From assembly GCA_033065855.1 (NCBI GenBank), contig JAVXUO010000938.1, positions 1 to 64,000 of the forward strand: DNA of 64,000 nucleotides, read 5' to 3'. A program made the translations under genes and the position numbers. The stretch is from Escallonia rubra. Taxonomy: Eukaryota > Streptophyta > Magnoliopsida > Escalloniales > Escalloniaceae. This document shows positions 1 through 64,000 of the stretch, piece after piece. The notes below the pieces were generated by a model. The model was given only the letters and a program-made list of their open reading frames with translations. It made no database searches and was not told the DNA's origin. Position 1 is the first letter of the stretch, and every line of letters starts with the position of its first letter.

Positions 1-502
1 TTGCCCATCCCCTTACTTTCAGCACAATTTTCTTCTACTCAATTCTTTCAGCACAATTTTCTTCTCCTTCAGACTCGCTTCCATTTTCAGCTGCCTTCAA
101 GCTTCGAGTAACACTTGCTTCAAGCTTCGCTCAAGCAAGGTAAGTTTGCTTCAAGTTTTCTTGATGTTCTAGAAATTTGTCACTGTATTCATCAATTTGT
201 GATTTTATACTCTAGATTTTTTGTGATGTTCTAGACATGATGTTCATCAAAAAGGTATAATTTGTTAACTTTATATTTAATTCATTATAGTTTAATTCGA
301 TTTTTTGGCATGATGAATTCGTCTATTTATCTTACTAATTTAAATTTGTTATGTTCAATAAATTAGTAATTGTTAATTTGGAGACACTTTTGAGATTATG
401 CATACCGTATGTTTGCCATCCTAATTTTTAGGTAATATTTTCAGTTAGAAATGCCATTTGATTGTTAAGCGTAGTCTATTTCTACACAGCTCTTGTTTCA
501 CA

Positions 503-2798
503 ATGTCTGATTTCGTGTCGAGCTCCAACGTCCCCGTAGATGCTAGTGATCCGTATCTAGGACGAACATTTGCTACGTTGGAAGAAGCTGAAGAATGTTT
601 TCGAGCGTATTCATTGAGGGTTGGTTTTGGCATTAGAATAAAGACTTCAAGAACGAGCACCATAACGAGAAAGATATGCTCTCGCTTATACGAGTGCCAT
701 AGGAGCAGAAACCCAGTGCAAAATGAGACACGTGTAGGCAATGATGACAGTGAGGACGAAATAGGATATCCGCGTAGAAGACGGGACTGCTTTGAGCGCA
801 CAAATTGCCAGGTCAAGATGTTCGTAAGCTACAAACCCAAACAAGACCATTGGCTTATTACCAGCCTGGAACTGGCACACAATCACCCGTTAGTAACCCC
901 TTCTAAGGTGAGTGATGCATCAACACAAGAAGATGGGTAAGGTCGCAAGGAGCCTGATTCAGACAATGAGCAATGCGCGACTAGGACCTACCGACATGAT
1001 TAATGTTCTTGCTGAACAGGCTGGGGGAATTCAAAATTTGACCTTTAACACGACAGACGTTCGTAACGCGGTCCGAACCCATAGACGAGCCGCGTATGAC
1101 CTCAATGATGCTCAAGCCACAATGAGCCTATTGAAACGGATGCAGATGGAGGACCCGCAGTTGACCTTCGATTATAAACTTGACGACGAGCATCGAGTTA
1201 GCACAATTTTTTGGGTCGACGGTCGTTCGAGGCTTGCTTATAAGCATTTTGGGGATGTCGTGACGTTCGACACCACATACCGTACCAACAAGTACTCGAT
1301 GCCGTTCGCCCCTTTCACGGGGGTCAATCATCATTATCACTCCATCCTGTTCGGGTTCGCCTTGTTAAGGGACGAGACCGAGAGTTCTTTTGAATGGTTG
1401 TTTAGGACGTGGCTGGAAGCAATGAACTTCAAAGCACCCAAAGTGATCATCACCGATCAAGATTTGGCAATGAAGAAGGCTATTGCGACCGTCTTCCCAG
1501 ACACTCGGCACAACTTGTGCACCTGGCACATAAGCAACAAATACCCGGAACGGCTGCATCACGTGTACGCAAAGTATCAAGACTTTAAACAGGATTTTGA
1601 CAAGTGCGTCCTCAAGTCGTTAACGATTGAGGAATTCGAGGAGAGGTGGGAAAAGCTTGTTCGGGATTACTCATTGCAAGACAACGAGTGGCTCCAGCAC
1701 TTGTACGAGCGCAAAGAGCAATGGATTGGCGTTTACACGAGGAGGTATTTTTCAGCGGGCATGAAAACGACGGGCAGGAGTGAATCCATGAATGCCACGT
1801 TCGATAGTTATGTGGGTACAGCTACCAATTTGAAGACTTTCGTTGCATCCGCACAAAAAGCGGTAGCTTCGTTGTTCGTAAAAGAAAGGGCTGCCGACTT
1901 TGCAACAACGTACAAACAAAGGAGAACGTTGCTCGAGACCCCGCTGGAGATGAACGGTGCCAAAGTCTATACGAAGGAGATCTTCTTGCTATACCAAGTA
2001 GAGCTGCGAAAATCCGGACGATACAGTATAAACAAGGTGGCAGAAATGTCTACGCGTGAGTACAAGGTTTATTCGCTCGTGAATGACCTAGTCCCTGAGA
2101 AGCTGCGCAGAATGTATACGGTGAGCCACGACACATTGACGGACTCGGTGACATGTGTTTGCAAGAAGTTTGAGTTCCATGGCATCCTGTGTAGACACGT
2201 TCTGCGGTTTTTCACCCAGAAGAATATCAGGACAATCCCCGATAAATACGTCTTGCCACGGTGGACAAAAGGTGCAAACAGGTTGCACGGTACCATTTCC
2301 TTTCCGGAGCACCCGTATACTGACTTTGAAGAATCAGAGACGTTGCGGTATAATCATCTGGTGACGATGTTCACCCGTTTGTCCGTAAAAGGTGCTGCTA
2401 CAATGGTCGGTTATAAACATCTCCTCGAGGTAGCTCAGCAACAAGAGCCCATCGTCGACCAGTTGGAAGCAGCTTCAGTCACCAATGCGATTGACACCGA
2501 GCCTACGACGGGGGTATCAGAAGATGACGAGCCGGAGGAGGAAGACGACAATGATATCCGTTTGTTGGATCCAATTATATCGCAAACGAAAGGCCGCAAG
2601 AGATCTACGCGGATGAAAAGCTCTATTGAAACGGCAACTCAACCTAAAAAGCTGCGAAGGTGTGCATTGTGCAACAAAATGACCGACCACGACAAGCGGA
2701 ACCATTACAAGGCACTGGGGATAAGTTCAAGGGGTTTGCAAGACGGGGAAGAAGGTGACGCCGAAGATGAGGACGAACAAGCTGCAGTGGACCTTTAA
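503..2798 (+). CDS. FAR1/FHY3-like MULE transposase, split by a one-base frameshift
   Basis: Likely cuts and moves the element. The first part (503-about 910) encodes a FAR1 DNA-binding domain: FATLEEAEECFRAYSLRVGF, then a Cys/Cys...HNHPL zinc-binding pattern. The second part (ATG at 915, to 2798) encodes the RNase H-like MULE domain with VVTFDTTY and ITDQDLAM supplying the acidic residues, CTWHISNKYPERL, then a SWIM zinc finger (CVCKKFEFHGILCRHVL) and a basic, Cys-containing tail. ATG 503 fits the family N-terminus. The two frames meet near 910-915: the HNHPLVTPSK stretch is in one frame and the following conserved KMGKVARSLIQTMSNARLGP in another. An intron would have to be 55 bp or delete conserved sequence, so a one-base indel is likelier. 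A 5'UTR intron is possible (GT at 140, AG at 444). Domesticated FAR1 genes are related, but the linked transposon features favour an element gene. Confidence 0.85.
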
Positions 2799-2948
2799 TT
2801 TTTTGTACAACTTTATGACATTTGTAATAATATTCGAGGGATAATTTTTCGACCGGGTACTGGAATTTTTTTAAAATGGACCTATGAGAGGCCATCGAAT
2901 CAAATCTAAAGTCTTTATTACGAGATTTTTTTTTATTTTGTAATCCCC

Positions 2949-3178
2949 GTCCGCTATACAATGTAGCGGACATCATTGACTTTGGTCTTTTACGTCCGCT
3001 ATATTGTATAGCGGAGGGGTGGCATCGAAGTAAAACTTTTGGTCTTTGTACGTCCGCTATACAATGTAGCGGACGTTAGAGCAGGCAAACTTTTGGTCTT
3101 CTTTAATGTCCGCTATATAATATAGCGGACGTCATAACTTTTGGTCTTCTTTTATGTCCGCTATACAATGTAGCGGAT
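2949..3178. repeat. Palindrome cluster 1: five GTCCGC-N11-GCGGAC sites
   Basis: Five 23-bp inverted repeats start at 2949, 2993, 3052, 3108 and 3156, just after the transposase stop codon. Outer half-sites are GTCCGC and GCGGAC. Centres vary (TATACAATGTA, TATATTGTATA, TATATAATATA), and 3108-3130 is palindromic over 10-bp arms. The copies at 2993 and 3156 have one changed terminal base. The phrase CTTTTGGTCTT recurs between copies. Every half-site contains a CpG. Function unknown; transposase, B3 or FAR1 binding is inference. Confidence 0.9.
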
Positions 3179-3344
3179 AAGTCTATATGATATATATTAA
3201 TCATATCGGGCAATCGGCTGTTATCAGTCCAATCTGATAACAGTCTCTCTGTCTGGAACATCTAGCCCAGGCCCTCCATCTCCGGCGACCCACAGGTGAT
3301 CCACAACTCCGGCGATAAACCGTCCCCCCTCAACGCCGACCTCG

Positions 3345-3808
3345 ATGGCTTCTGGATCGGAGACCACCTACGATTTTATTGGCAACTTGCACCTGGCAGG
3401 CAAACACTTTTTCAAAGTCATGATGCCGGGGTTTGAGAATGAACTTGTACGCCATCCCTCTATCTCTGTATTTTCGTGTGTTAAATCTTTTGGTTAAAAA
3501 CTAACCTATTTTTTGTGTATTGTGTTTGTTAGGACATACCGGAAGCCTTCACCAATCAATTTACAACAATTCATGACAGTGCAAGATTATATAGCCGCAA
3601 GGGGGCATGGCAGGTTGAAATCAAGCTGAAGCCCGGCCGACCCCAAAAAAAGCAATTCGCAGAGGGTTGGAACGTCTTCGTGCGCCAGCATGGCCTCGAA
3701 CTCGGGGACTTTGTAGTGTTTGAACACCTTGGGTGGTGGGATTTTGAAGTTGTAATCTTTGATCGGAGCACTTGTGAAAAAATTTCTTTCCCCCAATGTG
3801 AACCCTAA
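3345..3808 (+). CDS. Small B3 DNA-binding-domain protein (REM-like), two exons
   Basis: Exon 1 is 3345-3446 (34 codons from ATG) and exon 2 is 3533-3808 (91 codons plus stop). The 86-bp intron has GT at 3447 and AG at 3531-3532, joining in phase 0 to give 125 aa. The product is almost entirely one B3 domain: GKHFFKVMMPGFENEL, then DIPEAFTNQF, a central AWQVEIK strand, GWNVFVRQHGLELGDFVVF, and FEVVIFDRSTCEK at the end. This matches the usual order of a REM-type B3 fold. B3 domains are plant-specific sequence-specific DNA binders, so a nuclear role is expected. It lies between the transposase and the Ulp1 gene, directly between two clusters of inverted-repeat sites, and shares the transposase orientation. 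No frameshift or stop is seen. It could be a captured host gene or an element regulator. Confidence 0.85.
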
Positions 3809-3881
3809 TTTATGATTAATAAAATAATTTGAGTTCTTGTTGATTGTGTTTCGAAATTTTTCCTCGCTTAATTGTGTCGTT

Positions 3882-3977
3882 TGAAATAGCCTCGATATAT
3901 TGAGATACCCTCGATAGTGAATGGTAGGTTGAAATAGCCTCGATATATTGAGATACACTCGATAGTGAATGGTAGGT
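3882..3977. repeat. 48-bp tandem duplication
   Basis: Two nearly identical 48-bp units start at 3882 and 3930, each beginning TTGAAATAGCCTCGATATAT. They sit between the B3 gene and the second palindrome cluster. Confidence 0.85.
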
Positions 3978-3995
3978 TAATTGCAGGGATTTTAC

Positions 3996-4706
3996 GTCCG
4001 CGATACAATGTAGCGGACGGCGCAGCAGAAACTTTTGGTATCAACACTTAGAAAAATTTGGTCTTCATTTTACGTCCGCGATACAATATAGCGGACGGCG
4101 CAGCAGAAACTTTTGGTCTTCATTTTACGTCCGCGATACAATGTAGCGGACGGCGCAGCAGAAACTTTTGGTATCAACACTTAGAAAAATTTGGTCTTCA
4201 TTTGACGTCCGCGATACAATGTAGCGGACGGCGCAGCAGAAACTTTTGGTCTTCATTTTACGTCCGCGATACAATGTAGCGGACGGCGCAGCAGAAACTT
4301 TTGGTCTTCATTTTACGTCCGCGATACAATGTAGCGGACGGCGCAGCAGAAACTTTTGGTATCAACACTTAGAAAAATTTGGTCTTCATTTTACGTCCGC
4401 GATACAATATAGCGGACGGCGCAGCAGAAACTTTTGGTCTTCATTTTACGTCCGCGATACAATGTAGCGGACGGCGCAGCAGAAACTTTTGGTATCAACA
4501 CTTGGAAAAACTTGGGCTTCATTTGACGTCCGCGATACAATGTAGCGGACGGCGCAGCAGAAACTTTTGGTATCAACACTTAGAAAAATTTGGTCTTCAT
4601 TTTACGTCCGCGATACAATGTAGCGGACGGCGCAGCAGAAACTTTTGGTATCAACACTTAGAAAAATTTGGTCTTCATTTTACGTCCGCGATACAATGTA
4701 GCGGAC
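3996..4706. repeat. Palindrome cluster 2: eleven sites in a 55/78-bp tandem array
   Basis: Eleven GTCCGC-N11-GCGGAC copies start at 3996, 4074, 4129, 4207, 4262, 4317, 4395, 4450, 4528, 4606 and 4684. Spacings are only 78 or 55 bp; the longer unit carries an extra 23-bp module starting TATCAACACTTAG. The left half-site is followed by GATACAA instead of the TATACAA of cluster 1. Each copy is followed by GGCGCAGCAGAAACTTTTGG. Peptides read through this stretch are repeat artefacts. Confidence 0.95.
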
Positions 4707-4906
4707 GGCGCAGCAGAGAAACTTCCAAAATTTTTGCACCATTTCGTTTTCCACATTTCAATCATTCCCAATGAGGCCAAAAAACCAACAACGTTCATCA
4801 GAAAAATAACACAAATCAAATCACACCAACGACAACAGAAATCAACACAAATCAAATCACACCAATGGCGTACGGTTTATGTAAAAAATACTGTTATGAT
4901 ACAATT

Positions 4907-7900
4907 TCAATTGGTGGCCGCATGTTGGGCCGGATTCTCGTCATTAGCCGGATTTTCTATAAACCTAACCGCTCTAGGCCGGCCTTTCATAATTTGCCAA
5001 GCCATTCTATATCTATAGCCTTCAACTTCTACTTGGCTCCAGACGGCCGCCTTGAGGCTCTCAGAGCGACAAATGAAATCCATGTACATGCAAAGGAAGA
5101 CGCCGCAGTCCGAAGTGTTACGTTGCTTGGGCCTCCTCTTCTTCAATCGCCTATTGAGATTTGGCCGCGCCGGTACGGGGACATCACGGACACGATTGAC
5201 CATTGCACAAAAAATATTCTGCGAGAAACAGAAAATGGCGTAAGACACGAGTTAAAATTTATGGCAAGATAGAATCAGAGAATTATACAGCGATCGTAAT
5301 ATTACCAACGCGTCCAATTGGGCTTTGTACATGTGCAGCACAGGCATCTGATGAGTATCGTCGTGGAGACTGTCGATCACCGATACGACTTTAGTTGTTG
5401 GGGAGTAGCAAACCAAGTACCAGTGGCTGTGCCCTAGAAATGGGATTAGAAACACATCGGCAACACTTGCGCTCACCGGACTATCCCTATTAAGATACGC
5501 TCGTAGGTTAAAGGACGGGCTCCACTGGGCCAACTTTTTCTTCCCCCTATTTTCGACCCACTCATGCCATTCAGACACTAGCATCTGATGAAAAAAGGCA
5601 TCGAACAGAAAAACGGCCGGATAGCTCGGCTGCTGCCGACACCTTTCCCTCAGAATCTCCACGTAGGTGGAGACGACACCGGTGTCTAACCAACTCCCCG
5701 GAGCCAGCGAGGCCAGTTCTCCCCACGAGCAACTGTAATCCATGCCCTCCGGATGATCCACACTATACAACGCTTGGTCATGCGGGACGCCGCTAAAATA
5801 ACGCTCTCTGATTATCTGGCATTTCTGCGGCTTTAGGGGCTTCAACGGATGCCCTTTGCGATATTGCCCTCGGGGGTCGACCAGGGGGTATTGCACTCCT
5901 TCGGGGGGGTCGACGGGGGGATATTGCACTCCTTCGGGGGGGTCGACGGGGGGATATTGCACTCCTTCAGGGGGGTCAACGGGGGGGGGGGGGTATTGCC
6001 CGCCTTCGGCAATAGATGGTCCTGCCCACGGGACAATGGGCAGACTGATGTTTCCGAAAATCCAGTCTTGCGTGACTTGACTCTGGGAGAGGGGTTGGGA
6101 TTCCGAATCCAATCGTAAAGAGAAGGAGGGCGCACTGTAATAATCCCACGGCGCTTGAGCCTGGCCCATGGTGCTTGGCGGTCCCCAATCACCAGCCATC
6201 TCTGGTACAGAGGGAAAACCATATCCCTGGCTCACTCCCGAAGTCTGTCCCGAGGGATCGGTGCATCCCTCGGGAACAAACGGCCGCTGCCACCCCGGAT
6301 AACCCATTCCCGGGTTTGGCTGTCCCGATGCTTGCCGCAAAAAATTCCCGCAGCCAACCGCCAACGCTTCAGCCTGTTGGCGAAGCTCCTCGCCCATGGC
6401 ATCCACCAAATCCTTCCGCTCGCTCAACTTCTGGAAGAAGGCGAACGAGGCATTAACCTACATCCAGAGAGATAATAAATAAGTAACTTCGTACACACTT
6501 AGAATGATCAAGTTCAATTAGAAGCACTGGTTGGGCAACTTACCAGATTGTATGCCATGTGCTCATCGATCTGACCCCTAGGGTGGTACTTCTCCCCGCG
6601 TTCAAACCTTACTGGAGCTACTCTCCTCCGGGTGATGCGGTAGTACCACTCGTTGTACTGTTCGATACTGATGACGGGGTCAGGCTCCGACACAATGGCC
6701 GCCGGCGTGTCCTGCCAAGAATTCCAGACCTCAATTTCACGCGTGCACAACTCGTGCGCATTCGCCCTGCCAAACAGTCCGACACCCGGTGGGTTCCTGT
6801 TAAGCCTCATATCTGGCGCGCCGGCTGGCAACCCCTGCAGGCAGTCAAAATGGCGCATAGCGCGATCCGGCAGCTGCCACTCTGCGACCTCGAAGTGGAT
6901 CAGGGGTGTGCGTTGCAACCCGGAGAGCGTGAAGACGAACGACTCTCCCACCCGTCGCGCCAAACGTTTGTACGGTGCCCATCGCATCTGGCCAGGAGAT
7001 AACGAGTCGAGCTCCCCCCGATAGTATGAAATGTTGTGATGGGGATCGTCTCTCCTCTCGTAGTGGGTTTCCTTCCGGCTGTACTCCCAGGCGCACAACC
7101 GAGGCCACACATTATCTGTTCCGTCCCTACGCCTGGGTGCGCCGGTAGCAAGGTGTTCATAAGACCACACCTGAGAGCAAAGACATTAAAAAAACTATCG
7201 TCAACATTTATTGTCCATTCAACAAAAAAATAATAATTACAGAGAGCACGTAATGAAGAATTGTATGATATACCTGCAATAGCGAGAGACATGCACATAT
7301 CGCTTTGGAGTCGGGCCTCGTTGCCTTGTGCAATGCTCGGTACAGGTATGCAAGAGTTGCTGCACCCCAGGCATAATCCCCAACCTCAGCCAGGTTACGC
7401 AAAAACGGTATATATTTGACGCTGACCGTGTTCTTCGACGTCGTTGGGAATAATATTGCCCCCATCACCCACAAGAGGAAGGCTTGTGTGTACAGCACAA
7501 GGTCATGGCCCGTATAGTTTTCCGGCAAAACCCCGTAGGTATCTACCAACCACTTCAACTTGATACCACCACTGCTAAATCCATCCTGGGGTACCGAAGT
7601 AAAGAAGTCCCTAGCGGTCCTCTTATTCGTTGCTTCGGACGGATGAGCTATTACCGGCCGCCCCGTCACCGGTAACCCTAAGATGAACCCTACATCTTCT
7701 AGGGTAATTGTCATCTCTCCGAGAGGGAAGTGAAACGTATTCGTTTCACTTCTCCACCTTCAACAAGGGCACCTATTAAGTGCCGGTCAAGTTGTTGAAA
7801 GATCTGCCCATGCGTGAAAATCCCAAACCCAATCCCACGCAGTAATCTTTTCTGGGTTCTGTTCAATTTCCAGGCGTTGAAATTATCGCTTACTTCTACC

Positions 7901-8110
7901 GTGTTGACAAGTGCTCTTTCCTACGAATTAATAAATATTATTTAAGCAAAATAAACACTATACAACGTACACAACTAAAAAACGTAAGCAAAATAAACGA
8001 TATAAACGATAAAATAAGTATCTTACTCCACCATCCCATATGAGCGTACTGATATGGGATGCTTGGTCGTATAATACGGACGAATCTTCTGGTCCAGGGT
8101 TGAAATCCAT
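4907..8110 (-). CDS. Plant mobile domain - Ulp1 (C48) protease fusion, five exons, one frameshift
   Basis: Exons (minus): 8110-8027, 7920-7274, 7170-6544, 6457-5306, 5218-4907. All junctions are phase 0 with GT/AG ends; about 940 aa if one missing base in exon 2 is allowed for. Exons 1-3 encode a plant mobile domain (PF10536-like): GPEDSSVLY, then ALVE, TFHFPLGEMTITLEDVGFIL and LLQVWSYEHLATG. Exon 4 has a proline-rich linker with 11-residue repeats. Exons 4-5 encode a Ulp1/SENP-type cysteine protease with the full set of expected residues: His about 798 (SHWYLV), Asp about 815 (VIDSL), Gln about 869 (PKQRNTSDCG) and Cys about 875. Such proteases remove SUMO or related modifiers; the substrate here is unknown. 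One base is missing near 7755-7762 between ALVE and RW, ending the frame soon after; downstream use of the Met at 7714 is possible. Confidence 0.85.
5870..5998 (-). repeat. In-frame 33-bp coding repeat in the PMD-Ulp1 linker
   Basis: About four units of 33 bp encode the 11-residue repeat VDPPEGVQYPP in the linker between the mobile domain and the protease. Because the unit is a multiple of three, copy-number change keeps the frame. A run of G at about 5984-5995 at one end is a likely slippage site. Confidence 0.85.
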
Positions 8111-8407
8111 TTTTTGCAACTGAAATAATGGAAAGAGGGCAAGGTTGGAAGCGTAAACATTCCCAAACATACAACGCTAGCATATTCAGCGCTAGCATGT
8201 GATCAGATAATACGCAATACACATATATAATATATATGTATATACATTGACAAACGCTAGCATAGTGCCTATCTACTTGCCAACGCCGCAAGATGAACTC
8301 TAGATTATGAACAAAGTAAGGATTAGTTTGTGAACTTACGTGATTGATGAGACGATTAAATGATTTCTTGCAAAGAAATTGCGCCGATCTACTTGCCAAC
8401 GCCGCTG

Positions 8408-8479
8408 GTTTGATCGTGAGAAGAAGGAATAGTTTGATTGTGAGAAGAAGGAATAGTTTGATTGTGAGAAGAAGGAATG
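8408..8479. repeat. 24-bp tandem repeat, three units
   Basis: Three head-to-tail 24-bp units begin at 8408, 8432 and 8456, each GTTTGATYGTGAGAAGAAGG followed by AAT. The array is in the upstream region of the PMD-Ulp1 gene. Confidence 0.85.
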
Positions 8480-8514
8480 AATAGAAGTTTAGAAGGATTC
8501 GAATGCTTGCCAAC

Positions 8515-8747
8515 GTCCGCTACACTGTGTTGCGGACGCTGGGATAACGACAAAGTAACAGACGTGCATCGACTGATGTGACAACTGTCAGGGGGAAGTG
8601 GGTGGTTTGACGGAAACAGTCGTCCGCTAGACAGTGTAGCGGACTACTTTTTGTTGGCCCAAGAATGTCGTCCGCTAGACTGTGTAGCGGACGGGGGAGC
8701 GAGGGCAAGATGGTAAAAAGATCCGTCCGCGAGACTGTGTAGCGAAC
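8515..8747. repeat. Palindrome cluster 3: four subterminal sites
   Basis: Four copies start at 8515, 8622, 8670 and 8725, about 115-350 bp from the right end. Their centres differ from clusters 1 and 2 (TAGACAGTGTA, TAGACTGTGTA, GAGACTGTGTA), but the GTCCGC...GCGGAC frame and the 23-bp length are kept. The last copy has GCGAAC on the right. Being both upstream of the minus-strand gene and next to the terminus, they could serve transcription or transposition. Confidence 0.9.
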
Positions 8748-8772
8748 GACTGACAGCGCCGCAAAAAAAAGT

Positions 8773-8812
8773 GATCTGGACCGTCCATCCCTTCGGGATG
8801 GACGGCCAGATC
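8773..8812. other. 40-bp near-perfect hairpin close to the MULE right end
   Basis: Arms are GATCTGG-a-CCGTCCATCCC and GGGATGGACGG-CCAGATC around a TTC loop. There is one unpaired A and no other mismatch across 18 bp of stem. It is 50 bp inside the proposed terminus. Confidence 0.9.
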
Positions 8813-8862
8813 GCGCTGGCAAGATATCCTATTTTGCCTACGCTGTCAAGGGATCAGCTCCC

Positions 8863-8871
8863 ATATATATA

Positions 8872-8916
<45 letters not shown>

Positions 8917-9980
8917 GGGTAATAAATTTTTCATACTTTGAATCTTTGGCTAGCAATTCAGAAATGATTTATTTGTTATGGTTTAGTTAAAATAGTTGCA
9001 CTAGTTGAGTTTACTTGTGCTTTTACTGAAGTCTATGACTTTTTTATTTCTAAATATTATATGACGTGCAAAGTACGCGATCTGCCGATAATATTATTAT
9101 TGCTTAAAGTCTTTCTTAAGCCAAAATTTGAAGAATTATATTGAGTCGAGCCTAATCTACAACTTTATTGGATTAGTTTGCTCATTTGGGAAAGAATATG
9201 TTTGGTAAATAAAGATTCTGAGTATGTATTTTGAGGATTGGACGTGATCTCAAACACAAGCAATGAGGCCAAGTTATAGTGGGAATCAATTAATGTCTTG
9301 GAATATATAGGCCTGTGATTTGGAATAAAGCTAGCATGAGTAGACACTTGCGAGCAATCAATTCAACAAGCATACATTAGCGTTTTTAAGTTTGCTCCTC
9401 AAATTAAGCATTTGAGCATTTTAAGGCAGCAAATACTATTTAATGTACACAAATTGTGAAAAATATTATATGACCTATGGTACTTGCGGTCCAAATATGT
9501 AACTTAAAAGTCGACAAGACTAAGAGTGATTTATAGCCTGTTTCGAATTAATTCTCAAAAGCAAATTTTGGATTAACTCCTACTCAATCTTCAAAATCAG
9601 CTTTAAACTATTTTTAGCAAAAATAGCTTCAAATTTATGAATATTGTTTGCATAAAGTGTACTAAAATTTGTTTCAATGTGCCAAAACGACTAAGAAGTT
9701 TTAGTGTTTCGACAAAATATGCTAAATGTCTTTGTAATAAATAGAATCACTTTGGTGCATCACTTGCTAAAGCCTGTTCATTGAAAAATGATTAATCCAT
9801 TATTCTTGTTTTATTGGATTAAGATTTGAGCAGTTTTTTGGCTTTTAAAAGCTGATTTAAGCAGTTTTATATCTTTACCACCTGATCTAAGCAGTTTTGC
9901 ATCTTTGCCATCTGATCACATTTGACTATCTATCTGAAACAAGCTTGTGCAGTAATCAAAGTAATTAAAAAGGGTGGAAC
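8863..9980. other. AT-rich intergenic DNA with GT microsatellite and repeat remnant
   Basis: No gene is seen. A (GT)n microsatellite occupies about 8874-8913 directly beside the MULE end. 9537-9930 is related to sequence at 43735-44165 and 63870-64000 (shared phrases such as TTTTTAGCAAAA and GATTTAAGCAG/GATTTAATTAG), so it is a dispersed repeat of unidentified class. Confidence 0.6.
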
Positions 9981-10709
9981 CAGGGGCGGACCACCACCAT
10001 GCATGACCGCCGCGCGGGGGGCACCCCTCAATATTTTTGGAAATTTTCTTCTTAGACAATGGATAAAAATATTTAAAATGTTTACAAAAATTCATTATAT
10101 TGTAACATTAATTTATTAGGATTTCATTTTGTCGTGCCTTTTATTCTTTGTGTCCTGTCATAGTCTTTATCTTTGTCATTTTCTTACTCTATCTTCATTC
10201 TTTTAAATCCCAAATTCTAAATCTCCACATTATAAAAAAAAAAAAAAAAAACAAGAATAGATTAAGGTTCGTTCTTTTTTTCTTTTAGTTTAGATTCTTA
10301 TAGTTGGTTAACTTATACGTGACGTGACTAATGTACTCATATAGTTAATAATCACATTAGTAATATATTTATACAGTAATAGTTAAGCTTTTTCCACACA
10401 ACATTAAAAATTTATTGTTGACTAACCTTAGCAAGTTAAATAAATCATTATGCATAGTGAAAATATATTGTTAGTAGACAAATTACGCAATCTATTTTGT
10501 ATTTAATGGATTCAATAGTGACTCTAATTATAATGTGTTTTTTTTTATTATTCATGTTTTATGTGAACTTGAACCTTCTAAATTTTTTTATGTAAGTCAT
10601 AAAAAATTTTTATGGCTATGTAAGCCATAAAAATTTTTTATGTTAGCCATAAATTTTTTTTATGACTTTTTTGTATCAACCACCAATTAGAATTTCTGGA
10701 TCCTCGCTG
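9981..10709. mobile_element. Non-autonomous hAT element with 8-bp target duplication
   Basis: The left end is CAGGGGCGGACC and the right end, reversed, is CAGCGAGGATCC. Identical 8-bp GGTGGAAC copies flank it (9973-9980 and 10710-10717). CA-starting ends with GGCGGA and 8-bp duplications are typical of hAT elements of the Tip100 kind. The 729-bp interior is AT-rich with no transposase and a TATGxxAGCCATAAAAA-like motif repeated near 10585-10660. Confidence 0.85.
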
Positions 10710-10717
10710 GGTGGAAC

Positions 10718-11770
10718 CAAGCATCTTGAAATAGAAGCTGAAAAGGCTGACATTAGAACACTGAAAAGGCTGACATTAATTGTTATGAATCAGCACCTGG
10801 TACCCCAACTATAGAAGCAGAATCAAGCAATCCGAGCAAATGCTAAAGTAGAGATGTGATGAGAGAATCAGCCCAGGCGTTGTCTTCAAATTAAAAGCCT
10901 TTGTTCCTCATGGTCAAATCAAAGATTGGATTACCTAGAGAGTTTGACTTCACTTGGTTAATTCACAGCTACCCTCTGCAAGCTGTATGTTGGCACCAAC
11001 AAAGTTCATGCGCGCGTGCACACACACACTCTTAAGAGCCGCTATATGTATGAATACTTGTGACACATGAAAAACAAAGAGAGTGTAAGATAATGGAGTA
11101 CAAAAAAGAAGGTTTACATGCTTCTGTTATTTACTCGAGGAATGTAAGTTGAAGAATCCTTTCAAGTTTAGTTGGAAAAATCCGAACATAATTGATTAAG
11201 TCGTAAACATGGCAGAAAAGTAGTTTGATAGCGTTGCCAAATGCCTCTATAGACACTTCTGGTGACAACACACTACTACCCTTGACTGACATGTTATTGC
11301 AGCAACCCTTTATACTAACAGCCATATGAATACAAAAGTTTGCTCATTTTAACTTGTGACAATGATCTTATACTTAGACATATTTACTTGTCATATATCT
11401 TGAACTTCTAGTTACACTTGCAGCGACATATAGTGCGTACAAAGATAATTGGAAAAGGCTATACGAAATGATGTGCAATAGGCATGAAACACCTGTTCGC
11501 GAATCCTATAATCTTGAAGGAAAAACAATATATATTCCGACTACAAAGTTGAAGTAGCCCATTTTAAAAATGCTTTCAAGTAGCACTTTACATGTCATTT
11601 TTTGACATCTAGTGACAACTTCAAGTGCGTTAGTTCAAAGTGTGGAGTGGAATTGACAATCCCCTTCTCTTTTATGTCATGAATAGGCTTGTGTTGATTC
11701 CATATGAACTTACTCTTATTAGCTTAGTTTAAGGTAAGCTACAAGCATTTCTTACATCAGATAGAAAACC
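10718..11770. other. Intergenic region and upstream region of the first WAT1-related gene
   Basis: I see no coding gene here. A CA-repeat lies at about 11017-11030. The last several hundred bases form the upstream region of the transporter gene that starts at 11820. Confidence 0.5.
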
Positions 11771-11780
11771 CTATATATAG
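11771..11780 (+). promoter_or_regulatory. TATA box of the first WAT1-related gene
   Basis: CTATATATAG lies 40 bp before the ATG at 11820 and is followed by a GA-rich leader. It is the only strong TATA-like match close to the start, and implies a short 5' leader. Confidence 0.55.
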
Positions 11781-11819
11781 AGAGAGAATAGCAGGTCTGC
11801 TAGCTAAGCTAAGCACCCC

Positions 11820-12030
11820 ATGTCGAAGGAGTCCTCCTCCTCATTACAGATGTTTAACCGAGCCAAGCCATATATTCTTATGGTTTTCGTACAGGTTGGC
11901 CTTTCCGGTTTCTTTATAATTGCCAAGTCTGCCCTAAACAAAGGGATGAGCCATTACACTTTGTCTGTCTATCGGAATGCCATAGCTGCTGTTGTCGTTG
12001 CTCCTTTTGCTATGGTCTTGGAAAGGTCTC

Positions 12031-12068
<38 letters not shown>

Positions 12069-15058
12069 AAAATGGAGTTGAGCCTAGCATCACGCCGAAG
12101 GATCCCGATCCGTGTAACTAGATTAAAAAAAACCAGTTGAAAATTAGATCAAAGGATTAAGCTCTGAAATATGAACACTTTGAGACTAACCACAAATTGA
12201 CTTGTAATCAACAGAAATGTCAGACCAAGAATGACTACCACCATTTTCTTCAAGATATTTTTGCTCGCGTTATTGGAGTACGTATCTCGAATTCTACGTA
12301 TTGTCTTCCAAATTATGTTACGCAGGTTTTACTCAGATCCGCTAAACCAAATATCTGTACATGCAGGCCAGCTATCGACCAGAACTTGTACTACGCGGGG
12401 TTGAAGTACACAACAGCAACTTTTGCAACGGCAATGACCAACATTGTTCCTGCCATAACATTTTGTATGGCTTGGATCCTGAGGTACATTTGTATAGTCG
12501 CCAGTGTACAAGCTTGTAGGTCTTCCTGCATGGACCATGGTTACCCTTAACATTAGATAAACTCACACATATCACGGCGTGTATCAGCAAACTAATCATT
12601 GGCGTTCATACAAAAACTTCTCCACTAGTAGCTAAATGACTATAGTATAAATTTTTGCTCTTTAACCTGGATGTACGAAGATAACTACAACTCTTCGTAT
12701 ATCAATAACTAAAGGTCGCTAAATATAGTTAGTGACATTTTTCCTAACACTTTTAGCGTCAGTTCTTAGCCGCACTTTTTGAGTGTTGGTAAAAAAGAGC
12801 CACTGAAAATATTTAACAACTATTAATTGTGACCGTATGAAGGTTGTAACTATCTTTCTACAATCTGAGTAGTAGCCAAAAAATTTCATAACAGTATATT
12901 CGATATGAAATAGAGAATCGACTGTCTTTCCCTTCAAGCCGAAGGAACTTTCTTAGCAATAAGAATCATCTAGACAAAGTTATACAGGAATCGAAAACAA
13001 AACAAAAACTATTACAAATTAAGGCAAATCTTCCCCAAATTTTATATACAGCGTTATTTACCCAAAAAAATAAAATTGTCGTAGTGATGTAAGAAACATG
13101 ACTATGGTGTCGAACGTGTCAAGATAATGCATTTATTCATTTTATTAAGGTGGTTGAATATATATATATATAGCATCAAAATAGTACCATAGTACCATAT
13201 GTTAAATGTGGGCGAACTTTGACCCATATTTTGAGCGAGTTACACGAACATCAACATTTCAAGTCACCTGAAATACATCAACCTTAATCCACCGTATCAT
13301 TTGGGAGTCAAACCACGATCCCAATTTTTTTTAGAAAAGTGGCATTAATCATGTTTACCCACAGGATAAATTGTGGTATTTCATGTGCAGGCTTGAGAAA
13401 GTAGATATAAAGGAATTACGCAGCCAGGGAAAAATTGTGGGGACTTTAGTGACACTCGGTGGAGCAATGATTATGACACTAGTCAAAGGACCAACCATTG
13501 CATTGCCGTGGACCAAGCCCAAGGAGATCAGCAATCATCACTCTACCTCAAATCCCCAAGATCCCATTAAGGGCGCTCTCATGATCGCAGCTGCTTGTTT
13601 CTGCTGGGCTATATTTATCATCCTACAAGTAAGTTGGACGAACAATTGTCACAATAGAGTATTTTTTTGCAAATTGTCTAAGACGAGCACGAACGCTCTA
13701 ACTCAACACTAGTCATCACCTTTTAAGCCATCGAACACACCTAAATCATGGCTTTCTCGGTTATAAATAAAAAGGTTTTGCTTTCTCGGTTACAAGAGTA
13801 ACAGGGCTACTTCAATCATCCGATATAATTGACACTCTCATTTATGCTAGACAAAGGGTTTTACTTTCTCGCCTTTTCTATTCACCTCTTCTTGTTTCCA
13901 TCAAACAGTTGTATGTTTCTAGAATAGGAAAATGATAATTGCTGTTAACTTGTTGATCGACAATGTACTTAATCTTTTTGAAGAAACGTTATTTTGAAGC
14001 TTAGGAACTACTGATTATCTGTACTCTGGTTTCACCGCGGTCTAACAACTGAAATGGTTTCCCTTTAACAGGGAATAACATTGAAGTCATACCCTGCTGA
14101 ACTTTCTCTCGCAGCACTGATCTGTATGATGGGGTCACTGCAAGGCACTGTACTAACCCTTCTTGCTGAGAGGGGCAACGCTGCTATCTGGTCCATACGC
14201 TGGGATATCAAACTGTTAGCTGCAGTGTATAGTGTACGAAGTTTTTGATCCAAATTAAATGCAAATTCTAGCTTGAGGACCTAGCAATATGTTATAACTT
14301 CAACTTACATATATTTATATTAGAAAACTGAGCATCCTGCCTAGACTCTTCAACTAATTCTGAAACTTATTTGAAAGTCAGAAAGTTGTTGAATTGTGGT
14401 ATGAAAGCATAATACGAGGAGACCAAAAAGTTACGATATGATGCATTTATATATTTCATAGTACGCGCATTTACAGAATAGTTGGATACATGTTGTTTGA
14501 TGCAGGGCATAATCTGTTCAGGGATTGGCTATTACTTTTCAGGATTAGTGTTGAAGGAAAAAGGACCAGTTTTTGTCACTGCTTTTAATCCTCTAAGCTT
14601 GGTTATCGTTGCAATTATGGCTTCCTTCATTTTAGCCGAGCAAATGGACTTGGGAAGGTACATTTAAATTAGCCAACTATTTCCATTCTTCTTTGAAAGC
14701 GATATGCTAGAAGGATTCAACCAGCGGTGAGGCCGTGTACGTTTATCATTAACGCAGTTCATAGGGAGACTCATGAACTAGGCTATTGGTCACAAATAAT
14801 CTGATGAATTTTGGAAAAGAGTGACTAATTCTGAATAGTTGCTGAACTCCAGTGTTAAATTCCAGGGTTCTTGGAGCAATAGTCATTGCGGTGGGTCTAT
14901 ACTTGGTGATATGGGGTAAGGCCAAAGATCAAATTTCATCTGATTCCGGCAAAGATCCTCAGGTTGCACGAGTTGATCATCCACAAACAACTACGACCAA
15001 TGATGGCGGACATACTCTTACACATGATGATGATAATCATCTTGCTATTACTGTTTGA
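11820..15058 (+). CDS. WAT1-related (EamA/DMT) transporter, gene 1 of a tandem pair
   Basis: Seven exons: 11820-12025, 12215-12277, 12367-12483, 13391-13628, 14072-14233, 14506-14657 and 14866-15058. All joins use GT/AG and keep frame, giving 376 aa. The product is a drug/metabolite-superfamily membrane protein with two EamA halves and an expected ten helices. It is recognised by AKPYILMVFVQVGLSGFFII and SALNKGMSHYTLSVYRN in the first half, and KGPVFVTAFNPLSLVIVAIM and LGAIVIAVGLYLVIWGK in the last. WAT1 itself is a vacuolar auxin exporter and relatives move amino acids or other metabolites; the substrate here is unknown. The hydrophilic tail ends in a His/Asp-rich stretch. Intron 3 (907 bp) contains a MITE. 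The next gene, about 1.3 kb downstream, has the same exon structure. Confidence 0.92.
12667..12872. mobile_element. MITE-like element in intron 3 of the WAT1-related gene
   Basis: About 205 bp with inverted ends built on GGATGTACGAAGATAACTAC and its reverse complement. Related copies lie near 39168, 40035, 40428 and 59515. Interiors share CTAAAAATATTTA and GACTATTAATTGTC-like phrases. No ORF. Target duplication not resolved; class unknown. Confidence 0.6.
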
Positions 15059-16389
15059 AGCCCCGCCTACTGACGAGGCTCTTTGAAGAAATTAACCAAC
15101 TCTGGCCTGACTCCTTCATGTTTGCAATTCAACAGTTCTAAGATGTTGTAACTTAGTACTGATCGCGAGCATGATTTTATGCTTTTAGAAAGTGTTGGAA
15201 ATTTGATGGAATCAGAATCACAAATTAAGACTTCGAGGCGCATGAGTTTGCTGATGGGATTGCGACAAACAATCCTCCAGGATACAACAAAGTCTTTGAA
15301 AATCTGCAAACAGCAAATTCAAAAATTTTCCTTGGAATTCTCTTTGAAGCAGTGTACATTTTTTGCTATAGTAATTTTACAGAAAGAGTTTTCGAAAATT
15401 GCAAGCCAGTATTCTGAAAAGAACTGAAAATCTTGTATTTATAACAGACTTGAAATTGTGTGAATTTGGACAGACACAACTGTTGGGAAAAAAACAATTG
15501 TAACAGTGAAAAATAACTGTCAGAAAATTATTTGAAATAAATCAAAATTTGAATTTAAATAAATCACACCTTTTCAATAAAACTATTTTTTTGAAAATGC
15601 AAAATATTTTCCAAAAAATAAGTCACATTTTTCGAGACCGCGGCAAGTGCTAAGTGCGCCTAATAGCGGTAAGTGCTAAGTGCGCCTAATTAGGCGCACC
15701 CGCATGTGGGTAGCATGGGAACTAGCACACTCTAGTCTTACTACCAAGTATATTGTAAAAGCACATTTGCCATTATAAATCATTTTCAAAACCTATTTCC
15801 AAGTAATGTGGGACAAAGGAGTTTGTTTGTTTTCAAACAACTCACAAACCCAACAGAAAGAGGTCGTGAGACTTCATATGCATCATTAATATTGAGCTAT
15901 GAATCACTAAACTATTAGAGACATGCTTGTCCTACGGCTTAAGCTTTTCTCGCGAAACATCTCAATGCAAATTTTCATGTCTCTTAGCTAAGTCACCAAA
16001 ATTCATTCTGTCATAGAAGATGATGACTACGCAGGTATAGAACTAATAGAAGTACGAACCATTTACTTTTTTGGTTATAAGCTGTCTGTTTGTAATTGAC
16101 ATGGAATTGCAATATCGCGTTTGTCTAGGCTGTACAGTATGACAGGTTTGCTTAGTCGGTGGCAATGGTGTTTGGTCCATGTAAAGGTCACTGAAATTGG
16201 TGTTTGATGAAAAGGGATTCTACTGAAAAAGGCCATATTACACAAAGCAAGGGAGCCCCTGAAGAGTTTTAGCTTTAGTTTTTAACCTTGACAAGCAAAA
16301 CCAGCTGACAAATATAAGCAATAGCAGGCTTGCGAGCTCCTAAAGCATACACCTAACCTCACTAAGACACAAAGAGGGAAAGGGAGAAA
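15059..16389. other. Intergenic spacer between tandem transporter genes
   Basis: No gene is seen. A short repeat of GTGCTAAGTGCGCCTAAT occurs twice at 15646-15690. A weak TATA-like AAATATAAGC lies at about 16311-16320, roughly 70 bp before the start of the second transporter gene. Confidence 0.5.
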
Positions 16390-18575
16390 ATGCAAAAAAA
16401 CATGTCGAAGGAGTCCTTTCTGCAGCTGTTAAACCAAGCGAAACCATATCTGGCTGTGATTCTCTTGCAATTTGGCTATGCTGGTATGGGTGTAATTGTC
16501 AAGTCTGCTCTCAACAAGGGGATGAATCACTACACTTTCGCAGTGTATCGAAATGCTTCTGCGGCTGCTCTCTTTGCTCCTTTCGCCATTTTCTTTGAAA
16601 GGTCTCTCTCTCCTCCCTGCAAACTTTGCTTTAAGGTCATGCTCCTTTGTCCCTTTAAAGAGATGGCAATCCAAAACTACTTCGAATATGCATGTTTACT
16701 TCTCCTATGCTTCATGATTCTTCCTTATCTAGAGGAACTTATGGGTGTTTACAGGACATTATAGCATTTTTAGTGTTCATTTCTTAAAATTTGCCTAATT
16801 CTCAGGAAGTAACAAAAGAGAAATGGTGCTAGATAGACATAAACACAGCAGAGACACAGACTGGAAACTAATCACGGACATTGTTGTTTGACAGAGAAGC
16901 AAGACCAAGAATGACAGTCTCCACCTTCTTCAAGATATTGTTGCTCAGCTTATTGGAGTATAAATCTTGACCTCAATGTATATCTGTGTAAAACAGAATA
17001 ATTCATTTGATATTTACTCAAGTTCTCTATATCTGACTACATATATACACAGGCCTGTTATCGACCAAAACTTGTACTATACGGGGATGAAATATACTAC
17101 AGCAACCTTTTCAACAGCAATGAACAACATTCTTCCTGCCATAACATTTTTGATGGCCTGGATCCTTAGGTACGGAATGCGTGATGTACCTATATTTAAG
17201 TACTAGTCAATAGTAGTTATAAGGCCTCGTCGATAAATTCTTAAGTACCTACTGAGCAAGCGCTTCTGAAGGAGGCAATGCCCTGTGGTGTGGCCGTGGA
17301 CTGAGACGTTACAAATGGTATCAGAGTGTCCTAGGGAGGGCAATGCCACGTGACGTTTTACATTTTTTTTTGCTCTAATTAAGTTGAATTTTTTATTCTC
17401 TTTTTTTGAATTAGGGACTATGAATAACTCGATGTTGGTTGTGGATTGTAGGCTTGAGCAGGTGGACGTAAGGAGATTACACAGCCAGGGGAAGATTTTG
17501 GGGACACTAGTGACAGTTGGTGGGGCGATGGTCATGACACTGGTCAAGGGACCTAAAATCGGACTGCCGTGGACCAAGAACAGCAGCCATGCTCAGTCTA
17601 CAGCTGCTGCAAATCAACAAGATTCTATCAAGGGCTCCCTAATGATGGCAGCAGGTTTATTCTGCTGGGCCAGTTTTGTCATCCTGCAAGTGAGTTATTA
17701 TCTCCTCGTGCACTCTACATTATACTCAACATTTTACGACAGAATTCATGTACCTTTTTTGCATTGCGACTGTAATGACATTTAGCCTAATCCTGGGAAT
17801 AAACAGGCGATTACGTTGAAGAAGTACCCTGCTGCACTTTCTCTGACGGCTCTAATATGCATGATGGGGGCAATGGAAGGCACTGTCTTAACCCTTCTTG
17901 TTGAGAGGGGCAACACTGCAATCTGGTCCATACACTGGGACACCAAACTGTTAGCTGCACTTTATGGTGTAAGGAAGTGTTTCGTTTCATTGAAATAGCT
18001 TCCAGAACCAAATATTATGAGAATTTCTCAAAATGCATAGCAGTCCAGAAAGGGAAGTGCTCTCTACGGGAAGTCACGCGGAGTCCTTAGATTGCGTATG
18101 TGCTAATGGAAGATGTTTTGATGCAGGGAATAATCTGTTCAGGGGTTAGTTATTACGTCACAGGGTTGATGATGAAGGCAAAAGGACCCGTTTTCGTCAC
18201 TGCTTTCAATCCGTTAGGCATGGTTATCGTCGCAATCATGAGCTCCTTCATCTTCGCTGAGCAAATGGACTTGGGAAGGTACAACGAGATTCCGAAATCT
18301 ATCTTTTCATTAGGTATGCAGTAGTGGAGCTCAAACCCTAGTCCGGTGCTGATGTTTTGAAATTCAGGGTTCTCGGAGCCATCATCATTGTGCTCGGTCT
18401 GTACCTGGTCATATGGGGCAAGAGGAAGGATCAAGATTTATCTAACTGTGCCGGAGATCAAACAGCATCTGCTGATCCACAAATGACTGTGATGAACTAT
18501 GGTAAGCAAACTTCAGCAAAGGATGATTATCCTTTTGCAGGTGTTTCCAGCATAAAAATCACTGGTGCTGTATAA
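16390..18575 (+). CDS. WAT1-related (EamA/DMT) transporter, gene 2 of the tandem pair
   Basis: Seven exons: 16390-16601, 16895-16957, 17053-17169, 17452-17689, 17807-17968, 18127-18278 and 18368-18575. The joined product is 383 aa with two EamA halves. The five internal exons have the same lengths as in the upstream gene (63, 117, 238, 162 and 152 bp), and the products align end to end, with matching stretches such as RSQGKI/HSQGKI, LGRVLGAI and YLVIWGK. This gene has a few extra N-terminal residues (MQKN before MSKES) and a different hydrophilic tail. Introns are shorter than in gene 1; intron 3 is 282 bp. No stop or frameshift is seen. Function as for gene 1: a multi-pass membrane transporter of unknown substrate, probably on the plasma membrane or tonoplast. 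Confidence 0.92.
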
Positions 18576-20616
18576 GGGTACCAAGCATAGTGGTTCCAGT
18601 ATTTTCAGTGAGACCTTTAATGATCTAGATATCAAATACAAGTGCTTCCAACGCTAGCCAAGCAGAATTTAGTAACTTTATAGATGATCAACACTCTCGT
18701 AATCACTAAGTATGACAGATGTGCGTTACTACGAACTTTTGGCGACGAAAGGTCAGCTAACTTGGACTCTAGAGTTATTGCAGCAACTCCAGTTTCCAGA
18801 GAATTAGGTATCCTGATAATTAACCCACTTGAACGTGGATTGTGATGTGGCCACTCTACTTGTTGATTGCTGTGTTAAGAGAGAACGTTGAGACGACAGG
18901 AAGAATGGCCTACGCTTTGTGACTTTGGAGTGTGCCTGCGCATCCACTATATAGTCCGAATGAATCAAAGCATCACTTAAATTGTGGAAGTATGATACGG
19001 ACTTGCGCATTTGTTTCTAATAATGTGTATTAAACATATCCCCATGGCAGAAAGTAATCGTAATTAAAGAGCTCTCTCTTTCCCTTTCTAGCCACTAATT
19101 CGTGTCGGTCGACGCCAACGTCTTCTCGTGACAGCTCCAGTGCAAAATTCATGGAGACACAGTCACTTTTGTACTAATATGCTAGTGACAATGAGATAAA
19201 ATCTGGAGAAGAATGTTTTGGAATGATAAGACATAAGCCCACCTAATTCACCCACAGGTGACACAGGAAACAGCAAGTATTGGATACACTTAAGCCTCTT
19301 CTCTGCAAACGGATGTCGTTCGAGAAACAGAATGTTGCTCTGGTTTCAGTATATAAAAATCCTTTTCATTAAATTGGTTGTCTGCCAATGTCCGATCAAG
19401 GTACAGGCCCTTACCTGAGAGTTCAACGTGACGAGTCTAGCCTAAATCTGAAATGCTACTTACAGGAAGCCTGCGTGTAAAAATTGATGTGGGACGACAC
19501 CATGGGAGGAAGGGGATTCGGAAGGTTGTGTATGGCACACGATGAAAAGGGGGAAAGAAAGGACTCGATAGCTCACATGCTAATGACACAAATCGGAAAC
19601 ACTCGATGTGATTCAGTTCTATTAGACTAGTGGTGCTTACCTGGGTAGGGAGCAAAACTTGTACCGAGAGAAATCTAATTAACGGCGGCCTGCCATGAAG
19701 ACACTCGTGCTGCTTACACGCAACTAATTTCCAGTCTTTCAGAAATGCCCATCCAAATGATAATTGTATGAAATTTGGATGGGAAATGCTACTGTCTCTT
19801 TGGAAGAGATAGAACCGAGTATAAATGGACAATCCCGGTCATGCGGCACATGACTTGTTTCGCATACATGGTCAGTTGAAATGGTAGAAGAACATCGGAC
19901 CACCTAGTTCTCACGGTGGCGCAAATCTAAGCTTACCAAGGCTTTTCTCTTGATGCCTTTGTTTGAGGTTTCGAGCAATTACACAGACCCCAAAACGAAC
20001 AGGTGATGTACTTAAAGCTGCATAAGTTGAACTCGTCCATCCCATGGATGACTAGGCTTATACCAAAATCAGTTACATACAAGTTACTGCTAACAGTGGT
20101 ATGTCTCACAGTATGGGCGGAAAGATTCCCATATCAGTGGTTTCACCCTACACGAAGTTGCCCATGTGGACATCTCAATAACAGAACAAGAAGGATGGCC
20201 CAAAGAGTACTGGTGACATCTAAAGCCAGCGTAGACATTGTGCCCAGAGACTACACCCTTTGATAGGGTTCTTGAGGCATGCACATGAAACATCCACCCC
20301 CACCCAGCCCCCGAGTCCTTGTCATTCCATCATGACTTCACTCAAGAACAATACCCCAATGGCATCATCCAAATAATGGTGATTCACACGCATCAGAATT
20401 GAAATATTCAAGCTACTTTTGTCCAAAACAGAACAAGTTTAAGGTTCTATTCAAACTTGAAACATAATAAAACATAAAACAGCAACATCCTTCATCTGCC
20501 CCGACTATCCAGAATTCCAACCTGTTCATTTAAGTTTTTACCGGTGATGAGCACCAGGTATGCACAGATCAGGTACTAGCCAAGCTTTTAACCAAGAATG
20601 CAACAGAGCTCACGCA
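18576..20616. other. Intergenic region between convergent genes
   Basis: This spacer separates the convergent transporter (+) and TDBD (-) genes and should include both 3' UTRs. Open frames at 19437-19832 and 20003-20263 show no domain or composition I recognise and are probably chance. Confidence 0.5.
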
Positions 20617-23352
20617 TCAAGATGCCATGGCCACTTCATCTTTTCCATATATACGCTGAAGTTCACGGGTTGCAGCTTGATAGGATGCTGAGAAGTGCAA
20701 GTAGGAGAAAAACTTGCATTAGATAAATTGGAAAAGATGCTCCCATTCTAGTCAAATTGAGGAAAATGCGTCACAGCAATTCCCTTGTTTGAGACCATCG
20801 TTGTATATAACTGAAAAAATGGTGGAAGCTAATTTGGTTTTCAGGTAACATTCCAAGGTGTGCTATGATTTAATGGCTCCTTTGCAAAGGTGGTATAAGA
20901 ACAAAGAGCAAGTTAAAGGCATGGAACATTACTCAGGAGGATACATATGTAATGTGCTGCAAATATCCCGAGACAACAGATCATTTGTTCATACAGTGTA
21001 CATATGCACAGGAACCATGGAAAGAGGTACTTAGCAAGTTGCAGTATCACATAATTTTGGATTCCTGGTCTGTTTTCTTACAAGAAGTAAGTAGAAGGTT
21101 CAGAGGGAAGAGTTCAAAAGCGAAGCTAAGCAAGCTAGCTGTAGCAGTCACTGTCTATGGATTATGGAAGGAAAGAAATGCAAGGATTTTTTAACACAAA
21201 TATGCTAATGTGCAGGGGCGTCTATATGTTATCCAACAGTGGATAAAATTTAGAGTATACAGCTGGAATAAAGCTCCAATAACAGAGAAGAACAGGGTGA
21301 TATGTCAAGCATGGCAGGTTGACACTCGGAGAATTCTCAAAGAATCAGCTTAGAGGAATTTTGCCACTGTTCATGTATACATAAATGTATAGTTTGTTGT
21401 AGTGAGCTGTAAATAGTTTGAGCAATAAATGAAATACAAGGACTTTTGCCCAAAACAAAAATAACTGAAAAAGTGAATCACCTTTCCAGATACTATAGTT
21501 ATTCTGGTTGATAGGAGATCCAGTCACACTTTGAATTGCTTCAAACAGAATGTCCTGAGGAGTACTCTTTAGCTCTTGAACTACTGCATAGATGGTCTTC
21601 CCATTCTCAAAGTAAATGTGATTATTTGGATGTTTGGTCTTGCAACCAGCATGACGCTCAAACTCATAAGCATTGACAGCCTTCATCAAGCAATCAGTTG
21701 GTCATAATTTATGAAACTCAGACTAAACATGCTGTAGCTTAGACAGTGTCATGGAGCAAAAGCAGTATTAGATTGCTTACATTGGAGAGCTTGCAGTCCT
21801 TGCAACCACACAAATAACTAGTACCCTTAACAACTCCTAAAAGGTTCTTCTGCATGCATCCAAATTAACCACATTAAGAAAAATAAGCCACAATAAACCC
21901 ATTCAGTAGGAAAGACAAAATAAGGCAAAGCCTTCCCAGACCTCGCACCTCTGGGGACTCGTGCATGGAAGCCATCCTTCTTCCAGAAAGATAAGATATA
22001 ACAACAAAAAGAAAACAAAAAACTCATCCAGCTTGGAAAAGCATAGAAAATTAAGAACCCACCTCCCGAGACCAGGAAACATACTTCACAGGAATGCCAT
22101 CAAGTATACCAGTCGATAACAAACTTTTGACATTTGCAGGAAAGCTGTTCGGAGAAATCTTCTTAGTTGCTTTCCCCTCTTTGTTCTTGGAAATTTTATT
22201 AGCTTTTGATGTAGCAGCAGAAGCAATACTTGCGTCTTGATTAGCATCAGTTGCAACAAAATCAATCAGGCTTGGTGCTTGGGAAGATTGGGCAGGATGT
22301 TGCCTCATTAACAACTCATGGCCGTTAATGATCCTGCCAGAGGGATCACTTGCCATGGGGTCATCTTGAAAGCCTCCAAAAGATATGGCTTTATCGTAGT
22401 TCTGGCCCATTGGAGCACTGCACGAATCTCCCTTGTCCTGGGAAGTACCAGTCGAAAGAACGCCATTCTCCACCTTATCTTGGATTAGACCCATGGGAAT
22501 GATATTATCATCCCTCTTAAAAGTAGGAGCCATCGGAATGAAAGCTTCAGTCTCTTTATTGTAGGTGAAGCCCATAGAAGCGAAACTTTCATGCCCCTTG
22601 TTATAAGCAGAACTCACTGAAATGATATGGTCATTCCGTTTTTCATACTGCTGATCGATTTGAATAAGATGGCTTTCGCCTTTGTAGGGCTGGCCCATCA
22701 ATATACTGTTGTCTCCCTTGTTATAATTTTGTCCCATTGACATGAAACTGCCATGTACGTTGCTACAAGAGTGACCATGTGAGATAAAGCTTTCATCTGC
22801 CTTAGGAAAACCAACCCCGTCATTAAGTGATGGTCCAAAGGATATGCCATTGTCACTCTTACTGGAAGCGGTCTTCAATGAGATTGTGCGGCTATCTCCC
22901 GCACTGTAGGAATGTTCCATTGATGGAGACATGTTGTCAGAATCCCTTACTTGATTGACCTTAATTTTTCTAACACGATAATTAACTGAGGAATTATGCC
23001 CAGTTTGGTCCTCAAAACCCTTCATTCCAACATTCGAATTTCCACCGCCAACAGAAAATACATTACTACCAGCAAGACAGAAAGAACCAACAGAGTCATG
23101 CCCAAAAAGGCGATCAGAAAAGAACCCTGAGCCTGGTTGAAATAGGGAAGCATTTTCCTTCGAGGAAATATTCACATTTGATATTCCAGACACTGATCTG
23201 CCGTTAACCGCTCCGATAGCTTGCTTCTTGCTGCAGAATAATTCTGGTTCAGAAGCATCCATAAGCCATTGATGTGCGCGCTTAGCTTCAACTCGGGAGG
23301 AAGTATCATAAGCCATCTCTCCATCAGTTAGACACTCTGCGTCTCTTGGCAT
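20617..23352 (-). CDS. TDBD (Tify-domain-binding) protein
   Basis: Four coding exons (minus): 23352-22063, 21849-21781, 21680-21482 and 20687-20617, joining in frame to 542 aa. The C-terminal part is a TDBD (PF16135-like): FPANVKSLLSTGILDGIPVK, YVSWSRE, LGVVKGTSYLCGCKDCK, then AYEFERHAGCKTKHPNNHIY and FENGKTIYAVVQELK. This domain is known from NINJA-type jasmonate repressor partners and PHD-finger regulators. The protein ends in ATRELQRIYGKDEVAMAS. The N-terminal 430 residues are hydrophilic with imperfect repeats of the type MGQxYNKGDNSI. The coding start is uncertain: AG at 23368-23370 followed by NKSFW just before the Met suggests a tiny upstream exon. Intron 3 holds a LINE remnant in the opposite direction. 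Likely nuclear; the exact role is unknown. Confidence 0.85.
20866..21465 (+). mobile_element. LINE 3' remnant in the TDBD gene intron
   Basis: Frames on the plus strand give a reverse-transcriptase zinc-binding region (CCKYPETTDHLFIQCTYAQE) and the following LWKERNARIF, typical of plant L1-type elements. It continues past a stop to WQVDTRRILKESA, then an AATAAATGAAA tail. The 5' part is missing. It lies antisense within intron 3 (20688-21481). Confidence 0.75.
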
Positions 23353-23370
23353 CCAAAAGCTCTTATTCTG

Positions 23371-26300
23371 GAAAGATCATCGAGCATGTAAGGGTATTTG
23401 TAAGTTACTAGATCTCAAAGATGTAGCCTTAGAGTAATCAAAAAAAAATTACGCAAGTTGATAGTCTGAAGCCGAATATTAGGTTACTATAACAAGATCA
23501 AAATATCAACAAAATAATGACGAAGAACAATAACTTGAAAAGCATGATAAGGATATGTATGTAATCAATCTACGCATGTGGCATGCCCCAACAAAGAGCG
23601 GCAAACTTTTGTGAGAAAAATCCAACTTTTGAAATTCCAACTCATAGCAAGTTATCTAGAAGGAGTCGAATTCACACTAAAAGCCTTTTAGGCCACTTCA
23701 GAGCATTTCATTGACTAGATCTTGCTTTAAGAACATCAAAGACAAGATAATTAACACACCACAGACGCGCACACAGCGTCAATCAGAATCTAGACTAACA
23801 GAAAAAGTTCTACCCGAGATGTCCCTCAATGGTCAATCACACTTGTACTCTTTTGTGCCTTCAGATCCTAATACAGTCAACTTCATGAAAAGATATGCTG
23901 AAAACACTCTTGTTCATAGGAAGCTGGCTATGTGTATACTAAGAGGGAACATATCTGCATTGGCCTTATAGTAATGACATGAGATTTGTAAGCTATCTCA
24001 TAAAGCCTGCAACTCTCTCCAAATCAGTTGAGTCTTCTCTCAGAAAACTTCCTGTAATTCTTGGTTCAGTACTGACATGGCAAGTTCTTTGCCCCGGTCT
24101 CATTATACTGATGTGGTAATAATAAACTTTCCCTCAAATCCTGTAGGCTCTACAGATTAGTCAAGTGTTATCTTTGACAGCTTTATAAGAACAGCTTTTA
24201 CGTGCACGTGCACATTAATTTGGTAAAGCCGCCTTAAATGGTCGACAACCTAATTTGCACATAACGTAATTGGGAAAGCCTCCTTCACATGGGCAACGTA
24301 TTATACACATGACACTAGTGGAATTTCGTTTCTATAAGCATATTGGTCAGAGTTTACACTATTCAAGACCAGCAAAGACCACAATCATATTATTAGCAAA
24401 GAAACTTCAAAATCCAGAGTGCTGTACTTAACTTTTGTACAAAATATAGGCAGGAGATCACAGGTACTAACAAAATCATCATACTTTTCATTCTAAAGCA
24501 TTTAAGAACGAACTTTTAGTATAATTGAGTAAATAGATCCTGAATAGTTAGATTTTTTCTTGGAGAACAGCTAGAGGCGATAAGCCCCATGACGGATTCT
24601 CTTCACTTCACAACCAACCTGTTAGGTTAGCATCTGCTCTTAAAGCTTAAGCTTTTAAAGGATTGCCCCAACAATGTATTTTATGGTTAACACTACGCCT
24701 CACATGCAAGCCCCTGATTGCATGATTGCAGGTGGAGAGCCAAATCAATGAGAAAATAAATCAAGGTGCAACACCACCAAGTGCACAAATAAGCCGAATG
24801 CAAATTGCACTATTACAAAGTGGAGGCCGAATATGCAAGCAGGAACAGTCTAACACAAGACCATGTGCAACAAGAGCTCTAATACCATGTTAAGCTGCCA
24901 TCTTTCCTAAAAGATTAAGCTATTAAAGAATGGGCCCAACAATGTATATCGTGCTTCACACAACATAAATGCCATAGATCCCAAGCTAAGTCGGATTCTT
25001 CATACCGTGTCAAGGAGCCAAAGCTAAATTCCCCTGCCAGTTCAATGTTCAATCACATATCACAATCAATAATCTTCAAGAGACCACTACTTAGCACGTG
25101 TACACTACAGAGCATTTATGTGAATTATCAATGATTCTCTCGCCTTCCTTCCGCTGATAGTCCTTAAATTCATGCATAGGTGGAAATCAATAAGATACAT
25201 ACTTATATGCAAAATTATTTCAAATACCCGAGCTTTAGAAATGGTCTGTGGTAGTCAAGCATGGCCGTGATTGACGTCTCTTGCATCTCTGATTTGACCG
25301 AAGCAAAACATTCTTCATGACAGTAAAGAAATGCTAGCAAGAATGCAAGAGATGTAAGCCACATGGGTAGCCATTTCTTTATGGCAGTAAAAATCAGAAA
25401 TGTTGAACATAACCGGTGCATTATTAGCTCCCTTCGGACTCAAGAAGCAAGAACAAGACGAATAAGTGGATCTAGGATCCTAAGTGGCATAAGGACATTG
25501 GCTTATGGCTCATAACTAACAATTCTAGACGTCACTTGTGAACGCGCAACCTGAGAGAGGTAGCTATAGAAGTAAGACCGACTGATTTATCATATTTCAT
25601 TCTTTTTCCTAAATATTTGACATAATTCTTGCCAGAACACATAGCATCTCAGTAATTTGTTCATTGTTTCAACCTTTATTAATCGCTGAATAAACTTTTC
25701 AGATGTTTTGAATGGTTTTAGTCTTGTAATGTAATTTGTTCACTGTTTCAACCTTTATTAATCGTTGAATAAACTTTTCAGATGTTTTGAATGGTGCCAT
25801 TACACATGAAAGAGTTATTATATCATCTAAAAGCTCGATATTGTGGATTTTGTTATAAGTACCTCCAAAGTCCTCTCACTGCAAATCTTTACATGCGACG
25901 ATGACATTAGGTCCTCTCTGTTGCTGTGAACTGATAACGTAAAGACCAAACAGCAACTTCACATGCTAAGTTAGTTTTGGGGGCAAGGCCAAGTAGGCCA
26001 AATGGAACGGTTGGACAATTGAAAAAATATTTAAGAATGCCTTTGGGAAGCAGAAGGTAGGAGGTACTCTTAGGATTTAGACTTGCTTTTACCTTTCTAA
26101 ATAAACATTATTTACTCTCGAAAACATGTACAAGAGAGTCATTTTAGAAAATCCATTAAGTGCCAAGAAAACGTCCCAAAATACGTTCTTTCAAAAATAG
26201 GGAGAGTTAACTAATGCTTAATAAAAGAATTGTGAATACATCCATAATCCAAAGCTAACACGCCAACCAAGTGGGGTAAGAATGCTTGTATTTTGTTACT

Positions 26301-28473
26301 ATAAATGAGAAAAGGAATTCATGTGCATTGATGTAGGACGTCTTAAGAAAAAACAAAAACTAAAAGAAATTGAAAACACCTTCCTTATCTAGTTTCAAGA
26401 TAAATGCATGTATAAACTACACCAACAGCATTGATAATCATGCTTTTCACAAGTATAACGGCAGAATGCTTTGAGGGAACTTTGTAAGTCGTGGCTACAA
26501 CATCTGAAGATATTTCAAAAGTCGATCATTAGATTACACAAACATGTCTATTTGAACCAAGCTTCATCAGATTAGAGTCATTAGACTGACCAACCAAACT
26601 CAAGCAGCACTTCCACTCTACTAGACTAAGCTCGGCTTTCATAAGCTTCTGCTGCAAAATCTTCACAAGGTTGTTTCCTAGTATAATTAATTGGTTGAAG
26701 ATATGTATTGATTTATTAAATGTAATTATCAATTCCAGGTCAAGCTCACAGTGTAGGAATTCAAGAAAGGTAAGGGATCGAACAAATAAGGCTTCCGTCG
26801 ATTGGGGCCGTTGCAACTCTGTAAAACAGTGCAGCAATTTGGGCAGCTTGTTTGGATTTTTCATGAAAGGAACTATGAATTTGTAAAGTGAAGTTTAATA
26901 ATTAAGGAAGTGGTCAGTAAGATCTAACTGCAAGTACAGCAGTAGAAAATGTAAGGAAATCAAAAAATCAGAAGAGTAAACTACAACCATACCTCAGATA
27001 ACACTTCTATGTGCTTCTCAGAATATCACTTTAATTGGGCACTCTCTAAACACAATTGAATGGCCATATGGGGTTGAGTTAACCTTATAGTAAGAGAGTA
27101 TTTCACAATCATAACACCAGCGGTTTCTCTCGTTGAGCATGTTGCAAGAGGCACATTACATTTTGAGGCAGGTTAAATTCTGAGCTCAAACTTCAAAAGG
27201 TAACCCGTATCAACCAGATATGTTGATCATTAAAGTCGTTATCTTAGAAATCAGTTATTTCCTAATGAGGTGTAAGCAATTTGGAAAAGATTTATGCTTG
27301 ACACCGACAATCTTTCTTAACCGTTCAGGTATATAGTTGAAGGGATGTCTAATGTTGTGGCCAAAAATAAACATATCTCTCAAAGAAAGTGGAGTTTTAA
27401 CTTTATCACTAAAAGAGGTTAAACTGCATATAACTCGAACCATGTAAGCTCTGCAAGAGCTACTAGCACTTAAAAGACTGAGAAAACATGAAGTAGTGCA
27501 AGATGGTTATTACTATTTGGTTAACTCATTGGAGCAGTGGTGATACTTTGAGTTGTCAAGACAAGTACCAGGTTCTAGACAGTGGGAACCACTTAGTCTA
27601 GTCAAAAATTGTCTCATTTGCGGTGAGGTTTGTGACTATAATCCAACAAAGCCTGTAGATAATACGGCAACAGAGACATATACATGATTACTTTGTCCAG
27701 AATAAGTATCACCTATGAACCACGGAAACTAAAACAAGGTACCAGTCACGTCCCAAATGTCTAGGGCAGAGGACATGCTAAAATCACGTCATCATTTATA
27801 GTACTTCTTGTAAAAAGAATTTGAGAGACTTTTGTAAGCCTTGTATATCCACCAAAAATGTTCATGACAAGCAACTCTATTAACATAGGACTATAACGTG
27901 AAAGTTGTTCTTATGAAGTAGAAGAGTTAGACAGAGAATATGTATATATGTGTACGTAAATATGTGGATAGGAAATGATGCATGATTGTGTGTTGCATAA
28001 ACATTACGCTGATTGCTCTTTCCCTGTCAGTTCAACTTGAACTCTTAATTTTTCACGACTTCTTTCCCTCTAGCAGTAATCCTTCAATGCATGCTGAAAG
28101 ATAGATATGGTGGTATAATGCAGAGTAAGCAGTGCTTCTTGGAAATACCTACTGCTGACTACGTTGAGAGATACGAAAGTGCAGGAAACGCCATTTGGCA
28201 AAGTGGAACGAAACAACCTCAGCGTGCAAAAAAGAAAGGTCGTATCTTGACATCCAAGTTTCTGAATTATGCTTGCTGTGTTTAAGAAGTCAGGTACATG
28301 TCTAAGACGTCAAGAAGAGTCAAACAAGTAGTTTGAGGTACTGGTAGCTGATGGAGAGTTTTGGTTTCAGAGAATCTCACATTTCGTTGTTACGAACGAT
28401 AGCAAACTTCTGCATGTATACATCGAATTTGCAACTATTCTTTCTTGAAAATCAGCACAATTGGCTTACAGAT
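23371..28473. other. Long non-coding stretch upstream of the TDBD coding region
   Basis: No convincing gene is seen on either strand. It may be a long intron if the leader near 30 kb belongs to the TDBD gene. Related phrases (CCCAACAATGTAT near 24670 and 24945) suggest an old dispersed repeat. The short frames at 26529-26864 and 28091-28285 have no recognisable domain. Confidence 0.45.
25653..25796. repeat. Tandem duplication, 79-bp period
   Basis: Two copies begin TAATTTGTTCAYTGTTTCAA at 25653 and 25732 and match for about 65 bp with two substitutions. Confidence 0.9.
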
Positions 28474-29246
28474 AGGGTAAATCACACTCGGTACCCATAA
28501 GTTTATGATTCAATACTCTTGCTACCCTTCCTTTTAAGAAATTACACCGACACCCCTTTACACCTTGTTCTGCGTATGACATACCCCCTTTAATTAACTT
28601 CCCATATTAGCGTTTAAACATTTTGAAAACCCAAAAAAAACCCTACTACCATCACCTTAACAATTCAAGCAAGCCCCAAAATCAACACCACCACGGCTTC
28701 CCCTCAATACTAATCACCACCAATACCAGCCCATTTCTTATGCTCCATCACGAGTTCCCACATATTTAGGCAGGCATGCAAACGTCCGCTCGTACACACA
28801 CTTCAGAGTGGGTTTGTGATGAATCCGGTGTGCCGGTTGTAAATTCGGTTGGTGGATCTTGCGTGGTTGATAGTTTGTGTTGGTGCGATCGATTGGTGGT
28901 GATGGGATTGATTGGTGGTGAAGGGTTTATGGCAGTGGGTCGGTTGGTGGTTGTGGGACTGTGGTGATGGGATCGATCGCGGGGTTGTCTGTTTGCAGTA
29001 AAGGAATGTAGAGTGTGGTGGGACAGTTTGCGGTGACATGTTTGTGGTGGTGGGTTCACAGCGAGTGTTGTGGTTTATGGGATTAGGTTGAAAATTTCTG
29101 AAAACTTGTTACACGTGTAAGGGCAATTAAGTCGTGTTTTACTAGAAGCTTAACACCATCCACCAATATATAACAGTAGGGGGTGTGTCAATGTAATTTT
29201 CCGAGGGATAGCAAGTGTATCAGGGATACCGAGTGAAATTTACCTC
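28474..29246. mobile_element. Inverted-repeat element with GT/CCACC-rich interior
   Basis: The left end GGGTAAATCACACTCGGTAC pairs with a right end whose reverse complement is GGTAAATTTCACTCGGTATC. Ends continue with similar phrases about 70 bp inward (ACACCGACACCCC against the reverse of GGGGGTGTGTCAATGT). Flanks TTACAGATA and TCACAAATA match at 7 of 9 bases, suggesting a decayed 9-bp target duplication. The interior is CCACC/GGTGG-rich and has no transposase. Confidence 0.65.
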
Positions 29247-29249
29247 ACA

Positions 29250-29989
29250 AATAACGTTTAACTTTTAAGAGGCTAAGTTTATTTTTGGGCAGATCTCCGC
29301 ATCATCGTAAGGGGAAACACAGTTCACACCAAATCATGTAAAATTTGTTGTTGCTAACAAATTCATCAAATATGTCTCTTGCTTCTCCCCCCTCCCGCCT
29401 CCAAGCCTCTCCCACCCCGTTATGAGTGAGTGTGAGCGTGCGTGCGTCGAGAGGTGCATGGCTCGCCATGCCGCCTTTTGATCTACTTTTTTTCAAACAT
29501 TGAGTCATGTCACCACATAAAAGAGACTCTCAAGTAAATAGGTAAATCTTCAGTAAAATAGGTAAGTAATGAACAAATTAAAAAAGGGGGAGATCACAAC
29601 ATAAACTTTGTTCTACTTGCTAACGTCAATCATATAAACTGTGAATTGTGATTTCCAATAACTCACCCTAGATATCCGATACGTAGCCTTAAGAATCACA
29701 AGAAAACAATCTTTCAAATTCAATAAGACAATCCAATCTAAAATCTGCATCATTCAATCAACACATATACCAGCATTTCAAAGTAAAAGATTACGAAGCA
29801 CAAAGTAAGAATGAACAAGGAATCACATTGAAATTAAATTGTCTTCAACAACAAAGCAAACCACAACAAGAACCACCATGTCAGCACTCGAACGGAAGTA
29901 GACAGCCAGAAAAATTAGCAACATGATTTCAAAAGAATTCTACCGTCAAAAATCGGCCCTTCAAAAGAAAAAACGCATCATTCGTGTTT
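29250..29989. other. Intergenic or intronic DNA, no features
   Basis: I see no gene, RNA or bounded transposon in this stretch. It is AT-rich with a short TGYGTGYGYG-type run near 29425-29450. Confidence 0.4.
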
Positions 29990-30480
29990 GATCACAACCT
30001 ACCATTTCCAAGCCTGCCGTTCCGATCAAACTCGACTCAGAGATTCCACTCGGCCGCGAAAACGATCGAACTCGTCCCTGCTAACAATACGCCAAAGCTC
30101 CTCCACTTCGCAACCTGCACGCCGTCGTTTCTCCTCGCCACAAGCACCACAAAAACCTAGCATTTACAAGGAAAAAAATCAAGAAGCTCGGATTTTAACT
30201 TCATTCATACGTAAAAGCAAACATGCACCAGCTACTTGAAAGTAGAGTGATCAAGTGGAAATTACTGAAAAACACAGTCGATTTAACGCGAATGTGAAGG
30301 TTTTCACACAACTTCACCTCGACGGACGGTTAGCCGGAGTGTCGCCGGAGAGAAATCCCGGCCAAAAGACCAGACGGCGCCGTTTTCAGCGGCAAAAGAG
30401 GGGAAGGGACCACAATGACATGGATGCAGTACTAGATTTGCGAGACTAAACAAGAGCTCGGAGCTATTTAACTATTGACT
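29990..30480 (-). other. Possible promoter and 5' leader of a minus-strand gene (TDBD?)
   Basis: On the minus strand this stretch reads like a plant 5' leader, with TCTCTCCGGCGACACTCCGG and higher GC than its surroundings, ending in a donor-like ATG|GTAGGT at 30003/30002. Joining that ATG to the acceptor at 23367 would give MNKSFWMPRDAE for the TDBD protein. The implied intron of about 6.6 kb is long, so this is a suggestion only. Confidence 0.3.
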
Positions 30481-30957
30481 GTGGGTCTGATACGGTGCTC
30501 TGCGCCGCACGCTACGGAACGGATCAAACGGCTGGCATGGGATGTAGGCGGTGGAGAGTGGATCGGAGACGTTGATGCGGCTTTTGAGATGGATGCGGGG
30601 TGCAGGGGATTGTGTAGGCCATTTTCCTATCTGGAACTTGGGCATGAAGAACAAGTGTCGCTGGGGAGGGAATAATCCACGGAGGCGGGCCCACGGGAGG
30701 AGTAACGGAAAAGGCGGGGTGGGCAATGTGAGAAATGCATCTGCTTGTAATAAATAGAGGTGAAAGATTGGAAAGTTGGAGAAAATGTAAGTTCAAAGGC
30801 CAATGAGAAAAGGTTGGGCTAAATAATTACTTTGGGCTACTTTTTATTTGTCTTCGACTAAAAGGAGTTATGACAAAGGAAAAAGTTCAAAAAGTTTAAC
30901 TGAAGTATTGAAGGTTTGTTTGACCGTTACTTCGAAAACATATGGTGATATTTTATT

Positions 30958-32012
30958 TGGAGCATTATACTTGATATGCGTCGTTATTTCTCTTATTTAG
31001 AAAATTACACTGACATCTACTTATCGTTAGATTTTGGTGGATGGTGTTCAAATTTGATTAAAATGACTTTTATCGCCCTTAGTGTAGGATATTCTTAAAT
31101 GTTAACTCTTTTTTTAAAAAAAATCTATTTGGAAAAACACGAGAATCAAAATCTGAATTCAACAAAACCTCATACCCACCGACACTGATCAACCACAGCA
31201 ACCGTCGAGTCACCACCACCACCATTTGTTGAAACACCACCCGAGACTAACAATAAACCAACCACCATAGACTGACCACCACCACAGGCACACCACTCAC
31301 AGCTTACCCCACCATCACAGACCAACCACATATAGTACCACCACCCGGACTGATTTTTCCACCATTAAGAAAAATATGAAGCCCAATCCAACAAAAAAGT
31401 CAATACACCATAGCTGCTGAATTGCTGCCAACACCACCATAGCCAACGAATTAACACCATCACAGCCTCCGAGTGGGTTATATTGTGTGTCCGCGTGTTG
31501 CATGTGTCTATATGTATGCAAACTGTGTATGTGCATGTGTGCATCGTGTGTGTGTGCGTGTGCGCACCTCTGTGTGCTGTGTGTGTTGAGGGGGTAAGGG
31601 GTGGGAATGCCGGTGGTAAGGGGGGTCATGATCGCGGGGTGTCAATAAGTATGGGTGTGTATGTGTGTGTGTGTGTTTGTATGTGCGTGTGTGTGCGTGT
31701 GTGTCGTGTGTATATGTATGGGAGGTGTCGGTGTGTATATGGGTGAACATGGTAGGGGATAGGAGCGCCGCATACGGGGGCAACCATGGGTGCGAGTGAT
31801 GGAAGCTTGGTTTGGGCTTGATTTTTTGGACTTCTTAAGGGGTACGTTTGAGTTTCCAACAATTTTTTAACTGCAAAATGGACGAGAAGATAACATGAGA
31901 GGGTTTGTAATACACAGAACCAAATGTGAATGGATGTCAGTGTTATTTCCTAAGTAAGAGGGGTAGCGAGTGAATTAAGCCCAAAACTCGAGGTACCGAG
32001 TGTAGTTTTTTT
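30958..32012. mobile_element. Decayed inverted-repeat element, same style as 28474
   Basis: Left sequence TTAGAAAATTACACTGACATC (31005-31025 area) pairs with the reverse complement of GATGTCAGTGTTATTTCCTAA near 31930. The right side carries GGTACCGAGTGTAG, related to the termini of the 28474 element. The interior begins with CCACC-rich and ends with TGTG-rich DNA (31480-31740). Exact ends are uncertain. Confidence 0.5.
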
Positions 32013-33267
32013 TATTCTATTCCAATGTTGTATAGTTTGGGCCTATAATGCAATAACATAAATAAATGTTCTAATGGATTGGTGTCAAACTAGAGGATAT
32101 GGGGTGCAGGAGACCCCGAAGGGGGGAAGGGGGGTGGTAAAATGCCAGTGACTAAACTTGAAAGATGAAAAAGAACAAAAGAAGATAGGGTAAAGGTTTG
32201 GAGTCAACATCTCTGATCTGCTGTCGTTGACATTAATTACTAATTGTTGGGAGCAAAACGCTCTACAATTTTTTTGTGTAATCTAAACCATTGTGTTTTT
32301 ACTTACAACGGTAGTCTCAGAAACTAAGGAAAAGCCGAGGTGGTACTGATTTAGGGCCATGCAAAGCAGTTCACAATCAACACATGCGAATAATTGTTTA
32401 TGTAATAAAGATATTTTTGTGTCATCAAACACAATACCAAGCGCAAAAATTTGGCAACAAATCATAGTGCTACCTTTGGTAGCAAAATAGTCTCAAAAAG
32501 TGTCATGTGTCTATTTTGTATGTTATCTTGTTAACGAGTATTTACATCGTTAAGATCCAAACTTTTAATATTTGTGATTATACCCCTAAATTTCATCATC
32601 ACAACCAACCCGCTGTCATATACTTAAGTGTCAGGAGTCAACTTATCTCTTCCAGAGCCAACATGCCCCCCCCCCCCCCCCCACCCCAAGTGGCCCATCC
32701 AATTTTGTTGCCACCTTCATTAATTTCGTCGCCTAGGTGACGATGGCGACGTATGATGACAAATCTTGGTAACGATGGGATAACTAGCGGACTTGGACAG
32801 GCGTCGCGGCCTATGCCCGAATGCTTTTGTGTGTGTGTTTGCGCGCATGTGTTGTGTGCTATTGCGTGGAGAAAGGCTGGGTGGCGACGTCCACGTACAA
32901 GTTGTGGGTTATTTTGTGAAGGCAGTGGTGGATTTTATGGTGAAGGTGGTAGGGCGCAAGTGGTGGTTATGTTGTGAAGGTAACAGTGGTGATTTTTGGT
33001 GGTGGTGGGCCGCAGCGGTGGTGTATGGTGGTGGAAGGGTCCAATTGGAAATAAATGTATTATTGAGTTTTTAAAGCGCAAAATAAGGATACATGACAAC
33101 TTTTGAAACTATTTTATTGCCTTTGACAACAATATGTTTTGCTACGAAATAACCATCTTACTAATTTGACTTCTAGACATTAGATCTCAACGAGGTCACA
33201 GATCCATGCCTAAGCAAGTGGAATCAATTCCGACAGAGTCACGAACATTTTTTTCACCAAAAAAGTC
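32013..33267. other. Intergenic, with C17 tract and GTGG-rich DNA
   Basis: No gene seen. There is a run of 17 C at 32666-32682 and GTGG-rich sequence at 32880-33050 resembling the interiors of the inverted-repeat elements, but I could not find terminal repeats. Confidence 0.5.
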
Positions 33268-34748
33268 AACTAATCATAAGTTGGCATGGTGGCCTTGGTT
33301 TCAAGAAGATGCAGGACTTTAATATGACCCTCGTAGCAAAAACAGGTTGGTCCCTCCTTACCAAACCAAATTCTCTTTGGGCACAAATTATGAGATCTAA
33401 ATACTTGCGAGGAACTCCATTTCTTGACCACATTCCAAAGAATTCTGCTTCGTGAACCTGGAAAGGGTTTTGCAAAAGTAAGAAACTACTTGAGAAAGGA
33501 ATGGGTTATATCATTGGAGATGGCAGGTCAACCAATATCTGGAAGGATGCTTGGATTCCCTTCCATGAAGGTTTTGTGCCCGCAAAGACCATGGCATCTA
33601 ATCCCAACATTTCTTTGGTAGCAGATCTAATTTCCTCCGGTGACAAATGTTGGAACATGGAAAAAATTCAGCTGCTTTTTGACTCAGCCACTATAGAAGC
33701 AATCAAGAAAATCCAAATCCCTTCTAGTCAATCCCAAGATCTAATAGCTTAGACCCCCAACAAGAAAGGCAGATTCACTACAAAATCTGCCTACCTCAAG
33801 GACAATGAACTCAAGTTCATTCCGAACTCGGCTTTCCCTCCCCTATTTTGGAAAAAAGTTTGGTCTGCAAATATTTTGGAACGCCACAAAATCTTGATAT
33901 GGGAATAGCTTGAAATATCCTCCCTTTTCGGCAATCAATGGCCAATTATAATGTCGAAATAGACCCAAGTTGCCCTCTTTGCAATCATCCATCTGAAACA
34001 ACAACTCATTTGTTCATAAATTGCAACATGACCAGACTTTTGTGGGCTGCTTCACCTTCGGGTTTTTGTCCCCATCAAGTTATGGAGTGTCAAATCCAAT
34101 GGCTAAATTTTAACCCCCTGGTCTACCTTCAGAAGATCAAATCAGATATACTCTGTTTGCTACAACTCTCATGGACTTGGTTTGGATGGTAAGGAACAAG
34201 AAACTCCATGATCAGTTTTCTTTTAATCCTCTATCTTTGGCAGATAGCATCATCTCCTCAGCCCACAACTATTTTTTAGCAAATGCAAAATCTAAAGAAT
34301 CGAAGGAACCTAGTAGTTGTTGGTCTCCCCCTCCCCCCCGATTGGATGGAGCAAAATTAATTTTGACGCGGCAATACGGGGAGATAAAGCATGTTTGGCG
34401 ATTCTTTGTAGAAACTCGAATGGGGAATGTGAATTTGGCAATACGTCTTTGATTGATGCAAAGGAACCAGAGTTAGCAGAAGCCATGGCAGCACTCCTCG
34501 CTATTCGGACAGAAGATTCCAAAAGCCTTCTTGTGAAGCTGCCCAACTGGGATTTTGTGCATACTCCCAGAATAGCTAACAAAGTAGCTCACAATCTTGC
34601 TGCTTTAGCTTTCTTTTGTAAGCATTTTAACTTTGTTCCTCCTTCGTCCAATCTTTTGTTAAATTTGGAAGAAGATAGGAACAATGCTGTATAGTCTTTC
34701 CTATTTGGTTTTTTTTCAATGCAAGATCTTTCTAACCAAAAAAAAAAG
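33268..34748 (+). mobile_element. 5'-truncated LINE remnant: RT end, zinc-binding region, RNase H
   Basis: Across shifting frames the plus strand gives GGLGFKKMQDFNMTLVAK (end of reverse transcriptase), GMGYIIGDGRSTNIWKDAWI, a zinc-binding segment DPSCPLCNHPSETTTHLFIN, and an RNase H part beginning WSKINFDAAIRGDKACLA and continuing to TPRIANKVAHNLAALAFF. Several stops and frameshifts make it inactive, and the RNase H middle is deleted. It ends in an A-rich tract at about 34737-34748. Confidence 0.85.
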
Positions 34749-36639
34749 ACACTCAATGCGCAGCTAATTTTATGCACTAGGTCCAGTTATATTTAGCTGC
34801 TCAGTTGGTGGCAATAGCAACAATCGGAGTGCAAAGGCTACCCAATACTAAAGTGGTCTGAATTCTCTGATCCACCTTTTTGGACTCGATCACATCTTGG
34901 TTCAGTGCCCTTATGGGCCCGTAGCTCGACTCTGACTGGGCCGACTTATATGGGCTCACTCAAGACAAAAACGGGTAAAGCTGGAGTCAACCGAGTCCGG
35001 TACCTGGACCTAAAGATTATGAACTACACAACGCAAGTATTGTAGCCCAAGGCCCAGTAGTTAATGGTCTCTGTCCTCTAATTCGGTTGCTAATATTTCA
35101 AACTGCAACACTCAAGTATTTTGCCTCATAATGCAAGGGGAGTTTAATACTTTTATCTTTTCGGATGAATTTTAGTTGCAACTCGGATCGTAAAAAGAAT
35201 GTCTACGAACTCTCGTATAGCAATAACAAACGGTTCCTATACATGCTTGTTGACATTTCTGTTAAGACTTTCGGCCACAATGCGTAACAACATTTTTGTA
35301 GCATCACTAAACAAATGACACTAGAAACATTCACCAACAATGTATTTTTGCTAAACGAGAGCTCTGTAGGCATCCTTCGGGATTGACATGCATTCCACGA
35401 TTTTTTCCTCTATGCTAAGGCTCAAATGTTAAAAATCTAGAGTTGTTCGGTACGTTCAAAGGTAAATTGATACAGTTATTAAACGTCGCAATCAGATAAT
35501 TAGGGACGAAACTTGCTTTTGGGTCTAGCTATGACTAATTACAAGTGTACCATGTCGATGTCGGCTGAAAATTGCATGTAAAATGTACACGGAAATGCAA
35601 CATTCATTGTATCCTTGGTCAAGGGCGACTCTACGTAGTGCTTAAGGGCCGATGGCCTCTATGGACTTCTTTAACGTATGAATGGCATTGTGCATCATAA
35701 GATAAAGAGTACAAATCATGATTTTAGTGTAAAGTCAAACCGTTGCTTTTCTGATTTAGATAGGTTGATGTCGGTCTTCAACCTCACCGCCGACCAATAG
35801 TAATTGTTGTACCTATCAGGGTCTATGACCGGAGCTTGTAACGATGTGATCGGTTTGCTTGTTATTCGACGCAAAAGTACCGTATCTTTTTGCATCATTT
35901 AGAGGATTTTTTTTAAAAAAATATATTTTGAAACTATTGATTATATATTCTTTACACTCTTTCGGTCGTTAGAAATTACTTTGTTCGATGAGTTTAATTT
36001 AACCTTTTAACGATAAATAAAAATAATGAATTAACATGTTTAAGAATAAAAATAGTATCTTCATTCTCTATTAATATATATAGAGAATATTTTTGGCTAC
36101 AACAATTTTTTATTTTAAATATTATTGGCTTTAATTTGCTTATGGTTTTTGATTAAATGGATACCATTCAGGGCGATCAGCAGCTGCGGTAGCCTATAGT
36201 TTTAAGCTGTAAATTACGGAAAGGAAATCATTCCAACACATACACAAATATCTTGAGTTACAACTGATCACAACAATAAAGGGCTAAATCGAATGCATTT
36301 TTTAAAAATTCCACATCGATTATAACATGAAGATTGAGTTTGAGTCCTATAAATTGAGCATGCTTTTGAATTGAACTCAAAGTAACATCAAAGCGAAATT
36401 GAACATCAGGCTTTAATAACTTTTACTACTAGTAGCGATGATAATGGTTTATGTAATAAAGACATCAACTATCATCCTTGTATCGTGGAAATACAGAAAG
36501 CCATCTCTTCTATATAAACTGCAAGTCTGTCCATACTCTATATAAACAAATGAATAAATCGAAATAGACAAGATGTGTAACAAAGGAACAATAAAAAGTC
36601 AACCACTAGGCTAGAGAACTGAAGGGTATGAAGAATCTA
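34749..36639. other. AT-rich intergenic region
   Basis: No gene is recognised. 35170-35340 resembles the MITE family seen at 39168 and 40035 but is too decayed to bound. The rest includes the presumed 3' flank of the zinc-finger gene that ends at 36640. Confidence 0.4.
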
Positions 36640-37146
36640 TCACAAGTGACAATCAACCATGGCTGCAACTTTCCCGGGCTGAAACTCCAAGCCATTCTCA
36701 AAAGGGGTCAAGTTCAAATCCAGGCACAAAACCCTCCTACAGCTATTGGATTTCTTCACGAGAGGGAAGACTTGTTTGGTAGGCAAAGGCGTAGAAGGCT
36801 GGTTGATCTCGTCCGAGCCGGCTCTGTGGCGTCTCATGTGACCTCCCAACGCTTGCCCTATCGCAAACTCTAGCCCACAGATGGAGCACTCGTGCGTCTT
36901 CGGTTTAGCCGGCTGCGAGCAGCTGTTCAGATGCAAGTCCTCTCCCATCAGCCTCGGCTTCTTGTGACTCGCCCGGTGGCCACCGAGAGCTTGGAACGAC
37001 GGGAACTGCCGGTTACACGTCTTGCACTCGAAGACACGACTCGGAATGCTGCTTGCGGCATCGTACTGGCCTCCCCGAGAGAGCGTCATCAAGCAGTTCG
37101 CCATGGCTGTTAAGCTATCAGCCTCTCCATCTCTGCCTCTCTTCAT
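36640..37146 (-). CDS. C2H2 zinc-finger repressor, ZAT11/12-like (copy A)
   Basis: Intronless, 168 aa from ATG 37146 (MKRGRDG); an in-frame ATG five codons upstream (37161) is less like the family. Two plant-type zinc fingers at residues 41-61 (CKTCNRQFPSFQALGGHRASH) and 87-107, both with QALGGH, are followed by an EAR repression motif, LDLNL, at 142-146. This is the C1-2i class of stress-response repressors, nuclear and expected to recruit TOPLESS-type corepressors. The C-terminus (GKVAAMVDCHL) agrees with the usual ending of ZAT11-type proteins, in contrast to copy B at 56323. A TATA-like site and two TTGACT boxes lie 130-180 bp upstream. Confidence 0.92.
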   Translation of the reverse strand: MKRGRDGEADSLTAMANCLMTLSRGGQYDAASSIPSRVFECKTCNRQFPSFQALGGHRASHKKPRLMGEDLHLNSCSQPAKPKTHECSICGLEFAIGQALGGHMRRHRAGSDEINQPSTPLPTKQVFPLVKKSNSCRRVLCLDLNLTPFENGLEFQPGKVAAMVDCHL

Positions 37147-37272
37147 GCCCAAAAACACCATGACAAGATCAAATTATAAGTAAAAAACTAGGGTTTTAGT
37201 TCGCTCTTTGGGATGTTTCAGCGTGAATAAAAGTTAGGTTTTGTTTGAATGTTGAAGGAGATGGGATATCCT

Positions 37273-37323
37273 CTACTTATATAGGGTTGATAAGGTGGCG
37301 AGTATTGACTTATTCAGTTGACT
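37273..37323 (-). promoter_or_regulatory. TATA box and paired W-boxes of zinc-finger copy A
   Basis: On the minus strand, CTATATAAGTAG (37284-37273) is TATA-like, about 130 bp before ATG 37146. Just upstream, TTGACT appears at 37305-37310 and 37318-37323 (plus-strand reading). TTGAC is the core bound by WRKY factors. Both elements are kept in copy B. Confidence 0.6.
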
Positions 37324-38104
37324 AGTATCGCACACTTGAAATCACGAGAATGCCCTCCCTTGTTGTGTGGGATATTGAGGTTTCATATATGGTGAGGCTG
37401 GTAATTATGGGAAGAAGTGGAGGGTAGAAAGGGAGATTGAGAAGGTGAGAAAATGTGAGCCGTCATGGACCACGTAAGCCTGACTGACTGACTCGCTACT
37501 TACTTCGTGGAACTTTCAATCTTCTGGAAAAAGGGATGGTTTGTAGTATGAACTCGGAAAGTGACCTAGTAAAGGAAATCCTAACACTCTTTGACTCTGA
37601 ATTCCAGTGATTGGCGGCCTTTTACTACATAACACCTCGTCATGCTAATATGTTTATGTTTTCGTTAGAAAATATTAAGCGGTGTATGAGGCGACTGACA
37701 CGAGTAGCAGTACTTGAGCCCGCCTCTTCGGGTGCGTAAAAGACATATATATTCACCCTCAGAAAGAGGACTCAAAATATCTCACATAATTTTGAATGAT
37801 AAGTTTTTGCTGTAATCGGGACAAAGTTCCTCCAACTGCCTGTTCAGCGAGAAATATTGCTGCCAAAACTCAATATTGACATTTGTATATTGCCACTAAT
37901 TGTGGGACTGGCGCTAATTATACTGTTACTAGGCTTGCCACCCAAGCCAAGAGTAGCAAATATACATCGCTGAAAGGTGCGTCACAGAAGGTTGGTGTTT
38001 TAACTTCCAATACCTATTACTTTTTAAGCTAATCTATCGAGTTTAAAATCAAGGGAGGAAATATTTCTTGATCAACTCCATAATTTGCTCTCCAACTCCT
38101 CGTT

Positions 38105-38225
38105 TTTTTTTTTTTGAATAAACAGAACTGCAATTTATATGGCTCGTTGGTACGAGGATTCGAACTCAGGATCTCGAGGTCATACCTTAAGGCCCTTTAT
38201 CATTCCACCATCCCTTGGGGTTTCT
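38105..38225 (-). mobile_element. SINE with 14-bp target duplication
   Basis: On the minus strand this is a tRNA-like element: box A-like TGGTGGAATGA, box B GAGTTCGAATCC, and an A-tail (the T-run at 38105-38115 on the plus strand). Identical TCCAACTCCTCGTT copies flank it (38091-38104 and 38226-38239). Unit B has the undisrupted site near 57970-58010 (GCTCTTCAACCCCTCGTTCG), so the insertion came after the duplication. Confidence 0.88.
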
Positions 38226-39167
38226 TCCAACTCCTCGTTAGCAAAAAAGGAAGCTGAAGAGCATATAATGAAGTGGGAATAGCATTCTCATATCATCAAC
38301 TACGAGTATCTCATAAATACGAATTAATCCAAATATTTTTTTTCATGATAATCCCGAGATTTGCGGACAGCATCACTGCTCCATAAGCCAAGGGCCTGTA
38401 ACATGCCTCTTGTTATGGTTCTATAGTACGTTATTATTATGTCACTAGAAGAACAGCTCTTTTTTAGTCTTCAAAAGAGGCAATGGAGACGCACCATATG
38501 TGTTCAAATACGTCATAAGACTGCTGCGAATAAATAAGAGTAGAAAGCTGAATAATCTTCATAATCCGTACTTTCACACAAGTCACGGACAACTGGTGTT
38601 GGGTTTACGTATCGTCCACTACATTGTGTTATCCAGTTTTCCGGTTCAGAGCAGGGTTGTTGAGCAAGCTATATCTCTGTAAACAAATTGTGCCGTGGGT
38701 TGGTGATTTAAGAAATGGTTTTCTCATGCTGTGTGTACTTTGAACTTGGAATTTGCCAATATTTAGATGTGCAAAGGGTGTTGAGGAAGAAAACTGCAAC
38801 TACCAGGCTGCTGGTCAACTAGTGCCATGAGGTCTTAATTTACTCAAGCTGTAAGGAAAAGCTTTTGTCCTGTAAAAGTCCTTCCTCTCCCTAATTACCA
38901 AAAAAACAGGTCCTTTTTTTTTTTTCCCCAGCACAATGGATGTAGTTCTTATATGCAAAGTCCTCGCTTTTGCAGTTGCGTGGCAGTGTTTCATTGCACC
39001 CGGCTCGAGTGACGTGCGCTTATTGATTGTCAATATATCATGCATTTATAAAGAGGTTGAAGCTCCCTGAACTTGTCGTTTGATGCAGGGTTGATCCTAC
39101 TGTTTTGGCGAAAACAAGAAGATACACAGTATTTTTGCCATAACGATATTAATTTATGGGAAAAGGT

Positions 39168-39372
39168 TTGTCTGCTATCCGGGTTGTAGAAAGATACCTA
39201 CGAACCCCCATATGGCAATAATGAATTGTCGTTGAGTGTTAGTGACGCTAAAAATGTGGTGTTAAGAATTGACGTTGAAAGTATCTGTAGAAAAACCTCT
39301 AAAAATATTTAGTGACTATTAATTGTCATTATACAGGGACTACACGTACCTTCCTACAATCCGCGTAGCAGG
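39168..39372. mobile_element. MITE-like element, same family as 12667
   Basis: Inverted ends: GGTTGTAGAAAGATACCTAC on the left and GTACCTTCCTACAATCCGCG on the right. The interior has CTAAAAATATTTAGTGAC. No ORF. Confidence 0.6.
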
Positions 39373-40034
39373 AATTTTTTTTTCCTAATTAATGTAGAAT
39401 TGATTTTATCTCCAGAGTCTGCTGGCCATGGTAACATGAACAAAAATAGTAAGAATGTTCTACATTGCAATACGTGTATGTAGTGGCAATATTCTTTGCA
39501 CAAGTTGATAAGCTCCAACTAGAAGTAGGTCAAACTAAAACTTCCATCACGAAAACTTTCTCCATAACGTACCAAACTAAATTTAATTAGGGCTTTTCTT
39601 TGAGAGTTTCTAGGGTCAGAAAACACTAGAAGCTGTCAATGGAGTGCTTCTTGAAGGTTTGGGTGGCAAGCGTTGACTCAAAACAGTTGAATGGACATCA
39701 TCATTGAGTTATGTTAAGCAAAACTGCACTTCTTTTTGGAAAAAAGATTGTGAGCCGTCATGCACCCACGCACGAGTGACCGCATAGCTTAGTCACCGCG
39801 AACCTTCCAAGAATCCTACAAATTTGTAGAAATTTTGCCAGTGTGAACAAATTAAACCTAACATTTGACCCCCAATATCAATAATCAACACGGATTGTAT
39901 AACTTGCTTCTTACTAGCGTGCCTTCTTTGTTTCACACACTCCCTAGGATGACAGCGAAGTCTTCTCATGATGCGCGTGTGAGAGAGAGATGTCTTATCC
40001 TATGTTCAAGCGAGAAATAAAGGATAAGTTTTTG

Positions 40035-40240
40035 TTGCCGCTCAGATTATAATTAAGAAGATACTTGTAACACTATGTTATAATGATAATTAATACTCGT
40101 TGAATTTTTTTGCTGATTTTTTTATTAACACTTTCAATGACAATTCTTAGCAGTACTTTTAGTGTCACTAAAAATATTTAAAGACAATTAGTTATCACTA
40201 TATGAGGGATTCTAGGTATCTTCCTATCATTCAGGTTGCA
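40035..40240. mobile_element. MITE-like element, same family
   Basis: Contains AAGAAGATACTTGTAACACT on the left and TAGGTATCTTCCTATCATTC on the right, with AAAATATTTAAAGACAATTA inside. The corresponding place in unit B is the copy near 59515. Confidence 0.55.
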
Positions 40241-40427
40241 CCAAAAAAAAAAAATTCAGAAATAACTTGTGATCAAATAATAAAAAATCTTGATGATTTA
40301 AAAGTAACGATTGCTAAAATAGAAAAGCACCAGGGAATGACTCAAATGGAAAAGTATGTCTTATCCACTTTTCACAGGAAAAGTTTCTCTGGCAATGTGA
40401 AATGAAAAATATATGGCTCCTACTCCG

Positions 40428-40628
40428 GTCAAATGAATCTTCCTCCTACCTTCTATATAGCAACAATTAGTCACTAAATGTCTCTAGTGACTTTTATTTA
40501 GTGACACTAAAAAAATTCTGTTAAGAATTGTCGTTAAAAGTGTTAGCAAAAAGTTATTAAAAATATTTAACGACTATTAATTATCACTATATATGAAATT
40601 GAAGAAAAATTCCTACCACCAGGATAGC
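40428..40628. mobile_element. MITE-like element, same family
   Basis: Left TCTTCCTCCTACCTTCTATA and right AAAAATTCCTACCACCAGGA, with the family interior (TTAACGACTATTAATTATCA). About 200 bp from the previous copy. Confidence 0.5.
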
Positions 40629-41059
40629 AGTCAAAGTTTGTTCATATGAAATTACCAACATAACTACCAAGGTGACTAGTCAAACACTCAAGCGTGAAGT
40701 TCCGGTCGCTATGAGAAAAGTATAATTAATGCTTGTTTAGTTTTCATTTGTTGTAATGCCATCAGCTTTATATAGAGATGTACTTCATGTACTACAGTGA
40801 AGTGTATATAGATAGATGAAGTGCCATCAGCTTTAACGGAAGTATCAAAAGAGCTACCCTAGATTATATGAGTAGACAATAAGTTACAAAAGAGTGCGTT
40901 CCTTTATGATACCATTGAACTCAATTACGCTTTTAGTGATAGACTTTCTTGCTACGGTGTTTTGGCGATGGAAAACTTTGTGAATGTTTTAGCAATGTAT
41001 TGGACCACTAGCAACAGATTTTTTTGGTGCCATAGGTTGACTTTAGATGATTTGTAACT

Positions 41060-43572
41060 GGCGAATTATAGTTAAAATGTACATCAAAGTGCGATTTTGA
41101 CTCTCTAATGTTAAAAAATGTGTACTAAACTTACTGCCGCTAACGAAAGTGCGCACATCAGACGATTTCTTTCAACTTAACCTTACTTTTAGGTGAGAAT
41201 TGTTTGCACCTAGAATCATATTTTTAAAGACCAAAATAACCTTTTGACCTCGTATAAGGCAAATTCATCCAAATAATTGCCTAAAATTATCCAGATTTCT
41301 CCCATTTTTGTGTTCCCTCGTTTACAAACCCTAAAACTCCGTTCGTTTCTTTGTATTCATTTTCATGTTTTTCTCTACAATGTTTTTTGGCGATCATTCT
41401 CAAACACTATTCATCAACTATATGCAAATGTATAATAAAGTTTAACCACCCTTGGACTTACACATGTGTTCAGTTCAAATTAAATGAAGGAGTTTTTATA
41501 CTTTCAATTATTAAATTAAAAACAATTCATTATCATTTATACTTTCTGAAAAAATGGTATCTAACACAAGTTAGTTTGTGTATTGCCTTCTTTTATAAAA
41601 AGGTACCTTTCTTGCATTTTCGGAAGCATCTAAAGCAAAGAAAATGGCAACCAAATAAAACGTAAAAAATTGGAAAGGGGATTCAGAGTAAGAAAAGTGG
41701 ACAAGGAGTTGTTACCAAATTTTTTTTTTTTTTTTTGAGAAAGCAGCCGAAGCTACTCCTCGACATAATTCCGTTACTAAAGAGTGCACTTGACACCACA
41801 ACCACCCATAGTCACTACCACCAACCCAAATCTCCTCTCTCTCCGTATGATTGACCACAATGCACAACCCATGCACATCCATTTCCAGCCACCATGTGTG
41901 GAGAGGAAGAGCTTAGCTGATCTAGGACATATGGAGCTATATATGCATAACAATCTAACATTAACATCTCCCCCTCAAACTTAAGGTGGTAGACATGAAA
42001 CCATCTTAAGTTTGTAGGTTAAGGATCAGTGCTAATTTTGAGGTGAGTGACAACCTTTCAGAGCATTGAGATCCAAATGTAGATAAAAGAGTGAAACAGA
42101 TGATCCATGTGATGCCTGAGTGAATCAACGGCTATTAGCGAACCCAGAGTACAAATCCAGAAACCAAGAGATTGGAGGTCCTGGGGCGGTTTTTAGTAAT
42201 CCTTGAGGACAGGTCCAGAGACAAAGGAATTAGACGTCCTGGGGCGGTTGGTGAACCCAGAGTACAGATCCAACCACCAAGAGATTGGACATCTTTGGTA
42301 GTTTCCGGTGATCCTTGAGGACAGATCCAGCAACCAAGGAATTTGAGGGCAGTTTCTGGTGAAACAAGAGGACAAATCCAGCGACTAAATGATTGTAGGT
42401 CCTTGGGCGGTTTCTGGTGATCCGAGAGGATAGATTCAGCAACCAAGGGATCGGAGGTCCTGGGACTATTTCTAGTGATCCGGGACAGATCTAGTGACCA
42501 AAAGATTGAAGGTCTTGGGGCGATTGGTGTGGTAAAGATGTCGAGTGACCCAAGTAAATGAAGGTCCTTGATAAATTCTAAAAATCCCAAGTAAGGTCTG
42601 GTAACCAAGAGACCTAAATCTTGGCATAATTTCCACTGGCCTGAGGTTGATATCCAACGACCACGGTGAATGACAATCTTGGCATGATTGTACAGATCCA
42701 TGGTGTAATTGAAATGGTGGATACAAAGATCTATATATAGAGCAGAATGAGGGGGAATTGTGTGGAGAGGAAGGGCCTAGCTTATCTAGGACCTATGGAG
42801 CTATATATACATAACAATTTAACATTAACACACCAGAACCGCAATCCTGCCGCCACAACTAACCCCCAAACGCACCAAGTATGACCACCATAAATCCACC
42901 CACACCCATCTTCGACCACCATAACAAGCAATCATGCCACCAAAACCAACCCCCAAATGCACTACCTACCACCACCACAAGTCCACCCATGAGAACCTGC
43001 ATCAAGACCACTTGCCACAACTAACCCATCAAACACAATATCCACTTTTCTATGTGAAAATCTTTGGTGCAAACACCCATGGATCTGAAAATCACGACAC
43101 CGACGCGAGTTGTACACTTAGTATTGTGGCGATGGTCGCTAAATGCTTTGGTATGATGGTACCATGGTGTTGGGTTAGGTAGTTGCGGTCTAGTAGCTGG
43201 TGCTTCGGGGTGGTGCTTGATATTGGAGGTTGTAACGGCGACATTAGTGTGACGTTCGGTAGTGGTTCGGTGGCAGTGGTCGAATGCTTCTCGTGACGGG
43301 GGTGGTTGGTAACCGTGGTGAATGATGGGGTTTATTGGATCGGAGTGTTGGACCTTAATTGAAGTGAAAATGGGAAGTGAAGATTTTACAATTCTTAAAG
43401 TAAGTAAAACGGAACTGTGAGGGTAATTACGTCTTTTCAATAATTCATTAACAGTTTTGGTTAGTTTGTGCACTTTTCATTAGTGGGAGTAGGTTTAGTA
43501 AACATTTTTTTTTAACTTCAGCACCAAATTGCAAATTTATGTTATTATAGGGAACTAAATTGCATTTTCACC
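41060..43572. mobile_element. MULE-like non-autonomous element, perfect 9-bp target duplication
   Basis: TTTGTAACT occurs directly at both edges (41051-41059 and 43573-43581). Terminal sequences are long, imperfect inverted repeats; for example AAAATGTGTACTAAACTTAC on the left corresponds to the reverse complement of GTAGGTTTAGTAAACATTTT on the right. The interior has a tandem GAxCCAGxxACCAAG-type repeat (42140-42700) and CCACC/GGTGG-rich DNA, with no recognisable protein. A shortened relative in unit B covers 62870-63705. Confidence 0.7.
42140..42700. repeat. Degenerate tandem repeats, about 60 bp, inside the MULE-like element
   Basis: Roughly eight units, each with GACAGATCCAGxxACCAAG and GGTCCTxGGGCGGTTTCTGGTGA-like parts. 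They give long minus-strand open frames with repeated peptides, which I regard as by-products. Confidence 0.65.
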
Positions 43573-44165
43573 TTTGTAACTAATTAATTCAATGCACATA
43601 AAAATATTTAAAAGGCGTGAGTGACCTTTTTTCCTGCTCTTTTCAAGTCAAAGTTAATGCTAATCGAAATGAAGCTAATGAGAAGTAAGTGTGTGGCAAT
43701 ATATGAAAGACAGGGGTGTCCACATATAAACAGTGATAAGCTTTTGCAGCATTGATATTTATTTTCAAAAGCACATTTTAGATTAAATCACCATTACTTT
43801 TAAAAATTAACTTCAAACTGTTTTTAGCAAAATTAGCTTTAAGTTATTATAGATAGTGTTTGATTATAATTTACTGAAATCAGTTTCAATATGAAAATGA
43901 CCAAGAAGGCAATTTACTATTTAAATAAATGATTCTGAAAGTCGTTGCAATTAAAGAGATATTGATACTTTGTCTGGTCGAATAAAAATATAAAAGTACG
44001 ATTAATACATAATTCTCGTTTTCTTGAATTATGATTTATTCAGCTTTTTAGCCTTTGAAAGTTGATTTAATTAGTTTTGTGTCTTTATCAAACGCCTAAT
44101 AATCTGATTAATTCAAGTTTAATTAGATTTGATCATCTCATAATCAATTCCAAACATGCTCTAAT

Positions 44166-44995
44166 AGAAAAGCTGAAAGTGGTTTTAAATAAGAGTCACA
44201 TAAATCCAAGTACTTGAAGGGGTTGAAAACTGTTCTTAGTATGCAGAGCAGATGACCTTAGCTTTTATGGTTTTTACACACTTGGATCTCTAATGAAGTA
44301 AACTTTAGAGTTTTTTCGTTTGTCTTAGCAAAGGAACAATTAGTCGAGCATTGCTGGGTGCATGCAGGAGTTGCAAAACAAGTTGTCATGAAGATGCTTG
44401 AACCGGGCTGGTAGCTCTCAACATAACCAATTTTGTCAAGAATCAGAAAATGACTGCTCGTGGCTGGTTTGGCCATTTGTAGTTTTATAAGCTAAGTCAA
44501 CAAACTAACTACTAGCGATGGTGCAGACACTCAAGGTTCAGCTGAGATTACTTGGAGACTAAGACGAAAAAACAGTAATATTCAACTGGTGTTAATTGCA
44601 ATTGACTTTGATGGAGAGTAGACAATGACTTTGTTCATTTCATGACGTACCACCAGTTTTGTGCAAGTTCTCTCTTCTGATATGACTTGACAAAAATAAA
44701 GATTAAAACACGGAAAATTAATTTTAATACTCCTTACGTCTCACATAAATTAATCATATATATATATATTTTTTAGCCGTCTTACATGAATTTCTCAGTT
44801 TCCAAATTAAAAAACATTTTGTATGTACTTTTACATATTTACCATTTTTATACTTTTTTATTTCATTTCTTCCTCAACATCTAACTCTCCACCAACTCTT
44901 TTTTTTTTCTTTCTCTCCCCGCCCACCTTCTTACACTTTTTTACTCTATTTTTCTCTTCACATTTAACACGCCACTATGTCTATCCCAGACAATA
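44166..44995. other. Intergenic region
   Basis: No gene is supported. A minus-strand frame at 44258-44476 is short and has no known motif. Confidence 0.4.
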
Positions 44996-45935
44996 CCGAT
45001 TCCGACTCCTTTAGGGTATGACTTATTAGCTTGGATCTCCACCTCTAACTCTTCACGCTTATCTCCGCTACGTAATATAATTTTTGTTTCTCTTTGGCTT
45101 ATTTGGAAATCTAGAAACTCTGTTATTTTTCAAAACATTGACTGGTCACCTATAGAAATTTTAAACTAGCGCAGGGTGCTCTGCAACCATTACTGGCATG
45201 ATTTCCGAAAACCTACAACACCCTTTCATCCCATATGCCAGCTCCCTCAACGTATCACCCCATCTACTTCCACTCCCACCTTCCTCTCCTCTCAGCATTG
45301 TTTTTGCCCCGCTCCTAACCTAACACCCTTTCAGTTTTTCTAGGTTTCCATTTCGATTCTCTTTCCCACCATTTTTGTCTCTACATCTTTGTAAAAAATG
45401 CACTCCATTCCTCCCCCTTTAACTTTTTTCATAGAATTTTTTATGCTAACTCCCATAAAGAAGCTGGTCTTAAAAACCTGCTTATTTGTCTCCTTTGGCT
45501 CACCAGATTATCTCTCTCTCATATTTTCCTTTATATTCATGATCTTTTTATTCTATCGGTTATTCAGACCCATAGAGCACCTGATGTTCATTACTCTGGA
45601 CTTTTGAAGGATATTCATTTTGTCCTCAAAGAATACCACTTTATCCAGATATATTTTTGTACAAATGATCAGATCCAGATAGTTAAGGACAAAGCAGAGC
45701 AGCTTTTGACATCATCTGCAGGGATAGTGGACTCCTCAGCGCCTCCTCAATCCTGACGTTTGCATCTTTTAATGCTCTCCTTTTATCTATTTTCATCGTC
45801 TTATAACTCTTACAAACTTTCGATATGGTTGTAATACTTTACTATAACTTTTCTGCCCATGGAAAGTAGTTTCGCTACTCCTGTATCCATGGACGATTTA
45901 CCCCCTCCCCTGTATATATCATCATTCTCATGTTT
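44996..45935 (+). mobile_element. LINE remnant
   Basis: The plus strand encodes ISTSNSSRLSPLRNIIFVSL followed by WLIWKSRNSVIFQNIDWSPI, the usual segment between the zinc-binding and RNase H parts of plant LINEs, then a damaged RNase H end near LLKDIHFVLKEYHFIQIYF. Many stops. Part of it is duplicated at 46954-47300. Confidence 0.6.
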
Positions 45936-46451
45936 AACTTTAAAAGAAAAAATACGTCACTAATTTATTTTCTCTCTCCTGACCTATATATTTTCTTCCC
46001 CTTCTTTCTCTAAAGGGTAGAATGAGAAACACATAAAATATGACCAATATCCTCAATCTTTGTGAACAAAAAAATATAAAGTGATCGAATTATGTGGGGT
46101 GGAGGGAGTGGTTTATAGCAACGTGCCACCTTGGATGGTGTTCCATTCCATATGGTGCACCGATTCTTGTATACAGAAGTAACTCTTTCAACAAATTATT
46201 GGGTGCATTTTCAAAGGTTGCTGAAACTTTTTACACGTTAGGTTTGTATGATTGGACATGATACAAATCTATATCTATATCTATATTGGATCGTGATCCA
46301 TTTCTAGCGCTAGCAGGTCCGCTATATAATGTAGCGGACGTAAATTATCGTCCGCTATATTATATAGCGGACGGCAAAACAGCGCTAACAATTCTGCTAG
46401 CGCTAGCAACGGATCAGCTCCCATCTATATTTATCTATACTTTAAATAAAG
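45582..46451. repeat. Local duplication, copy 1 (contains the small MULE)
   Basis: From TGATGTTCATTACTCTGGAC onward this matches 46954-47669 closely, except for the 135-bp insertion at 46288-46422 plus its target copy. It includes LINE-derived DNA and a flank with CCTTGGATGGTGTTCCATTC. Confidence 0.9.
46288..46422. mobile_element. 135-bp non-autonomous MULE related to the 1-8862 element
   Basis: The left end GGATCGTGATCCATTTCTAG and the reversed right end GGGAGCTGATCCGTTGCTAG continue into GCGCTAGCAG on both sides (23 of 29 bases match). Inside are two GTCCGC-N11-GCGGAC palindromes, 46317-46339 and 46350-46372. A perfect 9-bp ATCTATATT flanks both sides (46279-46287 and 46423-46431). The unoccupied paralogous site is at 47641-47649. 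The last 12 bases equal those at 8851-8862, tying it to the large element. Confidence 0.92.
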
Positions 46452-46953
46452 GAAAAACATGGTCTGCTGGCCATGGTAACATGAACAAAAATAGTAAGAA
46501 TGTTCTACATTGCAATACGTGTATGTAGTGGCAATCTTTGCACCAGTTGATAAGCTCCAACGGTCAAACTAAAACTTCCATCACGAAAACTTTCTCCATA
46601 ACGTACCAAACTAATTAGGGCTTTTCTTGGAGATTTTCTAGGGTTAGAAAACACTAGAAGCTGTCAATAACGTTTCTCCATAACGTTTTGTTTGAAAGTA
46701 GTAGGAACACTAGAAGCTGTCAATGGAGTGCTTCTTGAAGGTTTAGGTGGCAAGCATTGACTCAAAACAGTTGAATGGACATCATCATTGAGTTATGTTA
46801 AGCAAAACTGCACTTCTTTTTGGAAAAAGATTGTGAGCCGTCATGCACCCACGCACGAGTGACCGCATAGCTTAGCCACCATGAACCTTCCAAGAATCCT
46901 CCATATTTGTAGAAATTTTGCCAGTATGAACAAAATTAAATAAACCTAACATT
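46441..46953. repeat. Copy of a unit A spacer segment
   Basis: From about 46452 this matches 39410-39900 (for example TCTGCTGGCCATGGTAACAT) and, less closely, 58870-59370 in unit B. It lies between the two copies of the local duplication and has no coding content. Confidence 0.8.
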
Positions 46954-47669
46954 TGATGTTCATTACTCTGGACTTTTGAAGGATATTCATTTTGTCCTCA
47001 AAGAATATCACTTTATCCAGATATATTTTTGTACAAATGATCAGATCCAGATTGTTAAGGACAAAGCGGAGCAGCTTTTGACATCATCTGCAGGGATAGT
47101 GGACTCCTCAGCGCCTCCTCAATCCTGACGTTTGCAACTTTTACTGCTCTCCTTTTATCTATTTTCGTCGTCTTATAACTCTTACAAACTTTCGATATGG
47201 TTGTAATACTTTACTATAACTTTTCTGCCCATGGAAAGTAGTTTCGCTACTCTTGTATCCATGGATGATTTACCCCCTCCCCTATATATATCATCATTCT
47301 CATGTTTAACTTTTAAAAAAAATACACGTCACTAATTTATTTTCTCTCTCCTGACCTAATTTCTTCTACTTCTTTCTCTAAAGGGTAGAATGAGAAACAC
47401 ATAATATATGACCAATATCCTTAATCTTTGTGAACAAAAAAATATAAAGTGATTGAATTATGTGGGGTGGAGGGAGTAGTTTATAGCAACGTGCCACCTC
47501 GGATGGTGTTCCATTCCATATGGTGCACCGATTCTTGTGTACAGCAGTAACTCTTTCCACAAATTATTGGGTGCATTTTCAAAGGTTGCTGAAACTCTTT
47601 ACACGTTAGGTTTGTATGATTGGACATGATACAAATCTATATCTATATTTATCTATACTTTAAATAAAG
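46954..47669. repeat. Local duplication, copy 2 (empty MULE site)
   Basis: Matches 45582-46451 without the 135-bp insertion. The single target sequence ATCTATATT is at 47641-47649. A further partial copy of the right-hand portion (GCAACGTGCCACCTCGGATG) is at 47925-48090. Confidence 0.9.
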
Positions 47670-47924
47670 GGAAAAATGGTTTGGTGTTACACCTTTTTAA
47701 TGTTACATAACTACCTATCTAGAATGGTGATAAGTGGCATTTTATAACTTTTTCTTGAAAACTTCACAAAACAATAGGGTAAATAGTGAAGAATTACTTT
47801 TAGTTTTTATAATATAAAATTTATTTTACCTAATGTGATAACAAATACTATTTTTAAACAGGATTTTATATTATTAATTTTAATTTTGCACACGCATTGC
47901 GTGTGCCACGGCGTCTCGAATTAT

Positions 47925-48090
47925 GTGGCGCGGAGGGAGTAGTTTATAGCAACGTGCCACCTCGGATGGTGTTCCATTCCATATGGTGCACCGATTCTTG
48001 TATACATTATTGGGTTCATTTTCAAAGGTTGCTGAAACTCTTTACACGTTAGGTTTGTATGATTGGACATGATACAAATATATATATCTA
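47925..48090. repeat. Third partial copy of the local duplication
   Basis: Repeats the segment ATTATGTGGCGCGGAGGGAG through GACATGATACAAATATATAT with a small internal deletion. Surrounding DNA (47670-48420) is AT-rich and holds nothing else I recognise. Confidence 0.8.
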
Positions 48091-48420
48091 TATATATATT
48101 TATACTATATATAAAGAGAAAATTTCTTTTGATGTAACATTTTTTTGGTATTATCAACTACTTATTTAGAACGGTGACAAGTGGCATTCCCAGAAATTTA
48201 TCAAAAAATGACACAAAAATACAAATCTTCAATGGTAAATAACTACCTATAATTATGTTTTCATAATTTAAACTTCATTAAGAAAAATATAGTTAAAATA
48301 AATTATAAAACCCAAACTTGATATTACAAAAGTATCATATTGCTAACTTTATCTTTACACATGTTTGGTTTTTAACAATTTCAAATTCATTAAAAAATTG
48401 TAGTTAAAAATAAATTTAAG

Positions 48421-48590
48421 TTTGATAGGATGATAGCTGTTTTAAGTTTAAAAACCCAGCGCTTGGAAAGACGCAAACTGCCTGTTAACTGTTTTCCATC
48501 CCAGGACAAGGCTTGGATACTTGATAGCAGCATCAAGGAGTTAGCCATGGTTGTTAAGTTGTCATTGTCCCTTCCTCTGGTTCTCTTCAT
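48421..48590 (-). pseudogene. ZAT-like zinc-finger pseudogene (third copy)
   Basis: From ATG 48590 it reads MKRTRGRDNDNLTTMANSLM, matching the start of the intact copies (MKRGRDG...SLTAMANCLMTLS). It then loses similarity after about 23 residues: both zinc fingers and the EAR motif are absent. Upstream DNA (48600-48820) keeps promoter features, including GTTGATAAGGTGGGAAGTAC and TTCAGTTGAC. It is a truncated duplicate and could not act as a DNA-binding protein. Confidence 0.8.
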
Positions 48591-48830
48591 GCCTAAATAT
48601 TGTTTTTAACACAGCATCAGGTCTTCTTGTGGGATATTAAAGTTGGAGTAATGTGAAACAGGATCAGGTTTGTGTGAAGAAAACAAGACAGCTGAACTAT
48701 CGAAGTGTACAATGAGCAATGAGACTTGCATGGAGTTTTGTACAATAAAGGTTGATAAGGTGGGAAGTACTGGCTTTTCAGTTGACAATCATGCTATTAT
48801 GAGAAAACTGCCCTTGTTTTTCTGATGGGA

Positions 48831-49610
48831 AAGGAAGTTAGGAAAAATTTTGACCGCAACTCAGTGGATCCTTTGGACTTGGGGGGGGTTTGTGGGTGTG
48901 GGGGAGCCGTTCGTTACGAAGCTGTATTTGTCACTATAGATGCGACAACGCAACCTCTTAGCGCAAAAGGAATGGGGTTTCTAGAGGTGAACTACACCTT
49001 AGAAATCCTACTGAGAATGTTAATTCGCGATCTTTTATTGGTACTTGTGGCAAGTATCGTGAACTTGTCACTAAAGGTGCTACTAAAAGTCTCACCAATT
49101 ATTCGTCACTAAAATGGAGGCTTTGTGGCTAATAGTCTTCTAACATTTCTGGCTGGGGCATCAAGTCAAGTAGTACTAGTAGCAATAGCAATATATGAAA
49201 GCGTGTGAGGCCATTGACCACCCAAATCGTGACAAACGTTGATCAGCCTCCATGTGAGTCGTGAGCTAGAGCTGAGCCAACCTTTAATTACCAAGAATAT
49301 CTTCCAGCTTCTAGATAATTTCTACTGTTTGTCAAGGCACGTTTTCTGGGTTAGAACAATGCATTAGACGAGACACAAACGGGGAACACAAGCTATCATT
49401 GAATTTTGTAAAGTTCAAATATGCTACTTAAAAGAAAGTTCAGGCAGCGTTTGATCATTATTTGTATTTTCGATCTTAGAATATTATCTTTTCTTTCTCA
49501 AATTTTTCATTCCAAGTATGATAACTAACTGTTTGACACTATTAAAATGAGGCGCATGACTGCTGAGTGTAAATTAAGAGTTGGTGACGGCAGAGTGTAA
49601 ATTAAGATTT
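48831..49610. other. Intergenic region
   Basis: No gene recognised. A short G-rich run occurs at 48882-48905. Confidence 0.4.
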
Positions 49611-50845
49611 GGGATAATTTCATTTTAGTCCCTTATACTTTACGCGGCTTTTTATTATCGCCCTTATAGTTCAAAATATTTGAAACTAGTCCTTGTACTA
49701 TTTGCAATCATTAAACAAGCCCCTCTATTAGTTTCTCCCGTCCAAAATTACCACGTGACAGACACGCGGTCTATTTTTTTAGGGCAGTTCTGTCAAGCCA
49801 TGCAAAATGATGAGAGAATTGTTTAGGGGAATAGAATAAACACCACCATGAAAAACCACCGCCAACCACCACCGTCAAAACAAAAAGCCCCGCCAACCAC
49901 CACATCGAAACTGAGAGCGCCGCCAACCACCATGATCCAAACCCCGACCACCCTAATTTATGCCCAAAAACCAAGGTAAATGCCATCACAACCATTCAAG
50001 GAAAATAACTTGTGCCCAAAAACCCAATAGCACCACATGCACCGTTGCCGTTATCGTCGTCGCTGCTGTTGCCAAGCACAACTATCAAAACCCTAAAACC
50101 TCATCCAATCTCCCTACCACCATCAATGCCTTTTTCAGCAGATCGAGTCGCCGGAAAACACTACTAGTGTAGCAGGGCAGCATCCCATACCACCAACACA
50201 TGCAACCACGACCACACTGCTACTATTAGACCCAACAGCACCACCGCTGCCGTTACCGCCACCACCATCAAAACCCTAAAATCTCGTCCAATCTCCCCAC
50301 CACCATGAAAGCCGTTTCCAACGGAGTCGCTGGAAACACTACTAGTGCAGCATAATATCATCCAATACCACCAACACGTGCCACCTCCGCCACACCGCTA
50401 CTATTGGACTCAACACCACCACCGACGGAACTAAAACACCTGATTCCACCATCCCTTCCCGGCGATGTCATCAATGTTCAGATCAGTGGCTTTCCGTCGA
50501 CCATGGTAAATTGAAGTGGAAACAAAAATCCAGCGAGTATTTTGAGAACATGAGGTGGTCAAAGAATGGAGGTGCTTGGTAGCGGCAGTGCTTGGCAGAT
50601 GGTGGATGTTGGTCTGTGTTAGACTTGGATTAGGCAAATGTCTAGGGCATTTAGAACGAGTGGACAAAAATACCCCAAAAAAGTGATCATGTGCCTACCA
50701 CGTGATCATTTTAGACAGAAAATGCTAACATAAGGACTTAATTAATGACAGAGCATAATATATAGATCGGTTTCAAAGATTTTAAACTATAGGGACAAAA
50801 ATAAAAAAACCGGTAAAGTATAAGAGACTAAAATGAAATTATCCC
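49611..50845. mobile_element. MULE-like inverted-repeat element, about 1.2 kb
   Basis: The left end GGGATAATTTCATTTTAGTC and the reversed right end GGGATAATTTCATTTTAGTC are identical for 20 bases and continue CCTTATACTTTAC against TCTTATACTTTAC. Flanks TTAAGATTT and TTAAGAGTT match at 8 of 9. The interior is CCACC-rich with two near-repeats (50050-50170 and 50225-50345). No transposase. Confidence 0.8.
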
Positions 50846-51059
50846 TTAAGAGTTTGAAGTGTTCAAGTAAAGTAACCTTAAGAGTTTGAAGTGTCCGAGT
50901 AAAGTAATCTTACACGGTTGATGCTACGTACATACCTATATTTTTTTGACTATTTGACACTATTAATATGAGGCATGACTGCTACTGACTGTAAGTTAAG
51001 ATTTTAAAATGTCCAAGTAACCTACAGATCAGTTGGTGCTACATACATACCTATACGTT

Positions 51060-51530
51060 TATCCTTTGTCAACTACGGTTTCTACCGAAACATTGGACAC
51101 AATACAAGCCTAAATGCTGAAATGTGGGGAATTTACAGAGGATTCACTACCATCAGAGAGAGAAATTGGCAGAAAGCGACTATTGAGACTGACTCCACTT
51201 CTGCACTGCAATTAATCATGGAACAAGAGATACAGCACAATTTGTACCAAAAAAAGAGATACAGAACTACCCCCTCAGAGCTATGGTGGAGAACTGCAGG
51301 ACAATCATTAAACAAATAGGAAGCGCCATAACCCACACAATGCGTGAAGGAAACCAATGTGCAGACTACTTGGCGAATCTAGGTGTTAAACAGAATAGGC
51401 AATATGTATACACTAGTGAAGCACCTAGAGATTTGAACAGCCTTCTTATGGCTGATTTGTATGGAGTGGCTTTTGTGAGGCCCTCCAAATAAACTATCTT
51501 TTATCTTTCCTTTGTACCAAAAAAAAAAAA
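51060..51530 (+). mobile_element. LINE RNase H remnant with poly(A)
   Basis: Plus-strand frames give NTSLNAEMWGIYRGFTTIRE, IETDSTSALQLIMEQE and, after a frameshift, THTMREGNQCADYLANLGV, an RNase H (RVT_3-like) module with its E and D residues. It ends TTTGTACC followed by an A-run at about 51515-51530. The rest of the element is missing. Confidence 0.8.
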
Positions 51531-52600
51531 AATATACGGAGTCAATTGGTTAGAAATGCATAACAATAATTGTTATCATTATTTTGAATTCTCGTGAGTG
51601 CATGAGAATGGCAGTGTATGATATCAACCTTACCCGCGGGCTGTCAACTAGTATTGGAATGCCCCTTTGCAATGATTATAAAATACTCATTTAAATAACA
51701 TAATAGTACAACAAAAAATGATTTTCACGTACAACGATGATTTTCAGACGACACATAGCCTCACCGGAGGTCCACGAAGCGACAATAAAGGGAATTGAGA
51801 GGATCTCCAGTGATTATGATTTTATATTTACATACTGAAGCATAGTTTGCTATATTGGAAAACATTATGCTTAATTACAACATGTTTTAGTTTTATACAA
51901 ATCCGATTGAGAAATTTCTCATGCACATTCACAACTCTTCTTTCTTACCAAAAAGCTCACGAGATTAATATATTCTCGTGTAAAGAATTTTTTATTTCGT
52001 TTCTTAACGGTTCTATATGCAACAAATTCACGGTAGTTGAAAGAGCTTAGTCGATTTTTATCCAGTGATAAATCATAATTAAGGTAAGTCACTTCAAAAA
52101 GTCTTCATCCTTGTGAATTGTAAATCAACGTGCTTGCACAATTGTTGATAAATTCCAACTAATGAAAGTCAAAGACTCAATTGCACGCATTGTATCGTTC
52201 TCTCATTTCTTGAAGTATATCTCTCCTATGTATATAGGACATTGATGGTGAACAACTTAATTAAACAAACAAGCAACCCATTTATGAAATTTGTGCTTAT
52301 AATCCTTTACATTTCATAGGATAAAGCCCACAACCAAATCTCTCTCTCTCATCCCCTCCCCCCCCCCCAAACACACACACACACACAAAAAACCTCCCTC
52401 CAATTTTTTCTTTTATTGGTGTGGCCTTAAGCTAGAAAGGTTGCTTTGTTCGAATTAATTAATAGGGTTAGATTGTTTAAAGTGAATTTAATATAGATGG
52501 TATTGTGTCACTGCGTACGGAGGTCTCTAAAATGTCAGCATCAGGTAGGAGGGGTTTAACCGAATTGGATTTGGATGACAACCACTTACAATTGTTCCCT
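51531..52600. other. AT-rich intergenic DNA
   Basis: No gene seen. A C10 tract followed by (CA)n lies at about 52359-52387. Confidence 0.4.
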
Positions 52601-53524
52601 TGAATTTGTTACATCGAACTTATCAGCTGTTGCCGAGGAAAGATGGTTCGCATGCCACGTGAGGTGCCACAAAGGATGCAGTCTGCGTTGGCTTCCAAGT
52701 AGACAAAGTGGGAGACAGCAAGGATGGAGTAAGGGCTGAGAGCAAGGCTCCCCAGACAGGCCGCGAGGGCTGACAGTGCCGCGCAGGCAGGGTGACGACG
52801 AACAGGGCTAGCGGTCGACAGTCCGTGTCAAGGGTGCAGCGTCAAGAGTCCGATGTCAGGGGTCCAAATGTGTTTCTCTCACTAGAACTCCAGAGAGAAT
52901 GGATTTTAGAGAGAGAAAGTGAAATGTGGAAATGAGGGAGAAGTCCCTGAATAAGCTCCAGAATCCACTATATATAGGCACAAATATGCGCGTGTCATCA
53001 GCCGACACGTGTCGTCCTCTGGGAGTGACATGTCGCCGTAGGGGGTCTCGCAGTCTTGATTGTCCGTCGAATTGCCGGTCCCCGAGTTCGTGCCGCCCTG
53101 CCCTTACAGCGTCCCTCTGCCTGTCTGAGGAGACTGACCACACTGCGGTAGCATAGTCAGAGTAGCCCGTTGCCCCAGCCTCCAGTCCAAGCCCTTACTG
53201 AATCCCACGAGATGCGTCAAGAGACGCGCGGAGATCCTGACAGCGACGAGGGTTGCCCCTGCAGCCAACTGCCAGGCGGACTAGGCGCGATGCCCTCCGA
53301 GGACCTGCTCCCGTCCCGGAGTGACCCGGGGGTCATTGCCTTGGCGGTGCCGATGATCAATGATAACATGAGCGCACATGCTCACAGCTTGATACTCAGA
53401 GTCCGTGGCGAGGGGTCCTCGTGCCGGAGCACTACGAGCGGAGCCCCCCGTGAGTCCGTCGGGTGATTGTGCCGGCGATGGCCTTAGGGTTGTAAGCCCA
53501 TCCTTGTTACGAAGGCCGGAGCCT

Positions 53525-54000
53525 CCAGTTGATTGTGCTGGCGAGGGCCGGAGCTCGTCGGTTGATTGTGCTGGCGAGGGCCGGAGCCCCGTCAGTTTGA
53601 TTGAGCCGGCGAGGGCTTCATGGTTGCGAGCCCGCGAGGGCCGGAGCCCGTCGGTTGATTGTGCTGGCGGGGGCCGGAGCTCCCGGTTGATTGTGCTGGC
53701 GAGGGCCGGAGCCCCCGGTTGATTGTGCTGGCGAGGGCCGGAGCCCCCGGTTGATTGTGCCTGCGAGGGCCGGAGCCCGTCGGTTGATTGTGCTGGCGAG
53801 GGCCGGAGCCCCCGGTTGATTGTGCCTGCGAGGGCCGGAGCCCGTCGGTTTGATTGAGCCGGCGAGGGCTTCATGGTTGCGAGCCCGTCCCACCGCGAGG
53901 GCCGGAGCCCCGTCAGTTGATTGTGCCGGCGAGGGCTTCATGGTTGCGAGCCCGTCCCGCCGCGAGGGCCGGAGCCCCGTCACTTTGATTGAGTCGGCGA
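53525..54000. repeat. Minisatellite, about 30-bp units
   Basis: More than ten units of TTGATTGTGCTGGCGAGGGC plus CGGAGCCCC; variants include TTGATTGAGCCGGCGAGGGC followed by TTCATGGTTGCGAGCCCG. Very GC-rich. Confidence 0.9.
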
Positions 54001-54094
54001 CAGAGCGTCGCGCTACTGAAGATAGCGGGTGAGTGTTGTTGGAGCGAGAAGTCAGTGCCGCTCGGCAAGTTCCCCCCTTCGCAGGGCAATGGAG

Positions 54095-54226
54095 GCCGAC
54101 CCCCTCCTTAGGGGGGTGGCCGACCCCCTTACAAAGTGGGTGGCCGACCCCCTTCTTAGGGGGGTGGCCGACCCCCTTACAAAGTGGGTGGCCGACCCCC
54201 TTCTTAGGGGGGTGGCCGACCCCTCG
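54095..54226. repeat. Minisatellite built on GGGTGGCCGACCCCCTT
   Basis: About five units alternate between endings ACAAAGTG and CTTAGGGG. Each unit holds the palindrome-like GGGTGGCCGACCC, so hairpins are possible. Confidence 0.9.
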
Positions 54227-54555
54227 GGGGGGAAATGCACTTTCGATCGCCGTTTGAATGCTTAAGGCGCGGAGCACTTTGACCGAGCAATCTTGTTGAG
54301 CGATGTTGACCGCCAAATGGGTGACGTGTCGTGCCACTAGGATCTCTTAGCGGGCCCCGGGTGCGGTCCAGAATAGGTTATGAACATCAGCTTACCAAGC
54401 GAAGTAAGGAAGTCTCTCCTTGAATGTGGAATATTTCTCTGGACAGTTTCTATCTTCTATTTTTTTTTTCTTTTTGGTCTGAATGATAAGTAGTATTCTC
54501 GGGTCAATTTTGGCATCAATCGAGACGAGGGCGTGAGACGCGCGCATCAACTAGT

Positions 54556-56322
54556 TAAGACAAAATTCTTTGTTTAAATATTAGCTAATTTAGCTCCAAT
54601 ATTCCGTTGATTCTATGTCAAGGACATACTTTAACTCGTCATATCGCTTTCTAGATTAAGAATTATTTATCTTCCAAGGAGATAGATGCATATGGAGTCA
54701 AGTTAGGAAAACCAAGCTTTCCAGGATTGGAAACAACCTTTAAATTGTAGAATTGACTTTTTTGGGTTGTCATCACCTACCCATTCAAACTGGACCAATA
54801 CTTGCATGTTTAGGCGTTAAAGAAAAATCGTGAAATTCTTCGGAATCAAATTAAAGAGAATCCTCTCTAACTTAGAACCGTCGGTTCGTGGCTGTTCTTT
54901 ACTTTTTTTTAGTTACGAGACAATTTTGATTTCAACTTCTACGACGCACAAGATGAACGATGAACTATGAACTGTCAAGAATGAAAAAGAATCAAATTAT
55001 ACACGGTGGCGGAGAAAGCAGGTGGCACAAGTGGGCAGGTGCCATGATTAAGAAAAAATTGGGCCAATATTAAGTTGTTAGACGATTTTGCCCTCATTAG
55101 ATTATACATTTCCAAAACGTGGAGGCACCTTTGGTCCTTTCAACAAATATTCAAAGAAGCCAGATATGGTTTTTCTTTCGTTGATTCGTGTTCCTTTCTC
55201 CAAATCAATTCTTGAACCCTTTGATAATTCCAAAAGCAAAGAGTAATAAGTTTGGGTCTATGCCTCTATGGGTCGTAAATGTGGAAATTAAGGATTGGAC
55301 ATAGTTGTTGAAATTGGGGATTGCGAATTTAGACAGTGCAAAGATGGTACACCAAAAAAAAAAAAATACCCGCATATCTAAGAAATAAGTAGATCAAAGA
55401 GTCTTCCATCTTTTAGTCAAACTGAACTTTTGGTTTTATTAGTTAATTTATTTTTTCTTTTGTCGACATACATCTTTGAGCTTCCCTTTTTCTGTTCAAA
55501 TTTCTTTTTGCATTCTTGCGAGAAGATTTCTAGTCTCGCAACATCTAGTATCAATATGTATTTACTTAGCTTCTTCTTTTTTTTTTTTTGTCTTGAACTG
55601 TTAATTTTGAACTTCAATAAGCATGGTCGAGACTTGATTGTGCAACTCAGTAGGAGATAATTTATGGACGGTAGTGGGGACACTGAGATTAAATTATTTT
55701 TTTTATACTATGGAAAATGATGTAATTACAAGCAGTTTCAAAAGATGAGAAACATTTATATAATTTCACTGTTGAAAATAAAATTTAGGTCGTTTTCGAA
55801 CCTTCTTCATTCATTTTGTGGCCATCTTGTATTCTATTTCCTCTGCCACCCATCATCTAGATAATCGCAGAAGTACATACCGACATTTAGCTGGAGGCCT
55901 GGAGCACGTTGAAACACGTCGGCAAAAACAACGAGAATTTTGACAAAAACACTGCTGTTTTGCCGTCCATGGACGTTCGTCCCATAATCGGGCAGAAGAC
56001 AAAACAAAAGTTTTTTTTTTTTTTGTTGTTGCCAAAACCCTTGTTTTTTTATTTCCATAATGGTATCGACAGAATAACAAACGCTTTTTTTGCCAAAATC
56101 AGCGCAATTTTTTTTTCCCAAGTGTTGGTGCCTCAACTTGGAGGATTTTGGCAACGGAGCTTTTGTCTTGCCATCCACTCCATTATGGAACGAACGCCTG
56201 TTCATAATGGCCGGACGAAAAAGAAAAAAAACAGAAGCTGATTTGCCAAAACCCGAAGTGAAATGAGGAGAGATACTCTGACCCTCTGCCAAACGCTATA
56301 ATGTACACTACACTGAATGCCT
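54556..56322. other. Intergenic region left of unit B
   Basis: AT-rich, with no supported gene. 54995-55100 contains GGTGGCGGAGAAAGC and may be a decayed transposon end. 55840-56290 has an open minus-strand frame of 152 codons with no domain I recognise; its repeated TTTTTTTGCCAAAA and CCATTATG...CATAATGG motifs suggest a transposon remnant. Confidence 0.4.
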
Positions 56323-56820
56323 TCATCCCAAAACAACGCCGAGCTGAAACTCCAAGCCATTCTCCAAAGGGGTCAAGTTCAAATCCAAGCACAAAACCCT
56401 CCTAAAGCTATTGGATTTCTTCACGAGAGGGAAGACTTGTTTGGTAGGCAAAGGCGTAGAAGGCTGGCTGATCTCATCCGACCCGGCTCTGTGGCGCCTC
56501 ATGTGACCTCCCAATGCTTGCCCTATCGCAAACTCTAGCCCGCAAATGGAGCACTCGTGCGTCTTCGGTTTAGCCGGCTGCGAGCAGCTGTTCAGATGCA
56601 AGTCCTCTCCCATCAGCCTCGGCTTCTTGTGACTCGCCCGGTGACCACCGAGCGCTTGGAACGACGGGAACTGCCGGTTGCATGTCTTGCACTCGAAGAG
56701 GCGCCTGGGAAAGTTGGTCATGGCGGCATCATACTCGCCTCCCCGAGAGAGCGTCATCAAGCAGTTCCCCATGGCTGTTATGCTATCAGCAGCCTCTCCA
56801 CCATCTCTGCCTCTCTTCAT
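56323..56820 (-). CDS. C2H2 zinc-finger repressor, ZAT11/12-like (copy B)
   Basis: Intronless, 165 aa from ATG 56820 (MKRGRDGG). It is nearly identical to copy A through both QALGGH zinc fingers and the LDLNL repression motif, with differences mainly in the N-terminal region (NFPRRLFE against SIPSRVFE). The last residues differ abruptly: FQLGVVLG then stop, in place of FQPGKVAAMVDCHL. The change coincides with the left edge of the duplicated segment, so this copy probably acquired a new 3' end at the duplication breakpoint. Fingers and EAR motif are intact, so repressor activity is likely kept. TATA and TTGACT boxes are preserved upstream. Expression may differ because the 3' UTR is new. Confidence 0.92.
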   Translation of the reverse strand: MKRGRDGGEAADSITAMGNCLMTLSRGGEYDAAMTNFPRRLFECKTCNRQFPSFQALGGHRASHKKPRLMGEDLHLNSCSQPAKPKTHECSICGLEFAIGQALGGHMRRHRAGSDEISQPSTPLPTKQVFPLVKKSNSFRRVLCLDLNLTPLENGLEFQLGVVLG

Positions 56821-56945
56821 GCCCAAAAACACCATGTGAAGATCAAATTCTAAGGAAAAACTAGGGTCTTAGCTCGCTCTTTGGGATGCTTTAGTGTGCA
56901 GAAAAGTGGGCTTTTGTTTGAATGTTGAAGGAAATGGGAGATCAT

Positions 56946-56994
56946 CTATATATAGGGTTGATAGGGTGGCGAGTATTGACTTGTTTAGTTGACT
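56946..56994 (-). promoter_or_regulatory. TATA box and paired W-boxes of zinc-finger copy B
   Basis: CTATATATAG (56946-56955) lies about 130 bp before ATG 56820, and TTGACT is found at 56976-56981 and 56989-56994. The arrangement matches copy A. Confidence 0.6.
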
Positions 56995-57776
56995 ATTATC
57001 GCAGACTTGAAATTAGGAGAATGCCCTCGCTCGTTGTGTGGGATATTGAGGTTTCATACATGGTGAGGCTGGTAATATCGGAAGAAGTTGGGGGTATAAA
57101 GTGAAAATAAGAAGGTGAGAAAATGTGAGCCGTCATGAACCACGCAAGCCTGACTGACTGACTCAGTACTAATTTCGTGGAATTTTCAGTCTTCTGGAAA
57201 AAGGGCTGTGGTGCTTTGTAGGGTGAACTCGGAAAGCGACCTAGTAAAGGAAATCCTAACACTCTTTGACTCTGAATTCCAGTGATTGGCGGCCTTTTAC
57301 TGCATAACACCTCATCATGCTAATATGTTTGTGTTTTCATTTGAAAATATTAAGCGGTGAATGAGGTGACTTGCACGAGTGGTAGTACTAAGTCCGCCTC
57401 TTCGAGTGCGTAAAAGACATACATATTTACCCTAAGAAAGAGGACTCGAAACATCTAAAAGCTTCATCTTGATATGGGCGAGATCTTACCAGTTCCAGGA
57501 ACGAAACTAAATCGCTATTTTTCAAGAACAGTTTTTGCTATAATCGGGGAAAAATTCCGCCGTTTCCCTAAGCAGGGAGGAAATATTGCCTCGAAAACTC
57601 AGGTAGTGTTTGAAATCTATTCCATTTTTCAGTTTTTTTTCCAGTTTTGTAAACTGAAAAAAATAAAAAATAATGCGTTTCGAACATAGTGTTCGTTTTT
57701 TTTTCTTTCAGTTTTTAAAACAAGGCTGTTTTTTAAAACTTCTATATTGGAGTTTTGGGTTTTGTTTTGAAACCGA

Positions 57777-57793
57777 CCCCCCCCCCCCCCCCC
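57777..57793. repeat. C17 homopolymer
   Basis: A run of 17 C in unit B with no counterpart in unit A at the matching place. Confidence 0.9.
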
Positions 57794-59418
57794 GCTGCCA
57801 CTGCCCAAGGCCACCCACCGACATCGCGGCCATCCCAACAAAAAGTAGGATCGGAGAAGGAAGGTGTCGTAACTTCCAATATATTTACTCATTAAGCTAA
57901 TCTCTCGAGTTTATTATCAAGGGAGGAAATATGTCTAGATTTACTCCATAATTAATTTGCTCTTCTTCTTCTTCTCGTTTTGTTGCTCTTCAACCCCTCG
58001 TTCGCTGAAAGTTTAACAACTATATAACTCAAGTGTATTTACTGCAACAAAAGGCGGGAGCGGAAGAGCATATAGAGAAGTGAGAATAGCATTTTTCATA
58101 TTACCAACTATCTCATACATACGAATTATTATCCAAATATTTTTTCATGATAATCCCGAGATTTGGGAGAGCACCACTTCTCCATAAGCCAAGGGCCTGT
58201 AACATGCCTCTTATTACGGTTCTCTAGTTATGGTAATGGAGACGCACCATATATGTGTTCAAATACGTCATAAAACTGCTACGAATAAATAAGAGCGGAA
58301 AGCTGAATAATCTTCATAATCTGTACTTTCACACAAGTCACGGACAACTGGTTGTGTTTATCCAGTTTTCCGGTTCAGAGCAGGGTTGTTGGGCAAGCTA
58401 TATCTCTGTAAATAAATTGGGCTTGGGTTGGTGATTTGAGAAATGATTTTCTCATGCTGTGTACTTTGAACTTAGATTATACCAATATTTAGTTCTGCAA
58501 CTGGCAGGCTGCTGGTCAACTAGTGCCATGACGTTTTTACTCAAGCTGTAAAGAAAAGCTTTTGTTCTGTAAAGTTTTTCCTCTCCCTAATTACCGAAGA
58601 ACAGGTCCCTATTTTTAATTTTTTTTTCCGGCTCGATGGATGTAATTTTTATACGTGGGGTCGTCGAGGCTTTCTCAACTGCCTGACATTGCTCCGTACT
58701 GCACCCGCCTCGATGTGCTCTTATTAGTTGTCGATATTCCATGCAGAGAGGTCGAAACTCCCGATACAGGAACTTCTCGTTTGATGGAGGGTTGACTACA
58801 ATTTTGGCAAAAATTAGAATATACACAATATTTAATGTCATGCCGATATTAGTGAGGTAGAACGAATTTTATCTCCAGACTAAGCTGGCCATGGTAACAT
58901 GACATGAGGCAAAATGGTAAGAACGTTACACTGCAATACGTGTATCTAGTGGTAATTTTTGCACAAGTTGATAAGCTCCAACTAGAAGTAAGTCAAGCGA
59001 GAATTGCCATCGTGAAGATTTTCTCCATAACGTATTAAATTAAATTTAGGGCTCTTCTTGGTGACTTTCCAGGGTTAGAAAAGTTGCACTTTAATTTGTT
59101 TGAAAAGATATAGTAGGAACACTGGAAGCCGTCAATGAAGGTTTAGGTGGCTAGCATTGACTCAAAACAGTTGGCTATCATTCAGTTTAATGTTCGCAAA
59201 ACTGCAATTCTTTTTGGAAAAAAATTTGTGAGCCGTCATGCACCCACGCACAAGTGACCGCATAAGCTTAGCCACCGTGAACCTTCCAAGAATCCTACAA
59301 ATTTCTAGAAAAATTTGGCAGTATGAACAAACCTAAAAATTTGACCCCCAATTTCAACACGGATTGTATAACTTGCTTTTTACTACCGTGTCTTCTTTAT
59401 TTCACACTCTCCCGTGCG

Positions 59419-59429
59419 TGAGTGAGTGA

Positions 59430-59472
<43 letters not shown>
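59419..59472. repeat. (GT)n(GA)n microsatellite
   Basis: GTGAGTGAGTGAG, then (GT)n and (GA)n. In unit A the same place (about 39974-39990) reads GCGCGTGTGAGAGAGAG, so the tract is longer in B. Confidence 0.9.
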
Positions 59473-59473
<1 letters not shown>

Positions 59474-59514
59474 TGTCTTATCCTACGTTCAAGTGAGAAA
59501 TAAAGAAAAATGGC

Positions 59515-59735
59515 ATGCTACAGAGTTGTAAAGAGATATACCTACAACACCGTGTATAGTAGCAATTAATAATTGTTAAATATTTTTGGTGACTTCTTTG
59601 CTAACACTTTCAACGATAATTTTTAGCAGCACTTTTTTAGCGTCACCAAATAGAATCACTAGAAATACTTAGAAACATTTAATTGTCGCTATATAAGAAG
59701 TTGTAAGTATCTTCCTACAACCCAAGTAGTACTCA
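59515..59735. mobile_element. MITE-like element, same family as 12667
   Basis: Left GTTGTAAAGAGATATACCTA and right TAAGTATCTTCCTACAACCC, interior GAAATACTTAGAAACATTTA. Counterpart of the unit A copy at 40035. Confidence 0.6.
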
Positions 59736-59755
59736 AAATCTTTTTTTTAAAAATA

Positions 59756-61857
59756 GGGTTAATTATACCCATGTCCCTGAGGTTTTGGTGAAATTACATG
59801 CGTGTCCAAAAGTTTGAAAAATAGGTACTTATGTCCAATGGCGGAACCAGAATTTTTTTTCGAGGGGTGCAAAAAATATATAGAATTTATCAAAAAAAAT
59901 TATTAGTAAAAAAATAGACAAAAAATAGAATGCATTAAAAAAACATACAAAAGATATTATTAAGTTTCACGACAACCATTAAATACTCTTTACAAGTACA
60001 ACTCAAATCACATTCTAAGATCAACTTCTCGAGCTCAAACTCTACCTCACAATCTCAACACAACATCAAATTCCAACAAAATAGTACATTTTCAACCTCC
60101 TAGTTCTAAAATTAAATTGCCAAACAAGCTCAAACTCAACGCCACATTCCAATACATTTATAAACTATTTAAGCACCAAATTATGAATTAGACTCCCAAT
60201 TAGCCAATTAAAAATTAGCAAAGCAAATTAATCAAATAATTAAGATGTTCCACCAAACCACCAATAATTTATGTGATATAATCAAGGCAAACTCTTCCAA
60301 CAAAGCTAAATAATCACCAATTGAGAATTAGCAAAGCAAATTAACCAAACATGTTTATACAGAATCAATTATTGAAATTAAACTAAAATGTAAATACGGA
60401 TTTCTAGAATTAAGCTAAATCAGATTGCTTGAAATTAGCCAAGCTTACCTCAAATTCAAGAAATTAGGGCTGATGTTGACTGTTGTTCACTGTTGAGCCT
60501 CATCGTCGCAGCGTCGTTGGCGGCGCCTGCCTGGCAGAGCAGAGAAGAGGTTGGAAATTGCAAACGCCGCCAACAGAGTTCTCAGCCATCCCCATCGCGG
60601 AGTCGCCGGCATAGCCGTCACCCGTCAACCAAACAGCTCGAGAAAATGAGAAATGTTCAAGATCTAAATGTCTGTCTATCCACGAGTCTCTCGCCATTGG
60701 CCATTGCGATTGTCGGTGTCTCGGACCTCTCGGTGGTCGGTGAGATCGTCTCCGCTCCAGATCTGACGAGTGCCCATCACTGACGTCACTGGCTCACCGT
60801 TCACGACTAACGAGTCACAACTCACGGAGTCACGGGATAGTGGGTCATGGCCGTCTGGTCTAGCCGTCGTCGGTCTGAGTGACTCACGTAGAGAGAGAGA
60901 CAGAGGTGAGAGTCTGGGACGAGGTCTCGGGGAGAGAGAACTGAGAAGCGGGGTGCAATTGCCAAAAAAAAATTCAAAAGTCAGGGGGTGCTTCAGCCCC
61001 CCCTAGTTACAACATAGGTCCGCCCATGCTTATGTCCTTCTCTCTTTCCCCCACCACGATGCCACCCTCTCACCCCACCCCACCCTGTTGCTGCCCCTCA
61101 CTCCACCCACCTCGTTGTCGCCTCCTTTCCCTCTTCCCTCCCACCACGCCGCCGCCTTCTTCACCCCTACCAGGTCTTCAATTCACCCAATCTTCTTCCC
61201 CCAATCGCACCATCACACACACACACACACACAGCACTGCAGCCACGTTCAAGCCGCCACTTCAACTTCACGCAACCCCGTCACATCGCGCCGCCATCTC
61301 AATCACTCACAGCCCCCCTTTCACCGCAATCCACTGCTGTGATACGCCTTGGCGAGCCATTGCGCCAACCCTATCGAACCACTATTGCACCACCGTCGCA
61401 TCCAAATCCCACCATAAGCCCACCACCATCACTCCCCAACACCACCTACAATTCGCCGCCACGAGCCACTACTGCAATGCGCTGCTTCAAGCCCTGATCA
61501 GGGCCAAGATTAAAACTCCCAATACTATAATCCATCTGTGAAGGTGGTGCACGGCATGGCGGGGAGGGGGGGAGAGGGAGGGAGGGACGGTGTGGTAGGG
61601 GGGAAGAGGGGGCCGACTGGATTGGTAAAACCCTATTTTTGAAAACAAGGATGTTTGAGTTTTTATATGGTATATACTTTGTATATACAAAATGAGGGTA
61701 GTATTGTCATATTAAAAATATGTAGGGATGACATAACCAAAAACGTATACTTTTTTAACGAAGCAATGACGAAAGAAAACAGCTGTAACCTTTTGAAACT
61801 TTGTGTCCTTAACTGTATTTTCACCCTAATCTCAGGGACATGGGTGTAATTAACCCA
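59756..61857. mobile_element. Inverted-repeat element present only in unit B
   Basis: The left end GGGTTAATTATACCCATGTC and the reversed right end GGGTTAATTACACCCATGTC continue CCTGAG on both sides. TAAAAATA flanks it (59748-59755 and 61858-61865). The surrounding AACTTGTGATCAAATAATAA is uninterrupted in unit A near 40265. A hAT element is nested inside (59836-61028); the rest is CCACC/CCCTC-rich with no transposase. Confidence 0.82.
59836..61028. mobile_element. Non-autonomous hAT element nested in the 59756 element
   Basis: Ends are CAATGGCGGAACC and, reversed, CATGGGCGGACC, with 8-bp CTTATGTC on both sides (59828-59835 and 61029-61036). The style matches the hAT at 9981. A short frame at 60493-60783 has no known domain. 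There is no transposase, so movement would need one from elsewhere. Confidence 0.85.
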
Positions 61858-61865
61858 TAAAAATA

Positions 61866-62869
61866 AGTTGTGATCAAATAATAATAATAATCTTGATGAT
61901 TTAAAAGTACCAATTGCTAAAATAGGACATCATAATGGAATGATTGAGTTAGATAAGTACGTCTTATCCACTTTTCATGGGAAAAGTTTATCTCGCAATG
62001 TGAAAATACCAGCATAACACTCAGATGTGTAGTTCCTTTCGCTATGAGAAAAGTATAATGCTCGTTTAGCTTCATTTTATCTATATCTATACTACTTATA
62101 TGAGTACACATTTACATTTTTGGTGTAATACCCTTTTGGTATTATATTGAAACTCACCAAGGTGACGATAAGTGTCCATTATCACGATAAAAATGTAAAA
62201 TACTATTCCCCACTCTTCTAAAACTTTCAGTTACCTTAGAGTCTCCTACTCTTACACTGCACATAACTGCCATTCTCCCTCATCAGCCTATGTTCACCCT
62301 TCTTACATCTCCATTGTATATTGAAATAGGTATCATTCATCATAAAAATATTTTTTTCGAACACTCTACGGTAATTTTCCTTGGGTTAATTTGCATTCTT
62401 TTTGTATTTTTTGCATTTTTTAGAACAAATGTAGCATCTGTGTATCATTTTTTTTTCATTTCATACATATTCTTTAACTTTTCCATTTTCTTCTCTCCAT
62501 TTCCCCTTCCCTTACTCTGTATTTCCCCTTCTCCCTTAACGTGGTTATGCGATTGGGCGATTGGCGGTACGGGGCAAGACTAAAGGGTTGTGGGTGGCCG
62601 GCATCGCTGGATTGTCATGCGGCGGCCTGAGTTGATGCCTGGTGGCGAGACTGCTCTGACGGTTGTCGTGGGTGGGCTAATCTATGGAAGCCGGAGATGG
62701 GTTGCCGTTGGCGGCCCTCGACGTGTGACTGGCAGTTGTGTGGTTGGCGACCGTGGGTGGGTCGATCGATGGGGACATACATGGGTGGTTGATTGGTGGT
62801 TGTTAGTGGCTCTGGCCGGGAAAGACCAGCAATGGTCGTTGTTGGCCATCGGCCTTTGCCATAAATGTT
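61866..62869. other. Unit B spacer and unclassified DNA
   Basis: 61866-62060 matches unit A 40265-40735. 62094-62580 does not match A; a GGTGG-rich stretch (62570-62860) follows. No gene supported. Confidence 0.45.
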
Positions 62870-63705
62870 GTATGGCAGCGAGCACCAACCCCAATCTCAT
62901 TTTTCTCTCTCTATGATTAACAACCATGCACAACTCATGCACCTCATTTCTAGCCACCACAACCGCAATGCTACCGCCATAACTAATCGCCAAACGCATC
63001 CACTATGACAACCATGAGTCAACCCACACCTATCTCGGACCACCATAACAAGCAATCATGCCACCAAAATCGACCCCCAAATGTACTATCTACCACCACC
63101 ACAAGTCCACCCACAGGAACCATCGAGACCACCTGCCACAAATAACCAATCAAACACACCATCCACTGCTTCTATGTGAAAACCTTTGGTCCAAACACCC
63201 ATGGATCCGAAAATCATGGCATCGATGAGAGTGGTGCACGTAATGTTACAGCAGTGGTGGCTAAATGCTTTGGTGGTGGTCATGGTGTTGGGTTCGATAG
63301 TGGTGGTCTAGTAGATGGTGCTTCTGGGTGGTGCTTGATGTTAAAGGTTGTAATGGTGATGGTGGTTTCACGTTCGGCAGTGGTTCGGTGGTATTGCGGT
63401 GGCGGTGGTCAAGTGCTCTTGTGACGGGGGTGGTTGGCAATCGTGGTGATATGGTGGATTGATAGGGTGGATTGAAGTAGTGGAACCCTAATTGAAGTAT
63501 AAATTGGTAGTGAAGATTTTACAATTCTTAAAGTAAGTAAAACGAAATTGTGAGGGTAATTACGTCTTCTCAATAATCCCTTAACAGTTTTGGTTAGTTT
63601 GTGCACTTTTCATGAGTGGGAGTAGGTTTATTACACATTTTTTAACATCAGGGGACCAAATTGCAAATTGATGTAACCATGGGGAACCCAATTGCATTTT
63701 CTATT
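62870..63705. mobile_element. Shortened copy of the 41060 MULE-like element
   Basis: Shares CACCCATGGATCYGAAAATC, the GGTGG-rich part and the right-terminal region (TTTGGTTAGTTTGTGCACTT) with 42840-43572. The left terminal repeat is missing here, so this copy is truncated or rearranged. Confidence 0.7.
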
Positions 63706-64000
63706 ATGCAACTAATTCAATGCGGGGAAAATTTTGAAAAGACGTAAGTAGCAATTCTCTGTTGTTCTTTACAAGACAAAGTTAATGCTATTCGAATTAA
63801 AATAAAACTACTAAGAAGTAACTATGTGGCAATATATGAACGACAAGGGCGTCCACAAATAAACAGTCTTAGGCTTTAACAGTATTGGTATTGATTTTCA
63901 ATAAATAAATTTTAGATTAAATCACAATCACTTCTAAAAAATTTAACTTTAAGTTGTTTTTATTTTTAAATTTCAGTTGCAAGACAATGTTCTTTTAACT

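Follow-up and report, generated by a model that had tools for sequence, protein, structure and literature searches.

The start of this contig from Escallonia rubra, a South American shrub with a genome of 566 Mb, carries a transposase gene, a B3 gene and a convergent PMD-Ulp1 protease gene interspersed with copies of a short palindrome, which raises the question of whether the three genes form one MULE and what the accessory proteins might do for it. A sequence-only reading had proposed a single element and had suggested that the B3 protein and/or the protease may de-silence the family through the palindromes. Our analysis of the window, that is, the whole stretch of 64,000 nucleotides, bears out the single element, a young, high-copy MULE of the TIR type with a FAR1-SWIM transposase and normally three genes, set in TA repeats, and the proposed de-silencing is consistent with its anatomy.

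Extent and copies of the element

The window opens at the contig start, and positions 1..8862 (+ strand) hold the whole element except roughly 330 bp at its left. The matching left terminus, still to be located after the earlier reading, was recognized in other copies, which puts the start of the element some 330 bp past the contig start. Twenty genomic copies were fetched using the right end, and both ends were visible in 13 of them. The transposase, a single-domain B3 gene and the convergent PMD-Ulp1 gene were collinear in 18 of the 20, and 11 of the 13 two-ended copies hold all three genes between matching termini, with the insertions sitting in TA repeats, which argues that they are not two adjacent elements. 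Two adjacent or nested elements, for which no support was found, are thus vanishingly improbable and were rejected, the highest score for a terminus-like sequence within the element (11.2 at 7854, inside the PMD-Ulp1 gene) lying above the 99.99th background percentile (8.1) and below the background maximum (12.8).

The right end, which had been placed at 8862 by means of a small relative, also held. The last 32 bases of the element align with the end of a 135-bp MITE (46288..46422, no strand assigned) with a score of 32, against peaks of 23 on one strand and 24 on both strands for 90-bp segments of the same stretch (0 of 2000 in each control). The MITE carries the terminus of the element and two palindromes, and it is flanked by an exact TSD of the 9 bp expected of MULEs (ATCTATATT at 46279-46287 and 46423-46431). 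For this MITE, 40 places scored at 97-100%. The 9-bp duplication was exact in 15 of 20 fetched MITE copies and around 12 of 13 large copies, and these duplications are weak as TSD evidence because nearly all of them are TA repeats. The terminal inverted repeats typical of MULEs measure about 245 bp, as aligned in copy L021 only, from which the coordinates of the right repeat (8618..8862, no strand assigned) were transferred. Moreover, the observed/expected CpG ratio is 1.06 in the element vs 0.67 in the remaining window and 1.04-1.10 across 14 complete copies, which may simply reflect youth. Rfam returned nothing at gathering scores on the window.

The transposase and the palindrome arrays

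The transposase gene (503..2798, + strand) encodes a MULE-domain DDE transposase with FAR1 (E=1.4e-14), MULE (PF10551, E=2.6e-33) and SWIM (E=4.3e-05) domains, FAR1 being N-terminal and SWIM C-terminal as in the Jittery/FAR1 group. The zinc residues are kept, as are D120, D182 and E291, which we take to be the DDE residues and which are shared by 60, 59 and 57 sequences, respectively, in an alignment of 61 that includes the window. In a tree of 60 hits, which included no Jittery reference, the transposase fell within a clade of 28 members, among them many proteins from Daucus and Apium. Two genes of the window copy, the transposase and PMD-Ulp1, are disrupted; near the start of its transposase, 2 nt present in all 20 fetched copies are missing, so that a frameshift as a family trait was rejected, the lesion being private to the window copy among those fetched. 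Selection tests with L032 as outgroup (L020 omitted from the transposase and L029 from PMD) indicated purifying selection on the transposase on the split to L032 (p=0.005), and a midpoint-root run gave 30 N and 14 S on inner branches (p=0.35) and 33 N and 30 S on terminal ones (p=8e-4).

The palindrome that the earlier reading had described as shared reads GTCCGC-N11-GCGGAC. Allowing up to 3 mismatches, 22 sites occur in the 64 kb, all of them in the element or the small relative, against a mean of 0.00 in 100 shuffles. Pattern search placed five sites in a first cluster (2949..3178), eleven, spaced 55 or 78 bp, in a second (3996..4706) and four in the right terminal region (8515..8747), none with a strand. 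Across copies there are four sites per terminus, usually five before B3 and a variable array of 5-18 after it, the latter range being that of the second cluster in 12 other copies. All 22 window sites have a spacer of 11, as do 601 of the 607 near-matches from 24 loci and the window element. Sites were confined to the termini or to two intergenic stretches in 13 of 15 two-ended sequences, the other two being without a landmark. Within the termini, variation is lower in the arms than in the spacer (8/96 vs 24/88 columns, p=8e-4), while arms vs flank was not significant (8/96 vs 74/521, p=0.14). The spacer itself varied more than the flank (p=0.004), and the contrast between arms and spacer is therefore partly one of a variable spacer. 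Besides, an array in L032, an older copy, combines unchanged arms with a different spacer core. Viral contigs yielded 0 palindromes, which is uninformative for a plant element.

The readings weighed below, and our confidence in each, are not mutually exclusive. In the first, the palindromes would be sites at which the FAR1 zinc finger of the transposase acts in transposition, with the internal arrays spare or titrating and B3 and PMD-Ulp1 unrelated to them. It would account for the four sites that all 15 two-ended sequences have in each terminal region, for the two palindromes retained by gene-less MITEs in 20 of 20 fetched copies and for a deletion derivative (L019) in which only 4+4 terminal palindromes are left. 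Nevertheless, in the 12 copies counted, the internal sites (4-5 before B3 and 5-18 after) equal or outnumber the terminal ones, and transposition should not need them. We regard this reading as possible but rather unlikely. The four palindromes at each end, where the transposase itself could bind, also speak against the best explanation given below.

The B3 and PMD-Ulp1 genes

The B3 gene model comprises exon 1 (3345..3446), a GT...AG intron (3447..3532) and exon 2 with the stop codon (3533..3808), all on the + strand, and encodes an intact protein of 125 aa. The spliced product has a B3 domain over the cut-off (PF02362, E=1.5e-10), and its best PDB sequence match was VRN1, at E=0.01 only; we take the gene to be REM-like. 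The worry that B3 might be present only here, as a one-off insertion in the window copy, was dismissed, B3 being listed at 150 places in the genome, and all four B3 places fetched with wide flank also hold transposase and PMD-Ulp1 relatives. A search for insertion scars around the B3 cassette gave a single 11-bp inverted match, and the cassette borders share four 8-mers, compared with 0.71 on average and at most 5 after shuffling. A B3 gene related to this one also lies, unexpectedly, in CACTA-like elements of the same genome, one of which (L073) has no GTCCGC palindrome.

Could B3 be a passenger, taken from a REM-type host gene and multiplied along with the element? Its N/S ratio is indistinguishable from neutral, purifying selection being not significant on the split to L032 (3 N, 2 S) or on inner branches (14 N, 7 S) in a test that omits L019 and L024, which have no B3. 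A stop or exon indel disrupts B3 in 10 of 24 copies, most of them diverged, L024 has both ends and no B3 cassette, and the occurrence of another B3 in CACTA-like elements points the same way, as does the gene capture described as well known for MULEs in the available text of PMC13317346. Against this, all 18 copies of the first sample that bear B3 have it intact, the matched stretch was stop-free at 137 of the 150 listed places (a hand count that short indels would escape), and the GT and AG splice sites were kept in all 24 copies compared. Moreover, every sampled subfamily has B3, as does E. herrerae, where 99 of 108 aligned residues match. A mere passenger seems somewhat improbable to us. 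In the L032 comparison, B3 was the least changed by dN (0.018), followed by the transposase (0.049), PMD (0.091) and Ulp1 (0.268), the fastest-changing part.

The PMD-Ulp1 gene runs on the - strand, from a first coding exon (8027..8110), read likewise in E. rubra protein P0122, through a second (7274..7920) to a third that contains the end of PMD (6544..7170), a fourth with a variable repeat-bearing linker followed by the Ulp1 His and Asp (5306..6457), and a last with the Ulp1 Gln and Cys (4907..5218). The frame of the window copy breaks at 7759/7760, its second exon measuring 647 nt vs 648 in 19 of 21 other copies measured. The spliced protein matched PMD (E=3.7e-73) and Peptidase_C48 (E=8.2e-14), and its His-Asp-Gln-Cys, presumably the Ulp1 catalytic residues, align with SENP2, as in Ulp1/C48 proteases. 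They are kept in L018, L030, L031 and L032, and L029 has Tyr for the catalytic His. PMD was under purifying selection on the split to L032 (p=2e-6), and the last Ulp1 exon showed no significant constraint (53 N, 20 S). The linker ranges from 644 to 804 bp across 23 copies, its length breaking the window's frame in 8 of them. A protein search at E<=1e-5 returned two proteins only, both from E. rubra, and the predicted structure of PMD protein P0123 (mean pLDDT 31) was unusable.

In another reading, the sequence-specific anti-silencer would be PMD-Ulp1 itself, binding the palindromes as an analogue of VANC, and B3 would regulate only its own or host promoters. The combination of conserved PMD, variable repeat-bearing linker and variable arrays resembles what the available text of PMC5735166 reports for VANC, and the rapid change of Ulp1 agrees with it. 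The arms, however, are constant in L032 although most of its PMD-Ulp1 matches at no more than 58-63%, and the VANC domain DUF1985 is only hinted at below the cut-off (E 0.015-0.24) and does not appear among the domains listed for the spliced protein of the window copy. We consider this reading unlikely.

A putative anti-silencing system and its known counterparts

Our best explanation as a whole, which we hold as plausible yet tentative, is a three-gene MULE with palindrome-based anti-silencing. The transposase would cut and paste the element, and the palindromes would be sites bound by a dimeric DNA-binding protein that the element encodes, for which B3 is the leading candidate. Bound at termini and internal arrays, this protein may keep the promoters and ends of the element accessible, and PMD-Ulp1 may be a fast-evolving chromatin or SUMO-removing effector countering silencing, as VANC does in VANDALs. 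We regard the architecture as virtually certain; the mechanistic part, with B3 on the palindromes and PMD-Ulp1 as effector, is a guess, and a doubtful one. The idea of de-silencing by B3 and/or the protease fits the anatomy because the non-coding motif arrays, their turnover and a fast-changing accessory protein resemble VANC and its targets.

In favor of the whole explanation we counted gene linkage, N11 spacing, site placement, the arm-spacer contrast in the termini, the L032 arms and B3 dN, together with the retained Ulp1 residues, selection on transposase and PMD, the MITE palindromes and CpG; counted against it were B3 selection and breakage, the terminal palindromes, L024, the arm-flank comparison and the variable spacer, Ulp1 constraint, the L029 Tyr, linker frame breaks, the youth that CpG may reflect, and L073. 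A bolder version, quite unlikely in our judgment, would have the family take on a B3 transcription factor of plants as a sequence-specific regulator, with B3 dimers on the palindromes of the termini and of an expandable internal array and PMD-Ulp1 stripping silencing there. Capturing B3 would then be a recurrent strategy, given that a related B3 lies beside the subterminal repeats of a CACTA-like family in the same genome. If B3 does bind the palindromes, a host transcription factor would have been turned into transposon machinery, perhaps twice in one genome.

Anti-silencing encoded by plant transposons has, as far as we know, been worked out in detail mainly for VANDALs. A single non-model genome here offers many near-identical copies, fixed motif geometry, variable arrays, a B3-less copy and miniature derivatives, and the family thus forms a natural dose series for studying the roles of B3 and PMD-Ulp1 and is a good place for testing how transposons switch themselves on.

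Among known systems, Jittery-like MULEs of melon and grapevine likewise have a ULP coding sequence downstream of the transposase, and the available text mentions no B3 or palindrome arrays, whereas the Escallonia element combines a PMD-Ulp1 fusion with B3 (PMC2528002). As tabulated in part of PMC6446971, the Jittery group of dicots and monocots has a single ORF and lacks PMD, its TSD being either 8 bp or not indicated; the Escallonia element differs in its three genes including PMD. The same table gives MUDR, MDR and MUDRAVI2 a PMD gene convergent with the transposase, as here. Abermu MULEs of grasses and a dicot are also of a three-ORF type, two forward and one reverse, with a 9-bp TSD and TIRs of 138-145 bp, but they are closer to MuDR, the function of their ORF2 is unclear and the accessible text mentions no B3 (PMC9168764). 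B3 domains likewise occur in plant transposable elements of Aegilops tauschii, although these are LTR retrotransposon consensuses from one species, described in the portion available without mention of a motif array (PMC9289625). Finally, the VANDAL/VANC and KIU systems of Arabidopsis are likewise MULEs with accessory genes, Ulp1 among them in some (PMC5735166, PMC10398659, PMC13317346, as far as their available text goes). VANDALs are described there with degenerate TIRs, whereas the Escallonia element has TIRs of about 245 bp, neither degenerate nor absent, a palindromic motif, B3, a FAR1 transposase and no DUF1985-type VANC domain over the cut-off. Both share an accessory protein with conserved and variable parts and short non-coding motif repeats of variable copy number, which grow and shrink.

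Composition, ends and copies of the element

The transposase, B3 and convergent PMD-Ulp1 genes at window positions 1..8862 belong to one element, as the sequence-only reading had proposed, since transposase, B3, PMD and Ulp1 segments were all present in 18 of 20 fetched copies and all three genes occurred in 11 of the 13 copies with both ends, and we consider the element structure settled. The genome searched comprised 566,129,122 bases in 3222 contigs, the window being the start of contig C3200. With window positions 8600-8880 as query, at least 40 places (window included) matched at 97-100% identity over at least 270 bases; 40 of 1981 first-look candidates were scored, so the copy number is a lower bound. 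Twenty of the 39 other places were fetched with up to 10 kb each. Comparison of these copies revealed a left terminus, GGGAGCTGATCC, that is the exact inverse of the right terminus and lies 288-352 bp (mostly 329-337 bp) left of window base 1, with one mismatch in copy L016; no left terminus was found within the fetched stretch of the remaining seven copies. Two-ended copies are 8.3-9.6 kb long, except for a 3.3-kb internal deletion derivative (L019, one of the 20), and the terminal inverted repeat spans about 245 bp in L021, the sole copy in which it was aligned. Copy L020 carries an insertion of about 1.2 kb inside the transposase. L024, which has both ends, is without the B3 cassette (window positions 3178-3988); its absence from between clusters 1 and 2 of the palindromes resembles the outcome of recombination between repeats.

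All 13 two-ended copies are flanked by TA-rich repeats, and for this reason the matching 9-bp flanks observed in 12 of them carry little weight. The 135-bp MITE sharing the terminus (window 46288-46422) has a 9-bp duplication of less simple sequence than the flanks of the large copies. Used as query, it matched at least 40 places at 97-100% identity (40 scored, 1062 first-look candidates), and the 20 MITEs fetched all kept both palindromes, with exact 9-bp flanks, mostly TA repeats, in 15. Considering the flanks of the 13 large copies and of most of these MITEs, TA repeats seem to be the target of the family. The window also holds a pair of C2H2 zinc-finger genes that closely resemble each other and are separated by about 20 kb (36643-37173 and 56326-56868) and arrays of GC-rich tandem repeats with periods of 32, 65, 67 and 24 bp (53510-54223).

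Integrity and selection of the coding regions

The B3 gene was intact in the window and in 18/18 B3-bearing copies of the first sample; among 24 further copies, most of them taken from rows of the genome-wide B3 listing with greater divergence, splice sites were retained in all and ten were broken (stop in five, exon indel in six). That genome-wide query listed at least 150 places with 239 matches (2129 first-look candidates, 150 scored), and by hand count 61 of the 150 were identical over exon 2 and 13 had a stop in the matched stretch. Four listed places fetched with wide flank all contained transposase relatives, PMD-Ulp1 relatives and palindromes. The protein collection held one relative of the B3 protein at E<=1, from E. 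herrerae, which shares 99 of 108 aligned residues with it and is annotated without a 17-residue stretch.

The transposase has FAR1, MULE and SWIM domains, and its alignment indicates that the window copy retains the DDE and zinc residues, at positions which we take to have these roles. Of 23 copies tested, 17 had an open transposase frame; the second PMD exon was open in 18 of 21. Both frames are broken in the window copy. The window PMD-Ulp1 protein matched an E. rubra protein with 96% identity over 54% of the query. Across 23 copies the PMD-Ulp1 linker measured 644-804 bp, a length preserving the reading frame of the window in 15 (window included) and not in eight, and a poly-G run in this linker may be a source of added assembly error.

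Copies of the window's subfamily showed little divergence (transposase median pairwise dS 0.0025). Compared with the older copy L032, dN/dS values were 0.049/0.153 for the transposase, 0.018/0.044 for B3, 0.091/0.366 for PMD and 0.268/0.519 for Ulp1, and the unequal dS among genes suggests segment exchange. For the split to L032, changes numbered 39 N and 30 S in the transposase (p=0.005) and 50 N and 48 S in PMD (p=2e-6), showing purifying selection on both. None was seen on B3, with 3 N and 2 S on this split and 14 N and 7 S along inner branches, or on the last Ulp1 exon, with 53 N and 20 S on the split and 9 N and 0 S along inner branches.

Organization of the palindromes

The 11-bp spacer of GTCCGC-N11-GCGGAC was the sole spacing at the 22 window sites when spacers of 5-19 were searched with one mismatch allowed, and it occurred in 601 of 607 near-matches in 24 loci plus the window element, the other six having a spacer of 15. 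Each terminal region carried four palindromes in all 15 two-ended sequences. In the 12 sequences with all landmarks, five palindromes separated transposase from B3 (four in L030) and 5-18 separated B3 from PMD-Ulp1; L019 had zero internal palindromes, and those of L024 and L031 were not all placed for want of a landmark. Judged by eye, clusters 1 and 2, on either side of B3, have one tandem unit in common, and terminal and MITE sites have a common palindrome with different flanks. Variable columns in the termini amounted to 8/96 in arms, 24/88 in spacers and 74/521 in flanks, indicating that arms are steadier than spacers (p=8e-4) and not provably steadier than flanks (p=0.14; spacer versus flank, p=0.004).

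A second B3 carrier and comparison with known systems

Screening the genome for the Pfam B3 domain gave a list of at least 150 places, of which, by our own count, 27 looked alike (matches of 231 bp to model positions 17-100, in a frame of 88, at 49.2-49.9 bits). The three of these fetched (L073, L074 and L075) each had a CACTA-like element around B3. L073 and L075 have the ends CACTACAAGAAAA...TTTCTTGTAGTG with 3-bp duplications AAA and TGG, L074 has both end regions in common with them and an altered left end, and the middle parts are unlike between the three. In L073 the element occupies 60-4300, with subterminal AGCGACGG/CCGTCGCT repeats, and contains an ORF which we take to resemble a succinate dehydrogenase fragment; neither MULE transposase nor GTCCGC palindrome was found in this locus. 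Its B3 shared 54.5% identity with that of the window across 88 residues and is interrupted by an intron at the equivalent position, and omega between window and CACTA-like B3 was 0.66. Another repeated class among the listed Pfam matches, characterized by a frame of 88 aa and the stop codon TAG, is perhaps a third mobile B3 family.

Several readings stand side by side: the B3 protein, the transposase or PMD-Ulp1 may bind the palindromes, or B3 may be a passenger. A partial search of the open-access literature found no MULE or CACTA carrying a B3 gene, and an LTR retrotransposon with a B3 domain had a single mention (PMC9289625). ULP genes occur in Jittery-like MULEs of melon and grapevine (PMC2528002), MULEs of other groups often have PMD in antisense (PMC6446971), and anti-silencing has been suggested as the purpose of PMD capture by MULEs (PMC5418596). 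Another study describes VANC proteins as combining conserved domains with variable regions of arrayed peptide motifs, and their targets as expanding and contracting as tandem repeats (PMC5735166).
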